Part shown: one piece after another, positions 1-64,000 of the stretch | Layout of the letters: the number at the start of each line of letters is the position of its first letter | Numbering within the stretch: position 1 is the stretch's first letter | Notes under the pieces: model-generated | Told to the model about the DNA's origin: nothing | The model's database searches: none | Seen by the model: the letters and a program-made list of their open reading frames with translations, nothing else | From: Eubacterium ventriosum | GTDB taxonomy: Bacteria > Bacillota > Clostridia > Lachnospirales > Lachnospiraceae | Direction: 5' to 3' | Length of the DNA: 64,000 nt | Assembly (NCBI RefSeq): GCF_025150745.1 | Contig: NZ_CP102282.1 | Span: 62,001 to 126,000, forward strand | Translations under genes and position numbers: made by a program

Positions 1-547
1 AGCCTATATCCTCTCTTAGCATAGTCTGTATTGAGTCTATTACTACTGCATCAGGTTTTGTTTCTAAAATAACTGACTCTATTATATCAAGGCTTGTCTC
101 TGACAAAAGACTTAAATTATCGGAAAACTGTCCCATTCTGTTTGCTCTAAGCTTAATCTGCTTAAGGGATTCTTCTCCTGAAATATATAAAATCTTCTTG
201 CCATTATTTGACATATTTCTACATACCTGAAGAAGTAATGTGGACTTTCCTATTCCCGGATCGCCGCCTACAAGTATTAGCCCGCCGGGAACTACTCCCC
301 CTCCTAATACTCTGTCCAGTTCTCCAAAACCTGTTGTGATTCTCTCCTCATCATCTGCCGTAACCTGATTTATTGTTACCGGTTTATTATTAATTAATCC
401 CCTTCTAATGTTATTGTTGGTCTTTGCCCCCATCGGTTCTTCTACAAAAGTTCCTACCTCTTTACATCCCGGACACTGTCCTAACCATTTACTTGACTCG
501 TAACCGCACTCTTTGCAAAAGAAAACCGTCTTTTTTGATTTTGCCAT
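1..547 (-). CDS. radA: DNA repair protein RadA/Sms, N-terminal part (cut by window edge)
   Basis: RadA is a RecA-like ATPase that promotes branch migration during homologous recombination. Only the first 182 residues are in the window. A four-cysteine zinc finger is at residues 11, 14, 25 and 28, and the Walker A loop GGDPGIGKST is at about 94-103, followed by an SGEE segment typical of the family. ATG at 547 is preceded by AGGAG with good spacing. The gene lies downstream of clpC on the same strand, a common Firmicutes neighbourhood (ctsR-mcsAB-clpC-radA), with a 137-aa protein between them here. The identification is secure; the C-terminal Lon-like domain is outside the window. Confidence 0.96.
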   Translation of the reverse strand, partial: MAKSKKTVFFCKECGYESSKWLGQCPGCKEVGTFVEEPMGAKTNNNIRRGLINNKPVTINQVTADDEERITTGFGELDRVLGGGVVPGGLILVGGDPGIGKSTLLLQVCRNMSNNGKKILYISGEESLKQIKLRANRMGQFSDNLSLLSETSLDIIESVILETKPDAVVIDSIQTMLREDIG

Positions 548-604
548 GGCTCTCCTATTTTGTTTTGTAGCTTTATTTTATATCTTAATTTAAAATCTTA
601 CTTA

Positions 605-1018
605 TTATGCTGTTACAACTTTTACAGTAGTAAGATTTCCGTTTTCTAAATCTACATCTAATGTAATCTTTCCGCCAACGTCTGTCTTAGATACTCCAAG
701 GTCTCTGTCTCCAACAAAAACTCTGTATTCCTTGTTAGATTCTAATTCTAATGTAATCTGTGTCTGACCTTTTCCGTCTACGAAAAAGCTTACTTCATCT
801 GCTGTTTCCTTAAAAACGCTTACTGCTGTTCCCGGAATTGATTCATAAACAAAAGTTCCGTTCTTTTCAAGTTTTGTAATTTCCTTAAATGTTTTTACTT
901 TATATAAATCTCCATTAACTTCAAAGTCTGCTAACTTTGTTTTCTGTGGTAATTCATAATTACCGAAGCTGATTGAACCATTATTTTCTTTTCTGATTAA
1001 TTCCTTAATTACTGCCAT
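605..1018 (-). CDS. small conserved protein between clpC and radA
   Basis: 137-aa soluble protein with no signal peptide or membrane segment and a predicted mostly beta-strand content. I recognise it only as a short protein often found beside clpC/radA in Lachnospiraceae, where databases sometimes call it endosialidase on weak grounds; no catalytic motif supports that name. It opens with MAVIKELIRKE, and the start at 1018 follows an AGGAGG ribosome site (minus strand AACAGGAGGACAAAATG). It lies between clpC and radA on the same strand. Function unknown. Confidence 0.8.
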   Translation of the reverse strand: MAVIKELIRKENNGSISFGNYELPQKTKLADFEVNGDLYKVKTFKEITKLEKNGTFVYESIPGTAVSVFKETADEVSFFVDGKGQTQITLELESNKEYRVFVGDRDLGVSKTDVGGKITLDVDLENGNLTTVKVVTA

Positions 1019-1095
1019 TTTGTCCTCCTGTTATTAAATCATCTAATGTGACTTTATCTATTTTTTTTGGTAGTTCTAGTATAATACATTTTAAA

Positions 1096-3561
1096 CTATT
1101 CTGCCACAGAAAAAGTTACGGATTTGTTCTTATATGACACTGTAACTTTATCTCCCTGCTTAACTTTTTCTGCAAGTATTTCCTCTGCCAGATTGTCTTC
1201 TATTTTGTTCTGAATCATCCTTCTTAAAGGTCTTGCACCATACTTCTTATCGTAGCTTTCCTTTGCAAGGGCACTCTTCAGTGTTTCAGTATATTTAAGC
1301 TCAATATTCATCTGTTCCTTAACCTGTTTTGCAAGATTTCTAAGCATAATGTTAACTATGCTCTTTACTTCTTTTTCAGTTAAAGCATGGAATACTATAA
1401 TTTCATCAATTCGATTAATAAACTCAGGTTTAAACATTAACTTAACTTCTTCCATAACACTTGCTTTCATCTTTTCATAATCCTGCTTCTCTGTTATGTC
1501 TCTGCTAAAACCTAAATGTTTAGGGTCTATTATTCTGTTTGCTCCTGCATTTGATGTCATAATAATAATTGTATTTTTAAAGCTAACTTTTCTACCCTTT
1601 GAATCTGTAATCTGGCCGTCATCAAGAACCTGTAACAATATGTTAAACACATCAGGATGAGCTTTTTCGATTTCATCAAAAAGAACTACTGAATATGGAT
1701 TTCTTCTAACCTTATCACTAAGCTGTCCGCCTTCTTCATATCCAACATATCCCGGAGGTGAACCAATAAGTTTTGATACACTGTGTTTTTCCATATATTC
1801 TGACATATCAACACGAATCATTGCATCTTCTGAACCGAAAACTGCTTCTGCCAATGTTTTTGAAAGTTCTGTTTTTCCTACACCTGTAGGTCCCAAAAAC
1901 AGAAATGAACCAATTGGTCTATTGGCACTTTTTAGTCCCACTCTTCCTCTTCGTACAGCCTTTGCCACGGCAGTTACAGCTTCTGTCTGGCCTACAACAC
2001 GCTTATGCAATATTGATTCTAACTTTAATAATCTCTGCTGTTCGTTCTTTCCCATTTTTGTTACCGGGATTCCTGTCCACATTGATACTATTTCTTCTAT
2101 TGTATTTTCATCAATAACAGGTCTGTATTCTTTCTCTGTTCCCTGCCACTTTGCAATAGCCTTATCAAGAGCTGTCTGTGCTTTGTCTAAATCCTTTTTG
2201 CGCACTGCTGCTCCCTTGAAATCTCCGTGTCTTACGCACATTTCAAGTTCAAGATTTAATTCAGCTACATCAAGTTCTTTATTTGTTACTGACTTTGGCT
2301 TTGGTTTTTCCTTAATTCTTACTTTTGAACATGCCTCATCTATTAAGTCAATTGCCTTGTCCGGAAGATTTCTGTCATTAATATATCTTGTTGAAAGTTT
2401 TACTGCAGCTTCCACTGCTTCATCTGAAATATTAACCTTGTGAAATTCTTCATAAGCACTTTTTAATCCATGCAAAATCTCAATAGTCTGGGCTTCTGTA
2501 GGCTCCTCAACAGTAACCGGCTGAAATCTTCTCTCAAGGGCTGCATCTTTTTCAAAATACTTTCTGTATTCTGCAATTGTTGTTGCCCCTATAACCTGGA
2601 GACGTCCTTTTGTTAATGATGGTTTCAAAATATTTGAGGCATCCATTGAACCTTCTGCGCCACCGGCACCGATAATTGTATGAATTTCATCAATAAAAAG
2701 AATAATGTTTCCTGAATTTTCAACTTCATCCATTATTCTTTTTAATCTTTCCTCAAACTCGCCCCTATATTTTGAGCCTGCAACAGTACCTGAAAGATCA
2801 AGACTTATTAATCTTTTTCCTTCCATTGTTTCAGGAACAAGTCCTTGTACAATCTTCTGGGCTATTGCCTCAACTATTGCTGTCTTACCAACACCCGGCT
2901 CTCCTATAAGACAAGGATTATTCTTTGTTCTTCTGCTTAAAATCTGAATAATTCTTCTTATTTCAACATCTCTTCCAACTACAGGGTCAAGCTGACCTGC
3001 CTTTGCTGCCTTAGTCAAATCTCTTCCGAACTGGTCTAATGTTGGTGTTGCAGAAACGTTGTCATCTCTTTGACGCTTTTCTGTCTGGATGTACTGTCTT
3101 ATCTCTCTTGGATCTCTATTTGTAAGTTTTAAAATATCTGCACAAATCTTTTTAATATTTACCCGAAAACTTGTAAGAATACAATGTGCCTCACAATCAG
3201 GATCTGCAACTATGGCAAGAAGAATATGCTCTGTTCCAATCTGAGGCAATCCCTGTTTTGACGCCTCTACATAAGCTCTTTCCAATATTGCCTTGGCCCT
3301 TGCTGTTGTTTCCAGATTTCTGCTTCTGGACCTTGTACGCACTCTGCCTTCTATTCCCATGTCCTCACTAATGGCTTTCATTATATCTGCATAAACAAGA
3401 TTATAGTTATACAAAATATTTGCTGCCACACCTTCTGATACTTTGGAAATGCCTGCCAATAAATGTTCCGTGCCGATATAATTCATACCAAAACTTATAG
3501 CCACTTCTTTAGCATATTCCATAGCTTCAATAGCCTGTCTGGTAAAATTACCTCTTTCCAT
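1096..3561 (-). CDS. clpC: ATP-dependent Clp protease ATP-binding subunit ClpC
   Basis: Hsp100 unfoldase that feeds substrates to ClpP in the cytoplasm. The order is an N-terminal Clp repeat domain, a first AAA+ module (Walker A GEPGVGKTA, Walker B LFIDEIH), a short UVR-like middle segment, a second AAA+ module (Walker A GPTGVGKTE, Walker B LFDEIEKAH) and a D2-small domain. The reading frame is open ten codons further upstream, but ATG at 3561 (MERGNFTRQA) has GGAGG seven bases before it and matches the usual ClpC start, giving 821 aa. No ctsR, mcsA or mcsB gene is adjacent; the upstream neighbour is an unrelated membrane protein, separated by a very stable hairpin. Confidence 0.96.
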   Translation of the reverse strand: MERGNFTRQAIEAMEYAKEVAISFGMNYIGTEHLLAGISKVSEGVAANILYNYNLVYADIMKAISEDMGIEGRVRTRSRSRNLETTARAKAILERAYVEASKQGLPQIGTEHILLAIVADPDCEAHCILTSFRVNIKKICADILKLTNRDPREIRQYIQTEKRQRDDNVSATPTLDQFGRDLTKAAKAGQLDPVVGRDVEIRRIIQILSRRTKNNPCLIGEPGVGKTAIVEAIAQKIVQGLVPETMEGKRLISLDLSGTVAGSKYRGEFEERLKRIMDEVENSGNIILFIDEIHTIIGAGGAEGSMDASNILKPSLTKGRLQVIGATTIAEYRKYFEKDAALERRFQPVTVEEPTEAQTIEILHGLKSAYEEFHKVNISDEAVEAAVKLSTRYINDRNLPDKAIDLIDEACSKVRIKEKPKPKSVTNKELDVAELNLELEMCVRHGDFKGAAVRKKDLDKAQTALDKAIAKWQGTEKEYRPVIDENTIEEIVSMWTGIPVTKMGKNEQQRLLKLESILHKRVVGQTEAVTAVAKAVRRGRVGLKSANRPIGSFLFLGPTGVGKTELSKTLAEAVFGSEDAMIRVDMSEYMEKHSVSKLIGSPPGYVGYEEGGQLSDKVRRNPYSVVLFDEIEKAHPDVFNILLQVLDDGQITDSKGRKVSFKNTIIIMTSNAGANRIIDPKHLGFSRDITEKQDYEKMKASVMEEVKLMFKPEFINRIDEIIVFHALTEKEVKSIVNIMLRNLAKQVKEQMNIELKYTETLKSALAKESYDKKYGARPLRRMIQNKIEDNLAEEILAEKVKQGDKVTVSYKNKSVTFSVAE

Positions 3562-3589
3562 TACCTTTCCTCCATATTTTTCTGCTAAC

Positions 3590-3615
3590 ATACCCCAGAC
3601 CGAAGTCTGGGGTAT
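3590..3615 (-). terminator. perfect 11-bp hairpin with UUCG tetraloop between membrane protein gene and clpC
   Basis: On the minus strand ATACCCCAGAC, loop TTCG, GTCTGGGGTAT forms an 11-bp perfect stem closed by C(UUCG)G, an exceptionally stable tetraloop. It sits just after the stop of the gene ending at 3622 and about 30 bases before the clpC ribosome site. There is no T-run after it, so it may act as a transcript-end or processing/stability hairpin rather than a classical terminator. Confidence 0.6.
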
Positions 3616-3621
3616 TCCTAA

Positions 3622-5181
3622 TTAATCTAAATCAATAAATTCAAAATCTTCATCATCCTCATCGTCATCCGGAAGCATGTCTTTTAATGTTTCTTTCATA
3701 TCTTCTTCCGCTTCTAACTGAGCTTTTTCAGATTCTTTCTCTATTTCATCTTCAGTTGTTTCTGCCGCATCTTCTATGTCATCTAAATCTAATACAACAT
3801 CCTGATTCAAATCAGTAGCTTCTTCAACCTGTGGAATTTCCACATCATCTGCTTCAGGGAAATCTTCAACAACCTCATCTAAAGCTTCTGGTTCTTCAAC
3901 AGTTTCAGGAATTGAAACATCTTCAGGTTCTTCTATTTCTTCAACCTGTTCTTCCATAGGTTCAATTTCATCTGATTCTTCCACGTCATTTGATTCTGTT
4001 AAATCTTCTGCATCTTTCTTGTCTTTTCCATTGCCATTGTTTTTGTCATCATATTTTTTCTGCTTGGCAAGTCTTTTTTCTTTTCTGTTAAGCTTAATAT
4101 TTATAATAACAAAAATAAGAATAATTATAACAATTACAAGTCCGCATGCAATCTTAAGAAGCATATTGTATTTTGATACTAATGTATTATATTTGTTCTT
4201 TACATTGTTGTATGCCTTATTTGCTGCTTCAATCTGAGTATTTACATCATCTTCTGCAATATATCTCTGGAAACATTTTTCATTGTCATCGTAGCAATAA
4301 AGGTTTGTATCGCCATTCCAGTTCATTGCATATAGAAGATATAACCCCTCTTCTTCATTTAAAACCCAGGCATTAACTTCCTGATCAATTACAGTAATCT
4401 GTTTCTTTGTGTACTTCTTTAAGCAAGATGCCTTTTCAGAAGGATTAACTACCGTATACATTCTGCTGGCAATCTTAATATTTCTTAATGAAGAAAACTT
4501 CTTTGTTTCATAATCATAGATGTAAAATCCTTTAGTGCTTCCCTTCTTTAAATAGAAAGCTGTAATGTCTTTCTTGTCACCTTTGATTACTTCATACTGC
4601 TTACCGTCATACTCAGCTTTTGTTCTTGAAAAACCTTCAGGAATAAGATCATCCTTAAAATCTTCTACTATCTTGTATTCACCTTTGCCAACTGTAATGT
4701 CTGACTTAGAAGCCTTCTTTGATTTCTTACTGCTTGTTGAACTGCTGTCTTTAGCAGTTGTTTCATCTGTTGAACTTCTGGCTTTGTATGTTGCCTGTTC
4801 AGCCTCTGTAAGCTTTGTAGTATTAATTTCATATTTGTTTTTTGCGCCTGTACTTGATGTAACAACTACTGCTGTGTAGTTTTTACCAAAATCCATTTTA
4901 GTATTAATTCCATCTTTCTCTATAGCCCATGTTGAACCTGAAGTTGCAGGACTTGCAACAATCTCAATAGATTCTGTATCTGACATAACTGTTATGTCAT
5001 ATGTATAAGTTGTTGAGCTAAAATTAAGTTCTGCCTTTGTCTTCTTTCCTGCTGCATTTACAGCATAAACTTTCATAGACTGTAAATCTGTTGTCTGGTC
5101 AGCCAAAACACTTACCTGAACGCCTGTTGTAAGCATTGCCAAAGTTAAAATCAGCATAACCATCTTTCTTAAATTTTTCAT
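3622..5181 (-). CDS. membrane-anchored extracellular protein with acidic cytoplasmic tail
   Basis: 519 aa. The N-terminus is a signal peptide (charged start, hydrophobic core, then VSVLADQ). Residues about 30-125 look like a cadherin-like beta-sandwich: a repeated pattern of SxTxTYDITV-type strands of the kind seen in Clostridial surface proteins. A low-complexity Ser/Lys linker follows, then a domain to about 330, a short coiled-coil-like segment and one membrane helix around 340-365 (GLVIVIIILIFVIINI). The last 130 residues are very rich in Glu and Asp. Predicted topology is outside domain, single span, acidic inside tail. Function unknown. The AAGGAAGG ribosome site supports the ATG at 5181. 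Confidence 0.75.
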   Translation of the reverse strand: MKNLRKMVMLILTLAMLTTGVQVSVLADQTTDLQSMKVYAVNAAGKKTKAELNFSSTTYTYDITVMSDTESIEIVASPATSGSTWAIEKDGINTKMDFGKNYTAVVVTSSTGAKNKYEINTTKLTEAEQATYKARSSTDETTAKDSSSTSSKKSKKASKSDITVGKGEYKIVEDFKDDLIPEGFSRTKAEYDGKQYEVIKGDKKDITAFYLKKGSTKGFYIYDYETKKFSSLRNIKIASRMYTVVNPSEKASCLKKYTKKQITVIDQEVNAWVLNEEEGLYLLYAMNWNGDTNLYCYDDNEKCFQRYIAEDDVNTQIEAANKAYNNVKNKYNTLVSKYNMLLKIACGLVIVIIILIFVIINIKLNRKEKRLAKQKKYDDKNNGNGKDKKDAEDLTESNDVEESDEIEPMEEQVEEIEEPEDVSIPETVEEPEALDEVVEDFPEADDVEIPQVEEATDLNQDVVLDLDDIEDAAETTEDEIEKESEKAQLEAEEDMKETLKDMLPDDDEDDEDFEFIDLD

Positions 5182-5219
5182 TTAAATACCTTCCTTATTT
5201 TGATATTTTAAGTATATAA

Positions 5220-6491
5220 CTATGCCTCATCAATAGCCTTGCCAATATCATTTCTCATATATTTATTTTCGAACTGAATTAATTTTGTAGCTTCATAGGC
5301 ATTTGCTCTGGCTTCCTTTAAATCTTTTCCTTTTGCAGTTACCCCAAGTACACGTCCACCGTTAGTAACAATCTTGTCACCTTCAGCCTTTGTGCCTGCG
5401 TGGAAAACATAATATCCTTCTTTGTTTTCAAAGTTTTCAAGGCCTTTGATTTCAAAGCCTTTTTCATATGAAACAGGATATCCGTCACTTGCCAATACAA
5501 CACATACTGCTGCATTGTCTTCAAACTGTAAATCTATCTGATCTAAGGTTCCGTCAACACATGCTTCAAAAACATCAATAATATCATTCTTCATTCTTGG
5601 AAGAACTACCTGAGCTTCAGGATCACCGAATCTTGCATTGTATTCAAGAACCTTTGGTCCGTCTTCTGTTAACATTAAGCCAAAGAAAATAACTCCCTTA
5701 AACTCTCTTCCTTCTGCTGCCATGGCATCAACTGTTGCCTGGTAAACATACTTCTTGCAAAATTCATCAACTTCTTCTGTATAAAAAGGACTAGGTGAAA
5801 ATGTTCCCATTCCTCCTGTATTAAGACCCTGATCACCATCTTTTGCTCTTTTGTGATCCTGTGCTGATGTCATAATCTTTATAGTTTTTCCATCAACAAA
5901 TGAAAGTACTGAAACTTCACGACCTGTCATAAATTCTTCTATTACAATAGTATTTCCTGCATTACCAAACTTCTTATCAAGCATTAATTCCTTAACGCCA
6001 TCCATTGCTTCTTCCTTAGTATTGCAAATCAAAACACCTTTTCCAAGAGCAAGTCCGTCTGCTTTTAATACAATAGGATATTTAGATGTTTCAAGATACT
6101 TCATTGCTTCTTCAGGTGAATCAAAGTTCTCGTATCCTGCTGTAGGAATATTATATTTCTTCATTAAGTCTTTTGAGAAAGCTTTTGAACCTTCAAGAAT
6201 GGCTGCATTCTTTCTTGGTCCGAATACCCTAAGTCCTGATTCTTCAAACTTATCAACAATACCGCCTACCAATGGATCATCCATACCTATAACTGTTAAG
6301 TCGATTTCTTTTTCCTTTGCAAAATCAACTAATTTATCAAATTCCATTGCTCCAATGTTTACACATTCAGCAACCTGACCGATTCCTGCATTTCCCGGTG
6401 CACAATAGATTTTATCAACCTTAGGGCTTTTTGCCACTGCTGTTGCAATTGCATGTTCTCTTCCGCCACTTCCAACAATAAGTACTTTCAT
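5220..6491 (-). CDS. purD: phosphoribosylamine--glycine ligase (GAR synthetase)
   Basis: Second step of de novo purine synthesis: joins glycine to phosphoribosylamine with ATP, giving GAR. 423 aa, the normal length. It opens with MKVLIVGSGGREHAIA, the PurD N-terminal motif, followed by an ATP-grasp domain (VLKADGLALGKGV; NTGGMGTFSP; EYNARFGDPEAQ). AAGGAG precedes ATG 6491. It is the last purine gene of the purE-purM-purN-purD run on the minus strand. Confidence 0.97.
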   Translation of the reverse strand: MKVLIVGSGGREHAIATAVAKSPKVDKIYCAPGNAGIGQVAECVNIGAMEFDKLVDFAKEKEIDLTVIGMDDPLVGGIVDKFEESGLRVFGPRKNAAILEGSKAFSKDLMKKYNIPTAGYENFDSPEEAMKYLETSKYPIVLKADGLALGKGVLICNTKEEAMDGVKELMLDKKFGNAGNTIVIEEFMTGREVSVLSFVDGKTIKIMTSAQDHKRAKDGDQGLNTGGMGTFSPSPFYTEEVDEFCKKYVYQATVDAMAAEGREFKGVIFFGLMLTEDGPKVLEYNARFGDPEAQVVLPRMKNDIIDVFEACVDGTLDQIDLQFEDNAAVCVVLASDGYPVSYEKGFEIKGLENFENKEGYYVFHAGTKAEGDKIVTNGGRVLGVTAKGKDLKEARANAYEATKLIQFENKYMRNDIGKAIDEA

Positions 6492-6539
6492 TTTATATCT
6501 CCTTGTCTTACTATCCTTAATAGATTCTATTCAATAAAA

Positions 6540-7145
6540 TTATTCTCCAATTGCTATTTTGCCATTGGCAATATCGTTAATTGCCTGTGGTAAAATCTTC
6601 CACTCTGCCTGCTCCATAACTCTCTTCTGAAGAATTTCAGGTGTATCACCTTCTAATACCTCAACAGCCTTCTGGTATATAATAGGACCTGTATCTGTTC
6701 CTTCATCTACGAAATGAACTGTAGCTCCTGTAATTTTAACTCCACGCTCCAATGCTTTTTCGTGAACGTGTAATCCATAAAATCCGTTTCCGCAGAAAGA
6801 TGGGATTAATGATGGATGTATATTTATAATTCTGTTTCTATATTTATTAATTAATTCTTCCGGTAAAACCACAAGAAAACCTGCAAGTACAATCAGGTCA
6901 AGATTGTATGAATCTATTGTTCCGATTAATGCCTTATTAAATTCATCTCTTGTAGCATAATCCTTAATACATACGCTTTCTGCCTTAATTCCGTTTTCTT
7001 TTGCTCTGGTTAAAGCATATGCGTCTTTCTTATTGCTAATTACAACTTCTAACTTAGCATTTGTAATTACTCCACTATGTACACCGTCTATAATAGCCTG
7101 TAAATTAGTTCCACCACCTGAAACCATTACTCCTACCTTTAACAT
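6540..7145 (-). CDS. purN: phosphoribosylglycinamide formyltransferase (GART)
   Basis: Third step of purine synthesis: transfers a formyl group from 10-formyl-THF to GAR. 201 aa. Starts MLKVGVMVSGGGTNLQAI; the catalytic formyltransferase segment NIHPSLIPSF and the later GATVHFVDEGTDTGPII are present. The catalytic His of the NIHPSL motif and the Asp of DEGTDTG are intact. AGGAGG precedes the ATG. It lies 48 bases upstream of purD and about 110 bases after purM, with a hairpin in the purM-purN gap. Confidence 0.97.
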   Translation of the reverse strand: MLKVGVMVSGGGTNLQAIIDGVHSGVITNAKLEVVISNKKDAYALTRAKENGIKAESVCIKDYATRDEFNKALIGTIDSYNLDLIVLAGFLVVLPEELINKYRNRIINIHPSLIPSFCGNGFYGLHVHEKALERGVKITGATVHFVDEGTDTGPIIYQKAVEVLEGDTPEILQKRVMEQAEWKILPQAINDIANGKIAIGE

Positions 7146-7215
7146 AATTCCTCCTATTAAGTACCAAAAAAGTTATTGATACTAAGCAGTATTTATTTTC
7201 TTTAGAAAAGCATAT

Positions 7216-7237
7216 AGGCTAGTTGAAAAACTAGCCT
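7216..7237 (-). terminator. purM-purN intergenic hairpin
   Basis: Perfect 9-bp inverted repeat AGGCTAGTT / AACTAGCCT with a 4-base loop, between the purM stop and the purN start. On the minus strand it is not followed by a strong T-run, so it may reduce read-through or stabilise the upstream transcript rather than end it. Confidence 0.5.
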
Positions 7238-7254
7238 TTTCATTTAAATATTTA

Positions 7255-8280
7255 CTATACTAATTCTGCACACTTTTCTCCGGCTTCTACCTGTCCTAAT
7301 TCGTAGCATGTTTCTCCTGCTGCCTTTAAAGCTTCCATTGTCTTGTCTACGTCTGCAGGATCAATTGCCAATACCATACCGATACCCATGTTGTAAGTAT
7401 TGTACATCATTTCTTCTTCAATATCTCCTGTCTTTGCAAGAAGTTTGAAGATTGCAGGTACTTCGTAGCTGTCTTTCTTAACTACTGCCTTTACTCCGTC
7501 AGGAAGCATTCTTGGAATGTTTTCGTAGAAACCACCACCTGTAATGTGGCTGCATCCCTTGATTGTTACTCCTGCTTCTTTTACTTTCTTTAACGCCTTA
7601 ACATAAATTCTTGTAGGTGCAAGTAACGCTTCACCTAAAGTCTTTCCTAACTCATCATAATATGTATTAAGAGATTCTTCTGTCATTTCGAATACTTTTC
7701 TTACTAAAGAAAATCCGTTGCTATGAACACCTGAAGATGCAATACCGATTAACTTATCGCCAGGCTTAATGTTTTCACCTGTAATAAGGTCTTTCTTGTC
7801 TACAACGCCTACTGCAAATCCGGCAAGATCATATTCGTCAACAGGCATAAGTCCCGGATGTTCTGCTGTTTCACCACCAACTAATGCAGCTCCTGACTGC
7901 TTACATCCTTCAGCTACACCACTAACGATTGTTGCAATCTTTTCAGGATAGTTCTTTCCACATGCAATATAGTCAAGGAAGAAAAGAGGTTCTCCACCTG
8001 AACATGCAATGTCATTTACACACATGGCAACACAGTCAATACCGATTGTGTCATGCTTATCCATAATATATGCTAACTGTACTTTTGTACCACATCCGTC
8101 TGTTCCTGATAATAATACAGGTTCTTCCATCTTCTTAATTGAATCTAAGCTAAAAGCACCTGCGAAACCGCCAAGACCACCTAAAACTTCCGGTCTCATT
8201 GTTTCCTTAACATGCTTCTTCATAAGCTCTACTGATCTGTAACCTGCTTCAATATCAACGCCTGCCTTCTTGTAATCCAT
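7255..8280 (-). CDS. purM: phosphoribosylformylglycinamidine cyclo-ligase (AIR synthetase)
   Basis: Closes the imidazole ring of FGAM to AIR using ATP. 341 aa, the normal length. It begins [21 protein letters not shown], the PurM signature, with [11 protein letters not shown], a GGETAEHPG segment and [13 protein letters not shown]. Start ATG 8280 is preceded by AAGGAG. Second gene of the pur run after purE. Confidence 0.97.
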
Positions 8281-8369
8281 AGTATAATCTCCTTAATTCT
8301 ATATGTACTTTTCTATTGCTTTTATATTATTTTATATGATGCTTAAACATCTTTTACACTTTTTAATTC

Positions 8370-8870
8370 TTAGTAGTTCTTGTAACCTACTTCTTTAAGT
8401 CTTGCATCTTTTTCAACTACTGAATCTTTCATTTCCTTGCTAAAATCTTTAAGTTTTGCAAGTAATTCAGCATCTGATGTAGCAAGAATCTTTGCTGCAA
8501 GGATACCTGCATTCTGACCGCCATTAATAGCTACAGTTGCAACCGGGATTCCTGAAGGCATCTGAACGATTGAGTAAAGTGAATCTACTCCACCTAAATC
8601 TGAAGTCTTCATTGGTATTCCAATAACAGGCATTGGGAATAATGCTGCGCACATACCCGGAAGGTGTGCTGCCTTTCCTGCTCCTGCAATAATAACTTTA
8701 ACTCCTCTTTCTTCAGCTCCTTTAGCCCATTCAAAGAAAATATCAGGCTCTCTGTGTGCTGAAATTATGGTCATCTCATAATCGATTCCCATCTGATCAA
8801 GAAAATCTGCTGCTTTGCTCATTACAGGCATATCTGAATCGCTGCCCATTACAATTGCTACTTTTGCCAT
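8370..8870 (-). CDS. purE: 5-(carboxyamino)imidazole ribonucleotide mutase / AIR carboxylase
   Basis: Handles the carboxylation step from AIR to CAIR. 166 aa from the ATG at 8870 (MAKVAIVMGSDSD), which has AAGGAG six bases before it; the longer frame to 8897 has no ribosome site. Motifs SAHREPD, GAGKAAHLPGM and NGGQNAG fit PurE. No purK is next to it. The SAHR motif fits the class I form that needs PurK, but class II cannot be excluded by eye. A promoter lies at 8929-8957, so this is probably the first gene of the operon. Confidence 0.95.
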   Translation of the reverse strand: MAKVAIVMGSDSDMPVMSKAADFLDQMGIDYEMTIISAHREPDIFFEWAKGAEERGVKVIIAGAGKAAHLPGMCAALFPMPVIGIPMKTSDLGGVDSLYSIVQMPSGIPVATVAINGGQNAGILAAKILATSDAELLAKLKDFSKEMKDSVVEKDARLKEVGYKNY

Positions 8871-8928
8871 TTTGTTCTCCTTTTCACATAAATTCATCTT
8901 AAAGCGTTATAAATTTAACATATTCTAC

Positions 8929-8957
8929 ATTGTACCCATAAAAATAACTGTAGTCAA
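8929..8957 (-). promoter_or_regulatory. promoter of purE operon
   Basis: Minus-strand TTGACT (8952-8957), 17-base spacer, TACAAT (8929-8934). It sits immediately after the stop of the aminopeptidase gene and about 60 bases before the purE start. No guanine riboswitch core or clear PurR box was seen. Confidence 0.65.
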
Positions 8958-8959
8958 CA

Positions 8960-10978
8960 TTAGATTTCTTCCAACGGTTCATTTAGAAGTTCTGTTCCTT
9001 CCAATACGAAACGTCCGTCTTTTATTATAGTAATTTCGCTGCCATCTTTTCTTACTGCCGTTATTTCACCAAGTTCATCATAAGGCATTGTAATGTCGGT
9101 ATGGCAACCAAAATATGCTTTCTTTATGTCTGTCTTTCTAAGAGCTGACACTTCATTCTCTCTTGCCACTATTTCCTTGCCGTCAGGATTATATGTTTTA
9201 ATATCCTCCTCAAAGCTATAGCAGGTATCACCCACTGCAAAATGTGGTCCCATTTTTTCAACAATAAGAATAGGAAGTTTGTAAACCACATGGTACTTCT
9301 TTGCAACCATATAAGCTGTTGTGTTAGTACCTATGGCAAACTCTCCAATAGGAAGTGTTTCATGGTTAAACATTACATTCTGCTTAATAAATTTCTTATT
9401 CTCTTCCTCAGTGTCAAAATTCTTACAAGTGTAATCTTTTATTTTTCCATCTTCAAATGTAATCTGCAAATCATTATACTTTAAGTCATTTAAATATACC
9501 TGACTTACGTGAAGGACTCCCTCTGTTCCCTTTAACTTAGGTGAAGTAAAAACTTCTCCCAAAGGAATGTTTACATCTGCAAGACAGTTTTCAAAATTAG
9601 TTTCCTTTAAAGGATTCTTAAGGTCATGCATCTGAACTTTCATGTTAGTTTTGTTGTCGCCTTTTCCAAGAACCTTTACATATTCTGCCTGGTCCAGTGC
9701 ATCAATTATGTTCTGCTGAACCTTTCCGTATATTTCAGAATCAAGAGTGTTAATCTTTACAGTTTCCTTAAACATCTGTTCAAAGTCGTCCCCAAACTCA
9801 GGTATTGGAAAAGCAATAATTGTAAAACTTCTTTCGTCTCCCTTAATATACTCTTGAACCATTGTCTGGTATTCAGTAATATATTCTGACTTAAGTTTCT
9901 GCTGTTCTTCTGAAAGTGCATATGCCTGTTTCTTATTTTCCGGTTCAAAAGGTGTCTCTCCGAAAATCTCAATTACTGCAGGGCCTGCCATCTTTCCTGC
10001 CAACTGTTTTCTGCTTTCATAAGCATGTCTTGAAACTTCTAATTTTCTCTTAATATATGCCTTGTCCAAATACAATGCATCATCGTATCTGTGATCGTAA
10101 GCATACTGCCTGTTAGGACTTGTTGTTGTATAACCTACCTGATAAATTACAGGTTCAAGTCCCATTTTCTTAAAATTAAATATTGCAGATCTGATAATTC
10201 TTTCAAAGCCCAATGAATATCTAATATCAACAGTGCCTTTCTTAGAAATATCTTTTCCTGTGTTTATAAAACCAATTCTGTAGCCTTCTGTATAAACCTT
10301 TGCAAGTCTGTCTATTTCTTCCTGACTTAAACTGTTAAGAAACTCTGCCATCTTAAGTTCATTAAACCCTACGTGCTCACCATATTTGTAAAGATATCTT
10401 AAGTCATTTAAATCGCTGTTCATAACAATATCAACAGCAAACTTATTGTCGGGATTAATTCTGTCCTCAATCATAAGGTCTGTAAAAATCTCTGTGTTAT
10501 CTTTTTCATATGAATAAACCGTTTCATAAACATTGTCATATTCTAATTGTTCCACATCTTCAAAATAATTATAAATCTGTGTAAACAATTCCATTTGAAG
10601 AACTACTTCTTCTAATCTCCCCATATATACATTTCTAATCATTCCACGATTTTTTGTGTAAATATAGCAAAGTATCTTTCCGTATTCTTCTCCTAAAGTT
10701 TTCACTGCATACTCAGGATTGGCGAAACTTTCTTCATAGTTTTCACTATAAATTTCTTCAAATAAACTTTTATTAAGTTCTTTCAACCGGTCTAATGAGA
10801 AATCATTTATCTCTCCTGATTTTATGATGCTGTTTAAATCATCTATTTTACAAATAAACTTAGATGCCTTACAGAAAAAGCTCTTAAAAGGCTCTGACAC
10901 TGTATCTTCATTTATTATTTCTCTTATTCGTGAGGTTGCAATCTCATATCTTTCAAAAATAATATCCAAATGCTCCAC
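8960..10978 (-). CDS. M29-family metallo-aminopeptidase
   Basis: 672 aa, longer than typical AmpS-type enzymes (about 410) because of an added N-terminal region of roughly 270 residues. The C-terminal part carries M29 features: DVNIPLGEVFTSP (metal-ligand Glu), GEFAIGTNTTAYMV, a KMGPHFAVGDTCYSF segment with His, and YFGCHTDITMPY. Family members are cytoplasmic, cobalt/zinc-dependent and trim N-terminal residues. The purE promoter follows directly, so the two are probably separate transcripts. Sure of the family, unsure of substrate. Confidence 0.85.
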   Translation of the reverse strand: MEHLDIIFERYEIATSRIREIINEDTVSEPFKSFFCKASKFICKIDDLNSIIKSGEINDFSLDRLKELNKSLFEEIYSENYEESFANPEYAVKTLGEEYGKILCYIYTKNRGMIRNVYMGRLEEVVLQMELFTQIYNYFEDVEQLEYDNVYETVYSYEKDNTEIFTDLMIEDRINPDNKFAVDIVMNSDLNDLRYLYKYGEHVGFNELKMAEFLNSLSQEEIDRLAKVYTEGYRIGFINTGKDISKKGTVDIRYSLGFERIIRSAIFNFKKMGLEPVIYQVGYTTTSPNRQYAYDHRYDDALYLDKAYIKRKLEVSRHAYESRKQLAGKMAGPAVIEIFGETPFEPENKKQAYALSEEQQKLKSEYITEYQTMVQEYIKGDERSFTIIAFPIPEFGDDFEQMFKETVKINTLDSEIYGKVQQNIIDALDQAEYVKVLGKGDNKTNMKVQMHDLKNPLKETNFENCLADVNIPLGEVFTSPKLKGTEGVLHVSQVYLNDLKYNDLQITFEDGKIKDYTCKNFDTEEENKKFIKQNVMFNHETLPIGEFAIGTNTTAYMVAKKYHVVYKLPILIVEKMGPHFAVGDTCYSFEEDIKTYNPDGKEIVARENEVSALRKTDIKKAYFGCHTDITMPYDELGEITAVRKDGSEITIIKDGRFVLEGTELLNEPLEEI

Positions 10979-11007
10979 TCTCTTTCTTTAAAATCTATAC
11001 ACATTTT

Positions 11008-11358
11008 TTATACATATGCCAAATACATACCTAATATAAAAATCCAAATAACTGCATTAGTTATTGTGCCTATATATGTATATTTTAAAAATTTATTTTC
11101 TTCTTTAAAACTATTAATTCCAATAACAAATCCTGCTATAGCTGACACCATAACCAACAATATTAAAAGGCCCACATAAATTCCTGCATTGCCTTTTTTA
11201 AGTATTGAAATAACCACTGCCAGTATAAATAACAATATATTTACGCCGGCAATAACTGATGACTTTCTGCCACCTTTTGTATAATTCCTTAAAGGTATCT
11301 TTCGTCCTTTTTTCTCTTCTTTTTCTTCTCTTTTTTCTTCTTTGCTTCTCTTCTTCAC
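11008..11358 (-). CDS. small three-helix membrane protein (DUF6142-like)
   Basis: 116 aa. A very basic, Lys/Glu-rich N-terminus (about 35 residues) precedes three hydrophobic segments at about 36-53, 58-80 and 90-115. It resembles a small Lachnospiraceae family I recall as DUF6142; function unknown. The start is GTG at 11358, 10 bases after the stop of the VanZ-like gene, with only a weak ribosome site, so translation may be coupled to that gene. Confidence 0.7.
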   Translation of the reverse strand: MKKRSKEEKREEKEEKKGRKIPLRNYTKGGRKSSVIAGVNILLFILAVVISILKKGNAGIYVGLLILLVMVSAIAGFVIGINSFKEENKFLKYTYIGTITNAVIWIFILGMYLAYV

Positions 11359-11368
11359 TTTGTTATTC

Positions 11369-11833
11369 TCACTTATTTCTATTTTTCATGAATAATTTCA
11401 TGATTTTTAAAACAATATACCCCAACAGTCCCCCAACTGTATTAAGAAAAATATCATCCACGTCAAAGGCTCCCACTTTTAAAACAAGTTGGGCTGTTTC
11501 AATAAGCATGCTGAAAACCATTGTAAGCAATGTTACACTTACAAAATTGTTTACGATTTTCTCCCTTGACATACTTGGTAACAAAAAGCCGAATGGCATA
11601 AAGAATGCTACATTTCCTGCCAGATTCATTATTGTAATCTGCCACCCATATGTATGTTTCATTCGCCAAAATCTGTTTATTTCTTTAAACAGAACCAGGT
11701 TATATCTGTATTCATCACTAACCATGGTTCTGTCTAAACTTTCTGAAAAAAACATGGCATATAAAGTTACCACCAGATATAGGATGAACAATATTTTTCC
11801 AAACATACGCATCTTTTTATCTGATTTTCTCAA
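11369..11833 (-). CDS. VanZ-like family membrane protein
   Basis: 154 aa with four predicted membrane helices. The segments YRYNLVLFKEI near residue 45, GNVAFFMPFGFLLP and the late FDVDDIFLNTVGGLLGY are the conserved core of VanZ-like proteins, some of which give low-level teicoplanin resistance; in most genomes the role is unknown. The frame begins at a TTG (11833) about ten bases after GGAGG; an ATG eight codons later (11812) is an alternative start. Confidence 0.85.
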   Translation of the reverse strand: MRKSDKKMRMFGKILFILYLVVTLYAMFFSESLDRTMVSDEYRYNLVLFKEINRFWRMKHTYGWQITIMNLAGNVAFFMPFGFLLPSMSREKIVNNFVSVTLLTMVFSMLIETAQLVLKVGAFDVDDIFLNTVGGLLGYIVLKIMKLFMKNRNK

Positions 11834-11877
11834 TTCAACTTTGCCTCCAATATGATAGCTTAATTAGCTGTCATTAA

Positions 11878-12558
11878 CTATTTAGCACCATACTGTTTAT
11901 AATATTCATCAATTGCTGTCTTGATTGTATCATCAATAACAACTTTTCCATTACATTCCTTATTGTAAAGATATTCAACAACATCTGCCATTGAAACAAT
12001 TGCGTTAGCCTTAAATCCATATTCTTCCTGAATTTCATCAAGAGCGCTCTTTTCTCCGCCTTTTCCAACTTCCATTCTGTTTAGTGAGACCATTAAGCCT
12101 ACGATTTCAACATCTGCTGCACTTCTTACCTTTGGTACAGTTTCTTCCATGGACTTTCCTGATGTAGTTACATCTTCAATCATAACAACTCTGTCGCCGT
12201 CTTTTAACTTGCTTCCAAGGAAGCTTCCCTTATCTGCGCCGTGGTCTTTTTCTTCCTTACGGTCTGAACAGTAACGGATTTCTTTTCCATATAATTCACT
12301 GTAAGCAATAGCTGTTACAACACTGATTGGAATACCCTTGTATGCAGGTCCAAATAAAACATCAAAATCATCTCCATATGTATCATGGATTGCCTTTGCA
12401 TAATATTCGCCTAATCTCTTAAGCTGTGAACCTGTTACGTATGCACCGGCATTCATAAAGAAAGGTGATTTACGTCCGCTTTTAAGTGTAAATTCTCCAA
12501 ACTTTAAAACATCACTTTCTACCATAAAATCAATAAATTCCTTCTTATATGCTTCCAT
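11878..12558 (-). CDS. pyrE: orotate phosphoribosyltransferase
   Basis: Converts orotate and PRPP to OMP. 226 aa, the longer PyrE type. PRPP-binding loop VVMIEDVTTSGKSMEE is near residues 121-136, with FGPAYKGIPISV and DRKEEKDHG (catalytic-loop Lys) before it. AAGGAG precedes ATG 12558. Last gene of pyrC-F-K-D-E, 15 bases after pyrD. Confidence 0.96.
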   Translation of the reverse strand: MEAYKKEFIDFMVESDVLKFGEFTLKSGRKSPFFMNAGAYVTGSQLKRLGEYYAKAIHDTYGDDFDVLFGPAYKGIPISVVTAIAYSELYGKEIRYCSDRKEEKDHGADKGSFLGSKLKDGDRVVMIEDVTTSGKSMEETVPKVRSAADVEIVGLMVSLNRMEVGKGGEKSALDEIQEEYGFKANAIVSMADVVEYLYNKECNGKVVIDDTIKTAIDEYYKQYGAK

Positions 12559-12573
12559 TTTTTAATATCTCCT

Positions 12574-13476
12574 TTATTTTACTAATCCAATTAGACTGTT
12601 AATATCTTCCACATTATGTCTTCTCATGTAGTCCTCAATTCCTTCAACCACCTCTATTGTTGTGTTAGGGTTATTAAAGTTTGCAGTTCCCACTGATACT
12701 GCTGTAGCTCCGGCAAGAATAAATTCCATTGCATCACTTGCATTTGCAATTCCGCCCATTCCTATTATTGGAACCTTTACGGCATTAGCCACCTGATATA
12801 CCATTCTTACTGCCACAGGCTTAATTGCAGGACCTGAAAGTCCGCCTGTCTTGTTGGCTAATACGAACTTCTGTCTTTCCACATCAATCTGCATACCTGT
12901 TAACGTATTTATAAGTGATAAAGCATCTGCACCACCTGCTTCTGCAGCCTTTGCCATCTCTGTTATATCTGTAACATTAGGGCTTAACTTCATTATTACA
13001 GGCTGTTTTGCTACTGCCTTTACTGCTTTTGTAATGGCTTCTACTGCTTTAGGATCCTGTCCGAAAGCTATTCCGCCATGCTTTACATTGGGACATGAGA
13101 TGTTAATTTCTAACATGTCTACCTTTTCATGGCCTAATTTTTCAACTACATCAATATAATCCTCTGTAGTTCTTCCACAAACATTAACAATAATATTTGT
13201 ATCATAATCCTGAAGATATGGGATGTCACGCTTTGCAAACAAATCATATCCCGGATTCTGAAGTCCTACCGCATTAAGCATTCCACCGTATGTTTCTGCA
13301 ATACGTGGTGTAGGATTTCCCTCCCAAGGCACATTGGCAACACCTTTTGTTACAACTGCTCCCAATCTGTTTAAATCTACAAATTCACCGTATTCTGCAC
13401 CTGAACCAAATGTTCCTGAGGCTACCATTACCGGATTCTTAAATTCAACTCCTGCAATATTAACTTTTGTATTCAT
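12574..13476 (-). CDS. pyrD: dihydroorotate dehydrogenase, class 1B catalytic subunit
   Basis: Oxidises dihydroorotate to orotate with FMN and works with PyrK using NAD+. 300 aa from ATG 13476 (MNTKVNIAGVEFKNPVMVASGTFG). The open frame runs 15 codons further, but GGAGG lies just before this ATG. Key segments: GLQNPG, the NISCPNVKHGG motif with the active-site Cys, and FMN-binding GMGGIANASDAMEFILAGA. Its ATG overlaps the pyrK stop by one base (TAATG), implying coupled translation. Confidence 0.96.
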   Translation of the reverse strand: MNTKVNIAGVEFKNPVMVASGTFGSGAEYGEFVDLNRLGAVVTKGVANVPWEGNPTPRIAETYGGMLNAVGLQNPGYDLFAKRDIPYLQDYDTNIIVNVCGRTTEDYIDVVEKLGHEKVDMLEINISCPNVKHGGIAFGQDPKAVEAITKAVKAVAKQPVIMKLSPNVTDITEMAKAAEAGGADALSLINTLTGMQIDVERQKFVLANKTGGLSGPAIKPVAVRMVYQVANAVKVPIIGMGGIANASDAMEFILAGATAVSVGTANFNNPNTTIEVVEGIEDYMRRHNVEDINSLIGLVK

Positions 13477-14243
13477 TAAAGTTCCACCTCCTCTGCCAAA
13501 AATACAGGTCCGTCTTTGCATATTCTCTTGTTATTAACATTTGAATGATGGTCTTTCTCCTTAGACTGACATACACATGCAAGGCAGGCACCAATTCCGC
13601 ATGCCATTCTTTCTTCTAAAGAAAGCTGACATTCAATTCCTTTTTCAAGAGCATATTCTTTAATAGCCTTAAGCATTGGTGTAGGACCGCATGCATAAAT
13701 CACATCGCCCTCAACTGCCTGTTCCTTTATGGCATCAATAACTGTACCCTTTGTACCTGTACTTCCATCTTCAGTTGCAATATATAACTTTCCATTGCTT
13801 TCTAATTCATCAGTAAGGAATAATTCATCACGATATCCTGCCACAATCTGAACTTCTGCCTTAGCCTTTAATTCTGTGGCAAGCTGAACCATAGGAGGAA
13901 TACCAATTCCACCACCTATTAATATAGCCTTCTTTCCTTCTCTCTGCATAAAGCCGTTTCCAAGTGGTCCAATAATTGCCACACTGTCTCCTGCCTTATA
14001 CGCTGACATTTCAGTTGTGCCACCTCCAACAACTCTGTAAACAATACGAAGGCTTCCATTAGCCTTGTCTACCTGACAAATACTAATAGGTCTAGGCAAT
14101 AATTTAGTTTTGTCATTACAGTAAACTGAAATAAACTGTCCTGCAACTGCTGTGTCTGCTGCTTTTGTTTCAATCCACATGCTATACACACCGGTTCCAA
14201 TACATTCCTGTGAAATTACTTTTGCAAGTTCTTTACTTCTCAT
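13476..14243 (-). CDS. pyrK: dihydroorotate dehydrogenase electron-transfer subunit
   Basis: FAD and [2Fe-2S] subunit that passes electrons from PyrD to NAD+. 255 aa from ATG 14243, which has AGGAG before it; the frame upstream of this overlaps pyrF and lacks a site. FAD-binding RPISIC and the GPLGNGF segment are followed by GGGIGIPP. The cluster ligands are in CGIGACLACVCQSKEKDHH, with a further Cys in RICKDGPVF. One-base overlap with pyrD. Confidence 0.95.
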   Translation of the reverse strand: MRSKELAKVISQECIGTGVYSMWIETKAADTAVAGQFISVYCNDKTKLLPRPISICQVDKANGSLRIVYRVVGGGTTEMSAYKAGDSVAIIGPLGNGFMQREGKKAILIGGGIGIPPMVQLATELKAKAEVQIVAGYRDELFLTDELESNGKLYIATEDGSTGTKGTVIDAIKEQAVEGDVIYACGPTPMLKAIKEYALEKGIECQLSLEERMACGIGACLACVCQSKEKDHHSNVNNKRICKDGPVFLAEEVEL

Positions 14244-14325
14244 ATTCGCTCCTATTTGTTTAATAATTGTTTTATTATCATTTCTTGTTTTATTTTTATG
14301 AGTTATTAACAATCTTCCCTGTTTA

Positions 14326-15243
14326 TTAGAAAATTGAGTTAATATCTTCAATCATATCGATTACAGCCTGTCTTGAAGCATCAGCATAATTTAAGCTGCC
14401 AAACTTAGCATATTTATCCTGCTTATATGCACAAATAATTCCTCTTGAAGAGTTAACAATTGCACCAAGTCCGTCTTCGTTAAAGTATGGCTTAAGTCCA
14501 TCTGCTGTACCACCCTGTGCACCGTAACCAGGTACAAGAATGTAGCTCTTTGGCATTACTTTTCTAAGAACTTTTCCCATTTCAGGATATGTTGCACCAA
14601 CTACTGCACCAATATAGCTGTAGTCGTTACCCATATGTTCTTCTCCCCATTTTGCTACCTTTTCGCCAACCCATTCATAAAGTGGTCTGCCATCAATTAA
14701 TCTGTCCTGAAATTCTCCACTTGAAGGATTAGATGTTTTAACTAAAATGAAAAGACCTTTATTTTCTTCTTTACATACATCAATAAATGGTTTAATTCCA
14801 TCTGTTCCAAGATAAGGATTTACTGTTGCAAAGTCTTCATCAAATAATGAATATTTCTTGCTTCCAACCTGTACTTTTCCAAGATGACCTGTAGCATATG
14901 CTGCTGATGTTGAGCCGATATCTCCACGCTTAACATCGCCGATTACAACAAGGTCTTTTTCCTTTGCATATTTTACTGTCTTATCGAAAGCAACAAGTCC
15001 CGGTACTCCAAACTGTTCATACATTGCTATCTGTGGCTTTACTGCAGGAATCAAATCATATGTATTATCGATAATTCCTTTGTTGTACTGCCAAATTGCC
15101 TCTGCCGCTCCCTCTAATGTTTCGCCGAACTCATCAAAAGCTTTCTTTGTAATGTGTTCAGGAATGTAACTCATCATTGGATCAAGTCCTACTACAACAG
15201 GTGCGTTTGTTTTTTTGATTTTGTCTACTAATTTGTTTATCAT
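14326..15243 (-). CDS. pyrF: orotidine 5'-phosphate decarboxylase
   Basis: Final UMP-forming step. 305 aa, the longer type-2 PyrF. NAPVVVGLDPMM is near the start, the DVKRGDIGST catalytic motif (the Asp-Lys-Asp array) is near 103, and VPGYGAQGG and VNSSRGIICAY form the phosphate-binding end. An AAGGAAGG ribosome site lies before ATG 15243. Confidence 0.96.
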   Translation of the reverse strand: MINKLVDKIKKTNAPVVVGLDPMMSYIPEHITKKAFDEFGETLEGAAEAIWQYNKGIIDNTYDLIPAVKPQIAMYEQFGVPGLVAFDKTVKYAKEKDLVVIGDVKRGDIGSTSAAYATGHLGKVQVGSKKYSLFDEDFATVNPYLGTDGIKPFIDVCKEENKGLFILVKTSNPSSGEFQDRLIDGRPLYEWVGEKVAKWGEEHMGNDYSYIGAVVGATYPEMGKVLRKVMPKSYILVPGYGAQGGTADGLKPYFNEDGLGAIVNSSRGIICAYKQDKYAKFGSLNYADASRQAVIDMIEDINSIF

Positions 15244-15340
15244 TGCTTTCTTCCTTCCTTATTGGATTTTTGTTATATTTTGATTTTTAATCTATTATTC
15301 TCAAAATCTATTTTGTGTTTTAATATTTATTTGCTAAATT

Positions 15341-16618
15341 TTATTTGTTTGAGTAAACAACTTTTCCGTTAAGAATTGTATATTCAACTTCTCCTGAAAC
15401 TTTGTAACCGTCAAAAGGTGTATTCTTACCCTTTGATTCAAAAGTGTTTACGTCTATAGTGTATTCTTTATCAGGATCAATAATTGTAATGTCCGCAATC
15501 TTGCCCTCATCTAAAGTTCCCTTTGGAATGCCTAAAACTTTCGCAGGATTGTAGCTCATTTTTGCAGCCATCTGCATCGGAGTTAAATATCCTTTCTTAA
15601 CTAAGTTGGTAACTGTTAATGCTACTGATGTTTCAAGACCTACTATTCCAAATGGTGCATGTTCTAAGTCTTTAGCCTTTTCCTCTGCACTATGTGGGGC
15701 ATGGTCTGTTGAAATAACATCCATAATGTCATCCTGTAATCCTTTAATAAGAGCTTCCATATCCTCTCTTGCACGTAAAGGTGGATTCATTTTAAAATTA
15801 CCGTCGTTACTTGTTATATCATCTGAACACATAGAAAAATGATGTGGGCAAACTTCTGCTGTTACTTTTATGCCTTCTTCCTTTGCTCTTTTAACCATTT
15901 CAACACTATCCTTAGTTGAGCAATGGCACAAATGTAATGTTGCCCCTGTTTCCTTAGCCAACATAATATCACGCATCGCAATAACGTCTTCAACTGCATT
16001 GCTTATTCCCTTAACTCCAAGCTCACTTGACTTGTCTCCTAAGTTAATAACGCCGCCTTCAACTAAATTAATGTCCTCACAATGAGCAAGTACCGGCACA
16101 TTAGCCTTTGCGGCATTCTTCATTGCTTTTCTATAAACACCTGAGTTCATTACTGACTTGCCGTCTTCGCTTATGGCACAAATTCCTGCCTTTTTAAGCT
16201 CTTCCACATCAGTAATTTCAACTCCTGCCATATTCTTTGTAACTGCACCAACAGGAAGTACATTGGTAAGTCCCGTTTTTTCACCTTTTTCAATAATGTA
16301 CTTAACTGTTTCTACATTATCTACTACCGGTTTAGTGTTAGGCATACAGCAAACAGTTGTAAATCCGCCTTTTGCAGCAGCCTTGCTTCCTGTTTCAATA
16401 TCTTCTTTGTATGTAAGTCCCGGATCTCTGAAATGTACGTGCAAATCAATTAATCCCGGCATTACATAACAGCCTGCTGCATCAATTACAGTGTCAGCCT
16501 GCTTTTCAATTGATTCTGCCTTTTCCTTAATAATTCCATCTTCAACAAAGATGTCCATTACTTTGTCTAAATTCTCTGACGGATTAATTAGCCGTCCGTT
16601 TTTAATTAATATTGTCAC
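15341..16618 (-). CDS. pyrC: dihydroorotase
   Basis: Zinc enzyme that cyclises carbamoyl-aspartate to dihydroorotate. 425 aa, class I. Metal-binding LIDLHVHFRDPG is at about 57-68, with CMPNTKPV, HCED, CHCSTKDSV, and the catalytic STDHAPHS near 300. The start is GTG at 16618 with GAGG six bases upstream. It is the first gene of the pyr run; no pyrB or pyrAA/AB is in the window. A TATAAT-like box is upstream, but I could not pair it with a good -35. Confidence 0.96.
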   Translation of the reverse strand: MTILIKNGRLINPSENLDKVMDIFVEDGIIKEKAESIEKQADTVIDAAGCYVMPGLIDLHVHFRDPGLTYKEDIETGSKAAAKGGFTTVCCMPNTKPVVDNVETVKYIIEKGEKTGLTNVLPVGAVTKNMAGVEITDVEELKKAGICAISEDGKSVMNSGVYRKAMKNAAKANVPVLAHCEDINLVEGGVINLGDKSSELGVKGISNAVEDVIAMRDIMLAKETGATLHLCHCSTKDSVEMVKRAKEEGIKVTAEVCPHHFSMCSDDITSNDGNFKMNPPLRAREDMEALIKGLQDDIMDVISTDHAPHSAEEKAKDLEHAPFGIVGLETSVALTVTNLVKKGYLTPMQMAAKMSYNPAKVLGIPKGTLDEGKIADITIIDPDKEYTIDVNTFESKGKNTPFDGYKVSGEVEYTILNGKVVYSNK

Positions 16619-16703
16619 TATTTACCTCTTTCCATGATTCAGTAGTATTACTGTCTCACTTTGTAAAATTATACAATAAGCCATCTAAAAGTATATCAAA
16701 AAA

Positions 16704-16734
16704 GCACACCCCTTTCAATAAAAAGGGCGTGCCT
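16704..16734 (-). terminator. intrinsic terminator of the DUF2079 gene
   Basis: On the minus strand GGCACGCCCTTT pairs fully (two G-U pairs) with AAAGGGGTGTGC and is followed by TTTTTT, directly after the stop at 16739. Confidence 0.85.
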
Positions 16735-16738
16735 TATT

Positions 16739-18562
16739 TTACTTTTTCTTGTATATGCTAATAAGTCCTTGTTCCTGATATGCAATCTCATATCTGCCTG
16801 AGCTTAAAACCTGATCAAATTTCTGTTTCTCATTGTCAAATCTCTCATCTACCACAAGATAATCTGTATAAACAGGCTGTTCTAAATGGTTCTGATCATA
16901 CATTACAAGATTTTTAAACAAATGTGGTGTAAAAAATCCTGATGCACAAACTGAAGCATTAGTAGGAACAAGCTCTAATGCTTTGTCTATTTTCTCATAG
17001 GTTGATTTGTTTTCTGTATATGTTTTGTAATAATTAGGCATTTTAGGAAACTGATTGCCTACAAACATTATTCCTGCACAAAGCACTGCTATGCTTACGT
17101 ATGTTTTCGCCTTTTCTGCTTTAACATCAGCCATATTCATAATTGCAAGATACATTATTAATGCAATAACTCCAAAATTATACTGGAAGTTTATATCATG
17201 CATATACACATATGTTGTAAATATATTAATTATAATAAGTGGTGAAAGTAATATATATCTTGTATATTTCTTTCCCGTTGTAAAAATAACAGTTGCCATT
17301 GGTCCAAACATTAGTATAAAATAAGCAATCTTTTCTACACTGTCTGCGCTGGAATTTGTAATCATCTGTGCAATTACATATCCCGGATTTGCAATAATGC
17401 TTTTGAATACCTGGCTTAATCCTCCATCTGCATCAAAATACAAATTGCTAAATCTGTTATCCATAATTCCAAGTCCATAGCTGTTAACCACAGAAATTGC
17501 AATTAGGAAATAAACCGCTGCGCAAACCATTAATATTAGTCCTCTTTTTTTGTCTTTTCTTGAAAGCAAATAGAATGTTCCAAGAACCAATACATATATT
17601 GCCGCGTCCTCTTTCACAAAAAATGCAAAAAGCATCATTAATATCATAATGTATGTTTTCTTCTTTTCTGCTGCCCATATTGTCATCAGCAAAAAGAATG
17701 TAAGAAAACAGTTCTCATGCATATCATACACTGCCCCGCCTGATGTTGCCGGATACAATGCATAAAGTAAAGTAAATCCTACTGTCATCCAATTAGACAA
17801 TCTGTATTCCCTGGCAATAAGAACTATTGGTATAACCGGCAAAGCTATCATTAATGCCTGTATTAGCTGTACTGTTACCGGACTTGGAAAAATAAAATAT
17901 ATAGGAAGTGCAATATAATATATTGGTGAAAAATGAACACCAAAATGAGAAAGAAGTCTGTTTCTCTCAAGGGTTGTTGCAACAGAACCTGTCTGTCTCA
18001 TATTTTCATACATCTGAGTAAATATTCCAAAATCAAATGTTGAATTAAGATATGACTTATATCTTAATACTGTAACTATTCCAACAAATCCAAACAATAA
18101 CACACCTATTATTGCAACTATAATATTAGTATGTATTCTTTTTATTTTTAATTCTGATATAAACTGATAAATGTCTTCTTTAACATACAAAAAAGCGATC
18201 GCTGCTATAAAAGCAAGTATTGCCTGATAACATGGTCCGCCTATTGGATTACCGGCGTTTGTTATCCAATCATTTGAATATCCAATAAAAGCACATAACA
18301 ATAGGAATATATATGTAAAAACAAACATTAATCCTCCTGCAATCTTTTTGTTTTTGTAATATATAATTCCTAATATAATGCTAAAAATTATAGTCATTAT
18401 AAATGCCTTAGTAAAATTTCCATCAGCCGGAAACTGAATATTACTAATCTGCTTATAGGCACCTCTTAATATAGATGTTAATGCCCATCCGCCTACAATG
18501 CTTATAATAATACCTTCAAGTATTTCTTTTTCATATTTTGTAAATTTTTTTAATGTGTCCAC
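16739..18562 (-). CDS. DUF2079 family polytopic membrane protein
   Basis: 607 aa with about 12-13 hydrophobic helices. The DUF2079 hallmarks are visible: FDFGIFTQMYENM, LLSHFGVHFSPIYY, YALYPATSGGAVYDMHENCF, and AFFVKEDAA. These proteins have a GT-C glycosyltransferase-like architecture, so transfer of a sugar from a lipid carrier is possible but unproven. The frame opens at 18586, but there is no site there; GTG at 18562 has GGGAG seven bases upstream and is preferred. Monocistronic, with its own terminator. Confidence 0.85.
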   Translation of the reverse strand: MDTLKKFTKYEKEILEGIIISIVGGWALTSILRGAYKQISNIQFPADGNFTKAFIMTIIFSIILGIIYYKNKKIAGGLMFVFTYIFLLLCAFIGYSNDWITNAGNPIGGPCYQAILAFIAAIAFLYVKEDIYQFISELKIKRIHTNIIVAIIGVLLFGFVGIVTVLRYKSYLNSTFDFGIFTQMYENMRQTGSVATTLERNRLLSHFGVHFSPIYYIALPIYFIFPSPVTVQLIQALMIALPVIPIVLIAREYRLSNWMTVGFTLLYALYPATSGGAVYDMHENCFLTFFLLMTIWAAEKKKTYIMILMMLFAFFVKEDAAIYVLVLGTFYLLSRKDKKRGLILMVCAAVYFLIAISVVNSYGLGIMDNRFSNLYFDADGGLSQVFKSIIANPGYVIAQMITNSSADSVEKIAYFILMFGPMATVIFTTGKKYTRYILLSPLIIINIFTTYVYMHDINFQYNFGVIALIMYLAIMNMADVKAEKAKTYVSIAVLCAGIMFVGNQFPKMPNYYKTYTENKSTYEKIDKALELVPTNASVCASGFFTPHLFKNLVMYDQNHLEQPVYTDYLVVDERFDNEKQKFDQVLSSGRYEIAYQEQGLISIYKKK

Positions 18563-18663
18563 CTTTTTACTCCCTTTTGTTTTCATTTACATGATATTTT
18601 ACCATACAACCCTAAATATTGTGAACTATTTGTAAATGTTTTTTTGTAAAACCGCAAAATCTA

Positions 18664-18691
18664 TTGATTATTATTCTATAAGTGTTATACT
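18664..18691 (+). promoter_or_regulatory. promoter of first degV
   Basis: TTGATT, 16-base spacer, TATACT, with TG one base before the -10 (extended -10). It is followed directly by a palindrome at 18695-18711. Confidence 0.55.
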
Positions 18692-18694
18692 TAT

Positions 18695-18711
18695 GTAGTA
18701 TTAAATACTAC
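18695..18711. promoter_or_regulatory. 17-bp perfect palindrome, candidate operator for degV
   Basis: GTAGTATT A AATACTAC lies just after the -10 box, where a repressor would cover the transcription start. The regulator is not known. Confidence 0.5.
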
Positions 18712-18732
18712 GTAGAAAGGTTATAAAAAACT

Positions 18733-19614
18733 ATGTATAAAATTGTAAGCGACAGCGCATGTGACTTGTCAAAAGAATATTTAGAAAAACACGACGTTAC
18801 CATCGTACCATTATCAGTATCTTTCGATGGCGAAACTTATTATAGAGATGGAGTTGACATAACAAGGGATGAATGCTACCAGAGAATGGTTGATGATCCT
18901 AAACTTTTTCCAAAAACCTCACTTCCAAGTGTGGAAAGCTATGCAGATGTTTTTAGAAGCTTTGTGGAACAAGGTTTTCCTGTTGTATGTTTTACCATAA
19001 CAACTCTTTTTAGCGGTTCTTATAACTCTGCTATTAATGCCAAATCTTTAGTGTTAGAGGATTACCCTGACGCAAATATTTGTGTTATTGACTCAAAACA
19101 GAATACTGTAACTCAGGCATTGTTAATTGACCAGTTTGTCAGAATGCTTGAAGATGGTCTTTCTTTTGAACAGGCTATGTCTAAGTTAGATGCTTTAATG
19201 GCCTCAGCCAGAATCTTCTTTACAGTAGGTTCACTTGATTATCTTAAGATGGGTGGTCGTATTGGCAAGGTTGCCACAGCTGCAACAGGCAAGCTTGGGG
19301 TTAAACCTGTTATTATTATGAAAGACGGAGATATTGGTCTAGGTGGAATTGGCAGAAACCGCAATAAGCTTAAGAACAGTGTTTTACAGGTTGCAAAGAA
19401 GTATTTAGACGAAAATAACAAAGATAATTTTATTGTATCTGTAGGTTATGGTTATGATAAAGAAGAAGGCTTTGAATTTATGAAGGAAGTTGAATCGACT
19501 CTTGATGTAAAGCTTGATTCTGAAACTAATGTTGCAATCGGTATTGTTTCAGCTGTACATACAGGACCTTACCCTATAGGTCTTGGTGTAATTAGAAAAT
19601 ACGAAACATTATAA
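18733..19614 (+). CDS. DegV family fatty-acid-binding protein (first of tandem pair)
   Basis: 293 aa. DegV/FakB proteins bind a fatty acid and present it to the kinase FakA. Visible motifs: IVSDSACDLS at the start, PKTSLPSVESY near 55-65, the CFTITTLFSGSYNSA lipid-head-group motif, and FFTVGSLDYLKMGGRIGK near 155-175. C-terminal AVHTGPYPIGLGV is conserved. About two thirds of residues look identical to the next gene, so the pair is a tandem duplication. No fakA is in the window. ATG 18733 has a loose GAAAGG site 12 bases upstream. Confidence 0.9.
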   Translation: MYKIVSDSACDLSKEYLEKHDVTIVPLSVSFDGETYYRDGVDITRDECYQRMVDDPKLFPKTSLPSVESYADVFRSFVEQGFPVVCFTITTLFSGSYNSAINAKSLVLEDYPDANICVIDSKQNTVTQALLIDQFVRMLEDGLSFEQAMSKLDALMASARIFFTVGSLDYLKMGGRIGKVATAATGKLGVKPVIIMKDGDIGLGGIGRNRNKLKNSVLQVAKKYLDENNKDNFIVSVGYGYDKEEGFEFMKEVESTLDVKLDSETNVAIGIVSAVHTGPYPIGLGVIRKYETL

Positions 19615-19867
19615 TTTATTTATTCTAAATGCAAAATATATTTTTTTAAATAAAATCACTATTTTTTATATTAATGTACTAATTTAAAGTTATGATTTCA
19701 AATAATTGTAACTTTAAATTTTTGCATATTTTTGCTTACATTTTATTTTTATTGTTTATATATACTACTATATCTCTTTTCTGTTGTATTTTTGTTTTAA
19801 TATTATTACTTTTATGATACACTCTAAACATAGGATATAGAGTATTTATCGGAAAGGACTTGATTTT

Positions 19868-20752
19868 ATGTACCAGATTATTAGTGATAGTGCCTGTGAT
19901 TTAACAGAGCTTTATGTTAAAAAACACAATATAGAAATTGTCCCTCTTACTGCTTCTCTTGATGGAGAAACATATTTAAAGGACAAAACAGAAATTAATA
20001 GAAAAGACTTTTATACTACAATGGTTGAGAACCCTGATATTTTTCCAAAGACTTCTCTTCCAAGTGTTGAAAGTTATGAGACAGTTTTTAGAAAGTATGC
20101 AGAACAGAACATTCCTGTTGTATGTTTTACAATCTCAATTCATCTAAGTGGTTCATATAATTCTGCTTCAATGGCTAAGGATGTTGTTGAAGAAGATTAT
20201 CCTGATGCAAAGATTGTTGTATTAGATTCACAGCAGGACACAGTCAGTCAGGCTCTTATAATTGACCAAGTTGTAAGAATGCAAAACGACGGCATTCCAT
20301 TTGATACAATGATTGAGAACACTAAGAAACTTATGGGCACAGCACGTATTTTCTTCACTGTAGGTTCACTTGATTACTTAAGAATCGGCGGTCGAATTGG
20401 AAAAATGGCAATTTCAGCCACAGGAAAGCTTGGAATCAAACCTATCATTATCTTGAAAGATGGTGAAGTAAATCTTGGTGGTGTAGGAAGAAACCGTGGC
20501 AAGCTTAAAAAGAACCTTATCCAGATTGCAGACAAATATTTAACAGAAAACGGTAAAGACAACTTCGTTGTTTCAATAGGATATGGCTATGATGCCATAG
20601 AAGGCGTAGCATTCAAGGATGAAGTTGAAGCCGGACTTGGTGTCAAACTCAACGGTGACACTAATGTAGAAATCGGTGTTATTACAGCAGTTCATACAGG
20701 ACCACATGCAATAGGAATTGGAGTTATCCAGAAATACGAAACATTGAAATAA
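19868..20752 (+). CDS. DegV family fatty-acid-binding protein (second of tandem pair)
   Basis: 294 aa with the same motifs as its upstream twin: IISDSACDLT, PKTSLPSVESY, CFTISIHLSGSYNSA, FFTVGSLDYLRIGGRIGK, AVHTGPHAIGIGV. AAAGGA lies nine bases before ATG 19868. The 250-bp gap between the twins is very AT-rich and probably carries a separate promoter, so the two copies may be expressed under different conditions. In other Firmicutes multiple FakB proteins differ in preferred chain saturation; that is inference here. Confidence 0.9.
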   Translation: MYQIISDSACDLTELYVKKHNIEIVPLTASLDGETYLKDKTEINRKDFYTTMVENPDIFPKTSLPSVESYETVFRKYAEQNIPVVCFTISIHLSGSYNSASMAKDVVEEDYPDAKIVVLDSQQDTVSQALIIDQVVRMQNDGIPFDTMIENTKKLMGTARIFFTVGSLDYLRIGGRIGKMAISATGKLGIKPIIILKDGEVNLGGVGRNRGKLKKNLIQIADKYLTENGKDNFVVSIGYGYDAIEGVAFKDEVEAGLGVKLNGDTNVEIGVITAVHTGPHAIGIGVIQKYETLK

Positions 20753-20910
20753 GTTAAGAATTGATTCTTGAAATAAGACTGAAATATAATTTGAAATAAG
20801 ATTTAGGAGCATACCATTTGTTGGTTATGCTCCTATTTTTTTGTTATAGTAAGTCAATATGTAACAAATTGATTTTAGTCTAGTGTTGCATGGAGCAAAT
20901 CTAGATGTCT

Positions 20911-21136
20911 GTACCCCGATATTAGAAATATTTGAAATATTGGGGTACATTCGTCGTGGGTTCAAACTATTTGTTGCGTAATTTTGATAATGATTTTAGT
21001 GTGCGTACCCCGAAAAACAAGATATTTCATATAGCGGGGTATTTTTGCTGCAAACTCAAATTATATGTTGTATTATTTGATAAATAATTTTGGTAAATGT
21101 ACCCCAAAAATAGCGACTTTTGAAATATCGGGGTAC
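20911..21136 (+). repeat. tandem palindromic repeat array, locus 1 (three units, 94-bp period)
   Basis: Three palindromes of 37-38 bp, each bounded by GTACCCC on the left and GGGGTA(C) on the right: 20911-20948, 21005-21041 and 21099-21136. Left arms start exactly 94 bases apart. The linkers share TTCAAACTATTTGTTG-like sequence. The same family recurs at 61044-61364. No open frame covers it and 94 is not a multiple of three, so it is not coding. It fills the gap between the second degV and an HdeD-like gene. Confidence 0.85.
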
Positions 21137-21154
21137 ACAACACATTTATTAGCA

Positions 21155-21192
21155 ATTTTCCCCGATAATTTTCCCCGATAATTTTCCCGATA
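21155..21192. repeat. short tandem repeat, 13-bp unit x3
   Basis: ATTTTCCCCGATA occurs at 21155-21167 and 21168-21180, then a one-base-shorter copy at 21181-21192. The CCCCGATA part is the same as the left arm of the neighbouring palindromic repeat. Confidence 0.8.
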
Positions 21193-21217
21193 ATTCAATC
21201 TCCCCTCATACAAGAAA

Positions 21218-21261
21218 AGCCCTACGGATTTCAAAGTTGTTCACTCTAAATCCATAGGGCT
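21218..21261 (-). terminator. terminator of HdeD-like gene
   Basis: Minus-strand AGCCCTATGGATTT pairs with AAATCCGTAGGGCT (one G-U pair) and is followed by TTTTCTTG, just after the stop at 21274. Confidence 0.8.
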
Positions 21262-21273
21262 CTTCTTATATAT

Positions 21274-21855
21274 TTAGTTCATCTGTGAATCTATCCATTT
21301 CTTTATCTTTCCCGAAACAGATAATGTTGTGATTAAATCAATCAATCCAGTTACCGCAAATATTGCTCCTGAACACTGGATTAAGAAATCTCCTGCTGTT
21401 CTTGTGCCATCGTCATTGTGATTCATTGGCATTGTTAAAACTGATATGCCAAGTATTATACAAATAATGGCAAATACAAGTAGTGGAATCCAATGGCATC
21501 CCATTCTTCTAAGGTCTAACGCATTCTCTATTTTCATAAGTCCACTGACTATTATTATTAATGCAATTACATAAGTAATAATTGAAAGTATTAGATTCAT
21601 GCATGCAAGCACTACTATCCCAAGTAATATTAAAGCAATTCCTGCCACAAATTCATATCTATAAAAATCATTAATAAAATTCTTTTTTCTGTATTCTATT
21701 AAGTATCTTATTCCTAAAGCAAATAACATTACTGCAAGTATTATACAAACAGCATTTAATGTTTTAGTCGGATACAAAAACATTAAAACTCCTATTGCTA
21801 TAGCAAGAATTGAATACAAAACCATTTCCCATTTTAGATTCTTTAAATAGCTCAA
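21274..21855 (-). CDS. HdeD/DUF308-like membrane protein
   Basis: 193 aa with six predicted helices arranged as short pairs, the pattern of DUF308/HdeD-type proteins (for example LAIAIGVLMFLYPTKTLN and FVAGIALILLGIVVLA). In enteric bacteria HdeD is linked to acid stress; here the role is unknown. The longest frame starts at 21912, but that ATG lies inside the purL terminator. TTG at 21855 has AAAGGAGG six bases upstream and is chosen. Confidence 0.8.
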   Translation of the reverse strand: MSYLKNLKWEMVLYSILAIAIGVLMFLYPTKTLNAVCIILAVMLFALGIRYLIEYRKKNFINDFYRYEFVAGIALILLGIVVLACMNLILSIITYVIALIIIVSGLMKIENALDLRRMGCHWIPLLVFAIICIILGISVLTMPMNHNDDGTRTAGDFLIQCSGAIFAVTGLIDLITTLSVSGKIKKWIDSQMN

Positions 21856-21882
21856 TATGGTCCTCCTTTCCAAAACTAAATC

Positions 21883-21933
21883 AAGAAGCCCTTCAGAGAT
21901 AGTGTTAGACAACTATCCCTGTGAAAGCTTCTT
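21883..21933 (-). terminator. terminator of purL
   Basis: On the minus strand AAGAAGC and the following TTCACAGGGATAGT pair, almost completely, with ACTATCTCTGAAGG and GCTTCTT; a GATTTAG run follows. It lies 25 bases after the purL stop. Confidence 0.7.
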
Positions 21934-21958
21934 GTTATGTTCTTGTATGTTTTACTTA

Positions 21959-24900
21959 TTATTTAAAGTAGTTTACACCTGATTCAAATACCTTAAGATC
22001 CTGTTCTCCGTAGATATTTGTTGCTACTGAACGACCCTTTCTTTCGATATGAGCCATCTTACCAAAGCATCTGCCGTCAGGACTTGTAATACCTTCAATA
22101 GCATAGTATGAACCGTTTACGTTCCATTCTTCATCCATTGTAGGCTGTCCCTGCTGGTTTACATACTGTGTTGCAACCTGACCGTTTGCAAATAATTCCT
22201 TAATGCATTCTTCAGGTGCTACAAATCTTCCTTCTCCGTGTGATGCTGGGTTTACATAAACTCCACCAAGTTCTGCATTCTGTAACCAAGGTGACTTGTT
22301 TGATACAACCTTTGTATAAACCATCTTTGAGATATGACGGTTAATTGTATTATATGTTAAAGTTGGTGCATTTACATCCTGTCCTGTAATCTTGCCGTTT
22401 GGTACTAATCCTAACTTGATTAATGCCTGGAAACCATTACAAATACCAAGTGCAAGACCATCTCTTTCATTTAATAGTTTGTGAACTGCTTCTTCAATCT
22501 TAGCATTCCTAAATGCTGTTGCGAAGAATTTAGCTGAACCATCAGGTTCATCACCTGCACTAAATCCACCTGGGAACATAATAATCTGTGACTGTGCAAT
22601 GCTTTCTTCAAAAATCTTAACTGAGTCTCTAATGTCTTCAGGTGTTAAGTTCTTGAATACCTTAGTAATAACATTTGCACCAGCTTTTTCAAAAGCCTTA
22701 GCACTATCATATTCACAGTTTGTACCTGGGAATACAGGGATAAATACTGTAGGTTTTGCAACTTTGTTCTTGCAAACATATACGCTGCCCTTATCATAAA
22801 TTGGTGTATCAAGTAATGATGTATCCTTATGGCTTCTTGTTGGGAATACCTTTTCTAATGGTTTCTCCCAAACCTTAATTGCTTCGTCCATAGGAATTGA
22901 ATCATAACCATATTCAAATACTTCCTTATCGTTTGTTTCACCGATAAGAACATAACTTGATGTAATATCGTCAAGTCTGTCTGCAGGTACTTCAGCAATA
23001 ATATCACCAAATCCAGGTGCAAATAAATCTGCTCCAGGGATTCTTCCACTAATGCTTACACCAATCTTATTACCAAATGCCATCTTACTTACGGCTGGGA
23101 TAACACCCTTTCCTTCAACAGCATATGCTGAAATAATAACTCCATTCTGAATCATTTCATGAATTTCATCATATAACTTCATGATTTCATCATATACAGG
23201 CTTGTCATACTGATCCTTGCTAATTTCAAACTTAACAATCTTATTGCCTGCTGCCTTAAATTCAGGAGTAATAATATCTTTTTCTTTAGCTACATCTACT
23301 GCAAATGATACAAGTGTTGGTGGTACATCAATATCATTAAATGTTCCTGACATACTATCCTTACCGCCAATTGATGGAAGACCAAATCCCATCTGTGCAT
23401 CAAATGAACCAAGAAGTGCTGCAAATGGCTGGCTCCAACGACGTGGATCTTCAGTCATTCTTCTAAAGTATTCCTGATATGTCATACGTACTTTCTTGTA
23501 ATCACCACCTGTTGCAACAATCTTAGCAATTGAGTCAACTACTGCATACATTGCTCCATGGTATGGGCTCCAACTTGAAAGATATGGATCAAATCCATAT
23601 GACATCATTGTTACTGTATCGCAATCTCCCTTTAATACAGGAAGCTTAGCTACCATAGTCTGTGTTTCTGTCATCTGATATTTTCCACCAAATGGCATAA
23701 ATACTGAACCTGCTCCAATAGAACCGTCAAACTTTTCAACTAATCCCTTCTGTGAGCAAACATTTAAATCTGACAATGTTTCTAACCATTTCTGTTTTAC
23801 ATTGTTAACAGGCTGTTTGTTGAAGAAGTTCTTGTTTTCATCAGGCATGTCAACTTCAACTGTTGTTTCCTGATGTGCACCGTTTGTATCAAGGAAGGCT
23901 CTTGAAAGGTTAACGATTTCTTTACCTCTCCATTCTAATACTAAACGTGGTTCTTTTGTAACTTCTGCTACTACTGTAGCTTCAAGGTTCTCTTCGTTAG
24001 CATATTTTAAAAACTGATCAACGTCACTCTTATCAACAACAACTGCCATTCTTTCCTGTGATTCTGAAATAGCAATTTCTGTTCCGTCAAGACCTGCATA
24101 CTTCTTTGGAACCTTGTCTAAGTTAATGTGTAATCCATCTGCCAATTCACCAATAGCAACTGAAACACCGCCGGCACCAAAGTCATTACACTTCTTAATA
24201 ATGTGGCTAACTTCTTCTCTTCTAAATAAACGCTGCAATTTACGTTCTGTAGGTGCATTACCTTTCTGAACTTCTGCACCACAAGTTTCAATAGATTCTT
24301 CTGTATGAATCTTTGATGAACCTGTAGCTCCACCACAACCGTCACGACCTGTACGGCCACCTAATAATATAATAATATCTCCCGGATCCGAGTTAAGTCT
24401 CTGTACTGCACGTCTTGGTGCTGCACCCATAACTGCTCCGATTTCCATTCTCTTTGCTACATAATCAGGATGATAAATCTCTTTAACTAAACCTGTAGCC
24501 AAACCAATCTGGTTACCATATGAGCTATATCCATTAGCTGCTCCCTGAACAAGTTTCTTCTGTGGTAACTTACCCGGAAGAGTTTCTGACATTGATTTAG
24601 TAGGATCTGCTGCACCTGTAACACGCATAGCCTGATATACATAAGTACGTCCTGATAGTGGATCTCTGATAGCTCCACCAAGACATGTTGCAGCACCACC
24701 GAAAGGCTCGATTTCTGTAGGATGGTTGTGTGTTTCATTCTTAAAGTTTACTAACCATTCTTCTGTTTTTCCATCTACTTCTACAGGAACTACAATACTA
24801 CATGCATTGATTTCGTCTGACTTCTCCTGATCATCAAGTTTGCCTTCCTTCTTAAGCTTACGCATTGCAATAAGAGCAAGGTCCATAAGACATACAAACT

Positions 24901-25714
24901 TGTCTTTTCTTTCTCCAAAAACGTCCTTTCTTGTGTCAAGATATTCCTGATATGATTTTTCAATAGGTTCTTTAAAATATCCGTCATCAAAAGTAACGTC
25001 TGTTAATTCCGTATTAAATGTAGTATGACGACAATGATCTGACCAATAAGTATCTAATACTCTGATTTCAGTCATTGATGGGTCTCTGTTTTCTTCATTC
25101 TTATAGTAATTCTGAATGTGTAAGAAATCCTTAAAAGTCATAGCCAATCCAAGAGAATCATATAATTCCTTTAAAGGTTCTTCAGCCATATCCTTAAAGC
25201 CATCGAAAATAATAACATCTGCAGGCTCTTCAAACTCTGTAACTAAGGTTTCAGGTTTCTCCAATCCTGTTTCTCTTGAATCTACAGGGTTAATGCAGTA
25301 ATTCTTAATCTGTTCAAACTCTTCATCAGATATATTGCCTTCTAAAACATAAGTAGTTGCTGTCTTAATAACAGGCTCTTCATCTTCATTTAAAAACTTA
25401 ACACACTGAACTGCTGAATCAGCTCTCTGATCAAACTGTCCCGGCAAAAATTCCACACTGAAAACCTTAGAATTATCCGCATCATATGGGAATGTTTCCT
25501 CATATACATTATCTACCGGTGGTTCTGAAAATACTGATGTTAATGCTCTGTTGTAAGTTTCATCTGAGATGTTTTCAACGTCATATCTTACAAGCACTCT
25601 TACATCCTTTAATGCATCAATTTCAAGATATCCCTTAATATCTTCTGTAAGTTCCTTTGCAGTAACAGCAAAAGGCTGTTTTTTCTCTACATAAACTCTC
25701 TTAACTTTACTCAT
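21959..25714 (-). CDS. purL: phosphoribosylformylglycinamidine synthase, single-chain form
   Basis: Converts FGAR to FGAM using glutamine and ATP. 1251 aa, the fused form with synthetase and glutaminase in one chain, close to proteobacterial/eukaryal PurL and unlike the PurSQL trio of Bacillus. HNHPTEIEPFGGAATCLGG binds ATP; the C-terminal class I amidotransferase shows FPGGFSAGDEPDG, GICNGFQALIKLG with the catalytic Cys, and the late His/Glu region ASHGEGRF. ATG 25714 (MSKVKRVYVEKK) has AGGAGG; the frame upstream is not used. It is isolated from the other pur genes. Confidence 0.96.
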   Translation of the reverse strand: MSKVKRVYVEKKQPFAVTAKELTEDIKGYLEIDALKDVRVLVRYDVENISDETYNRALTSVFSEPPVDNVYEETFPYDADNSKVFSVEFLPGQFDQRADSAVQCVKFLNEDEEPVIKTATTYVLEGNISDEEFEQIKNYCINPVDSRETGLEKPETLVTEFEEPADVIIFDGFKDMAEEPLKELYDSLGLAMTFKDFLHIQNYYKNEENRDPSMTEIRVLDTYWSDHCRHTTFNTELTDVTFDDGYFKEPIEKSYQEYLDTRKDVFGERKDKFVCLMDLALIAMRKLKKEGKLDDQEKSDEINACSIVVPVEVDGKTEEWLVNFKNETHNHPTEIEPFGGAATCLGGAIRDPLSGRTYVYQAMRVTGAADPTKSMSETLPGKLPQKKLVQGAANGYSSYGNQIGLATGLVKEIYHPDYVAKRMEIGAVMGAAPRRAVQRLNSDPGDIIILLGGRTGRDGCGGATGSSKIHTEESIETCGAEVQKGNAPTERKLQRLFRREEVSHIIKKCNDFGAGGVSVAIGELADGLHINLDKVPKKYAGLDGTEIAISESQERMAVVVDKSDVDQFLKYANEENLEATVVAEVTKEPRLVLEWRGKEIVNLSRAFLDTNGAHQETTVEVDMPDENKNFFNKQPVNNVKQKWLETLSDLNVCSQKGLVEKFDGSIGAGSVFMPFGGKYQMTETQTMVAKLPVLKGDCDTVTMMSYGFDPYLSSWSPYHGAMYAVVDSIAKIVATGGDYKKVRMTYQEYFRRMTEDPRRWSQPFAALLGSFDAQMGFGLPSIGGKDSMSGTFNDIDVPPTLVSFAVDVAKEKDIITPEFKAAGNKIVKFEISKDQYDKPVYDEIMKLYDEIHEMIQNGVIISAYAVEGKGVIPAVSKMAFGNKIGVSISGRIPGADLFAPGFGDIIAEVPADRLDDITSSYVLIGETNDKEVFEYGYDSIPMDEAIKVWEKPLEKVFPTRSHKDTSLLDTPIYDKGSVYVCKNKVAKPTVFIPVFPGTNCEYDSAKAFEKAGANVITKVFKNLTPEDIRDSVKIFEESIAQSQIIMFPGGFSAGDEPDGSAKFFATAFRNAKIEEAVHKLLNERDGLALGICNGFQALIKLGLVPNGKITGQDVNAPTLTYNTINRHISKMVYTKVVSNKSPWLQNAELGGVYVNPASHGEGRFVAPEECIKELFANGQVATQYVNQQGQPTMDEEWNVNGSYYAIEGITSPDGRCFGKMAHIERKGRSVATNIYGEQDLKVFESGVNYFK

Positions 25715-25861
25715 GAATTCCTCCTGAATAGTTTTTCTATTATTTGTATTTTTATGAAATAATGCTCGACCCAGCATACTACATTAATTTCACTCCGTTA
25801 GTATAACACCGATTGAAAATAAAGTACATATTATATTTTTCATATTTCCGCATATTTCCAG

Positions 25862-26614
25862 CTATTCATGCTCTAGCATATTCTTTCTATACCACTTAGG
25901 TAAATGCGTACACTGGCACTTAGGATTATATCTTTCCTTTATTGCTATGGTATTAAAAAATATCTTCCACAAATCCTCGTATTCATCATCTTTTCGAACG
26001 CTCCTCACTAACTGATCCATATTCTGTCCTTCAACCAAAACAGTTGCCATACCTTTCTGATGAACTGCTGCCTTTATTCTTCTCTGGTCATATATAATCC
26101 AGTTCTCATTAGGAAACCTATTTTGAAAATGTGCATACACCTGTGACAGCACATCACACTTAGGCTCAATTCTACTATACAAAACATTACCTTTAAGCTC
26201 TTCAAATCTAATAAATTCTATAAATGAATGTGCCTCGTTGGAAGTCTTTCTACTAAGTTCCATTACTCTCATAACTGCCGGAACGTGAAGCATCTTCATA
26301 ACTCTTGCACCGTATCTGTAACCATATCTCAGAAATTCAAAAACCGCATCCCCCTTATCCTCTGCAAAATTCATACACGTTCTAAAAACTGCAATATAAG
26401 CCTCTTCTGAAATCTTAATCTTTATTGAACGAATAACTCTTTCAGCCTTAGAATTGTCAGTTTCAATATTAATAAATTCAGAGAAAAAGGTTGGTGCATA
26501 ATCCCTGCCCGGATGGATGTTAACAGAATATCCCTTATTCATGTACACCCACCCGTCATAAATTGCTGTCATTATTCCTTCTATATTGTCTTCACAAACT
26601 AACGTAACATTCAT
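25862..26614 (-). CDS. putative DNA metabolism protein, TIGR03915/DUF4130 family
   Basis: 250 aa. It has the sequence character of the TIGR03915 family: MNVTLVCEDNIEGIMTAIYDGW at the start, then GYRYGARVMKML and FIRFEELKGNVLYSRIEPKCDVL and a C-terminal KWYRKNMLEHE. This family nearly always sits beside the radical-SAM protein found upstream here, and a joint role in DNA modification or repair is proposed. GGAGAG precedes ATG 26614. It is 24 bases after the radical-SAM gene, so co-transcribed. Confidence 0.85.
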   Translation of the reverse strand: MNVTLVCEDNIEGIMTAIYDGWVYMNKGYSVNIHPGRDYAPTFFSEFINIETDNSKAERVIRSIKIKISEEAYIAVFRTCMNFAEDKGDAVFEFLRYGYRYGARVMKMLHVPAVMRVMELSRKTSNEAHSFIEFIRFEELKGNVLYSRIEPKCDVLSQVYAHFQNRFPNENWIIYDQRRIKAAVHQKGMATVLVEGQNMDQLVRSVRKDDEYEDLWKIFFNTIAIKERYNPKCQCTHLPKWYRKNMLEHE

Positions 26615-26637
26615 ATTGCTCTCCGATTATTCTAAAC

Positions 26638-27963
26638 TTACTGTTTTAATCCCAAATCCATAAGCGTCATCTGCTTATAAGTTGTGTCATTCTCAATAGC
26701 GTAAACCTGCTTTCTGTCAGTATCTGCCAATGTTCTTGCCAATGCATCCTGATCCATTGACAGTGGAATCATAGTCTTTCCACCGCAGGTTATAAAATAT
26801 GCTGCCCTTTTAAGAACTACCCCCATCTTCTTTAAGCTGTTAAAGTCAAGCATTCCATAATGTCTTGCCGCAGTTATTCTTCTTGCCGACTTTACTCCAA
26901 TTCCCGGCACCCTTAATAAGGTATAATAATCTGCTCTCATAACTTCCACAGGAAACTTATCCAAATGATTAACTGCCCAATCACATTTAGGATCCAAAGC
27001 CACATTAAAATTAGGATGCTCCTTATTAAGCAACTCCTTAACATCAAAGCCATAATACCTTAACAGCCAGTCTGCCTGATAAAGTCTATGTTCCCTAAGC
27101 ATGGGGTTAGGTCCTATTATTGCAGGTGAATCAATATTATGATTCACATCCACAAAAGCCGAATAAAACACTCTTTTTAAATTAAACTGTTTATACATAG
27201 TCTCCGTAACTGACATAAGCTGATAGTCCGTTTCAGGCGTGGCTCCTATAATCATCTGTGTGCTCTGCCCTGCCGGAACAAACTTAGAATTATTCTTCCG
27301 CCCAGTTCTTGTTACAATCTGATATCCTTCCTTACCATCTGAAATCAGTCTGCCTGAACCCATCTGAATCTGCTTCATTGGTTTCAAAATATTAGTATAA
27401 TTCTTATTAGGTGCAAGTTGCTGTAAACCTTCCTTAGTTGGAAGCTCCAAATTAACGCTCATTCTGTCAGCCACAAACCCAACCTTCTCAATAATATCTT
27501 CAGAAGCCCCCGGAATAGCCTTAACGTGAATATATCCAAAAAACTTATATTCATTACGCAGCTTCCAAATAGTTTCGTAAATAAGTCCCATTGTATAATC
27601 AGGATTCTTTAAAATGCCCGAACTTAAAAACAATCCCTCTATATAATTTCTTCTGTAAAATTCAATGGTAAGCCTGCAAACCTCATCCGGCGTAAATGAA
27701 GCTCTAGGTACGTCATTGGACTTCCTGTTAATGCAATACTTACAGTCAAAAATGCACTCGTTGGTAAATAATATTTTAAGCAATGAAACACATCTTCCAT
27801 CTGCCGAAAAAGTATGACAGATTCCGCAAGCATGAGTATCTCCAATGCCCTGCCCTTTATTGCCCCTGTCAACTCCACTGCTTGTACAGGCTACGTCATA
27901 CTTAGCCGCATCAGTTAATATCTTCAACTTCTCTGAAATAGTCATATTCTGTGTAATCTCCAT
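26638..27963 (-). CDS. putative DNA modification/repair radical SAM protein, TIGR03916 family
   Basis: 441 aa. The radical SAM cluster motif CIFDCKYC is near residues 74-81, preceded by extra cysteines (CGICHTF, GRCVSLLK). A helix-hairpin-helix-like end, LLRVPGIGVKSARRITAARH, near 350-370 suggests DNA binding. The pairing with the next gene is the known TIGR03915/TIGR03916 association. AAGGAG precedes ATG 27963. A promoter and a LexA-like box lie directly upstream, which fits a DNA-damage role. Confidence 0.88.
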   Translation of the reverse strand: MEITQNMTISEKLKILTDAAKYDVACTSSGVDRGNKGQGIGDTHACGICHTFSADGRCVSLLKILFTNECIFDCKYCINRKSNDVPRASFTPDEVCRLTIEFYRRNYIEGLFLSSGILKNPDYTMGLIYETIWKLRNEYKFFGYIHVKAIPGASEDIIEKVGFVADRMSVNLELPTKEGLQQLAPNKNYTNILKPMKQIQMGSGRLISDGKEGYQIVTRTGRKNNSKFVPAGQSTQMIIGATPETDYQLMSVTETMYKQFNLKRVFYSAFVDVNHNIDSPAIIGPNPMLREHRLYQADWLLRYYGFDVKELLNKEHPNFNVALDPKCDWAVNHLDKFPVEVMRADYYTLLRVPGIGVKSARRITAARHYGMLDFNSLKKMGVVLKRAAYFITCGGKTMIPLSMDQDALARTLADTDRKQVYAIENDTTYKQMTLMDLGLKQ

Positions 27964-27989
27964 AGCCTGTCTCCTTCTTTATGTTTTTT

Positions 27990-28003
27990 CGAACGTTTGT
28001 TCT
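27990..28003. promoter_or_regulatory. LexA (SOS) box-like operator of the radical-SAM operon
   Basis: CGAACGTTTGTTCT fits the Gram-positive SOS pattern CGAAC-N4-GTTCG at 9 of 10 fixed positions. It sits between the -10 box and the start codon. Confidence 0.65.
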
Positions 28004-28009
28004 GTGATT

Positions 28010-28038
28010 AGAATAACATACTTATATTCAAAAATCAA
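28010..28038 (-). promoter_or_regulatory. promoter of the radical-SAM operon
   Basis: Minus-strand TTGATT (28033-28038), 17-base spacer, TATTCT (28010-28015). The SOS-like box begins seven bases downstream of the -10, covering the expected start site. Confidence 0.6.
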
Positions 28039-28168
28039 CAACTCTTAGCCTAAATTTTTTATAATTTTTTCATCAAATATTAAGCCAACATTTTTTAACT
28101 TTATATCGGAGATTATTCCATTTTTTTAACTTTTTATTTCAAAGATCACGCTAATATTTTTAGCCAAA

Positions 28169-28200
28169 AGAAGCTGCCCACTTTACATGAAACAGCTTCT
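28169..28200 (-). terminator. terminator of the leucine-rich-repeat protein gene
   Basis: AGAAGCTG and CAGCTTCT form a perfect 8-bp stem with a 16-base loop, followed on the minus strand by TTTT. Confidence 0.7.
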
Positions 28201-28216
28201 CTATTCTTAAAATATT

Positions 28217-29197
28217 TTATTTAATTATGTTTGCTTTTTTAAAGTATTTATTCAAAATACTAATGTTGTTTTCATTTCCATCCTTTATTGTAATCTTCAG
28301 GTTATAATTTTCGTTATTAGGGATATATTCATATACTCCTTTAACCTTTGTCTTAGTGTACTTCTTTCCGTTCCAGCTATAGTACACCTGACTTGTAGTA
28401 TATTCAGTATCATTTATTTTTGTTACTGATTTTGGTATTGTAATCTCTGAAAAATCACCGCAGGTCTGTGGAAAATCATCCGGAATTTTTTTCTCATAAA
28501 GTAATGCTGATAAGCAAATTTCTTCACATCCGTCATTAACATTAACTGTTTTTCGATTCATTGGAACTCTTACAAGTTTTTTTCCGTCCTTTGTATAAAC
28601 CATTCCATTTATTGATTTATATTTTTTATCTTTTGCCATCACCTGAAGATTTTCCGCTTCACAATAGCTTGCCATTGCCGGTTCAAAAGCTGTATTAAAC
28701 TTTACTGTTTTAACATTTGAGCCTGACATTAATACTGCTGCTGAATAATCTTCATTAGAATCTAACATCACTTTAAGATTTCCCGGCATTGTTATTGTCT
28801 TTAATTTTTTACATTTTCCTAAAGCATTCTGACCGATTTTTCCAACCTTTTCAGGTATAGTTATATTCTTTATTTTTGTTCCGTAAAAACTATACTTTCC
28901 GATTTTTGTTACTGTACCTGAAATAGTAACCTTCTTCAGATTTTTACATTTGTAGAATGCTTTATCTGATACTGATGTCACACCCTTTCTTATTACAACC
29001 TTCTTAATTTTTTTGTTATTTTTGAAGGTCATTTTAGCCGGCATTTTTCCTTTTCCTTTAATAACCAATGTTCCCTTCTTAATAGAATAAGTTACATTAC
29101 TCTTTGCTTTTGCCGCATTAACACCCTGAGCCGGAATCAAACCAATTACCATTGTTAATGCTAGTATAACTCCTATTTTTTTGTACAATTTCTTCAT
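28217..29197 (-). CDS. secreted BspA-like leucine-rich-repeat protein
   Basis: 326 aa from ATG 29197, which follows GGAGG; the frame upstream of it has no site. Signal peptide (KKIGVILALTMVIGLIPAQGVNAAKA). From about residue 60 there are BspA-type (LRR_5) repeats: VSDKAFYKCKNLKKVTISG, IGKYSFYGTKIKNITIPE, IGQNALGKCKKLKTITMP. The C-terminus has no anchor motif. Such proteins are secreted and often involved in binding host or other surfaces; no target can be named. Confidence 0.88.
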   Translation of the reverse strand: MKKLYKKIGVILALTMVIGLIPAQGVNAAKAKSNVTYSIKKGTLVIKGKGKMPAKMTFKNNKKIKKVVIRKGVTSVSDKAFYKCKNLKKVTISGTVTKIGKYSFYGTKIKNITIPEKVGKIGQNALGKCKKLKTITMPGNLKVMLDSNEDYSAAVLMSGSNVKTVKFNTAFEPAMASYCEAENLQVMAKDKKYKSINGMVYTKDGKKLVRVPMNRKTVNVNDGCEEICLSALLYEKKIPDDFPQTCGDFSEITIPKSVTKINDTEYTTSQVYYSWNGKKYTKTKVKGVYEYIPNNENYNLKITIKDGNENNISILNKYFKKANIIK

Positions 29198-29292
29198 ATC
29201 CGTACCTCCTTGTTTTCTATACGATGCTTTCATATTTGCATCTATTTTGTTTTGTTATATATTAAACGAAAGTTTTTTATATTTTATTCCAT

Positions 29293-30441
29293 TTAATCCA
29301 TAACAGATTTATCTATACTATAAATATATGAATTTCTTAAGCCATCATTGATTATTGTTGCAAAAAATAACTTCGACCCTCTAATTTTAATTCCTTCAAT
29401 TTCAACATTTGACTTATTCAAAATAACTTTTTCATCGTTAAATCTTGGAACAGATATAACTGCAGTAGACTTCCAATTACCTGATTTGCTAATATTTGCA
29501 ATGCAATTATCCAAGTTATCTTTTCCAGATGATTGATATATATTTAAACCATTTGTTAATTCAATTCCCTGAAATGACTTTTGTGGATATGTTGTTTCAT
29601 CTGACTGCTTTATGAAATAATATTTCAAAGCTTTACTTAATATTGAATTCGACTTACATGACACTGTTTCTTCTTTATCAAGTGCTTTATTTACTTCAGT
29701 AAAATCATAACAACTATATTGTAAATTGCTTCCTGCTTTCGCCCATATAATTATATATTTAGAGTCTGTCGAAAGTGCAGCGTCACATCTTGTTAATGTT
29801 CCTATATTCTCTGGATTTCCATTACTTCCTGCTTTGTTAGCATAATTAATATATGTTAACCTGTGAAGAGATGTATAATTATATGTTTTATTTGCCTGAT
29901 ATTCGACTCTTGCAACTTGAACTGACCAATATGTGCTATCACTTATCTTATTTTCCTTGCTTGAAACTAATAAATAAGTTTTTCCATTATATTTATATAT
30001 TTCAAGTGTTTGCCCATGTCCACATTTATTTAATGTCATTTTACTCTCATAACTAGCTTTTTTTGTTGATTGGTCTATTTTCATTTTTAATATACTTATA
30101 GTTCCCTGACTTTGCTGGGTTACATAAATATATTTCTTTTCATCATCAATGCAAAAATTTTGAACACCTTTCTTTCCCAACAATCCTTCCAAAGAATATT
30201 CTGCAATTGCTGTTGTTTTTCTAACACTTGCTAAATAGTAACTATTAGCCGCTCTTGAATTGGTAATCATTAATCCTCTTTTTTGCATATACTGATTGTA
30301 ATCACTTAAAGTTTCAAAATCTCCTTCATCATAAATTTCTCCAAGTTGGCTATCACTCGCCATTATGTCATAACTCTTTCCCATTAACATTACACACAAC
30401 ACTAGCATTGATACCATTAACTTTTTCATCTTCTTGTTCAT
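29293..30441 (-). CDS. secreted helveticin-J-like protein (candidate class III bacteriocin family)
   Basis: 382 aa from ATG 30441 (AAGGAG upstream). A signal peptide ends near residue 29 (MGKSYDIMAS). The body resembles helveticin J as I remember it: GHGQTLEIY at 141-149 against its HTQTWEF, QVARVEY at 175-181 against QIARVDL, LTYINYANKAGSN at 195-207 against LSYLNRAGSN, DAALSTDSKYIII at 220-232 against EAAVSPDYTKFLI, and later GIELTNGLNIYQSSGK. The repeated strand pattern suggests a propeller. No immunity or ABC export gene is adjacent; the Sec signal would serve for export. Killing activity is inference. Confidence 0.65.
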   Translation of the reverse strand: MNKKMKKLMVSMLVLCVMLMGKSYDIMASDSQLGEIYDEGDFETLSDYNQYMQKRGLMITNSRAANSYYLASVRKTTAIAEYSLEGLLGKKGVQNFCIDDEKKYIYVTQQSQGTISILKMKIDQSTKKASYESKMTLNKCGHGQTLEIYKYNGKTYLLVSSKENKISDSTYWSVQVARVEYQANKTYNYTSLHRLTYINYANKAGSNGNPENIGTLTRCDAALSTDSKYIIIWAKAGSNLQYSCYDFTEVNKALDKEETVSCKSNSILSKALKYYFIKQSDETTYPQKSFQGIELTNGLNIYQSSGKDNLDNCIANISKSGNWKSTAVISVPRFNDEKVILNKSNVEIEGIKIRGSKLFFATIINDGLRNSYIYSIDKSVMD

Positions 30442-30783
30442 ACCTTTTTCTCCTTTCATTCTAAAAATTTTATTGATAATTGCCTAATTGCTATATTTTT
30501 TCTATCACTTTCTCTCTCTATTTTTCTCTCTTATTAATTACAACGTATGAGAAAGAAAAAAGTGACAACTTTTTTAATTTATATTTTGTTTAGTTTTTTG
30601 TCTTATTTTGTGTTATTTTTCTTCTATAATGACATTATGGTTCTTTTACTTATATTTAACAAAATATTCTCACTTTAAAATGGTAAATATGTTAATATAT
30701 ATTGTATAAGTTCTAATAAATGAAATATTAAAATTAAACATACAAATCAATCATAAAAATATTTGTAAATAGGAGGTGTTTTT
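30442..30783. other. AT-rich intergenic region between divergent genes
   Basis: No coding potential. It is extremely AT-rich with C/T-rich and A-rich patches. It must carry the promoters of the helveticin-like gene and of the PLC-like gene, but I could not pair -35 and -10 boxes convincingly (a TATAAT occurs near 30626-30631 on the plus strand). Confidence 0.5.
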
Positions 30784-31587
30784 ATGCCATCTGCATATGC
30801 ACATTATAAATTTGGAAAAATGGTAATTCCCGGATTACCAAAAGATATAAAGAATGTTATTAAGAAATATCCCGCTCCGTTTAAGGCAGGGTTACAGGGA
30901 CCAGATTTTCTATTTTATTACAGGGCTTTTTCGAAAAATAAAACTAATCAGATAGGCGTTTCTATTCATCATAAAGATTTTTATCCTTTTATGACACACG
31001 CCGTTAAGATTGTAAATAAATATGGAAAAAACAGTTCGCAGTACAGTTACCTTTTAGGACTTATTTGTCACTATGTATTGGACAAAAACTGTCATCCTTA
31101 TGTTAATGTAACAATGGATGAAACCGATTGTGGGCACATTGAAATTGAGGGTGCTTTTGAGCATAAGCTTCTTGTTGAAGACGGATATACTCCTGAAAGT
31201 TTTCCTATGCACCATTTAATTCCAACTAAGGAAAGTGTTGCTGAAAGTATGTCACCTTTTTATAATCAGATTTCAACATACACAATTCACGCTTCACTTA
31301 AATGGATGTATATAATCAAGAAGTTCTTTGTTGCGCCACATAAAGCAAAAAGGACATGCATTGATTTATTAATGCATGCCACTTTTCATTATAAAAGTTT
31401 ATATGGCCACGTTGTTGAACCTGACAGTAATCCTAAATGTGAACATCACTTAGATTACTTGTACGAATTGTTTGAAAACTCTGCGACTGAAGCAGTTTAT
31501 TTAATTCAAAATTTCAATAATGCTTTATACGGAGATGTGTTGTCAAACAAATTTCGTTATGATTTTAGCGGAGCTCTTTATTTTTAA
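30784..31587 (+). CDS. zinc-dependent phospholipase C-like protein
   Basis: 267 aa matching the Zn_dep_PLPC fold: MPSAYAHYKFG at the start, GLQGPDFLFYY near 37-47, HHKDF near 60, and a helix with GLICHYVLDKNCHPYV near 95-110, giving the spaced His/Asp ligands of the family. No signal peptide is seen, unlike the secreted toxins of the family, so a cytoplasmic or unknown role is likely. AGGAGG precedes the ATG. The last 23 bases overlap the LacI gene tail to tail. Confidence 0.8.
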   Translation: MPSAYAHYKFGKMVIPGLPKDIKNVIKKYPAPFKAGLQGPDFLFYYRAFSKNKTNQIGVSIHHKDFYPFMTHAVKIVNKYGKNSSQYSYLLGLICHYVLDKNCHPYVNVTMDETDCGHIEIEGAFEHKLLVEDGYTPESFPMHHLIPTKESVAESMSPFYNQISTYTIHASLKWMYIIKKFFVAPHKAKRTCIDLLMHATFHYKSLYGHVVEPDSNPKCEHHLDYLYELFENSATEAVYLIQNFNNALYGDVLSNKFRYDFSGALYF

Positions 31588-32575
31588 CAGGTCCGCATGA
31601 TTCTCTTTCAACTAACTCACAAGGCATTTTTACATTCAATGGAGTTGTTATGCTACAGTTAGTAGCTCCAAAAAGGAAGTTGGCACCATACTGTCCCATA
31701 TCATATGCAGGTGCATGTATGGTTGTCAATGTTGGAGTTGTATAATTACAAATCTGTGCATCATCAAATCCAATAACTGAAATATCTTCAGGAATCTTTA
31801 ATCCGTTTTCTTTAATAGCCTTCATTGCTCCAAATGCAATATAATCACTTGCCGCAAATACGGCTGTTGGCATATCTTTGGACTGAATAAATTCACTCAT
31901 CATACTATATCCTGATTCAATGGAATATTGTCCTTCTTTTAAATATTTGTCATAATCAAGACCATGTTCTGAACAATATTTTACATATTCCTTAATTCTT
32001 TCATCATCAAAAACTTCATCAGTATCTAAAATTTCTCGTCCGCCTAAAAATCCAATCTTTGTATGACCTAGTTTTGTAAGATAACTCATTGCTTTATTTA
32101 CTGCATATTCAAAGTCTAATGTAAATGATGTAACACTATAATCTGCTACAGGCATATCTAAGAATACAATATTTTTAGATATTCTCTTTAATTCTTTCAC
32201 TTCTTTTTTGCTAAACTTTCCAATGCAGATAAGTCCATTAATATTTTCAAGATAATCCATATAATTAACATCTGTCTTGAAAGCTCTTACTATCTGAATA
32301 CAATTTTTTATACAAAAATCTTCAATACCATTACGAACTGAAAGATAATATGTATCCTGAAGTTCCTGCTCTGCTGAAAACCACTGAACAATACCCAATC
32401 TGAATGTGGCCTTTGTACTTCTTCCTACTTTTTTGTAGTTTAATTTTTTTGCAGCATCAATTACTTTCTGCTTAGTTTCCATCGTTGTACTTAAAGATGA
32501 ATCATTATTAAGTATTCTTGAAACTGTTGTAATACTTACTCCTGCCATTTCAGCAATATCTTTTATTGTTGCCAT
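31565..32575 (-). CDS. LacI/GalR family transcriptional regulator
   Basis: 336 aa from ATG 32575 (MATIKDIAEMAGVSITTVSRILNN), which has GGAG upstream; the 17-codon extension is not supported. The N-terminal helix-turn-helix plus hinge are complete, followed by a periplasmic-binding-like sugar domain (VIGFDDAQICNYTTPTLTTIHAP). It is divergent from galK, so it very probably controls galKTM in response to galactose. Confidence 0.92.
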   Translation of the reverse strand: MATIKDIAEMAGVSITTVSRILNNDSSLSTTMETKQKVIDAAKKLNYKKVGRSTKATFRLGIVQWFSAEQELQDTYYLSVRNGIEDFCIKNCIQIVRAFKTDVNYMDYLENINGLICIGKFSKKEVKELKRISKNIVFLDMPVADYSVTSFTLDFEYAVNKAMSYLTKLGHTKIGFLGGREILDTDEVFDDERIKEYVKYCSEHGLDYDKYLKEGQYSIESGYSMMSEFIQSKDMPTAVFAASDYIAFGAMKAIKENGLKIPEDISVIGFDDAQICNYTTPTLTTIHAPAYDMGQYGANFLFGATNCSITTPLNVKMPCELVERESCGPVKNKELR

Positions 32576-32696
32576 TTCTTCTCTCCATTCTTCCATTCTA
32601 TATAAGATTACAATCCATGTAATCAAACTTTCGGTATTTTCTGCTTAAATTTAATGCTATTCTATAGTAATAAACTTTCATAGATTTTGCAATACT

Positions 32697-32880
32697 TTTT
32701 ACTAAAGTTTTACTTTTTCTTTTACCGAATCGTTTTTATTTATTTTTCCCTTATTCACTTGTTACAGTTTTTGATTCGACTATTTGTGCAATATATTCAA
32801 ACTTTATTTTTTTATCAAAAAACTATTGATATTTTACTAAAAAAGTTATACATTTTAGTTAAACAAATTTTACAGTAAAA
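32697..32880. promoter_or_regulatory. cluster of TTTTAC half-sites in the lacI-galK region
   Basis: TTTTAC occurs at 32697, 32708, 32720, 32832 and 32868; the last forms a 13-bp palindrome TTTTAC-A-GTAAAA (32868-32880) just after the galK transcription start. The cluster is a candidate operator for the adjacent LacI protein. Confidence 0.45.
32826..32854 (+). promoter_or_regulatory. galK promoter
   Basis: TTGATA, 17-base spacer, TACATT, about 60 bases before the galK start. Confidence 0.6.
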
Positions 32881-32915
32881 GCGAAGTAATATTTTTATGT
32901 ATCGGGAGGTTTTCA

Positions 32916-34199
32916 ATGACAAACGTAACAACATTAAAGAATCAGTTTTTGAATAATGAACACGATAGCACATTGGCTGATTTATATTATGATGATGCAG
33001 AAATGATTAAATACCAGAAAGAAAGATATGTTAATGCATTAGATAAATATATAGAGCTTTTCGGTGAAGAGAACGTTGACATTTATAGTGCACCGGGAAG
33101 AACTGAAGTAGGTGGTAATCATACAGACCATCAGCACGGTATGGTTTTGGCCGCCTCTGTTAACTTAGATGCAATTGCAATTGTTGGAAATAATGACAAA
33201 AATACTATTGAACTTTTTTCTGAAGGTTATTCACCATTAAGCATTAGTCTTGACAACATTGCTGTTAACGAAGCAGAATTTGGTACTACTTCTGCTTTAA
33301 TTAAAGGTGTTATTGCAGGAATGAACGACCACGGTTACAAAACAGGTCCTTTTAAGGCATACGTTACAAGCGATGTTTTAAATGGTGCAGGTCTTTCTTC
33401 TTCAGCAGCATTTGAAGCAATTATCGGAACTATTCTTTCAGGTTTATATAACGATATGAAAGTTTCTCCAATTGATATAGCAATTATTGGTCAGTATGCT
33501 GAGAATGTATTCTTCGGAAAACCTTGTGGTCTTATGGATCAGATGGCTTGCTCAGTTGGTGGATTTGTACATATTGATTTTAAAGATCCTGCTAATCCTA
33601 TTGTTGAAAAAGTTGATTTCGACATTGCAGATAAGGGTTACAGCCTTTGTATAGTTGATACTAAAGGTTCACACGCAGACTTAACAGATGACTACTCTGC
33701 CATTCCTAAAGAAATGAAAGAAGTTGCAGCTTTATTTGGGAAAGAATTTTTAAATGATATTCCGGCTGAAGAATTTTTCAATAAACTTCCTGAGATTTTC
33801 AGAAAAGTTGGAGACAGAAATATTTTGAGAGCTATGCATTTCTTTAAGGACAATGAACGTGTTCAGAAAGAAGTTGACGCTTTAAAAGCTGATGACTTTG
33901 ACACATTTTTATCTTTAATTAAGGAATCAGGAGATTCTTCTTACAAGCGTCTCCAGAATATTTATTCTAACCATGATTTCCAGAACCAGCCTGTTTCAAT
34001 AGGTATTGCAATTAGTGAAAATGTTTTAGGAAACAATGGTGTATGCAGAGTACACGGTGGTGGTTTTGCCGGCACTATACAGGCTTTTGTTAAAACTGAT
34101 TTTGTACCTGAGTATAAGAAAGCTACAGAAAGTATTTTCGGTGAAGGTGCATGTCATGTATTAAAGATTAGAAAGTATGGAGGTGTTAAAGTATTATGA
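32916..34199 (+). CDS. galK: galactokinase
   Basis: Phosphorylates galactose at C1. 427 aa, GHMP kinase. The galactose-binding GRTEVGGNHTDHQHG is near residues 62-76 (here GRTEVGG instead of the usual GRVNLIG, an Enterococcus/Clostridia-type variant). The ATP loop LNGAGLSSSAAFE is near 156-168, and the third motif GVCRVHGGGFAGT is near 379-391. GGGAGG precedes ATG. Overlaps galT by four bases (ATGA). Confidence 0.95.
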   Translation: MTNVTTLKNQFLNNEHDSTLADLYYDDAEMIKYQKERYVNALDKYIELFGEENVDIYSAPGRTEVGGNHTDHQHGMVLAASVNLDAIAIVGNNDKNTIELFSEGYSPLSISLDNIAVNEAEFGTTSALIKGVIAGMNDHGYKTGPFKAYVTSDVLNGAGLSSSAAFEAIIGTILSGLYNDMKVSPIDIAIIGQYAENVFFGKPCGLMDQMACSVGGFVHIDFKDPANPIVEKVDFDIADKGYSLCIVDTKGSHADLTDDYSAIPKEMKEVAALFGKEFLNDIPAEEFFNKLPEIFRKVGDRNILRAMHFFKDNERVQKEVDALKADDFDTFLSLIKESGDSSYKRLQNIYSNHDFQNQPVSIGIAISENVLGNNGVCRVHGGGFAGTIQAFVKTDFVPEYKKATESIFGEGACHVLKIRKYGGVKVL

Positions 34200-35701
34200 T
34201 TAACGTCTCAGAATTAGATAAAAATATAAAAAAATTAGTACAGTATGGTATTAATTCAGGTTTAATTCCTGAATCAGAAAGAAATTATTCAACTAATATG
34301 ATTTTGGATGCTTTTGGCAAAGATGATTACTCTGATCCTGATATTTCAGGTGAGGAGATTAATCTTGACAATATATTAGATAACCTTTTGGATATTGCCT
34401 GTGAAATGAAGCTTATTGAAGACTCTATTACTTACAGAGACCTTTTTGATACAAAGCTTATGAATTTCATAATGCCACGTCCTTCACAGGTTTCAGAAAT
34501 CTTTTGGAAAAAATATAGCAATTCTCCGAAAGAAGCAACCGATTTCTACTATGATTTTTCTACAAAAACTAATTACATTCGAAAATCACGAGTAGAAAAG
34601 GATTTAAAATGGACTGTTCCTTCACAGTACGGTGAAATTGACATTACTGTTAATTTATCAAAGCCGGAAAAAGATCCTAAAGCTATTGCAGCCGCAGGAA
34701 AAGCTGCTTCATCTTCTTATCCGAAGTGTCAGCTTTGTATGGAAAATGAAGGATATGCAGGTCGTGTAAATCATCCTGCAAGACAGAACCATAGAATCAT
34801 TCCTATTACTATCAATGATTCAAACTGGGGATTTCAGTATTCTCCATATGTTTATTATAACGAACATTGCATAGTATTTAACGGACAGCATGTACCAATG
34901 AAGATAGATAAAGCAGCTTTTAGAAAATTATTTGATTTTGTTAAGCTCTTTCCTCATTATTTTCTTGGTTCAAATGCAGACCTTCCAATTGTTGGAGGTT
35001 CAATTTTAAGTCACGACCATTTCCAGGGGGGTAATTATACTTTTGCCATGGCAAAGGCTGATATTATCAAAGAATTTTCAGTTGATGGTTTTGACGATGT
35101 TAAATGTGGTATTGTAAAATGGCCTTTATCAGTTATCAGATTACAGTCAAAAGACAGTGACAGAATAATTGAACTTGCCGACCATATTTTGAAGGCTTGG
35201 AGAGGCTACACTGATGAGGATGCATTTATTTATGCTGAAACTGACGGAACACCACACAATACCATAACTCCTATTGCAAGATTTAAGGATGGTATGTTTG
35301 AACTTGATTTAGCATTAAGAAATAACATTACTACAGAAGAACATCCTTTAGGTGTATATCACCCACACGAAGAACTTCACCATATTAAGAAAGAGAATAT
35401 TGGTTTAATTGAAGTTATGGGTCTTGCAGTACTTCCATCAAGATTAAAAGGCGAGATGAATTTACTTGCTGAATATATTCTTGAAGGAAAAGATATTCGC
35501 GAAAACGAAGCTATTGAGAAACATGCCGATTGGGCATACGATTTTCTTGCCAACTATGATGACGTTAATAAAGATAATGTTATGGACATTATTCAAGCAG
35601 AAATTGGAAAAGTTTTCGTAAAAGTTTTAGAAGACGCAGGCGTTTACAAATGTACACCTGACGGCTTAGAAGCATTTTTGAGATTTATTAAAACTTTATA
35701 G
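34196..35701 (+). CDS. galT: UDP-glucose--hexose-1-phosphate uridylyltransferase, class II
   Basis: Exchanges UMP between UDP-glucose and galactose-1-phosphate. 501 aa, the long Firmicutes GalT2 class. Segments YPKCQLCMENEGYAGR, NEHCIVFNGQHVPM, VGGSILSHDHFQGG (the catalytic His region) and HNTITPIARF are typical. Its ATG overlaps the galK stop (ATGA), so translation is coupled. Confidence 0.95.
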   Translation: MINVSELDKNIKKLVQYGINSGLIPESERNYSTNMILDAFGKDDYSDPDISGEEINLDNILDNLLDIACEMKLIEDSITYRDLFDTKLMNFIMPRPSQVSEIFWKKYSNSPKEATDFYYDFSTKTNYIRKSRVEKDLKWTVPSQYGEIDITVNLSKPEKDPKAIAAAGKAASSSYPKCQLCMENEGYAGRVNHPARQNHRIIPITINDSNWGFQYSPYVYYNEHCIVFNGQHVPMKIDKAAFRKLFDFVKLFPHYFLGSNADLPIVGGSILSHDHFQGGNYTFAMAKADIIKEFSVDGFDDVKCGIVKWPLSVIRLQSKDSDRIIELADHILKAWRGYTDEDAFIYAETDGTPHNTITPIARFKDGMFELDLALRNNITTEEHPLGVYHPHEELHHIKKENIGLIEVMGLAVLPSRLKGEMNLLAEYILEGKDIRENEAIEKHADWAYDFLANYDDVNKDNVMDIIQAEIGKVFVKVLEDAGVYKCTPDGLEAFLRFIKTL

Positions 35702-35723
35702 TTTTATTTCTATATTTGTTAAC

Positions 35724-35784
35724 ATAGGCAAAACTACTTTTTCATTCCCTCCCCTTTTTCATATTTTCTCGTAGTTTTGCCTAT
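35724..35784 (+). promoter_or_regulatory. galT-galM intergenic inverted repeat
   Basis: ATAGGCAAAACTAC (35724-35737) and its exact complement GTAGTTTTGCCTAT (35771-35784) flank a 33-base pyrimidine-rich loop. The stem is followed by TAAAAATTAGGAGG, the galM ribosome site. It could terminate part of the galKT transcript or shape galM translation. Confidence 0.55.
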
Positions 35785-35804
35785 TAAAAATTAGGAGGAT
35801 TATA

Positions 35805-36833
35805 ATGACAGTTAAAGATTTTGGAATTACAAAAGATGGTATTGCTACTAAGCTTTACACCTTAAAAAATAATAATTTAGAAATTAGTGTAACTGATTTT
35901 GGTTCAACTCTTGTAAGCATTGTTGTTCCTGACAGAAATAACAAGCCTACAGACATCGTTTTAGGATATGATGATGTATCAGGCTATGAAACAGATGACG
36001 GATATTACTTTGGTTGTAATGTTGGAAGATGCGCCAACAGAATAGCTAAAGGACATTTCGTGCTAAATAACACAGAATACAATCTTGATATTAATAACGG
36101 ACCAAATAACCTTCACAGTGGTCTTAATCCATATTCTAAACGTGTATGGACAGTGGAAAATCAGAATGACACTTCAATTACTTTTTCACTTGAAAGCCCA
36201 CATATGGATCAGGGATTTCCCGGAGCCTTAAAGATGTATGTTACTTACGAATTGTTGGAAGATGGCTTTAAGATTAACTACAATGCTACTCCTGACAAGG
36301 ATACTATTATTAACGTGACTAACCATTCTTATTTTAATTTAAATGGCGAAGGTTCAGGTACTGTTTTAAATCACAGTGTAAAAATATATGCAGACAGCTT
36401 TACTCCTGCTGACGAAACATCAATTCCTACAGGCGAGATTGAAGCTGTAAAAGACACTCCAATGGATTTTAATAATTTTAAAACTATTGGCCAGGATATT
36501 AATAAAAACTACATTCCTTTAAAATATGCTAACGGATATGACCATAACTGGATTACAGATCCTACTGATTCTAAGCTTCACAATATTGTGGATGCTGTAG
36601 GTGATGTTTCGGGAATAGAAATGAAGATTTCTACTAATTGTCCGGGTGTTCAGATGTACACAGCCAACTTTGTTGAGAATGTAAAAGGTAAAAAAGACCA
36701 CATTTACAATGTTAGAGAAGCTGTTTGTTTTGAACCACAGTATTATCCCGATGCTATTAATCATGATAACTTTGTAAGCCCTGTATGCAAGGCAGGATGC
36801 ACATATAACAAAGATATCATTTATAAGTTTTAA
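35805..36833 (+). CDS. galM: aldose 1-epimerase (galactose mutarotase)
   Basis: Interconverts alpha and beta galactose before GalK. 342 aa. Motifs: GCNVGRCANRIAKG, NNGPNNLHSG (catalytic His), NVTNHSYFNLNGEG (second catalytic His), YDHNW, and the catalytic Glu in AVCFEPQYYPDAIN. AGGAGG precedes the ATG. Third gene of the galactose operon. Confidence 0.95.
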   Translation: MTVKDFGITKDGIATKLYTLKNNNLEISVTDFGSTLVSIVVPDRNNKPTDIVLGYDDVSGYETDDGYYFGCNVGRCANRIAKGHFVLNNTEYNLDINNGPNNLHSGLNPYSKRVWTVENQNDTSITFSLESPHMDQGFPGALKMYVTYELLEDGFKINYNATPDKDTIINVTNHSYFNLNGEGSGTVLNHSVKIYADSFTPADETSIPTGEIEAVKDTPMDFNNFKTIGQDINKNYIPLKYANGYDHNWITDPTDSKLHNIVDAVGDVSGIEMKISTNCPGVQMYTANFVENVKGKKDHIYNVREAVCFEPQYYPDAINHDNFVSPVCKAGCTYNKDIIYKF

Positions 36834-36840
36834 CAGAAAA

Positions 36841-36884
36841 AGCATGTATCAACTTTTTTGTTCTCCTTTACGTTGATACATGCT
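36841..36884. terminator. bidirectional terminator between galM and GH25 lysozyme
   Basis: AGCATGTATCAAC and GTTGATACATGCT form a perfect 13-bp stem; A-runs before and T-runs after make it work for galM (plus) and the lysozyme gene (minus). Confidence 0.85.
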
Positions 36885-36954
36885 TTTCTTATTGCATAAT
36901 TACCGTTTCAAATCTTCTTGCCAAACCTGTGCTTACACAGATTAATCTATGTAA

Positions 36955-38355
36955 TTATTTAATCTTTTTATGTTTTACCTTACTCCAGCTCTTTGAATAC
37001 ACTTTCTTGTTTGCTGCATTCTTTTTGTAAGCTTTTACTCTGAAATAATAAGTTTTCTTTGATTTTAACTTCTTTATTTTAATACTTGTCTTTGTTGTAT
37101 ACTTAGACTTTGTTGTTTTTGAAGTAAATTTCTTTGATGTAGAATACTGTATTCTGTATCCTTTTACAGATGAAATCTTCTTCCACTTAACTGTGGCTTT
37201 CTTCTTACCTACCTTAACTGAACTTATTTTTACTCTTGTAGGAGCTTTTACCGGTTTAGGTGTTGCCACTGTATTAACCGTTGAAGGTCCCTTCTTTACT
37301 GTAATATCATAACTTCTGTCTCTCACTTCTCCAAACCAGAAATTAATATCTACCTTTCCACTTATACCACTTACCTTAGCTGTAGATGAGCTCTGCCACA
37401 TACTGTAGTTGCTCTTGTAATCACAGCCATTATTATTGTACTGTGCAACCCATGTTCTCCATGTATTATCACCGCCAAGGCTTGAATCAAGATAATTGTT
37501 CCACCAGTTAAGGTTTGCATAAATACCACATTCATAGCCTGCATTCCTAATTATTCCCAGAAACTTGTTTGCAATCTTTGTTCTCATTGATTTTGAAAGC
37601 TTAGCCTGAACCGCATCTTCCATATCATAATAAATTGGAAAGTTTAATGTATGTCCCTTTATTAATCTTAAAACATGATTTGCTTCGCTTTCAGCCTGTT
37701 TAACTGAAGTAGCATATGAATAAATATAAACTCCATATGGAATATTGTTCTTTTCACATCCTGCAACATTTTCAGCCCATTTCTTATCATCCTGGCTCTT
37801 TATGTTATCTCCGTAACCACATCTGATAATTGCATAATCAACATCACTTGCAGCTACTTTCTTCCAGTTAATTGTTCCATTGTGGTAACTAACGTCTACA
37901 CCTTTCATTGTGGCGCCCTTAATTACCTTCTTATTACCATTAACAAACTGACCTGCTGCATTCTTACCCCAGGCAACAACCTTTGTTGATGCAGGCTTTG
38001 TTGTGGCCGGTACTGTTGTAGGTTGCGGTGTTGTTGGTTCTTCTGTTGTTGGTTCCACTGTAGTCTCAGGCATTGTCGTTTCATCAGTTGTAGTCTCAAC
38101 TATTTCTCCTGTAGTAGTTTCCACTGTCGATGTTTCCACATCTCCTGTGTTCACACCTGAGCCTGTTGAATCATTAATATCTGAGTATGTTTTCTCTCCT
38201 GATATTTCAACATTTCCACTACTCTGGACTGTTACGTTGCTTTCTTCTGCCGATACCGTAATGCCACCATATGTAAATCCGTTTGCAAATGTTGCCGTTG
38301 TCATTAATGTTGCAACAAGTAAACTGCAAACTTTCTTCTTTAAGTTATTTCTCAT
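36955..38355 (-). CDS. secreted GH25 lysozyme with fibronectin type III-like C-terminus
   Basis: 466 aa. Signal peptide (to about residue 36). A Thr/Glu/Pro-rich linker spans about 60-125, followed by the glycoside hydrolase 25 domain (150-340): GVDVSYHNGTINWKKV, DYAIIRCGYG, GVYIYSYA, and the catalytic acid motif YYDMED near 240. A Lys-rich fibronectin type III-like domain ends the protein (about 370-466; VKWKKISSVKGYRIQYS). Predicted to cut peptidoglycan outside the cell. AAGGAG precedes the ATG. Confidence 0.93.
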   Translation of the reverse strand: MRNNLKKKVCSLLVATLMTTATFANGFTYGGITVSAEESNVTVQSSGNVEISGEKTYSDINDSTGSGVNTGDVETSTVETTTGEIVETTTDETTMPETTVEPTTEEPTTPQPTTVPATTKPASTKVVAWGKNAAGQFVNGNKKVIKGATMKGVDVSYHNGTINWKKVAASDVDYAIIRCGYGDNIKSQDDKKWAENVAGCEKNNIPYGVYIYSYATSVKQAESEANHVLRLIKGHTLNFPIYYDMEDAVQAKLSKSMRTKIANKFLGIIRNAGYECGIYANLNWWNNYLDSSLGGDNTWRTWVAQYNNNGCDYKSNYSMWQSSSTAKVSGISGKVDINFWFGEVRDRSYDITVKKGPSTVNTVATPKPVKAPTRVKISSVKVGKKKATVKWKKISSVKGYRIQYSTSKKFTSKTTKSKYTTKTSIKIKKLKSKKTYYFRVKAYKKNAANKKVYSKSWSKVKHKKIK

Positions 38356-38380
38356 CCCTACTCCTTACTTAATCATTCTC

Positions 38381-39565
38381 CTATTTCTTTACAATAGTAT
38401 CTAAAATCTGCGCTGCCACTTCTGCCTTAGATTCTAATGGTAACTCAACTACATTGTCCTTAGTTATAAGTGTTACCACATTAGTGTCTGTACCAAAACC
38501 GGCACCTTTAACTTTCAAATTGTTGGCACAAATCATATCTAAATTCTTCTTTTCAAGCTTAGCTTTTGAGTTCTCCAACATATTCTCTGTTTCCATTGAA
38601 AAACCACATACAAACTGGTTCTTCTTTCTTTTAGACATTGTTCCAAGAATATCAGTGGTTCTTTCTAACTGAATAGACCCTTCCCCATCCTTCTTCTTAA
38701 TCTTCTCTGTAGCAACAGTTTTCGGTCTGTAATCAGCCACTGCCGCACTCATTATAACAATATCCTGCTGGTCGAAATTTTCATCTACTGCTTCAAACAT
38801 ATCCTGAGCACTTAAAACATCAATAATCTTAACAAAATCAGGTTTCTTAATTGAAGTTCTTCCCGTTACCAAAGTAACTTCTGCCCCTCTAAGCATTGCA
38901 TTTTCAGCAATGGCATATCCCATCTTCCCTGTTGAATGATTACTTATAAATCTTACAGGATCAATCTTTTCAAGTGTTGGACCTGCTGTTATAAGAACTT
39001 TCTTGCCTAACAAGTCCTTTTCACAACCGATAGTCTTTAAAATATATGAATAAAGCACTTCCGGTTCAGGCATCTTACCCTTGCCAGTGTCGCCACATGC
39101 CAAATATCCGCTTGCCGGTTCAACAATCTCATATCCGTAACTCTTTAACTTAGTCAGATTGTCCTGTACAATAGGATTTTCAAACATATTAGTATTCATT
39201 GCCGGAGATATAATCTTAGGGCATTTAGCCGCCATTATAGTTGTTGTAAGCATATCATCTGCTATTCCCCCTGCAATCTTTCCAATAACATTGGCACTTG
39301 CCGGTGCAACCATAAAAATATCTGCCTGTTTAGCCAATGATACATGTTCTACGCTAAATTCAAAATTACGATCAAATGTATCAACCAGGCACTTATGACC
39401 TGTAAGTGTTTCAAATGTAATAGGATTTATAAAATTTGTTGCATTTCTTGTCATTATTACGTGAACACTGCATCCCTTCTTTACAAGCATACTTGCAAGG
39501 TTGGCTATCTTATATGCTGCAATGCTTCCTGTAACTCCAAGCACAACTGTCTTTCCTTTTAACAT
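38381..39565 (-). CDS. coaBC: bifunctional phosphopantothenoylcysteine decarboxylase / synthetase
   Basis: Makes 4'-phosphopantetheine from phosphopantothenate and cysteine. 394 aa. N-terminal flavin CoaC half: GVTGSIAAYKIANL, then ISPAMNTNMFEN (PxMNxxMW-like), and LACGDTGKGKMPEP with the active-site Cys. C-terminal CoaB half: ITAGPTLEKIDPVRFISNHSTG would bind CTP, plus AAVADYRP. Last gene of the panG-B-C-D-coaBC run, linking pantothenate synthesis directly to CoA. Confidence 0.95.
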   Translation of the reverse strand: MLKGKTVVLGVTGSIAAYKIANLASMLVKKGCSVHVIMTRNATNFINPITFETLTGHKCLVDTFDRNFEFSVEHVSLAKQADIFMVAPASANVIGKIAGGIADDMLTTTIMAAKCPKIISPAMNTNMFENPIVQDNLTKLKSYGYEIVEPASGYLACGDTGKGKMPEPEVLYSYILKTIGCEKDLLGKKVLITAGPTLEKIDPVRFISNHSTGKMGYAIAENAMLRGAEVTLVTGRTSIKKPDFVKIIDVLSAQDMFEAVDENFDQQDIVIMSAAVADYRPKTVATEKIKKKDGEGSIQLERTTDILGTMSKRKKNQFVCGFSMETENMLENSKAKLEKKNLDMICANNLKVKGAGFGTDTNVVTLITKDNVVELPLESKAEVAAQILDTIVKK

Positions 39566-39612
39566 AAAAATTTCACCTTTCCAAATTTTACTACAGAAAT
39601 ATGATATAATTT

Positions 39613-40008
39613 TTATTTTTCTAAGTCAAATAATTTTCCATGTTTTTCGTAATTAGTTACCCTTGTAATCTTATTTTCATCATCAACAAAAACAACTTTA
39701 GGCTTATTATCCTTAATTTCTGAAGGATCCATCTGGGCATAACTCATAATAATAATCTTGTCCCCAAGGCTGACCATATGAGCTGCTGCACCATTAAGAC
39801 AAATCATTCCTGAACCTCTCTCTCCTGCTATAACGTATGTTTCAAATCTGTTGCCATTGTTTACGTCTGCTATCTGTACCTTTTCATATTCATAAATTCC
39901 TGATGCATCCATTAAATCCTCGTCAACTGTTATGCTTCCCACATAATCAAGCTCTGACTGAACTACTGTTGCTCTATGAATTTTACTTTTTAACATATTA
40001 ATCTGCAT
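39613..40008 (-). CDS. panD: aspartate 1-decarboxylase (pyruvoyl-dependent)
   Basis: Makes beta-alanine for pantothenate. 131 aa. Self-processing site Gly24-Ser25 in [10 protein letters not shown] is intact, and [16 protein letters not shown] and the catalytic KIHRATV near the start are present. AAAGGA precedes ATG 40008; the next Met (residue 5) is the more common family start but has no site. Confidence 0.95.
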
Positions 40009-40111
40009 TGTTTTATCCTTTCATCACTTCCAAATATCTTAATTGTCACAAATTATCATAATTTCAGACAGTAAAACCTACTAATTTTACTGTCTGATTT
40101 ATTACCATAAA

Positions 40112-40954
40112 TTAGTGTAAAATTGTATTATCTATTAATCTTGTTTTTCCTATGTATACCGCCATTGCAATTAACATAGGTGCTTTAATTTCTTTCTGTT
40201 GCTGCATTGTTAGTCCGTTAACTGCCTTAACATAATCGATTTTTGCAAGAGGTTCTTTTTCAATATTTTCTTTCATCTTTGCAACTAATACATCAGCGTC
40301 CTTTTCTCCATCTGCAATAAGCTGTTTAGCCAAGTTGATTGTCTGGCTTAAAACTAAAGCTGCCTTTCTTTCTTCAGGTGAAAGATATGTATTTCTTGAA
40401 CTTTTTGCAAGACCGTCTTCTTCTCTGATAATTGGGCATCCTACTACTTCAATATCCATATTCAAGTCCTGAACCATATGCTTAATGATTGCAAGCTGCT
40501 GTGCGTCTTTTTCTCCAAAATAAGCTCTGTCAGGCTGTACAATGTTGAAAAGTTTGTTTACTACTGTACAAACGCCTCTAAAATGTACAGGTCTGCTTAA
40601 TCCACAAAGTTCTTCTGTTAAAACTGACATATCAACATATGAACTGAAATCGTCATGATACATTTCTGATGGTTCCGGGTGGAATATTAAATCTACTCCT
40701 AAGCTTTCACAATATTTTGAATCTTTTTCAAGGTCTCTTGGATAACTGTCTAAATCTTCAGTTGGTCCAAACTGCATTGGATTTACAAAAATACTTACTA
40801 CTACTTTGTCATTGTTCTCTCTTGCTTTTGTGATAAGGCTTCCGTGTCCTTCATGCAAATATCCCATTGTTGGTACAAAACCTACTGTCTGTCCTTCTTT
40901 TTTCCACTGTTTTACGTTTTCTCTTACTTCTTTTATTGTTGTTACAACTTTCAT
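40112..40954 (-). CDS. panC: pantothenate synthetase (pantoate--beta-alanine ligase)
   Basis: Joins pantoate and beta-alanine with ATP. 280 aa from ATG 40954, which has AGGAGG; the 32-codon extension is over a repeat and is not used. Motifs: FVPTMGYLHEGHGSLI (HxGH), VVSIFVNPMQFGP, YFGEKDAQQL, and KSSRNTYLSPEER. Third pan gene. Confidence 0.96.
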   Translation of the reverse strand: MKVVTTIKEVRENVKQWKKEGQTVGFVPTMGYLHEGHGSLITKARENNDKVVVSIFVNPMQFGPTEDLDSYPRDLEKDSKYCESLGVDLIFHPEPSEMYHDDFSSYVDMSVLTEELCGLSRPVHFRGVCTVVNKLFNIVQPDRAYFGEKDAQQLAIIKHMVQDLNMDIEVVGCPIIREEDGLAKSSRNTYLSPEERKAALVLSQTINLAKQLIADGEKDADVLVAKMKENIEKEPLAKIDYVKAVNGLTMQQQKEIKAPMLIAMAVYIGKTRLIDNTILH

Positions 40955-41023
40955 GTTGACCTCCTGTTTGTTGAAGCTACGCTTCGCTGTTATATTTGAT
41001 TTTTTCAAGTTAATGATTACCGG

Positions 41024-41055
41024 ATTGCTACGTGCTTCGCACTCTCGCAATCCTT
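41024..41055 (-). repeat. REP-like nested palindrome, copy 1
   Basis: Minus-strand GGATTGC GAGA GTGC GAA GCAC GTA GCAATCC: outer 7-bp stem and inner 4-bp stem, in the panB-panC gap. A related copy is at 45892-45922. Confidence 0.7.
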
Positions 41056-41884
41056 AGAAGTACAATTTTTCTATTACTTCGTCATCTATTTTGTATGAGT
41101 GTTCTTCTGCCGGGAAAGCTCCGCTCTGGATTTCTTCCATATATTCTTTGAATGCTTTTTTCATTGTTTCGCCTACACCTGCAAACTGTTTTACGAATTT
41201 TGGCACGTAGTCTGTAAACATTCCTAACATGTCCTGATATACAAGTACCTGTCCGTCGCACTGGTTTCCTGCTCCAATACCGATTGTTGGAATATGAAGT
41301 GTTTTTGTTATTTTTGCTGCAAGTTCTGCAGGTACACATTCAAGTACTAACATTGAAGCTCCTGCTTCCTGTACTGCCTTTGCATCGTCTATTAATTTCT
41401 GTGCATCACTTTCTGTCTTTCCCTGAACTTTATAGCCACCAAGTGCATTTATTGACTGTGGTGTAAGTCCTAAATGGGCGCATACAGGAATTGATGCTTT
41501 TACTATTGCTTCTATCTGTGGGCAAACTTCTTTTCCACCTTCTAATTTAACCATGTTGGCATGACCTTCTTTCATAAGTCTGCCTGCATTAACAACTGCA
41601 TCATATGGTGATGTCTGATATGACATAAATGGCATGTCACAAACTAAAAATGTGTTCTTTAAGCCTCTTGATACTGCTGCACAATGATGAATCATGTCTT
41701 CCATTGTTACCTGAATTGTATCTTCATATCCAAGCATTGTATTTCCAAGTGAATCACCTACAAGAATTGTGTTTACTCCAACTTCTTCCATTAATTTTGC
41801 TGTTGAATAGTCATAGCAGGTAAGCATTGAAATCTTCTTTCCTTCCTGCTTCTGTTTTAACAATGTACTTACCGTATTTTTCAT
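41054..41884 (-). CDS. panB: 3-methyl-2-oxobutanoate hydroxymethyltransferase
   Basis: First committed step of pantothenate synthesis, forming ketopantoate from ketoisovalerate and methylene-THF. 276 aa. Motifs: [29 protein letters not shown]..., split as [11 protein letters not shown] and [41 protein letters not shown]. The ATG overlaps the upstream gene stop by four bases (ATGA). Confidence 0.96.
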
Positions 41885-42753
41885 TGTAATACTTCCTCCA
41901 TCTTACTATAATCTCTATCTTTGTTTTTTATCTTTGCAATTTCCAATACTTCTTTTGACACTGCTTTATAGATTTCATTGGTTTTTTTATCAAAAACGCT
42001 CATATGTTTTCTTACTGTAGACACATCACAACGCTCAATAGGCCCCGTAAGTGCTTCTACAACGCCCTCTTCTACAATGTGCTTAACATTTCCCTTAATA
42101 ATTGGTGCTAATGCATTATGAGCCGATTTTTCATCAAACCCACACTGTTTAAGCAGTTCTTCACTAAGACCTATTAAACCAACAACAAGATTGCTGGCAA
42201 TAGCCGCCGCTCCGTGGTATTTAATTTTGTCATCCTTTGAAATAATACATACAGTGTTTCCGAAACTTTCAAACAATTCTTTCATTTTATTGATTTTTTC
42301 AATATTTCCTTCTATTGTGAAATAACTATCTGATAATTCCTTGTAAGATTCGTATCTGTTACTCACTGCAAAGAGTGGATGGATAGAATAGCCAAAACTT
42401 TCATATTCGGCTATACTCGAAAAGATATCTGAGGATAATGCACCACTACAATGGCACACTATTTTATTGTTAAGCAAAGGTTTATTATACTTTGCCATCC
42501 AATTTTTATGACTTGATTTTAACTGATTCCATAGATTCTCAATCTGTCCATCGGGGACAGTCAAAAATAAAACTTCACTATCCTCTACCAACTGTTCCAT
42601 GTTCTCATAATACTTAGAACCGGTAAACTTTGCTGCTTCTATGGCTTCTTCATTGATTATGCTATAATAACCAACTACATTCTGGTTATTATCTGCCAAA
42701 TATTTTCCAAGGGAAAAACCAACTTTTCCCGCTCCTATAAATCCAAACTTCAT
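41881..42753 (-). CDS. panG: Rossmann/DUF2520 protein, probable ketopantoate reductase PanG
   Basis: 290 aa from ATG 42753 ([12 protein letters not shown]), preceded by AAGGAGG seven bases upstream. The N-terminal NAD(P)-binding [13 protein letters not shown] is followed by LTVPDGQI and HCSGALSSD; the C-terminal half ([22 protein letters not shown]) is the DUF2520 helical domain. PanG-type reductases of Francisella, Enterococcus and C. difficile, as I recall, share this layout and replace PanE. The overlap with panB, the pan-motif-like leader and the lack of another ketopantoate reductase in the operon support this. Enzyme activity is inferred from context. Confidence 0.75.
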
Positions 42754-42777
42754 GAGCATCCCTCCTTCTTTCAAAAT

Positions 42778-42822
42778 CGGGATAGTTAGTCTCATTCCTA
42801 AGATATGAGCTACCGTCGCATC
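42778..42822 (-). ncRNA. pan-motif-like RNA in the leader of the pantothenate operon
   Basis: On the minus strand CTCAT/ATGAG forms a stem with a 9-base loop, followed by a bulged A, the TAG/CTA helix and a second bulged A. A helix with two bulged adenosines upstream of panB operons is the description of the pan RNA motif. A weaker hairpin (TGGTAT / ATACCG) lies further upstream and might be a second copy. Confidence 0.55.
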
Positions 42823-42926
42823 AGTTTTTTATATAGTCATTTTCCTTCGGTATAGTTTCTGTCGAATACCATCCGTGGAATAATTTAGCACATTTAAAAT
42901 AGTAATGCAACCTTATAGCAAAAAAA

Positions 42927-42964
42927 AGAATGCCATCTTATCATTCCGATAAAATAGCACTCTT
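42927..42964 (-). terminator. terminator of the FKBP-like lipoprotein gene
   Basis: AAGAGTGC TATTTTATC pairs with GATAAGATG GCATTCTT and is followed by a run of eight T on the minus strand. Confidence 0.85.
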
Positions 42965-43005
42965 TTTATTCCATCAATACCTGTTTTCAAAAATCCAAGT
43001 ATTTA

Positions 43006-44214
43006 TTATTTTGCTGTTGTTGCAGCTTCTGTTGTTTCTGCTGCTGTTGTAGGTTCTGAACCTTCCTTAACTGTTACATTTTCAGCAATATATTTCTGAA
43101 CTCTCTGTGTAATTACAGCATATTCAACTTCTTTTTTACCATATGTTGATTCTAGTTCTTTTACTGATAATGAGTTCTGCTGTGCAAGTGTTTCAGCTTC
43201 TTTGTTGTAATCTGAATCTGAAGGAACTAAATCTGCCTTCTTTGCTAATGCCTGGTATACCATCTTTGTCTTTAATGATGATTCAACCTGGCTCATGATG
43301 TTGTTATCCCAGTCTTCTTTTGACATTGAAGCTGCTTCAAGATATGAATCAAGATCTACACCATACTGTGACTGAAGCTGTGATTCGTAGTTTGCATCTG
43401 CAACTTTCTTTAAGCTTTCTTTTTCTGTTGAGCTGTATGATACAACTTCACAAGAAGCTACAAAGTTTGACCAAACTTTGTTCATAATGTTTGATGTTCT
43501 CATCTGTTCTCTTGCATATTTTTCAAATGACTTAACATCTGTTACACCGTATGCACCGAATTTTTCTTTTACAAACTTGTCTGTTAACTTTGGAACTGAC
43601 TTAGTTGAAATACTCTTAATTGTAAAAGTAAACCAAACTGTCTTTCCTGCAAGTTTAACTTCTTTCCCATCAATCTTTGTGTTGTTTTTGTATGTGTCAG
43701 GGAATTTTAATTTCTTAGTAAACTTGTCCCCAACTTTGTGCTGTCCTTCTAATGCTTTAGTAAATCCATCAATGTATCCGCTACTATTATTTCCAAGGTC
43801 AATTTCCTGATCAGAAGCTGTACCGCCTTCAAAAGTAACTTTCTTACCCTTATACTTAATCTGTCCTGTGTAGTCAACTTTAACTTTGTCTACTGATGAA
43901 ATCTTTGCACTCTTAGTATCTTTATATGTTGCGCTCTGCTCTAAGATGTAATCAACCTGTGACTTATAACTATCATCTGTTACCTTTACATCATCTTCGT
44001 ATACTGTTAACTGTGAATAATCTGCAAGCTTAATAACACCGCTGTCAACTTTAATCTTCTCATCCTTTACAGAATAAACTGTTGCTGCCTCGCTTTCGCT
44101 TGCTGTTGTTGTCTCTTTACTTGACTTTGATTTGTTGTCTTTGCTGCCTCCGCATGCTACTAATGACAATGCTAATACAGCAGAAAAACCAACTGCCAAA
44201 ACTTTCTTAAACAT
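43006..44214 (-). CDS. extracytoplasmic FKBP/trigger-factor-like peptidyl-prolyl isomerase lipoprotein
   Basis: About 402 aa. A lipoprotein signal ends in LSLVACGG. After a Ser/Thr-rich linker, residues about 100-200 form an FKBP-type domain (VKVDYTGQIKYKGK..., FEGGTASDQEIDLGN, YIDGFTKALEGQHKVGD, KFPDTYKN). The C-terminal helical part resembles the trigger factor C domain. It is probably a folding helper at the membrane outer face. AGGAG precedes both Met codons; the second (44214) has the better spacing. A Thr/Ala-rich end (TTAAETTEAATTAK) is unusual. Confidence 0.85.
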   Translation of the reverse strand: MFKKVLAVGFSAVLALSLVACGGSKDNKSKSSKETTTASESEAATVYSVKDEKIKVDSGVIKLADYSQLTVYEDDVKVTDDSYKSQVDYILEQSATYKDTKSAKISSVDKVKVDYTGQIKYKGKKVTFEGGTASDQEIDLGNNSSGYIDGFTKALEGQHKVGDKFTKKLKFPDTYKNNTKIDGKEVKLAGKTVWFTFTIKSISTKSVPKLTDKFVKEKFGAYGVTDVKSFEKYAREQMRTSNIMNKVWSNFVASCEVVSYSSTEKESLKKVADANYESQLQSQYGVDLDSYLEAASMSKEDWDNNIMSQVESSLKTKMVYQALAKKADLVPSDSDYNKEAETLAQQNSLSVKELESTYGKKEVEYAVITQRVQKYIAENVTVKEGSEPTTAAETTEAATTAK

Positions 44215-44285
44215 TTTCATTTCTCCTCTACTATTTATTATGACGTGATTTTTGTTAAATCGTTTTAATTCTTAAAGAAAAAAAA

Positions 44286-44346
44286 TAAAATCAGTCATAT
44301 GTTCGGAAATTCTATACTTTCCGACTCAAACATACAACTGATTTTA
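44286..44346 (-). terminator. terminator of purB
   Basis: Long interrupted stem (AAAATCAGT, TATGTT and CGGAAA paired with their complements) followed by a run of T on the minus strand, 80 bases after purB. Confidence 0.75.
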
Positions 44347-44424
44347 TCACACTTGCCTTAATAATTAAAGTATTTATTTCATTTAACTGGCATTCTGCCT
44401 ACTGTTTCACAAAAAAATCACAAT

Positions 44425-45855
44425 TTATACATTGATTGTTGCTGACATTCCAAGAATCTCTTTGTTTTCTTCCAAAATAGGATTAATAACTTCTGTAAGG
44501 AATTCGTCAACCTGTTCAGGTGAACGTCCAACATACTTTGAAGGATCCATTGTCTTCTGAAGATCTTCAAGACTCATATTAAATGCAGGATCATTTGCAA
44601 TAAGTTCAAGAAGATTGTTATCTAAACCTTTCTCCTTAACATTTTTTCCTGCTTCCATTGATAATTCACGAATCTTTTCGTGTAATTCCTGTCTGTCTCC
44701 GCCTGCCTTAACAGCATCCATCATAATATTTTCTGTTGCCATAAATGGAAGTTCGCTCATAAGTCTCTTTTCAATAACCTTGTCATAAACTACTAATCCG
44801 TCTACTACATTAAGGTATAAATCAAGAATACCATCAATTGCAAGGAATGATTCAGGAACGCTTAAACGCTTATTAGCTGAGTCATCTAATGTTCTTTCAA
44901 ACCACTGTGTTGCTGATGTAATTGCAGGATTTAAAGCTGTAACCATTACATAGTTAGCTAATGATGCAATTCTTTCGCTACGCATTGGGTTTCTCTTATA
45001 TGCCATAGCTGATGAACCAATCTGATTCTTTTCGAATGGTTCTTCAATTTCTTTAAGGTGCTGTAAAAGTCTAATGTCATTTGAAAACTTGTGAGCACTT
45101 GCAGCAATACCTGCTAATACATTAAGAACCCTTGTGTCCATCTTTCTTGAATATGTCTGTCCGGATACAGGGAAGCACTTTGTGTATCCCATCTTCTTAG
45201 CAATCTTGTTTTCTAATTCTTTAATCTTTTCATGGTCGCCTTCAAATAATTCTAAGAAGCTTGCCTGAGTTCCTGTTGTACCCTTGCTTCCTAAAAGCAT
45301 CATACTGTCAATAATGTAGTCAAGATCATCTAAGTCTAATTTTAATTCCATAAGCCATAAAGTTGCTCTCTTACCAACTGTTGTAGGCTGAGCAGGCTGG
45401 AAATGTGTAAACGCCAATGTTGGCTGATTTTTATATTTATCTGCGAATTTTGCAAGTTCATTAATTACGTTTATGAGTTTCTTTCTTACAAGCTTTAATG
45501 CTTCTGTCATTACGATAATATCTGTATTATCTCCAACATAGCATGATGTTGCACCAAGGTGGATAATTCCTTTAGCCTTAGGACACTGTACTCCGTATGC
45601 GTAAACATGTGACATAACATCGTGACGTACTAATTTTTCTCTTTCTTTTGCAACATCATAGTTAATATCATCAGCGTGAGCTTTTAATTCATCAACCTGT
45701 TCCTGAGTAATGTTAAGTCCTAATTCCATTTCTGATTCTGCTAATGCAATCCATAACTTTCTCCAAGTTTTAAATTTCATGTCAGGTGAAAAAATGTACT
45801 GCATTTCCTTACTTGCATATCTTTCTGATAATGGGCTCTGGTATCTGTCGTTCAT
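44425..45855 (-). CDS. purB: adenylosuccinate lyase
   Basis: Cleaves SAICAR and adenylosuccinate in purine synthesis. 476 aa from ATG 45855, which has GGAGG five bases upstream. Motifs: HDVMSHVYAYG, GATSCYVGDNTD, FTHFQPAQPTTVGKR, and the signature GSSAMAYKRNPMRSE near 290. Longer type close to the eukaryal form. It follows purF with a REP-like palindrome between the two. Confidence 0.96.
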   Translation of the reverse strand: MNDRYQSPLSERYASKEMQYIFSPDMKFKTWRKLWIALAESEMELGLNITQEQVDELKAHADDINYDVAKEREKLVRHDVMSHVYAYGVQCPKAKGIIHLGATSCYVGDNTDIIVMTEALKLVRKKLINVINELAKFADKYKNQPTLAFTHFQPAQPTTVGKRATLWLMELKLDLDDLDYIIDSMMLLGSKGTTGTQASFLELFEGDHEKIKELENKIAKKMGYTKCFPVSGQTYSRKMDTRVLNVLAGIAASAHKFSNDIRLLQHLKEIEEPFEKNQIGSSAMAYKRNPMRSERIASLANYVMVTALNPAITSATQWFERTLDDSANKRLSVPESFLAIDGILDLYLNVVDGLVVYDKVIEKRLMSELPFMATENIMMDAVKAGGDRQELHEKIRELSMEAGKNVKEKGLDNNLLELIANDPAFNMSLEDLQKTMDPSKYVGRSPEQVDEFLTEVINPILEENKEILGMSATINV

Positions 45856-45891
45856 AAAAACCTCCAAAATTTTTTATTAATTAAGATTACA

Positions 45892-45922
45892 GATTGCGAG
45901 AGTGCTAAGCACATAACAATCC
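45892..45922 (+). repeat. REP-like nested palindrome, copy 2
   Basis: Plus-strand AGATTGC GAGA GTGC TAA GCAC ATA ACAATCC in the purF-purB gap, in the opposite orientation to the copy at 41024-41055. The inner stem GTGC/GCAC is intact; the outer stem has one changed base on each side. Confidence 0.65.
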
Positions 45923-45934
45923 GTGTAACTATTT

Positions 45935-47377
45935 TTACTTGTCATACTCTCCACGAATGTCTTCCGTTGGTGGTTCCATTGGATATTCACCTGTAAAGCA
46001 TCCCTTACAGATAGCCTTTCCACCTGATAATTCGATTAGTCTGTCTATGCTAAGATAAGCCAATGAATCTGAACCGATTACTTGTCTTATATCTTCTATA
46101 GTACGGTTGTGAGCTATAAGCTGTTCCTTATTTGGCACGTCCGTTCCAAAATAGCATTCACTGATAAATGGTGGTGAACTAATTCTTACGTGAACTTCTG
46201 TTGCACCTGCATCTTTAAGCATCTGTACAATTCTGTCACTTGTAGTTCCTCTTACAATTGAGTCGTCAATCATAACAACTCGCTTGCCGTTAACAGCTTC
46301 CTTCAAAACATTTAATTTTACTCGAACGCTTGATTCTCTACTCTTCTGCTGAGGTTTAATAAATGTTCTTCCAACATATGCATTCTTGACAAAAGCAGTT
46401 CCGTAAGGAATTCCTGACTGCATTGCATATCCCATTGCTGCTGCATTACCTGATTCAGGAACCCCCACAACAATGTCCGCATCAACAGGACTATCCATTG
46501 CTAAAAACTTTCCTGCCATAATTCTTGAATGATAAACACTTGTACCGTCAAAATTACTGTCAGGTCTTGCAAAATAAATATATTCAAATACGCATCTTGC
46601 CTGTTCTTCAGGCTTTAAGCATAATGATTTGTCTGATTTGATACCATCCTTGTCTATTACAACAACTTCTCCCGGCTCCACATCTCTGACAAACTCTGCA
46701 TCAATTGTATCCAATGCACAAGTTTCTGAAGCCAATATGTAAGCATTATCACGCTTACCTATACAAAGAGGTTTAAAACCATATGGATCTCTTGCTCCAA
46801 TTAATTTTCTAGGACTTGAAACAACAAGGGCGTACGCACCTTTAATCTTCTTCATAGCATTTACTACTGCTTGTTCGGCTGTTTTAGTCTTAATTCTCTC
46901 TCTTGCTATGTGATAAGCTATAACTTCTGAATCGATTGTTGTCTGGAAAATAGCACCTGTATATGCCAATTCCTCTCTCAATTCGTTAGCATTAATAAGG
47001 TTTCCATTATGTGCTAACATTAAAGTTCCCTTAACATAATTAATAACCAAAGGCTGTGCATTACTTGGAATGCTTTCTCCTGCTGTTGAATAACGGCAAT
47101 GACCAACACCAATGTTACCTTTTAAGCTTGCTATATTCTCCTGGTTGAACACTTCGTTAACCAATCCCATCCCTTTTAAAAGGTCAACCTTTCTAGGTCC
47201 AAAAGTATCTGATACGGCAATACCACAGCTTTCCTGTCCACGATGCTGTAACGCAAACAGTCCGTAGTAAATTGATGATGCAACATCGTTGCCATCCAAA
47301 TCATACATTCCAAAGACACCACATTCTTCATGAGGCTTGTCCGGTTCCCAAGACATTCTAGTATCCATGTGACTCAT
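45935..47377 (-). CDS. purF: amidophosphoribosyltransferase
   Basis: First committed step of purine synthesis. 480 aa, Bacillus type. An 18-residue propeptide precedes the catalytic Cys19 in HEECGVFG. The glutaminase half includes GHCRYSTAG; the PRTase half has VVMIDDSIVRGTT. Cysteines in CVFEYIYF and in KAICKGCFTGEYP fit the [4Fe-4S] cluster. AGGAG precedes ATG. First gene of a purF-purB unit with its own promoter. Confidence 0.96.
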   Translation of the reverse strand: MSHMDTRMSWEPDKPHEECGVFGMYDLDGNDVASSIYYGLFALQHRGQESCGIAVSDTFGPRKVDLLKGMGLVNEVFNQENIASLKGNIGVGHCRYSTAGESIPSNAQPLVINYVKGTLMLAHNGNLINANELREELAYTGAIFQTTIDSEVIAYHIARERIKTKTAEQAVVNAMKKIKGAYALVVSSPRKLIGARDPYGFKPLCIGKRDNAYILASETCALDTIDAEFVRDVEPGEVVVIDKDGIKSDKSLCLKPEEQARCVFEYIYFARPDSNFDGTSVYHSRIMAGKFLAMDSPVDADIVVGVPESGNAAAMGYAMQSGIPYGTAFVKNAYVGRTFIKPQQKSRESSVRVKLNVLKEAVNGKRVVMIDDSIVRGTTSDRIVQMLKDAGATEVHVRISSPPFISECYFGTDVPNKEQLIAHNRTIEDIRQVIGSDSLAYLSIDRLIELSGGKAICKGCFTGEYPMEPPTEDIRGEYDK

Positions 47378-47449
47378 AAACTTCTCCTATTTGTATCTTA
47401 CAGTATTTATTTGTTTCCGACTTACTATTTTAAGCCGAGTTTTGAGTTC

Positions 47450-47478
47450 ATTATAGAACGTATGAGTTATAATTTCAA
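47450..47478 (-). promoter_or_regulatory. promoter of purF-purB
   Basis: Minus-strand TTGAAA (47473-47478), 17-base spacer, perfect TATAAT (47450-47455), about 75 bases before the purF start. Confidence 0.7.
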
Positions 47479-47603
47479 TCCTTTATTGATATAGATTGGT
47501 GTAGAAAATGAGGATGAAGGTGAATTTTAACCGTTAAATATGTCAACTTATCTTTTAATTATTTATGTTGATTCAAACTGATTTTTTCTGCATATAATAA
47601 TTT

Positions 47604-47627
47604 TGAGCATTATAATTTTAATGCTCA
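47604..47627. other. perfect 9-bp hairpin between purF promoter and RNA promoter
   Basis: TGAGCATTA, loop TAATTT, TAATGCTCA. It separates two divergent transcription units; its role is unknown. The rest of the 47379-47645 gap holds nothing else recognisable beyond the purF promoter. Confidence 0.4.
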
Positions 47628-47645
47628 TCAAATACTTGTAATCCC

Positions 47646-47673
47646 TTGACTACAAGTACTACTATGTTATAAT
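47646..47673 (+). promoter_or_regulatory. strong extended -10 promoter of structured RNA
   Basis: TTGACT, 16-base spacer, TATAAT, with TG one base before the -10. Expected start near 47680. Confidence 0.75.
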
Positions 47674-47679
47674 CAAATC

Positions 47680-47854
47680 AGAGGATAGCGACGTTGATCG
47701 GCTATCGTGGCTTCGAAGCAGTTGACTGTTTCGGTATGCAGCCAATTGTGGAGCCTGACCTTGGGTTATGCGATAACCTCAAACCGAATAGGTTTTTCTA
47801 AACCGAAAGAAAACGCTTTACAAGAGTCTTGCATATGCAAGGCTCTTTACTTTT
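47680..47854 (+). ncRNA. structured RNA of unassigned class (about 175 nt)
   Basis: A stretch with no open frame, higher GC than its surroundings, between a strong promoter and an intrinsic terminator. It contains several helices: GGATAGC/GCTATC near the 5' end, GGCTTC/GGAGCC enclosing a further loop, GGTTAT/ATAACC, and AAACC/GGTTT. It reads like a stable small RNA or a riboswitch. The two ends do not pair, which argues against 6S RNA; the raiA motif and other Clostridial RNAs remain candidates. I could not assign a class. Confidence 0.65.
47822..47854 (+). terminator. intrinsic terminator of the structured RNA
   Basis: AAGAGTCTTGCA and TGCAAGGCTCTT form a 12-bp stem (one G-U) with a two-base gap, then TACTTTT. 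It lies 20 bases upstream of the next gene start. Confidence 0.75.
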
Positions 47855-47873
47855 AACGTGGGGGATAAATCAT

Positions 47874-48461
47874 ATGAATCTATTACAAAAATCAGCCAGA
47901 GCCTGGAAAGAAATAATTGAATATAGATATCTCTTTGTTTATGGCTACCAAAAACAATTATATCCAATTAATCTTATTTTTTCTTTAAATGAGTATCCAC
48001 ATCTTGCAGGTTTTCAGTATGCAAAAGATATTGCACTCCCAAACTACTCATCTGCAAAAATAGCAGACCGTGTAATTGAAGGCAAAATATCTTTTGATAC
48101 GTTAAAAAAAGCTACCCAATATAAAGATATGATTAAGCCTCGTTTGGAGGCACTAATTCATTTAAAAGAATCTCTTGATAATGAATTTAATCTATATTCA
48201 TTTATGCCTCGTATGTATCCATTTTATACTACAATAAAGGCAGATTATTTAATATCAAGTCATACAAACATAAACAATTTTATATTTATAATTAATACCA
48301 ATTCACAGAATGAATCGAAATGTGATTTTCTTTGTTGTTCAACTTTTGAAAAAGGAAAACGTGATTATGAAACCAATCAACGTGCCAGAACATTACTCAA
48401 AAAAGAACGTATTCACATTCCTTCTAATACTTCTGTTATATTTTTTGATAAAATTAATTAA
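47874..48461 (+). CDS. PBECR4-like nuclease-domain protein
   Basis: 195 aa. The sequence runs RAWKEIIEYRYLFVYGYQKQ..., then INLIFSLNEYPHLAGFQYAKDI, VIEGKISFDTLKKA, RLEALIHLKESLDNEF, IKADYLISS and a C-terminal KERIHIPSNTSVIFFDK. This order of motifs matches, from memory, the PBECR4 domain (phage Barnase-EndoU-Colicin-RelE-like nuclease 4). Such domains are proposed RNases in phage and toxin contexts. No antitoxin gene is next to it. The start at 47874 follows GGGGGA, a weak site, just after the RNA terminator, so control by that RNA is possible. Confidence 0.6.
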   Translation: MNLLQKSARAWKEIIEYRYLFVYGYQKQLYPINLIFSLNEYPHLAGFQYAKDIALPNYSSAKIADRVIEGKISFDTLKKATQYKDMIKPRLEALIHLKESLDNEFNLYSFMPRMYPFYTTIKADYLISSHTNINNFIFIINTNSQNESKCDFLCCSTFEKGKRDYETNQRARTLLKKERIHIPSNTSVIFFDKIN

Positions 48462-48471
48462 TGTATACATA

Positions 48472-48524
48472 AAAATCTCCACTATATATAAAGCCCTCAT
48501 TTCTTCATATATAGTGGAGATTTT
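48472..48524. terminator. bidirectional terminator
   Basis: AAAATCTCCACTATATAT and its exact complement form an 18-bp stem between the convergent PBECR4-like gene and the anti-sigma gene, with A/T runs on both sides. Confidence 0.85.
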
Positions 48525-48606
48525 ATTATAACTCCTCGCCGTTCTAGACAGTGCCATTGTAGAAAAAGGAAGAAATATTTGTTTATCAGTAACAAATGGT
48601 ATAAGA

Positions 48607-49908
48607 TTATCCATTAAACTTTTTCAGCTTTGATAAGTCTATTATATATGCCTTTTTATTAAGTGTAATTAACATTTTATTTTCCTTACTCATTAAATAA
48701 AATTCCATATTCTCCCACTCCTTATTAGGAATTTTCAATTTCATCCACTCTTCTTTTTCAAGATTTATTAAATATATAATTTTATTAGATGCATCACCAA
48801 ATATGGCATATTTTTCAGATGCAATAATTGGTTCAACTTTTCTTTCCTGAATGTTAATCTGAAATTTAGAACCTTTCATTACATTTTCTATTGTCAGAAT
48901 ATTTTTGTTGAACATATATGTCCAATTAAAATTTATGTCAATTTGTGTATTAAAATATTCCTTTTCAACTTTCCCACTTTTCAAATTCACAAGATACTTA
49001 CTGTAATATTCAGTTTTATTTTTTGTAAACGCCTTGCCTAGAGTTAATATATGGTAGTCATCCACAAAAACTATTTCATCAGTTGTTGCATATCCGTTTA
49101 TTACGCTTTTCTTGATTTTCTTTTCTGTTTTGTTTTTCAAATCAAACACTGACCAATATCCCTTTGTTCTAAAATTGCAAAGAAGTGTTTTTCCATTTGG
49201 TGAAAGTACAAAATTGCAAATCATTTTGTCATTTGAAAGCTTTATAATTTCATTTGTGTCCAAATTAATTTTGGCAATTGTCTCTTTTATTACAGTATCT
49301 TCTTTTGTTTGATACAAGGCCACATAAACTGTCCTTTCTTCCATAACCGGAAAAACTTCACTAACTGCCCCATTATAATTGAATCCGCAAATTTCATTGT
49401 TTTTTATAACATAATCAAAAGAAAAATCTTTGCCATCATATTTACCTTGGAATCTATTAACCTGTTCACTTGTCAACTGACTATTTTTTATACAATAAAC
49501 ACTTTTAACTTTTTCTGAATCCTCTTTATTGTACTCCAATATGAAAGTTTCATTCCTTCCAACAATTTCCATATTATTACTTAATTGAATTTCTGCTCCC
49601 GGTTCTTCATACTCTTTATATGCATTAGTTTCTCCAATATTGGAAGTAGTTTCTAAGTGAACCTCCTGTACCTTTTTTGTTCCGAACACACTTTGTAAAA
49701 ATTCTCCAAACGGATTGGAAGTGTCTGCTCCAACGGTTATTCCCATTGTACATACTACTATTAACACCAGACTTGCCATTGCCCATTTCATTCTTTTTAT
49801 TTTCATAAAATCAGTATTTGAACTTTCTTTTGTAATTTTTTGCTGTTCAAGTAATTCTCTTTTCCAATTTTCCGGAGTTTTGATTGTATCTAATTTTTTT
49901 AAATTCAT
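48607..49908 (-). CDS. probable anti-sigma factor with extracellular propeller-like domain
   Basis: 433 aa from ATG 49908 (GGAGG upstream). The cytoplasmic N-terminus (about 42 residues) is short, then one membrane helix (WAMASLVLIVVCTMGITVGA) and a large outside part of repeated beta-strand units (VSPNGKTLLCNF, YWSVFDLKNKTEKKI, DEIVFVDDYHILTLG) like a WD40/TolB propeller. It follows the ECF sigma gene by 38 bases. By context it should bind and hold the sigma factor until an outside signal arrives; no zinc-finger motif of the ZAS type is seen. Confidence 0.7.
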   Translation of the reverse strand: MNLKKLDTIKTPENWKRELLEQQKITKESSNTDFMKIKRMKWAMASLVLIVVCTMGITVGADTSNPFGEFLQSVFGTKKVQEVHLETTSNIGETNAYKEYEEPGAEIQLSNNMEIVGRNETFILEYNKEDSEKVKSVYCIKNSQLTSEQVNRFQGKYDGKDFSFDYVIKNNEICGFNYNGAVSEVFPVMEERTVYVALYQTKEDTVIKETIAKINLDTNEIIKLSNDKMICNFVLSPNGKTLLCNFRTKGYWSVFDLKNKTEKKIKKSVINGYATTDEIVFVDDYHILTLGKAFTKNKTEYYSKYLVNLKSGKVEKEYFNTQIDINFNWTYMFNKNILTIENVMKGSKFQINIQERKVEPIIASEKYAIFGDASNKIIYLINLEKEEWMKLKIPNKEWENMEFYLMSKENKMLITLNKKAYIIDLSKLKKFNG

Positions 49909-49946
49909 ATTTGCCTCCATTCTTCAATTCCTTATGATTTTTGATT

Positions 49947-50459
49947 TTAAACCTGCTTTTTTATGATTTTTGCAAGCTTTTCTCTACCACGTTGTAACCT
50001 TGATTTTACGGTATTAACACTTAACTGAAGAATATCCGAAATTTCTTTTGTACTATATTCCTGATAATAATAAAGAACTAAAACTTCTCGATACTTTAAA
50101 GATAGTTTTCTCAATGCTTTAACTAAATTTTCTGTATCACTGTCAAATTGAATTTTATTTGCTGAATCATTTTTCACTCTTTCCAATTTCTCTCTATCTA
50201 ATCCAATTGATACATTTTTATTCCAAAAAGTTCTATGGTAATCATTGCACTCATTTCTTGCTACTCTAAGTAACCATGCTTTCAAATGTTCACTGTCATT
50301 AAAAGTTTTTGAACTCTTGTAAAGCTTTATAAATGTATTTTGAAAACAATCTTTAGCTGCTTCTTCATTTTGTGTCCACACCACACACATTCTTGTTATG
50401 TAATCAGAATATTTCTCAACAACTTCTTCATAACTCATACCGGCATAAGTTTTATCCAT
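49947..50459 (-). CDS. ECF-type RNA polymerase sigma factor
   Basis: 170 aa, normal ECF length. Region 2 is at about 15-85 (DCFQNTFIKLYKS, HLKAWLLRVARNECND) and region 4 at 110-165 (KYREVLVLYYYQEYSTKEI, LSVNTVKSRLQRGREKL helix-turn-helix). Directs transcription of a stress or envelope regulon and probably its own operon. AGGAGG-like GGAGGAGAG precedes the ATG. Confidence 0.93.
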   Translation of the reverse strand: MDKTYAGMSYEEVVEKYSDYITRMCVVWTQNEEAAKDCFQNTFIKLYKSSKTFNDSEHLKAWLLRVARNECNDYHRTFWNKNVSIGLDREKLERVKNDSANKIQFDSDTENLVKALRKLSLKYREVLVLYYYQEYSTKEISDILQLSVNTVKSRLQRGREKLAKIIKKQV

Positions 50460-50566
50460 CTCTCTCCTCCTTCTGTTTTTTTGAAAAATTTATTTTTCTA
50501 TATAAAACACGATTGCTTTCAAACTTTGGGTGCAAATTAATTAAATATTTTCACGCCACAAAAAAA

Positions 50567-50584
50567 GAGCCTATTTCTAAGCTC
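50567..50584 (-). terminator. terminator after tRNA-Pro
   Basis: GAGC TTAGAAATAG GCTC followed by seven T on the minus strand. Confidence 0.7.
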
Positions 50585-50591
50585 AAAAAAA

Positions 50592-50665
50592 TCGGTGCGA
50601 CAGGATTCGAACCTGCGACCTCTGCGTCCCGAACGCAGCGCTCTACCAAACTGAGCCACGCACCG
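50592..50665 (-). tRNA. tRNA-Pro (anticodon CGG)
   Basis: 74 nt without an encoded CCA. Acceptor CGGTGCG/CGCACCG plus discriminator A, D-arm GCTC/GAGC, anticodon stem CTGCG/CGCAG with loop TTCGGGA (anticodon CGG), T-arm GCAGG TTCGAAT CCTGT. All four arms pair. It lies downstream of gatB on the same strand. Confidence 0.95.
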
Positions 50666-50745
50666 CTTAAGAAAAATCATTGCAGATGTTTAATTTTACA
50701 TCTGCAACAATTTTTTTAACCAAGTATAATATTACTACTTTGTAG

Positions 50746-52182
50746 TTATTTATTCAATATTTCATTAAGGATTTTGTTAATCATCTGTGGATTAGCCTTG
50801 CCCTGTGTAGCCTTCATAGTCTGGCCTACCAAAGCTCCAATTGCTTTCTTGTTTCCACCCTGATAATCGGCAACTGCCTTAGGATTGTTGGCTACAACTT
50901 CTTCAATTATCTTCTTAAGACCATCTGTATCGTTGTCCATCTTTAATCCGTGTTCTTCAACATATGCTTCAGGATTTACGCCACCATCAAAGATTGCTTC
51001 AAAAACTTCCTTGGCAACTGTTTTGTTAATCACATCATTTTCGATTAATTTAAGGAACTTGGCAAAATTTTCACCTGTAAGTTTTACCTGATCAGGCTCA
51101 ATGCCCTTGTCCTTAACTATACGCATTGTTTCACCCATAAGCCAGTTGCTTGCTTCCTTAGGTGCGCTACCCTTTTGTACTGCTGCTTCAAAAAGATCTG
51201 CCAATGGTTTGTATAATGTAATAATGTCAGCATCATATTCAGGAAGGTTAAATTCTGAAATATATCTTGCCATCTTTTCATCTCTAAATTCAGGTTCTTT
51301 TGACTTAACTTCAGCCATCCATTCGTCACTAATGATAATTGGAACAAGGTCAGGATCAGGGAAATATCTGTAATCCTGAGCATCTTCTTTTGAACGCATA
51401 GCATAAGAATATTCCTTTGTATCATCCCATCTACGTGTTTCCTGAATTACTGCTTCTCCTGCTTCTATTAAATCAATCTGTCTTTCTCTTTCATTTTCAA
51501 TTGCTCTTGCAATAGCCTTAAAAGAGTTAAGATTCTTCATTTCTGTTCTTGTGCCAAATTCTTTTGCACCATATTCACGAACTGAAAGGTTTACATCTGC
51601 TCTCATAGAACCTTCGTTAAGCTTACAGTCTGATGCTCCAAGATACTGAATTATAAGACGAAGTTTCTCAAGATAAGCTATAACTTCATCGCTTGAACGC
51701 ATATCTGGTTCTGACACGATTTCAATAAGTGGAACTCCTGAACGGTTTAAGTCAACTAATGAGCAATCATTCCAATCGTCATGTACTAACTTACCTGCAT
51801 CTTCTTCCATATGAATTTCGTGGATTCTTACCTGTTTTTTTTCTCCATCATCACCTTTGATTTCAACATAACCGTTTGTACAAATAGGTTTGTAAAGCTG
51901 TGAAATCTGGTAGTTCTGTGGGTTATCAGGATAAAAATAGTTCTTTCTGTCAAACTTGCAATTCTGTGTAATGCTACAGTTTGTTGCAAGTCCTACAGCC
52001 ATGGCATATTCAACTACCTGCTTGTTTAAAACAGGAAGGGATCCCGGCATTCCTGTACAAACAGGACATGTATGTGTGTTTGGTGCTCCGCCAAACTCTG
52101 TTGAACAGGAGCAGAAAATTTTTGTTTTTGTTGCTAATTCTACATGAACTTCAAGTCCAATAACTGTTTCGTACTGTTTCAT
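50746..52182 (-). CDS. gatB: Asp-tRNA(Asn)/Glu-tRNA(Gln) amidotransferase subunit B
   Basis: Tail and tRNA-binding subunit of GatCAB, which converts mischarged Glu-tRNA(Gln) and Asp-tRNA(Asn). 478 aa. It begins ETVIGLEVHVELATKTKIFC and has the family signatures PNTHTCPVCTGMPGSLPVLN and DLNRSGVPLIEIVSEPDM and the C-terminal YqeY-like domain ending GQTMKATQGKANPQMINKIL. AGGAGGAG precedes the ATG. Last of gatC-gatA-gatB. Confidence 0.97.
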   Translation of the reverse strand: MKQYETVIGLEVHVELATKTKIFCSCSTEFGGAPNTHTCPVCTGMPGSLPVLNKQVVEYAMAVGLATNCSITQNCKFDRKNYFYPDNPQNYQISQLYKPICTNGYVEIKGDDGEKKQVRIHEIHMEEDAGKLVHDDWNDCSLVDLNRSGVPLIEIVSEPDMRSSDEVIAYLEKLRLIIQYLGASDCKLNEGSMRADVNLSVREYGAKEFGTRTEMKNLNSFKAIARAIENERERQIDLIEAGEAVIQETRRWDDTKEYSYAMRSKEDAQDYRYFPDPDLVPIIISDEWMAEVKSKEPEFRDEKMARYISEFNLPEYDADIITLYKPLADLFEAAVQKGSAPKEASNWLMGETMRIVKDKGIEPDQVKLTGENFAKFLKLIENDVINKTVAKEVFEAIFDGGVNPEAYVEEHGLKMDNDTDGLKKIIEEVVANNPKAVADYQGGNKKAIGALVGQTMKATQGKANPQMINKILNEILNK

Positions 52183-52193
52183 TGCTGCTCCTC

Positions 52194-53669
52194 CTAATCT
52201 CTTGCTTTTGCTACATCACATCTGTCATAGCCATTTTTTGCCTGCTCAAATGTGTATGCTGCTCTTATAATATTTTTTTCTTTAAAGCAGTCACCAATAA
52301 TCTGCATTCCTATTGGAAGTCCGTTAGAATCCTGTCCACATGGAACTGAAATACCCGGAAGTCCTGCAAGGTTAACTGAGATTGTGTAAATGTCTCCAAG
52401 ATACATCTTAATTGGGTCTGAAAGGCTGTCTCCTAATTTAGGAGCTGTGGTTGGTGCAGCCGGTCCGATAATTACATCGTATTTTGCAAAAGCTTCATCG
52501 AAAGCTTTCTTTATAAGTGCTTTTGTTCTAAGTGCTTTCAAATAGTAAGCATCATAATATCCTGAACTTAAAACGAAAGAACCTAACATAATTCTTCTCT
52601 TAACTTCTTCACCAAAGCCTTCTGAACGTGTCTTCTTATACATATTGTGAAGTCCATTGTATTCTTCTGTTCTGTATCCGTATTTTACACCATCAAATCT
52701 TGAAAGGTTTGAGCTTGCTTCTGCTGACGCAATAACATAATATGCAGGAATTGCATACTCAACAAGGCTTAAATCAAATTCTTCAACAATTGCACCTTTG
52801 TCTTTTAATACATCAACTGCCTTAAGAATTGCTTCTTTAACTTCAGGTTCAAGACCTTCACCAAAATAGTCTTTTGGAATACCAATCTTTAGTCCCTTAA
52901 CATCCTCAACTAAAGCTTCTGTAAAGTTGTAATCATCTCTCTTTACTGATGTTGAATCTTTTGAATCGTAGCTTGCAATAGTTTCAAGAATTGTTGTGCA
53001 GTCTGTAACGTCTTTTGCAACAGGTCCAATCTGATCAAGTGATGAACCATAGGCAATAAGACCGTAACGGGATACTGTTCCGTAAGTTGGCTTAATTCCT
53101 GTTACACCACAAAATGAACTTGGCTGTCTAATTGATCCACCTGTATCTGAACCCAATGCATATGAGCATTCTTCTGCTGCAACTGCTGCACAGCTACCAC
53201 CTGATGAGCCACCAGGTACATGTTCTTTATTCCATGGATTCTTAGTTGGTCCATAGAAAGATGTTTCTGTTGTACTTCCCATGGCAAACTCATCCATGTT
53301 AGTTTTTCCAATAATTACTGCTCCTGCTTTTTCAAGATTAATAACAGCTTCTGCTGAATATGTTGGATAAAAGTTTCCTAAGATTTTTGAGCTACATGTT
53401 GTAAGCTTGTCTCTTGTACACATATTATCCTTTATTGCTACAGGAACACCTGCCAAAGGACCTGTTAGCTGTCCTTCATCAATTAATTTCTGTATATGTT
53501 CTGCCTTTTCTAAGACTTCTTCTTTTTTATAAACTGTAACATAACTATTTATATCTTTCTCAACAGCTTCAATCTGGTCAAATGCTGCATTTACTGCATC
53601 TACAACCCTGACTTCGCCTGACTTGATTTTTTTACCCAGCTCTACTGCTGTCAAACTCATCAAATTCAT
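52194..53669 (-). CDS. gatA: Asp-tRNA(Asn)/Glu-tRNA(Gln) amidotransferase subunit A
   Basis: Glutaminase subunit of GatCAB. 491 aa, amidase-signature family. The Ser-cisSer-Lys triad lies in VAIKDNMCT and the signature GGSSGGSCAAVAAEECSYALGSDTGGSIRQPS is split around GSDTGGSIRQP. Normal length. GAGAGG precedes ATG 53669. 27 bases after gatC. Confidence 0.97.
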   Translation of the reverse strand: MNLMSLTAVELGKKIKSGEVRVVDAVNAAFDQIEAVEKDINSYVTVYKKEEVLEKAEHIQKLIDEGQLTGPLAGVPVAIKDNMCTRDKLTTCSSKILGNFYPTYSAEAVINLEKAGAVIIGKTNMDEFAMGSTTETSFYGPTKNPWNKEHVPGGSSGGSCAAVAAEECSYALGSDTGGSIRQPSSFCGVTGIKPTYGTVSRYGLIAYGSSLDQIGPVAKDVTDCTTILETIASYDSKDSTSVKRDDYNFTEALVEDVKGLKIGIPKDYFGEGLEPEVKEAILKAVDVLKDKGAIVEEFDLSLVEYAIPAYYVIASAEASSNLSRFDGVKYGYRTEEYNGLHNMYKKTRSEGFGEEVKRRIMLGSFVLSSGYYDAYYLKALRTKALIKKAFDEAFAKYDVIIGPAAPTTAPKLGDSLSDPIKMYLGDIYTISVNLAGLPGISVPCGQDSNGLPIGMQIIGDCFKEKNIIRAAYTFEQAKNGYDRCDVAKARD

Positions 53670-53696
53670 GAATATATCCTCTCTTATCTTAGCTTA

Positions 53697-53993
53697 TTAT
53701 TCTTCAAATGTTTTTGGAACTACAAAAGCTCCATCCTTCTGTTCCGGTGCATTCTTCAATATATTCTCTCTATCATCCCCGTTAACAACAACATCTTCTC
53801 TGAAAACATTGTTTACAGGAAATACATGGCTCATAGGTTCTACATTGCTTGTATCAAGCTGATTTAACATATCAATGTAGTCAAGCATTCTTCCCATGTC
53901 ACTTTTAGCCTTTTCTTTTTCTTCGTCAGATAATTCAAGCTTTGCAAGAATTCCAACGTATTCTATTGTTTCGTCTGAAATAATATTAGCCAT
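53697..53993 (-). CDS. gatC: Asp-tRNA(Asn)/Glu-tRNA(Gln) amidotransferase subunit C
   Basis: Small subunit that stabilises GatA. 98 aa. [21 protein letters not shown] at the start and [14 protein letters not shown] near 45-58 and LREDV-type end (VFREDVV) are typical. GAGGAGG precedes the ATG. First gene of the gat operon. Confidence 0.96.
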
Positions 53994-54284
53994 AATGACC
54001 TCCTCTTTATTCTGTAGTATCTACATACTTTTCCACACTTAATCTATATCTTACAAAATATCGGTGTAAAAATCAATGAAATACGCTTTATTCCGTACAA
54101 AAAGCAGTAAAAAACTTTGTATTATTAACATATTAATGTTCTTTCCTTATAACTTGACTTACATATGGATTATAATTAAAATATTTAAAAATAAACTTGT
54201 AGTTAATAATGTAATTCAAATGGAGCTAACCCCATTATGCTACATTATTTATTATAGTATCAAATACATATAGGAGGACTTACC

Positions 54285-55010
54285 TTGACTGTAACATATA
54301 TCGGACATAGTGGTTTTTTACTGGAAACTGAAGATGCATATTTTCTTTTCGATTATTTTGAAGGCACAATTCCTGAATTAAAGAATAATAAAAGCATTAT
54401 TGTTTTTTCCAGTCACCGGCATCACGATCACTTTAATCCTGAAATTTTTGAACTTATTAAAATTTATCCGGATATACGTTATGTGTTGTCATATGATATT
54501 CCCCTTAAAAGACATCTAAAAAAATATGAAAACCAGGGGATAGACCTAGCGAAAAACATTTTGATAACGAAAAAGAATATCGAAACAATGCTTAAGCTGC
54601 CTAACGGAAAGGACTTAAAAATATCAACTTTTAGGTCTACAGATGAAGGTGTAGCATTTCTGTTAGAATATGATAACAAGGTTTATTATCACGCAGGAGA
54701 TTTAAACTGTTGGTATTGGAAGGAAGAACCTAAGTCTTATAGAAATAATATGATTCAATTATATATCCGCGAAATTCAAAAAATGGATAACTTAAAGATT
54801 GATGTTGCCTTTGTTCCTTTGGATCCCAGACTTGAAGAAACAGCATATGAAGGTTTGGAAATATTTATGGAACATACTAATCCACAAATTGTATTTCCAA
54901 TGCACTGCTGGGGAAAGTATGATATAATCAGTTCTTTCCTTAATAAACATCCTGAATATAAAGAAAAAATCCGGATGATTAATAATGAAGGACAAATTTT
55001 TAATGTTTGA
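54285..55010 (+). CDS. metallo-beta-lactamase-fold hydrolase
   Basis: 241 aa. Short MBL fold like the YcbL/UlaG-type proteins: VTYIGHSGFLLETED at the start, the zinc motif SSHRHHDHF near 43-51 (HxHxDH), HAGDLNCWYW near 133-142 and a late FPMHCWGKYD. The start is TTG at 54285 with AGGAGG seven bases upstream. Substrate unknown. A hairpin (AATAATGTA / TACATTATT) lies upstream. Followed 11 bases later by a truncated glyoxalase. Confidence 0.85.
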   Translation: MTVTYIGHSGFLLETEDAYFLFDYFEGTIPELKNNKSIIVFSSHRHHDHFNPEIFELIKIYPDIRYVLSYDIPLKRHLKKYENQGIDLAKNILITKKNIETMLKLPNGKDLKISTFRSTDEGVAFLLEYDNKVYYHAGDLNCWYWKEEPKSYRNNMIQLYIREIQKMDNLKIDVAFVPLDPRLEETAYEGLEIFMEHTNPQIVFPMHCWGKYDIISSFLNKHPEYKEKIRMINNEGQIFNV

Positions 55011-55020
55011 GGAAATTTAT

Positions 55021-55152
55021 ATGAATTTTAAAATGGTATATGAAAATTATAACGTATTTGACTTAAAAAAATCTTTGGACTTTTATGAAAAGGCCTTAGG
55101 GCTTAAGGAAGTCCGTAGAAAAGAAGCTGTGGCACTAACTATATATCAGTAG
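55021..55152 (+). pseudogene. truncated glyoxalase (VOC family) N-terminus
   Basis: 43 codons reading MNFKMVYENYNVFDLKKSL then FYEKALGLKEVRRKEA, the start of a lactoylglutathione-lyase-type VOC protein (normal length about 125), then an abrupt stop. AGGAAA precedes the ATG. The last codons form one arm of a terminator hairpin, so the rest of the gene has been replaced or deleted. Confidence 0.7.
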
Positions 55153-55161
55153 TGCAACAGC
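55126..55161. terminator. terminator at the end of the truncated glyoxalase, also usable for the ABC operon
   Basis: GCTGTGGCACTA and TAGTGCAACAGC (one mismatch) around a 12-base loop, followed by six T on the plus strand and by CTTCTTTTC on the minus strand. Confidence 0.75.
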
Positions 55162-55207
55162 CTTTTTTATATTATATACTATATTTTTAAAGTATGGCCC
55201 TTATTTA

Positions 55208-56095
55208 TTATTCAACCACTCCGCCTTCAACTACAAGTTTTTCAGGATCGATACTATCTCCGTAAACACTCTTTAATGTTTCATCAAAGTCCTTATGGAA
55301 GAATTTTTCCTTAGCCAATGTCTTAATTTCATCATTTAACCAGTTAAGCAACTCTGTGTTACCCTTCTGTACTGCAGGTGCAATTGTGTCAATATCTCCA
55401 AGTGATTCAACTCCTACTACGAATCCTTTGTTCTGTTTTGCCCATGCAAGAACTTCTGTGTTGTCTGTTGAGAATGCATCTCCACGGCCATCTAACAAAG
55501 CATCATATGCTTCCTGATATTCATCAAATTTTACAAGTGTTACATCAGGATAGTTTTTTGAAAAATATGTTTCTGCTGTTGTTCCCTTAACAACAATTAA
55601 TTTCTTTCCCTTTAACTGATTTACATCTGTTATTTCTGCCTTTTGTGGTGAAACAATTCCAAGTGCCACCTTCATATATGGAAGTGCGAAATCAACCTGT
55701 TCTTTTCTTTCATCAGTTACTGTAAAGTTTGCCAATGTAATGTCAACTTTTGCTGATTTTAAATATTCAACACGGCTTGCTGCCTCTACATAAACAAAAT
55801 CAACTGCATCTTCACTACCAAGAAGATCCTTTGCAATTCTCTTTGCAAAATAAACATCATACCCCTGAACTTTTCCATTTTCGTCTACATAACCAAATGG
55901 ATTCTTGTCGCTAAACACACCAATTTTGATTTTGCCTGACTTCTTAATTTCGTCAATAGTTCTAGCCTTTGCCGTAGCTGATGCCTGACTTGCATTTTCT
56001 GCTCCATTCTGTGTAGTATTGCTGTTTCCACATCCTGCAATAACTCCTGCAATAATACCAACTACCAATAAAACTCCTAAAATTTTCTTTTTCAT
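55208..56095 (-). CDS. amino-acid ABC transporter substrate-binding lipoprotein (cysteine-type)
   Basis: 295 aa, family 3 solute-binding protein. The lipobox GVIAGC anchors it outside. KIKIGVFSDKNPFGYVDENGKVQGYDV and the region AANFTVTDERK..VDFALPY (here LANFTVTDERKEQVDFALPY) mark the polar amino-acid class, and the start resembles Campylobacter CjaA, a cysteine binder. Last gene of the transporter operon permease-permease-ATPase-SBP, though a 150-bp repeat separates it from the ATPase gene. AGGAGGG precedes the ATG. Confidence 0.88.
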   Translation of the reverse strand: MKKKILGVLLVVGIIAGVIAGCGNSNTTQNGAENASQASATAKARTIDEIKKSGKIKIGVFSDKNPFGYVDENGKVQGYDVYFAKRIAKDLLGSEDAVDFVYVEAASRVEYLKSAKVDITLANFTVTDERKEQVDFALPYMKVALGIVSPQKAEITDVNQLKGKKLIVVKGTTAETYFSKNYPDVTLVKFDEYQEAYDALLDGRGDAFSTDNTEVLAWAKQNKGFVVGVESLGDIDTIAPAVQKGNTELLNWLNDEIKTLAKEKFFHKDFDETLKSVYGDSIDPEKLVVEGGVVE

Positions 56096-56140
56096 CCTGA
56101 TTCCCTCCTAAAAAATTTTTGCTGATTTAACCAGCTTTAT

Positions 56141-56297
56141 ATCTAAACATTTTCTTATCTAAAGCTGTTTAAAGATTGTTTTAACATTTGTATCTCTAAA
56201 TATTTTCGTATTAAAAACTGTTTAAAGCTACTTTGACATTTATATATCTAAACAGTTTCATATTGAAAACTGTTTAAAAACTGTTTTGCCCTTTGCG
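56141..56297 (-). repeat. three tandem copies of the 3' end of the ATPase gene (52-53 bp period)
   Basis: The last codons and stop of the ATPase gene are followed by two more degraded copies downstream. Stop-codon positions repeat at 56248, 56196 and 56143, and each copy contains a TTTAAACAG-type core and a GTTTAG or TTTAG end. The extra copies are not translated as part of the gene. Confidence 0.65.
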
Positions 56298-56997
56298 TCT
56301 TTGGATTTTCGAAAAATCTTTTTGGCTCAGATTCTTCTACTATTTTTCCCTTATCTAAGAAAATAACCCTGTCTGCAACTGCTTTCGCAAACTCCATTTC
56401 GTGGGTTACTATAATCATGGTCATTCCTGTTTGGGCAAGTTCAAGCACCACCTGCAAAACCTCCCTTACCATTTCCGGATCAAGTGCCGCTGTTATTTCA
56501 TCAAGAAGTAAAATCTCCGGATTCATAAGCAAAGCTCTTACTATTGCAACTCTCTGCTTCTGACCGCCTGAAAGCTGTCGTGGGTAACTATCCTTTTTCT
56601 CCAAAAGTCCAACCCTTTCAAGCAACTTTTCGGCTTCTTTTTCAACATCGCTCTTTTTTCTTTTTTGAGCTTTAACCGGTGCCAAAATCAGGTTATCCAT
56701 AATTGACATATTTGGAAATAAGTCATAACTTTGAAAAACCATGCCTATTTTTTCTCTAATTAAATGAATGTTCTTTTTTTCATTCTCATAATTTTGTCCG
56801 TCTAATTTGAGTGCACCCTCATTAATACTTTCAAGCTTATTCAAACACCTTAAGAAAGTACTTTTTCCACAACCTGACGGGCCGACTATAACCACAACCT
56901 CGCCTTTTTCGATTCCAAAAGATATATCGTCTAAAACATTTGTTTTTCCATCATATGATTTCTTTAAATGTTCAACTTTCAAAATTTTTTCTGCCAT
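56248..56997 (-). CDS. amino-acid ABC transporter ATP-binding protein
   Basis: 249 aa. Walker [10 protein letters not shown] near 38-46, Q-loop [10 protein letters not shown], signature [15 protein letters not shown], Walker [16 protein letters not shown]-loop IIVTHEM. Polar amino-acid type (GlnQ/TcyN-like). AGGAG precedes the ATG. It follows the second permease by 9 bases. Confidence 0.95.
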
Positions 56998-57006
56998 GAT
57001 TTTCTC

Positions 57007-57684
57007 CTATCCTGCTAACTTTTTCCCCAAGAATGCTGACAATCTTGAAAAAGGAAAGCATATTACAAAATACATAAGGAATATTGCACCGTATACCCAA
57101 AGTGCCGAGTCGCTAGCGGTATATCTTGATGCGTCAATTATTTGTTTTCCAACCTTTACTACTTCCACAACGCCGATAAGCACTACCAAAGATGTTGTTT
57201 TAATCATACGTGTAAGCAGATTGATTGCCGATGGAAGCAGCCTTCTTATAGTCTGTGGAAAAATAATATAAATAAATACCTGCAATTTTGTAAGACCAAG
57301 CCCATAACCGCTTTCATATTGGTGCTTTGGTATTGAAATAAGTGCGCTTCTAACAAGGTCGCCCATTTCAGCCGTGCCCCAAAATGTGAACACTATGACC
57401 GCCGCCAATTCTCCCGGCATGTTCATTCCCAAGTGCTTGGCTGCCCCAAAATAAACAAGGAAAAGTAACACTAGTTGAGGCATAATTCTTACAATTTCCA
57501 GATAAATTCTGCAAATCAATTTGACTACTTTGTTTTTTGATGTCATTATCATTCCCAAAATGAATCCCAGTATAATTGAAAAAATCATTGCTATAAGAGC
57601 AATTCGTAATGTTACCCAAAGTCCCTGGCATAGCCTTAGAAAATTGTTGCCTTTAAACAACACACTAATCCCCATATTCTGCAT
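57007..57684 (-). CDS. amino-acid ABC transporter permease (second)
   Basis: 226 aa from ATG 57684 (GGAGG upstream); overlaps the first permease by 20 bases. His/Glu/Gln/Arg/opine permease type, about five helices, with the EAA-loop RSALISIPKHQYESGYGLGLTKLQ split as ISIPKHQYESGYGLGL. Works as a pair with the next-upstream permease. Confidence 0.93.
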   Translation of the reverse strand: MQNMGISVLFKGNNFLRLCQGLWVTLRIALIAMIFSIILGFILGMIMTSKNKVVKLICRIYLEIVRIMPQLVLLFLVYFGAAKHLGMNMPGELAAVIVFTFWGTAEMGDLVRSALISIPKHQYESGYGLGLTKLQVFIYIIFPQTIRRLLPSAINLLTRMIKTTSLVVLIGVVEVVKVGKQIIDASRYTASDSALWVYGAIFLMYFVICFPFSRLSAFLGKKLAG

Positions 57685-58324
57685 AGCGAACCCTCCTTTC
57701 AACCAAACTGCAAATCAATGAAATCGGAAGCAAAATAATAAGGTAAGCAATAACCAACATAAATAATGCTTCATCTGTTTTGTAATAAATTCCAATTAAA
57801 TCTTTTGTAATAAACATTAAATCAGCCAATGCCACAGCACTAAAAACTGATGTTTCTTTTATTAAAAATATAATGTTGGCACAAAATGCCGGAATTGAAT
57901 TTGAAACTGCCTGTGGAAGAATTACATATCTAAAGGTCTGTGATTTTTTCATTCCAAGGCTTAATGCTGACTGAATTTGAATGCTTTCCACATTATCAAG
58001 TCCGCTTCTAAAAGCCTCTGCCATATAACTTCCTCCAAGGAAAGCCAATCCTATAACACCACACTGCTCCGATGTAAGTACAATTCCAACCTTTGGCAAT
58101 CCAAAATATAAGAAAAATAACTGAATCAACAACGGTGTGTTTCTTGACAATTCAATATAAAATCCAACTATTTTGTCTAAAACCGGCACCTTAAAATATC
58201 TAATCAGGCTTACGATTAAGCCTACAACTATAGCAAGCAAAATCCCCCAAAATGCCATAATCAATGTTAACTTTGCTGCTTCCACATACAAGGGTATATG
58301 CTCATTAATAAAATTAAAGTCCAT
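57665..58324 (-). CDS. amino-acid ABC transporter permease (first)
   Basis: 219 aa, same family, with ELSRNTPLLIQLFFLYFGLP and EAA loop AFRSGLDNVESIQIQSALSLG. Its ATG (58324) shares one base with the stop of the upstream leader peptide (TAATG). A modest ribosome site (GCAGG) is present, so translation may depend on the leader. Confidence 0.93.
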   Translation of the reverse strand: MDFNFINEHIPLYVEAAKLTLIMAFWGILLAIVVGLIVSLIRYFKVPVLDKIVGFYIELSRNTPLLIQLFFLYFGLPKVGIVLTSEQCGVIGLAFLGGSYMAEAFRSGLDNVESIQIQSALSLGMKKSQTFRYVILPQAVSNSIPAFCANIIFLIKETSVFSAVALADLMFITKDLIGIYYKTDEALFMLVIAYLIILLPISLICSLVERRVRYAEYGD

Positions 58325-58419
58325 TAGTCTACCTGCTTTCTAACTGTGCTATGTGAATATGTAAGAGAATTGCACATACATACTGAACTATATTTTAAAA
58401 ATTCAATAATACCTCTCAT
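58324..58419 (-). CDS. 31-aa leader peptide with Cys-Met-Cys, upstream of cysteine-type ABC operon
   Basis: Short frame with GGGAGAG seven bases before ATG 58419. It encodes MRGIIEFLKYSSV, then CMCNSLTYSHST, and ends VRKQVD. Codons 14-16 are TGT ATG TGC. Its stop overlaps the permease start by one base. The transporter downstream looks like a cysteine importer, so the peptide is well placed to sense Cys-tRNA or Met-tRNA shortage or to couple translation. Confidence 0.6.
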   Translation of the reverse strand: MRGIIEFLKYSSVCMCNSLTYSHSTVRKQVD

Positions 58420-58458
58420 TTTTAATCTCTCCCTTTTTCCCTATTGGTATTGTAGGAT

Positions 58459-58488
58459 ATGATAGTTTTTAAAAACGTTTTTTATCAA
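58459..58488 (-). promoter_or_regulatory. promoter of leader peptide and ABC operon
   Basis: Minus-strand TTGATA (58483-58488), 18-base spacer, TATCAT (58459-58464), placing the start about 30 bases before the leader ATG. Confidence 0.45.
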
Positions 58489-58636
58489 TGGTTTTTTACT
58501 AAATTTTCTACCAATTTCTGTATTATATGCATTTTTGTGAAAATTTAACACATATTCATCTTATTTCTTATAAACAATTAGTTTTTCACTTTATTAATTG
58601 GGGTGGAATTTTTTGACAGTTTGGAATATTTTTTCA

Positions 58637-58664
58637 TTGAAAACCGCAGAGATTATTGTATAAT
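58637..58664 (+). promoter_or_regulatory. promoter of the PRTase-like gene
   Basis: TTGAAA, 16-base spacer, TATAAT. Confidence 0.65.
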
Positions 58665-58705
58665 TGTTTTATAAGTTTGTACGGCTAAAAATTGAATATT
58701 GGCAG

Positions 58706-58729
58706 GTAATCAATTTCCAGATTGATTAC
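58706..58729 (+). promoter_or_regulatory. hairpin directly before the ribosome site of the PRTase-like gene
   Basis: GTAATCAAT and ATTGATTAC form a perfect 9-bp stem with a 6-base loop, ending four bases before AAGGAGG. Confidence 0.5.
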
Positions 58730-58745
58730 GGAAAGGAGGCCCTTT

Positions 58746-59393
58746 ATGATTAAAAACAAAATCGTGAAATACTATGCCAGAAAGGACTCTAACATTGCAT
58801 TAAAAGTTATTCCTGGGCATTTTGTTACTAATCACTCACACCTTAATTATTATCTTGACATGACTACTATGAAGACACGTCAGAACGAAGCTGAACGAAT
58901 CGCCATTGCCATGAAGGATTATTATAATGTTATGGATAAGCCAATTGATACAATTGTTTGTTTAGACGGTTGCGAAGTTATCGGTGCTTTTCTTGCAAGT
59001 GAGCTTAGCAGATCAGGAGTTTTATCAACTAACGCACATAAGACTATTTACGTCGTCACTCCTGAATTTAATTCCAACGGACAGATGATTTTCAGAGATA
59101 ACCTGAAACCTGAAATCTATGGAAAGAACGTTCTTCTGCTTCTTGCTTCAGCAACAACAGGAAAGACTGTCCGCAACAGCATTGAATGCATCGAATATTA
59201 CGGTGGCATTCTTCAGGGTATCTCAGCTATCTTTAGCGCAGTTGATTCAATTAACGGACATAGAATTGATGCACTATTTAGAGCAGATGATATTCCTAAC
59301 TATGAAGCATTTGCTCACAGTGATTGTCCAATGTGCAAGGAAGGCAAACCTGTAGAAGCACTGGTTAACGGATATGGATATAGTGAGATATAG
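58746..59393 (+). CDS. orotate phosphoribosyltransferase-like PRTase
   Basis: 215 aa from ATG 58746 with AAAGGAGG upstream (the frame opens eight codons earlier without a site). A type I PRTase fold is suggested by PIDTIVCLDGCEVIGAFLA and NVLLLLASATTGKTVRNSIE, where the usual acidic PRPP-loop pair is replaced by ALL-ASATTGKT. Ends with CPMCKEGKPVEALVNGYGYS. It is often called orotate PRTase in related genomes, but a true pyrE exists at 11878-12558, so this is probably another PRTase or regulatory protein. Confidence 0.75.
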   Translation: MIKNKIVKYYARKDSNIALKVIPGHFVTNHSHLNYYLDMTTMKTRQNEAERIAIAMKDYYNVMDKPIDTIVCLDGCEVIGAFLASELSRSGVLSTNAHKTIYVVTPEFNSNGQMIFRDNLKPEIYGKNVLLLLASATTGKTVRNSIECIEYYGGILQGISAIFSAVDSINGHRIDALFRADDIPNYEAFAHSDCPMCKEGKPVEALVNGYGYSEI

Positions 59394-59495
59394 GATTATT
59401 TGATATAGAAGTATTTAATTTCGTTTTATACAATTTAGAAATTATTTTAGATTTATTTTTAATTTGTACAGCCGTATTTTCTGGAGAAATTTATT

Positions 59496-59717
59496 TTAAT
59501 AAGATACACTTTTAGGTGTATTGCAGAAAGCACATCCCATAGGGTGTGCTTTCTGTTGTTTTTTGGGGATGACTTTGTATTTTCGGCTACGATTACGTGT
59601 CGGTGAGCCAAAATGCCGGCCCCCGGGGGTGTGGACACCGCCCCGAACGACTTTGTACGAAAAATGAGAAGAGAAATCTTCAAACACACACAATTTTTGC
59701 CACCAAAAAACCACCAC
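59496..59717 (-). other. GC-rich remnant element with small shadow frames
   Basis: About 220 bp whose middle (about 59580-59660) is strikingly GC-rich with CCCCCGGGGG, GGTGTGGACACC and a 13-bp hairpin at 59525-59554 (AGAAAGCACA.. / ..TGTGCTTTCT). A minus frame reads HTPGGRHFGSPTRN and KAHPMGCAFC, strings I have seen in short Lachnospiraceae predictions linked to dispersed repeats. No start site; probably a decayed mobile or repeat element. The hairpin may also end the PRTase transcript. Confidence 0.45.
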
Positions 59718-59752
59718 ACCGGCAGCCCCATATTTCTGCCAATGTGGTGGTT
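59709..59752 (-). terminator. terminator of the NYN protein gene
   Basis: AACCACCACA-TT-GGCAG pairs with CTGCC-GG-TGTGGTGGTT on the minus strand, followed by TTTT. It lies about 100 bases after the stop. Confidence 0.8.
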
Positions 59753-59848
59753 ATGTTTTCTCTTAAATTGTAAATCTCTAGAATCCTATAATTCTTCTAC
59801 CATATCATTTACACTTATTGCAATCTTTAGAGCTTTTTTCTACATTCT

Positions 59849-60613
59849 CTAACTATTGCTATTGCTCCACAAACCTTCTTCTTCAAGTCTGTCCCAGTTT
59901 ACAACAAGTACTTTTGGCTTCTTTCCTCTGTATTGCTTCTCTTCTTCAGCCAAATACTTATTACTCATTAAGTCGTCAAGTGCAGCCTGTATTCTTTCTC
60001 TTGAAACTCCACTATGTGCTGAAACATTATCAATGGTTTTATAATATGTTGCCATTTTGCGTCTTTTCTTTAAAATGTATAATGACTTCAAAATCGCATC
60101 ATAATAATAGTGCTGTTCCTGATTTGTTCTTGGCATTTCAACATATGAGTTAGCTGAAGATTTAAGCTTGTTACTTAACGATCTCTTCACGCCATAAATA
60201 ATAACTTTCTTCTTTAATTCACGAAGATACTTAATTGCCAAATTAAAATGTGCATCACCTGTAAATATAACAAATACATCCGGCGAATCTTTTTTTGCCG
60301 CTTCACGATAAATTGCATCTAATATAATAAAATCTGTAAAATCCTTATCTACACCATCTTTAGTGCTTGCGGTGTGCACAACATTTTTTGTAATTTTTTC
60401 TAATTTAGGTAATTCTTTTTCTATTGCACTACCATTAAAATCCCCAAAAAACATTAACTTTTTCACATTATATTCTTCTGTAAGTTCATCATACCATTCC
60501 TGCACATTAGGTTTCATTGAAAAAATATTATTGTATCCATAGTACCAATGTTCATAGTCTACAAATACTGCTGCGCTAGGCTTATCGCTTTTTTTGAATA
60601 AATTGCTAAACAA
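59849..60613 (-). CDS. NYN (PIN-like) domain protein
   Basis: 254 aa. The NYN nuclease fold: AAVFVDYEHWYYG at the start, LMFFGDFNGSA, KDGVDKDFTDFIILDAIYR (acidic site) and DVFVIFTGDAHFNLAIKYL near 110-125; all four conserved Asp positions are present. A winged-helix-like part (SRERIQAALDDLMSNKYLA) follows to the end. Likely a metal-dependent RNase. TTG start at 60613 with AGGAGG six bases upstream. Confidence 0.85.
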   Translation of the reverse strand: MFSNLFKKSDKPSAAVFVDYEHWYYGYNNIFSMKPNVQEWYDELTEEYNVKKLMFFGDFNGSAIEKELPKLEKITKNVVHTASTKDGVDKDFTDFIILDAIYREAAKKDSPDVFVIFTGDAHFNLAIKYLRELKKKVIIYGVKRSLSNKLKSSANSYVEMPRTNQEQHYYYDAILKSLYILKKRRKMATYYKTIDNVSAHSGVSRERIQAALDDLMSNKYLAEEEKQYRGKKPKVLVVNWDRLEEEGLWSNSNS

Positions 60614-60676
60614 CGTTCTCCTCCTTTCCCAGTTAATCTATTGCATTATAACAAATTTTTGTCATAAGGTAAACAA

Positions 60677-60707
60677 CCGCCGCAAAATCCACAACGGTTT
60701 GCGACGG
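60677..60707. other. GC-rich hairpin
   Basis: CCGCCGCAAA and TTTGCGACGG with one mismatch and an 11-base loop, in an otherwise AT-rich gap upstream of the NYN gene. It may be the end of a lost gene. Confidence 0.35.
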
Positions 60708-60719
60708 TCAAGTTTTTAA

Positions 60720-61016
60720 TATTTCGTTACAAAAATTGTATATTGGATTAATGGCAAGGGAATTGAAATAACCACTGCAAAAGATATTTCTAATATTATG
60801 AACATATTGTCTTACACTGAATTGTCAAAATATGAAATCAAAGAAGAAAAAGCCGGTGGATTTTATATTGATATTTATTGTGGTAATGATGTAAAACGAC
60901 TGACAATGCTAAGTGATTATATTGTGTTGGATGGGGTAAGTTATAAAACAAATGAAGATTTGACAAAGATAATTCAGCCGTATATGGATAATGTGTATGG
61001 GAAATACATAGAATAA
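60720..61016 (+). pseudogene. 5'-truncated open frame
   Basis: The frame is open from 60720 and encodes about 98 residues (KIVYWINGKGIEITTAKDI, then ISNIMNILSYTELSKYE, ending MDNVYGKYIE), resembling the end of DUF5301-like lipoproteins. There is no ATG before 60798, and that ATG has no ribosome site. Probably the 3' end of a lost gene. Confidence 0.4.
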
Positions 61017-61043
61017 ATAATAAACGGGAGTTCATCAGGGGAT

Positions 61044-61364
61044 ATACCCCAAAAATAGAAAGATTTGAAATGTCGGGGTACATTTATCGCATTTTCAAAC
61101 TATATGTTGCATAAAAATGATGGAGTTTGAGGCAAGTGTACCCAGAAAATTAAGGATTTTCAAATGTCGGGGTACATTTATCGCGTTCTCAAACTATATG
61201 TTGTGTAAAATCATTGAAATTTTAGACAAACGTACCCCCAAAAAATTGGGAATTTAAAATATCGGGGTACACCTAGGATAAAATATCACTTATAAGTGGC
61301 ATGTAACATTCAAAAATGTGAAATTTGTACCCCAAAAATCAAGGAAAAAATTATATCGGGGTAC
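61044..61364 (+). repeat. tandem palindromic repeat array, locus 2 (four units, 94-bp period)
   Basis: Palindromes bounded by (G)TACCCC and GGGGTAC at 61044-61081, 61138-61175, 61232-61270 and 61327-61364; start spacing 94, 94 and 95. Linkers 1 and 2 share ATTTATCGC and TCAAACTATATGTTG; the third linker is different. Same family and same orientation as 20911-21136. Non-coding. Confidence 0.85.
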
Positions 61365-61379
61365 CGGGAGCAAAAAAGA

Positions 61380-61434
61380 CTTCAATGCTAATTAATAGTT
61401 CGTTGTAATTGTAACAAACTAATTAGCGTTGAAG
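61380..61434 (-). terminator. terminator of small frameshifted gene
   Basis: CTTCAACGCTAATTA and TAATTAGCATTGAAG form a long nested stem, followed by TCTTTTTTG on the minus strand. Confidence 0.65.
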
Positions 61435-61477
61435 CCTTGTTAATTCATAAACGGAACATTATTGTTTCCTGACTTTG

Positions 61478-61742
61478 TTATGATTCTTTTTCTTCAATAT
61501 TATTGTTCAGCACCTCAACAAAACTGTCCTCATGTGCTTCATGTAAAGGATTGTACATTTCTTTTATTCCATTAACTGATATATAATACATATGTGGGAT
61601 TTTTGTATTCGTACTCTCTGGCCATACCGGACGCAATAAACATATCCATAAATTCATCCAAATCCATATTGCAATCATAAACTGCATCTCCCAGATTATT
61701 CATTGCCTCTTCTCTTTCAAAATCATCAAATGTACAAGTCAT
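61478..61742 (-). pseudogene. small gene, apparently frameshifted
   Basis: ATG 61742 with AAGG upstream opens a 56-codon frame (MTCTFDDFEREEAMNNLGDA, later MDMFIASGMAREYEYKNP) that stops at 61572. A second frame, overlapping near 61600, continues protein-like (YYISVNGIKEMYNPLHEA to the stop at 61478). One base change in the A-run near 61590 would join them to an 88-aa protein. No family recognised. Confidence 0.35.
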
Positions 61743-61798
61743 TCTAACCTTCCCCTTTACTGTTGAACATTAATATCTCAAAACAATCAATTATAATT

Positions 61799-62362
61799 CT
61801 ACTTTGTTTTCTTATTCCTTGTGGCTGACCACTTTGAATAAATCGTCTTATTATTTGATACTTTATACGTTCTTATTCTAACATAATATTTCTTTTTATT
61901 CTTTAACTTTCTAATCGTTCTAACAGTTGTAGAATTACTTTTTATTGTAATTTTCTTACCTTTTTTGAAAGATTTATTAGTTGCATATTGCAACTGATAT
62001 CCTTAAACTCCTGAAACTTTTTTCCATTTTATTTTAATAGATTTCTTTCCACTATTAACACTTTTAATTGCTGTTGCATTTACGTATGTATTGTTAATAG
62101 CTGTATTCGAAATATCTTTATTTGTATTGTTGATTATATGTTTTATATCTGGTTCTGTTGACTTCTGTAACGCATCCGTATAACTATCCTTATATGAATA
62201 TCCACATTCTTTACATTTATGTAATGTATATCCACTTTCACTTTCGGTTGGTTTAATTACTGTATCGACATATTTATGTCCTAACGCATCTATTGTTTCT
62301 GTATACGACTCATCACATTCAGTACATATATATTTTTTAACTCCTAACTTTGAGGCATCCAT
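61799..62362 (-). pseudogene. remnant of secreted protein with zinc-ribbon-like and FN3 domains
   Basis: The frame from about 62390 reads SDPTFKMDASKLGVKKYICTE, then two CxxC pairs (CTEC, CKEC), and an FN3-like end cut by an in-frame TAA at 62003 (KKVSGV stop, then GYQLQYATNKSFKKGKK). The same frame stays open to 61799 (IYSKWSATRNKKTK), so one AAA/AAG to TAA change interrupts the domain. No start codon or ribosome site is upstream. N-terminally deleted and nonsense-mutated. Confidence 0.65.
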
Positions 62363-62506
62363 CTTAAACGTCGGATCACTTGAAACGCGGTGACAATGTT
62401 AATATTTCTACCCTGGCATATTTGTGTAAGATTTTAGAATGTTCAATAGAAGATGTTGTTAGCATAAAATATTAGTAGAAATTCCAAAGACTTTTCTACT
62501 TAACAA

Positions 62507-62554
62507 AAAATACTACTTTATCAGATGTAATCTCATTTGATAAAGTAGTATTTT
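62507..62554 (-). terminator. terminator of dapL
   Basis: AAAATACTACTTTATCA and TGATAAAGTAGTATTTT, perfect stem with a 14-base loop, followed by T-run on the minus strand. Confidence 0.85.
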
Positions 62555-62578
62555 TATGTTCTAAAATATTTCTAATCC

Positions 62579-63793
62579 CTACAGATTCTTGATTCTCTCA
62601 ATTGCCTTTAATGTATTCTCATGTGTTCCAAATGCTGTCAGTCTGAAGTATCCTTCACCACTTGGACCAAATCCTGAACCAGGTGTTCCTACGATGTTGG
62701 CATTGTTAAGAAGATAATCAAAGAATTCCCATGAAGTCATATCCTTTGGTGTTTCAAGCCATACATAAGGTGCGTTAACACCACCGCTTACTGAAAAGCC
62801 TGCATTTTTAAGTCCGTCCATAATAACCTTAGCATTGTTCATGTAGTAAGCAACCTGTGCCTTTGTCTGCTTCTTTCCTTCTTCTGAATATACAGCTTCG
62901 CCGGCTCTCTGGATAATGTATGGAGCACCATTAAACTTTGTTCCATGTCTTCTAGCCCAAAGTGCATTAAGCTTTGTTCCGTTAGATTCTAATTCTTTAG
63001 GAATTACTGTAAATCCAAGACGTGTACCTGTGAAACCTGCGTTCTTTGAGAAACTTCTTAGTTCAATGGCACAAGTCTTTGCACCGTCACATTCATAAAT
63101 TGTGTGAGGTACGTTGTCTTCTGAAATATATGCTTCATATGCAGCATCGTAAATAATAACTGCACCAACTTTGTTAGCATAATCAACCCATTCCTGTAAC
63201 TGATCCTTAGTAATTGTTGAACCTGTTGGGTTGTTAGGGAAACATAAATAAATAATGTCAGGTGTTTCCTTTGGAATCTCTGGTGCAAAATTAGTAGCCT
63301 TTGTACATGGCATATAGATTACATTGCTCCAGCTTTCAGTTTTCTTAATAAATTCTCCTGTTCTTCCTGCCATAACGTTTGTGTCAACATATACAGGGTA
63401 GACAGGATCACATACAGCGATTCTGTTATTTTCTGCAAAAATATCACCAATATTACCTGAATCTGATTTTGCTCCGTCACTAATAAAGATTTCATCTAAA
63501 GCAATATCAACACCTCTTGCTTTGTAATCATTCTCTCTGATGGCACTTCTCAAAAATTCGTAGCCCAAATCAGGTGCATATCCGTGAAATGTTTCTGCTA
63601 CTGCCATTTCATCAACTGCCTTATGTAAAGCTTCAATAACTGCAGGTGCCAATGGCTGTGTAACGTCCCCAATACCTAAACTGATTACATCTCTGTCAGG
63701 ATTAGCTTCTTTGTAAGCTGCAACTTTTTTTCCAATAGTTGAAAACAAATAACTACCCTGTAACTTTAAATAATTCTCATTAATCTTATACAT
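62579..63793 (-). CDS. dapL: LL-diaminopimelate aminotransferase
   Basis: Converts tetrahydrodipicolinate directly to LL-diaminopimelate with glutamate, giving precursor for lysine and peptidoglycan. 404 aa. PLP-binding ELRSFSKNAGFTGTRLG contains the Schiff-base Lys; SLGIGDVTQPLAP near the start and YLCFPNNPTGSTI are typical of DapL. AAGGA precedes ATG 63793. Indicates the aminotransferase variant of the lysine route. Confidence 0.95.
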   Translation of the reverse strand: MYKINENYLKLQGSYLFSTIGKKVAAYKEANPDRDVISLGIGDVTQPLAPAVIEALHKAVDEMAVAETFHGYAPDLGYEFLRSAIRENDYKARGVDIALDEIFISDGAKSDSGNIGDIFAENNRIAVCDPVYPVYVDTNVMAGRTGEFIKKTESWSNVIYMPCTKATNFAPEIPKETPDIIYLCFPNNPTGSTITKDQLQEWVDYANKVGAVIIYDAAYEAYISEDNVPHTIYECDGAKTCAIELRSFSKNAGFTGTRLGFTVIPKELESNGTKLNALWARRHGTKFNGAPYIIQRAGEAVYSEEGKKQTKAQVAYYMNNAKVIMDGLKNAGFSVSGGVNAPYVWLETPKDMTSWEFFDYLLNNANIVGTPGSGFGPSGEGYFRLTAFGTHENTLKAIERIKNL

Positions 63794-63815
63794 CTTTTTC
63801 TGTCCTTCTTTCTTT

Positions 63816-64000
63816 TTATTCTTTATACATAATTGCCAGAATCATTTCGGCTGTTTCAACCATAGTTCTTCCACTGTCCATGGCTGATTTTTGTATGTAC
63901 CTGTGTGCCTCATTTTCCGACATATTATTTTTGTCCATTAGAACTTCTTTGGCCTGATTAATCACTGCCTGTTCTTCTTTTGTACGCTGTCCCGGCTTTC
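63816..64000 (-). CDS. ANTAR domain response regulator, C-terminal part (cut by window edge)
   Basis: The last 61 residues are visible: EEQAVINQAKEVLMDKNNMSENEAHRYIQKSAMDSGRTMVETAEMIL, split as INQAKEVLMDKNNMSENEA and HRYIQKSAMDSGRTMVETA. This is the three-helix ANTAR RNA-binding domain of AmiR/NasR-type antiterminators. The receiver domain is outside the window. It lies 22 bases upstream of dapL. Confidence 0.85.
   Translation of the reverse strand, partial: KPGQRTKEEQAVINQAKEVLMDKNNMSENEAHRYIQKSAMDSGRTMVETAEMILAIMYKE

What the first reader, a model, noticed from the sequence alone, without database searches (positions are those of the whole stretch)
58324..58488. Cys-Met-Cys leader peptide overlapping a cysteine-type ABC transporter operon
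A 31-codon frame with its own ribosome site and promoter contains TGT ATG TGC and ends in TAATG fused to the first permease start. The downstream substrate-binding protein resembles cysteine binders. This fits a translation-coupled sulfur amino-acid sensor: stalling on Cys/Met codons would alter initiation at the permease. Cysteine leader peptides are known in mycobacteria; I know of none described for this family.
Basis: partly seen in the sequence, partly recalled or inferred. Interest (0 to 1): 0.75.

Follow-up and report, generated by a model that had tools for sequence, protein, structure and literature searches.

The report
Cysteine-codon leader before cysteine importer operon
A gut-type bacterium has a tiny reading frame with two cysteine codons just before the genes of a likely cysteine importer; related bacteria carry far more cysteine-rich versions in the same place, so this looks like one member of a family of built-in cysteine gauges, though its working here is not proven.

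Summary
A 31-codon frame (58324-58419, minus) with its own SD and promoter-like site holds TGT-ATG-TGC and ends in TAATG on the first permease start. The peptide and TAATG overlap occur in no other of 95 non-redundant ortholog upstreams. But 24 of those 95 carry an SD-preceded, cysteine-rich leader frame (shuffles: mean 0.65, max 2). Of these, 21 of 24 have a terminator-like hairpin before the permease (shuffled spacers: 0). Where testable, 22 of 23 begin downstream of a CCTA-N9-TAGG operator of CymR/IscR (Rrf2) type. The window has such a site 20 nt before its frame. The same genome has two more such leaders: cysK (related peptide in 7 genomes of the genus) and a sulfur island (polycysteine, terminator, fold z -3.7). 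The binding protein's closest solved relatives are, from memory, cysteine binders.

So cysteine leader peptides in Clostridia appear real, and I saw none described in my searches. The window copy is atypical: two Cys codons, no terminator, no significant RNA structure. Its cysteine density alone is no more than chance; its position and overlap are rare in shuffles. A translation-level cysteine gauge is the best reading (0.6). A vestigial leader or a chance frame remain possible.

The parts
58483..58488 (-). -35-like hexamer TTGATA
   Evidence: consensus match only
58459..58464 (-). -10-like hexamer TATCAT, 18-nt spacer
   Evidence: consensus match only
58438..58457 (-). operator TCCTACAATACCAATAGGGA of the CCTA-N9-TAGG type (CymR/IscR-like Rrf2 site, inferred), just downstream of the -10
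   Evidence: 16.9 bits, p=0.005, the floor of the test, with a matrix trained without the window or the polycysteine leaders
58427..58433 (-). SD GGGAGAG of the leader frame
   Evidence: duplex -9.1 kcal/mol
58324..58419 (-). leader frame, 31 codons, stop TAA overlapping the permease ATG (TAATG)
58372..58380 (-). codons 14-16 TGT ATG TGC (Cys-Met-Cys)
58332..58341 (-). SD of the permease AGAAAGCAGG, inside the last codons of the leader frame
   Evidence: duplex -12.0 kcal/mol; background median -9.2
57665..58324 (-). amino-acid ABC transporter permease (219 aa)
57007..57684 (-). second permease
   Evidence: ATG 57684 has the strong SD
56248..56997 (-). ATP-binding protein
55208..56095 (-). substrate-binding lipoprotein, nearest solved relatives 2yjp and 1xt8

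Best explanation
The window holds one member of a class of cysteine leader peptides of Clostridia. Transcription from a promoter under a CymR/IscR-type (Rrf2) operator starts just upstream of a short translated frame with cysteine codons near codon 15. In most relatives that have such a frame, a ribosome held at those codons by scarce Cys-tRNA would prevent an intrinsic terminator and let the importer be transcribed. In the window the terminator segment is absent and the frame runs into the permease start, so control can only be translational. I think most likely: with ample cysteine, ribosomes translate through the frame and cover the permease SD, which lies inside its last codons; with scarce cysteine they wait at codons 14-16, about 30 nt short of that SD, and free ribosomes start the permease. 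Shown: frame, operator-like site, SDs, overlap, the class in relatives and in the same genome. Inferred: translation of the frame, stalling, the direction of the effect, repressor identity.
For: Cys-rich SD-preceded leader frames in 24 of 95 non-redundant ortholog upstreams, shuffles mean 0.65, max 2; in the stricter first count over 400 nt 19 of 95, shuffles mean 0.3, 0 on the reverse strand, 0 in 26 paralog upstreams. Terminator-like hairpin between frame and permease in 21 of 24, 0 in shuffled spacers. Operator upstream of the frame in 22 of 23 testable polycysteine leaders and in the window; gap 20 nt in the window, 7-66 nt in the others. First Cys of the densest cluster at median codon 15, frame length 26-49; window 14 and 31. 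Same genome: cysK leader MSRTKTAYNYKMRKTYCCNISVGETERMCSR, a related frame in 7 genomes of the genus, this one included; island leader MSTIRVFVRNIHMCCMMCCCERYYIIPCLCA with operator and terminator, fold z -3.7. Changes at Cys codons are synonymous in 9 of 15 against 1 in 8 expected, P 2e-5 (the leaders were picked for Cys content, which biases this). Binding protein: 2yjp 299 bits, 1xt8 295 bits, next 125.
Against: The window frame has only two Cys codons, and that density class is not enriched. Peptide and TAATG overlap in no other of 95 orthologs; of SD-preceded frames of 20 or more codons ending within 5 nt of the permease start there is one other, L134, with no Cys cluster. The three congeners have no such frame and no operator match within one mismatch. 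No terminator. No significant leader structure (z 0.56 and 1.95); the drop in opening energy on stalling is matched by 56 of 300 shuffles. Termination-reinitiation at TAATG would give the opposite sign.
Confidence: 0.6

Rival explanations
1. Vestigial leader. The lineage once had a polycysteine attenuator; the terminator and most Cys codons are lost, and cysteine control now rests on the Rrf2-type operator alone. The frame is translated but has no regulatory effect beyond coupling.
For: 18 operator sites lie close to the start in orthologs without a polycysteine frame (the training set); the polycysteine leader needs 16 gains or losses on the permease tree, at least 12 forced by well supported branches; the window groups with one polycysteine leader (L063) and several rows without; no structure or terminator in the window.
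Against: Frame, SD and position relative to the operator are intact, the cysteine cluster lies at the usual codon, and cysK leaders of the genus also have few Cys codons and, by eye, no terminator.
Confidence: 0.23
2. Chance frame. An open frame without function happens to lie between operator and permease; TGT and TGC are incidental.
For: No ortholog with the same frame; two Cys in six codons is as common in shuffles as in real upstreams; L060 shows a similar two-Cys frame that its sister L062 lacks.
Against: A frame starting near the operator and ending on the start codon appears in 0.26% of shuffled leaders, with two Cys in 1 of 40,000; leaders of this kind precede two other sulfur loci in the same genome.
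Confidence: 0.15
3. Plain translational coupling: the frame only feeds ribosomes to the permease start by termination-reinitiation and senses nothing.
For: TAATG overlap; SD of the frame.
Against: The permease has an SD of its own that pairs better than that of the frame (-12.0 against -9.1 kcal/mol), so coupling is not needed; cysteine codons at the class position.
Confidence: 0.1

Closest known systems
Polycysteine leaderless short ORFs of mycobacteria (Canestrari et al. 2020)
   Same: Cys-codon short frames before cysteine genes, proposed to sense cysteine through the speed of the ribosome.
   Different: Here SD-led, in Clostridia, behind a CymR/IscR-type operator; relatives have terminators; the window frame overlaps the start codon. 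The paper itself is not held; I saw its title and short descriptions in passages of PMC9031893 and PMC13236596; further details recalled.
Candidate cys leader peptides of Actinobacteria (PMC1262725, passages)
   Same: Runs of Cys codons before cys operons, found by comparison, without conserved terminators.
   Different: Other phylum, other genes, Cys runs near the stop codon.
uORFC-8-2 motif, cysS of Rhodobacterales (PMC8632094, passages)
   Same: Conserved uORF with tandem Cys codons, usually at positions 14 and 15, and an intrinsic terminator; the position matches the median codon 15 here.
   Different: Only before cysS in alphaproteobacteria; no Rfam match at gathering score in the window leader or ten related loci.
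Histidine leader peptides of Bacilli (PMC2965389, passages)
   Same: Leader-peptide attenuation in Firmicutes, which that 2010 paper presents as new there.
   Different: Histidine, hisS and hisZ.
CymR regulon and Cys T-boxes of Firmicutes (PMC3828012, PMC2940859, passages)
   Same: Cysteine control of cysK and cystine transporters; IscR and CymR motifs are said to be similar; cysK of some clostridia has no T-box and an unknown control.
   Different: No T-box found here; a leader peptide takes that place.

Membership tests
Cysteine leader peptide (uORF) class | short frame with its own SD between promoter and regulated gene | tested here: met
Cysteine leader peptide (uORF) class | cysteine codons beyond chance | tested here: inconclusive
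   met for the class (24 of 95 against 0.65); the window with 2 Cys lies in a class not enriched, though two Cys near the operator is rare in shuffles of its own leader
Cysteine leader peptide (uORF) class | regulated gene belongs to cysteine supply | tested here: met
   binding protein nearest to 2yjp and 1xt8 (their cysteine ligand recalled); operator shared with cysK and an iscS-like gene named by eye; by sequence only
Cysteine leader peptide (uORF) class | frame conserved in relatives | tested here: inconclusive
   kind of frame recurs in position and content; the exact frame in none
Cysteine leader peptide (uORF) class | ribosome stalling under cysteine limitation | not testable with these tools
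   needs profiling or reporters
Classical transcription attenuator | terminator between leader frame and gene | tested here: not met
   none in the window; met in 21 of 24 relatives with a polycysteine frame, so the window is not filed here
Translation attenuator with sequestered start | structure that hides the SD and is opened by a stalled ribosome | tested here: not met
   56 of 300 shuffles do as well
CymR/IscR-type (Rrf2) regulon | operator motif at the promoter | tested here: met
CymR/IscR-type (Rrf2) regulon | Rrf2 regulator in the genome, with the motif before its gene | tested here: met
   3 Rrf2 matches; motif with one mismatch about 75 nt before the Rrf2 domain of two of them
CymR/IscR-type (Rrf2) regulon | curated CymR equivalog score | tested here: not met
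   113 and 116 bits against 195
Cystine transporter (TcyABC-like) | curated cystine equivalog score of binding protein | tested here: not met
   98 bits against 312; substrate not testable here
T-box or S-box leader | Rfam match | tested here: not met

The most novel reading that the evidence does not exclude
Clostridia, Lachnospiraceae above all, run a cysteine network with two layers at many targets: an Rrf2-type operator at the promoter and, directly behind it, a cysteine-counting leader peptide. It covers the ABC importer, cysK, a TcyP-like symporter and a sulfur island. The read-out is switchable in evolution: terminator in most, start-site occupation in the window and in cysK of part of this genus.
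Probability: 0.55. Interest if true: 0.72.

Novelty: new variant of a known kind. Interest (0 to 1): 0.6.

Why it matters
A 2010 survey knew of no leader-peptide attenuation outside Proteobacteria and Actinobacteria before its own histidine leaders of Bacilli (PMC2965389, passages), and the control of cysK in clostridia without a T-box was left open (PMC2940859, passages). A class of cysteine leaders in common gut bacteria would help fill that gap, point to cysteine as substrate of an importer that curated models leave unnamed, and offer a natural series in which the sensing part stays and the output changes.

Tried and rejected
First conclusion withdrawn: I asked only for frames ending near the permease start and judged the leader not conserved. 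Searching 600 nt upstream showed the cysteine-rich frames. RNA switch in the window: not supported. Conserved RNA structure in cysK leaders of six genomes: five pairs, -1.05 kcal/mol, not supported. Known RNA family: none at gathering score in the window leader or in ten related loci; at E up to 1 none in the window leader and two matches far below their gathering scores in the island leader. Purifying selection on the whole peptides: not shown (9 of 32, 10 of 38 and 6 of 19 single changes synonymous, P 0.25, 0.23, 0.09). The similarity of the window peptide to L060 (MCRCNALT) is probably chance, since the sister L062 lacks it. cysK leaders outside the genus: 1 of 27 readable loci (29 looked at) is polycysteine, so that one is local. 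Upstream of the symporter, 2 of 8 loci have a polycysteine frame; the five congeners have none within 1500 nt. The genome scan for the operator is not specific: 40 hits with up to one mismatch against 31 for the reversed pattern; weight rests on which genes are hit. Without an SD requirement, frames with scattered Cys also reach the start codon in L129, L055 and L058; not counted. One search used a leader shifted by one base for its chance figures; one search replaces it. Alignment A1 used a wrong stretch of L183 and was dropped.

Full report
What is there. On the minus strand a promoter-like pair (TTGATA-18-TATCAT) is followed by TCCTACAATACCAATAGGGA (58457-58438). Then come SD GGGAGAG and a 31-codon frame (58419-58324) whose stop overlaps the first permease start as TAATG. 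Codons 14-16 are TGT ATG TGC. The operon has two permeases, an ATPase and a binding lipoprotein. The permease SD, AGAAAGCAGG (58341-58332), lies within the last codons of the frame and pairs well with 16S rRNA (-12.0 kcal/mol; 48 background frames median -9.2).

Substrate. NCBIfam names no equivalog above its cut-off for these proteins. By sequence the binding protein is closest to 2yjp (299 bits) and 1xt8 (295 bits), the next being 125 bits. I recall both as cysteine-bound structures; the tool names them only as amino-acid binding proteins. The operator gives independent support, below.

Relatives. The genus search gave three orthologs near 64% in 22 other genomes. The family search gave 71 of 397 genomes at E 1e-60, of which 30 loci were delivered, one being the window's own. 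A scan of genome contigs gave the best 80 of 394. Together these are 113 upstream stretches: 80, 29 from the family, 3 congeners and the window. They are 104 distinct by their last 80 nt and 95 after removal of near copies. No other of the 95 has a TAATG start; an SD-preceded frame of 20 or more codons ending within 5 nt of the permease start occurs in 2 of 95, the window and L134.

Operator. CCTA-N9-TAGG occurs exactly in 14 of 104 upstreams and with at most one mismatch in 33. Exact counts at other spacers from 3 to 17 are 2 or fewer. In reversed sequence this spacer gives 0 exact and 7 with at most one mismatch. Spacer 17 has 24 with at most one mismatch, unexplained. The three congeners have no match within one mismatch. 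In the window's genome, sites precede cysK (two sites; named by TIGR01139, 460 bits; the gene after it looks like an O-acetylhomoserine sulfhydrylase by eye), a gene that looks like iscS by eye, and two of three Rrf2 genes. The scan as a whole is noisy (40 hits against 31 for the reversed pattern). One of these two Rrf2 proteins scores best, among equivalogs, with IscR (124 bits), the other with CymR (116 bits); both fall below the curated cut-offs. That IscR and CymR sites are alike is stated in PMC3828012 (passages). I call the site CymR/IscR-like; which protein binds is inferred.

Leader frames. Scanning 600 nt upstream for SD-preceded frames of 8-50 codons, 24 of 95 upstreams have one with at least 3 Cys in 6 codons; 20 rounds of shuffling all 95 give mean 0.65, maximum 2. 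With exactly 2 Cys, the window's class, the counts are 8 real and a mean of 11 shuffled. A stricter scan over 400 nt gave 19 of 95, shuffles mean 0.3, reverse strand 0, reversed 0, 26 paralog upstreams 0. Examples are MKMYHTNNENQNIGCCCCCMCQTTAYLCARNGI (L097) and MSRMNSNQMNFTGCCRCSCSCECFIERSALPAHSCQ (L063, from the window's own clade, 81% identical permease). A terminator-like hairpin follows in 21 of 24 before the permease, never in shuffled spacers. With an operator matrix trained on 18 sites from leaders without such frames and without the window, a site lies upstream of the frame in 22 of 23 testable polycysteine leaders (L106 fails, L096 too short) and in the window (16.9 bits, p 0.005, the floor of that test). 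Gaps are 7-66 nt; window 20. The first Cys of the densest cluster is at median codon 15, lengths 26-49.

Evolution. On a tree of 95 permeases the polycysteine leader needs 16 gains or losses (at least 12 forced by well supported branches; shuffled labels mean 21.6). The window sits in a clade of ten with support 98/94 that includes L063 with, and the Blautia rows without, such a leader.

Same genome. The cysK leader has a frame behind its second operator, MSRTKTAYNYKMRKTYCCNISVGETERMCSR. Related frames are before cysK in six other genomes of the genus: 7 of 26 readable loci of 30 fetched. In four of them the stop abuts the cysK SD, a geometry like the window's; in this genome it ends 186 nt before cysK. 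A second cysK (L198) has a frame with six Cys in 31 codons and, by eye, a terminator. A third leader, MSTIRVFVRNIHMCCMMCCCERYYIIPCLCA, lies behind an operator and before a terminator hairpin, upstream of a secreted protein, a symporter of the DctA/GltP family (TcyP-like by recall; no curated cut-off reached), PatB and MetNIQ-like genes; it folds with z -3.7. Two of eight symporter loci read, both of other genera, have frames with SCCSCCC and CCSCCSCCCCC behind an operator-like site.

Mechanism in the window. No terminator, no significant structure (z 0.56; 3' part 1.95). Blocking codon 14 lowers the cost of opening the permease start by 1.5 kcal/mol, but 56 of 300 shuffles do as much. So neither classical attenuation nor a sequestering hairpin is supported. 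What the anatomy allows is occupation of the permease SD by ribosomes finishing the frame, relieved when they wait at the Cys codons. That has the sign expected of an importer. Termination-reinitiation at TAATG would have the opposite sign. I cannot decide between them here.

Print. Ten searches of the open library (listings, two of them capped at 15 of 286 and 15 of 135) and passages of eight papers showed cysteine leaders in Actinobacteria and alphaproteobacteria, and none for Firmicutes or Clostridia. Most subscription papers are not held, so absence is not shown.

Verdict. The class is well supported; membership of the window's copy rests on position, SD, overlap and company, not on its cysteine count. 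It is neither a classical attenuator nor a shown translation attenuator.

Noticed in passing
L232 (G000:C1:1096800-1108000), 800-1240: Promoter-like site and operator, polycysteine leader frame, terminator and a second operator before a secreted protein, a symporter, PatB, a LysR-like gene and MetNIQ-like genes: a complete-looking cysteine attenuator in the same genome.
   Followed up: partly
L144 1768-1838 (G000:C1, before cysK): The stretch of about 190 nt between leader frame and cysK holds two copies of AAAAGTGAAAAACAACTAAT followed by TAGGGA, seen by eye, with no known role.
   Followed up: no
L032, L078, L099, L100, L104, directly upstream of the permease: Behind the terminator these leaders have a second short frame (MSQRLKKGNEYHGF in L032) that overlaps the permease start and has no Cys.
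   Followed up: no
window 61045-61365: Four copies of a 36-nt unit at 94-95 nt spacing (CCCC..CGGGGTACA, ends complementary) in a stretch between genes.
   Followed up: partly
window 58722-59393 (+): Divergent gene with weak resemblance to orotate phosphoribosyltransferase (32 bits, below cut-off), sharing the intergenic region with the importer operon and having a good promoter-like site (58637, 11 of 12).
   Followed up: no
window 42783-42875 (-), 47708-47821 (+): Rfam matches: pan motif (40.6 bits) and drum RNA (102.9 bits).
   Followed up: no
permease upstreams, spacer 17: CCTA-N17-TAGG with at most one mismatch is also frequent (24 of 104), perhaps a second, related half-site arrangement.
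   Followed up: no
L129, L055, L058, at the permease start: Frames without an SD but with scattered Cys codons (for example CVCLFLC in L129) end on the permease start as ATGA or just before it.
   Followed up: no
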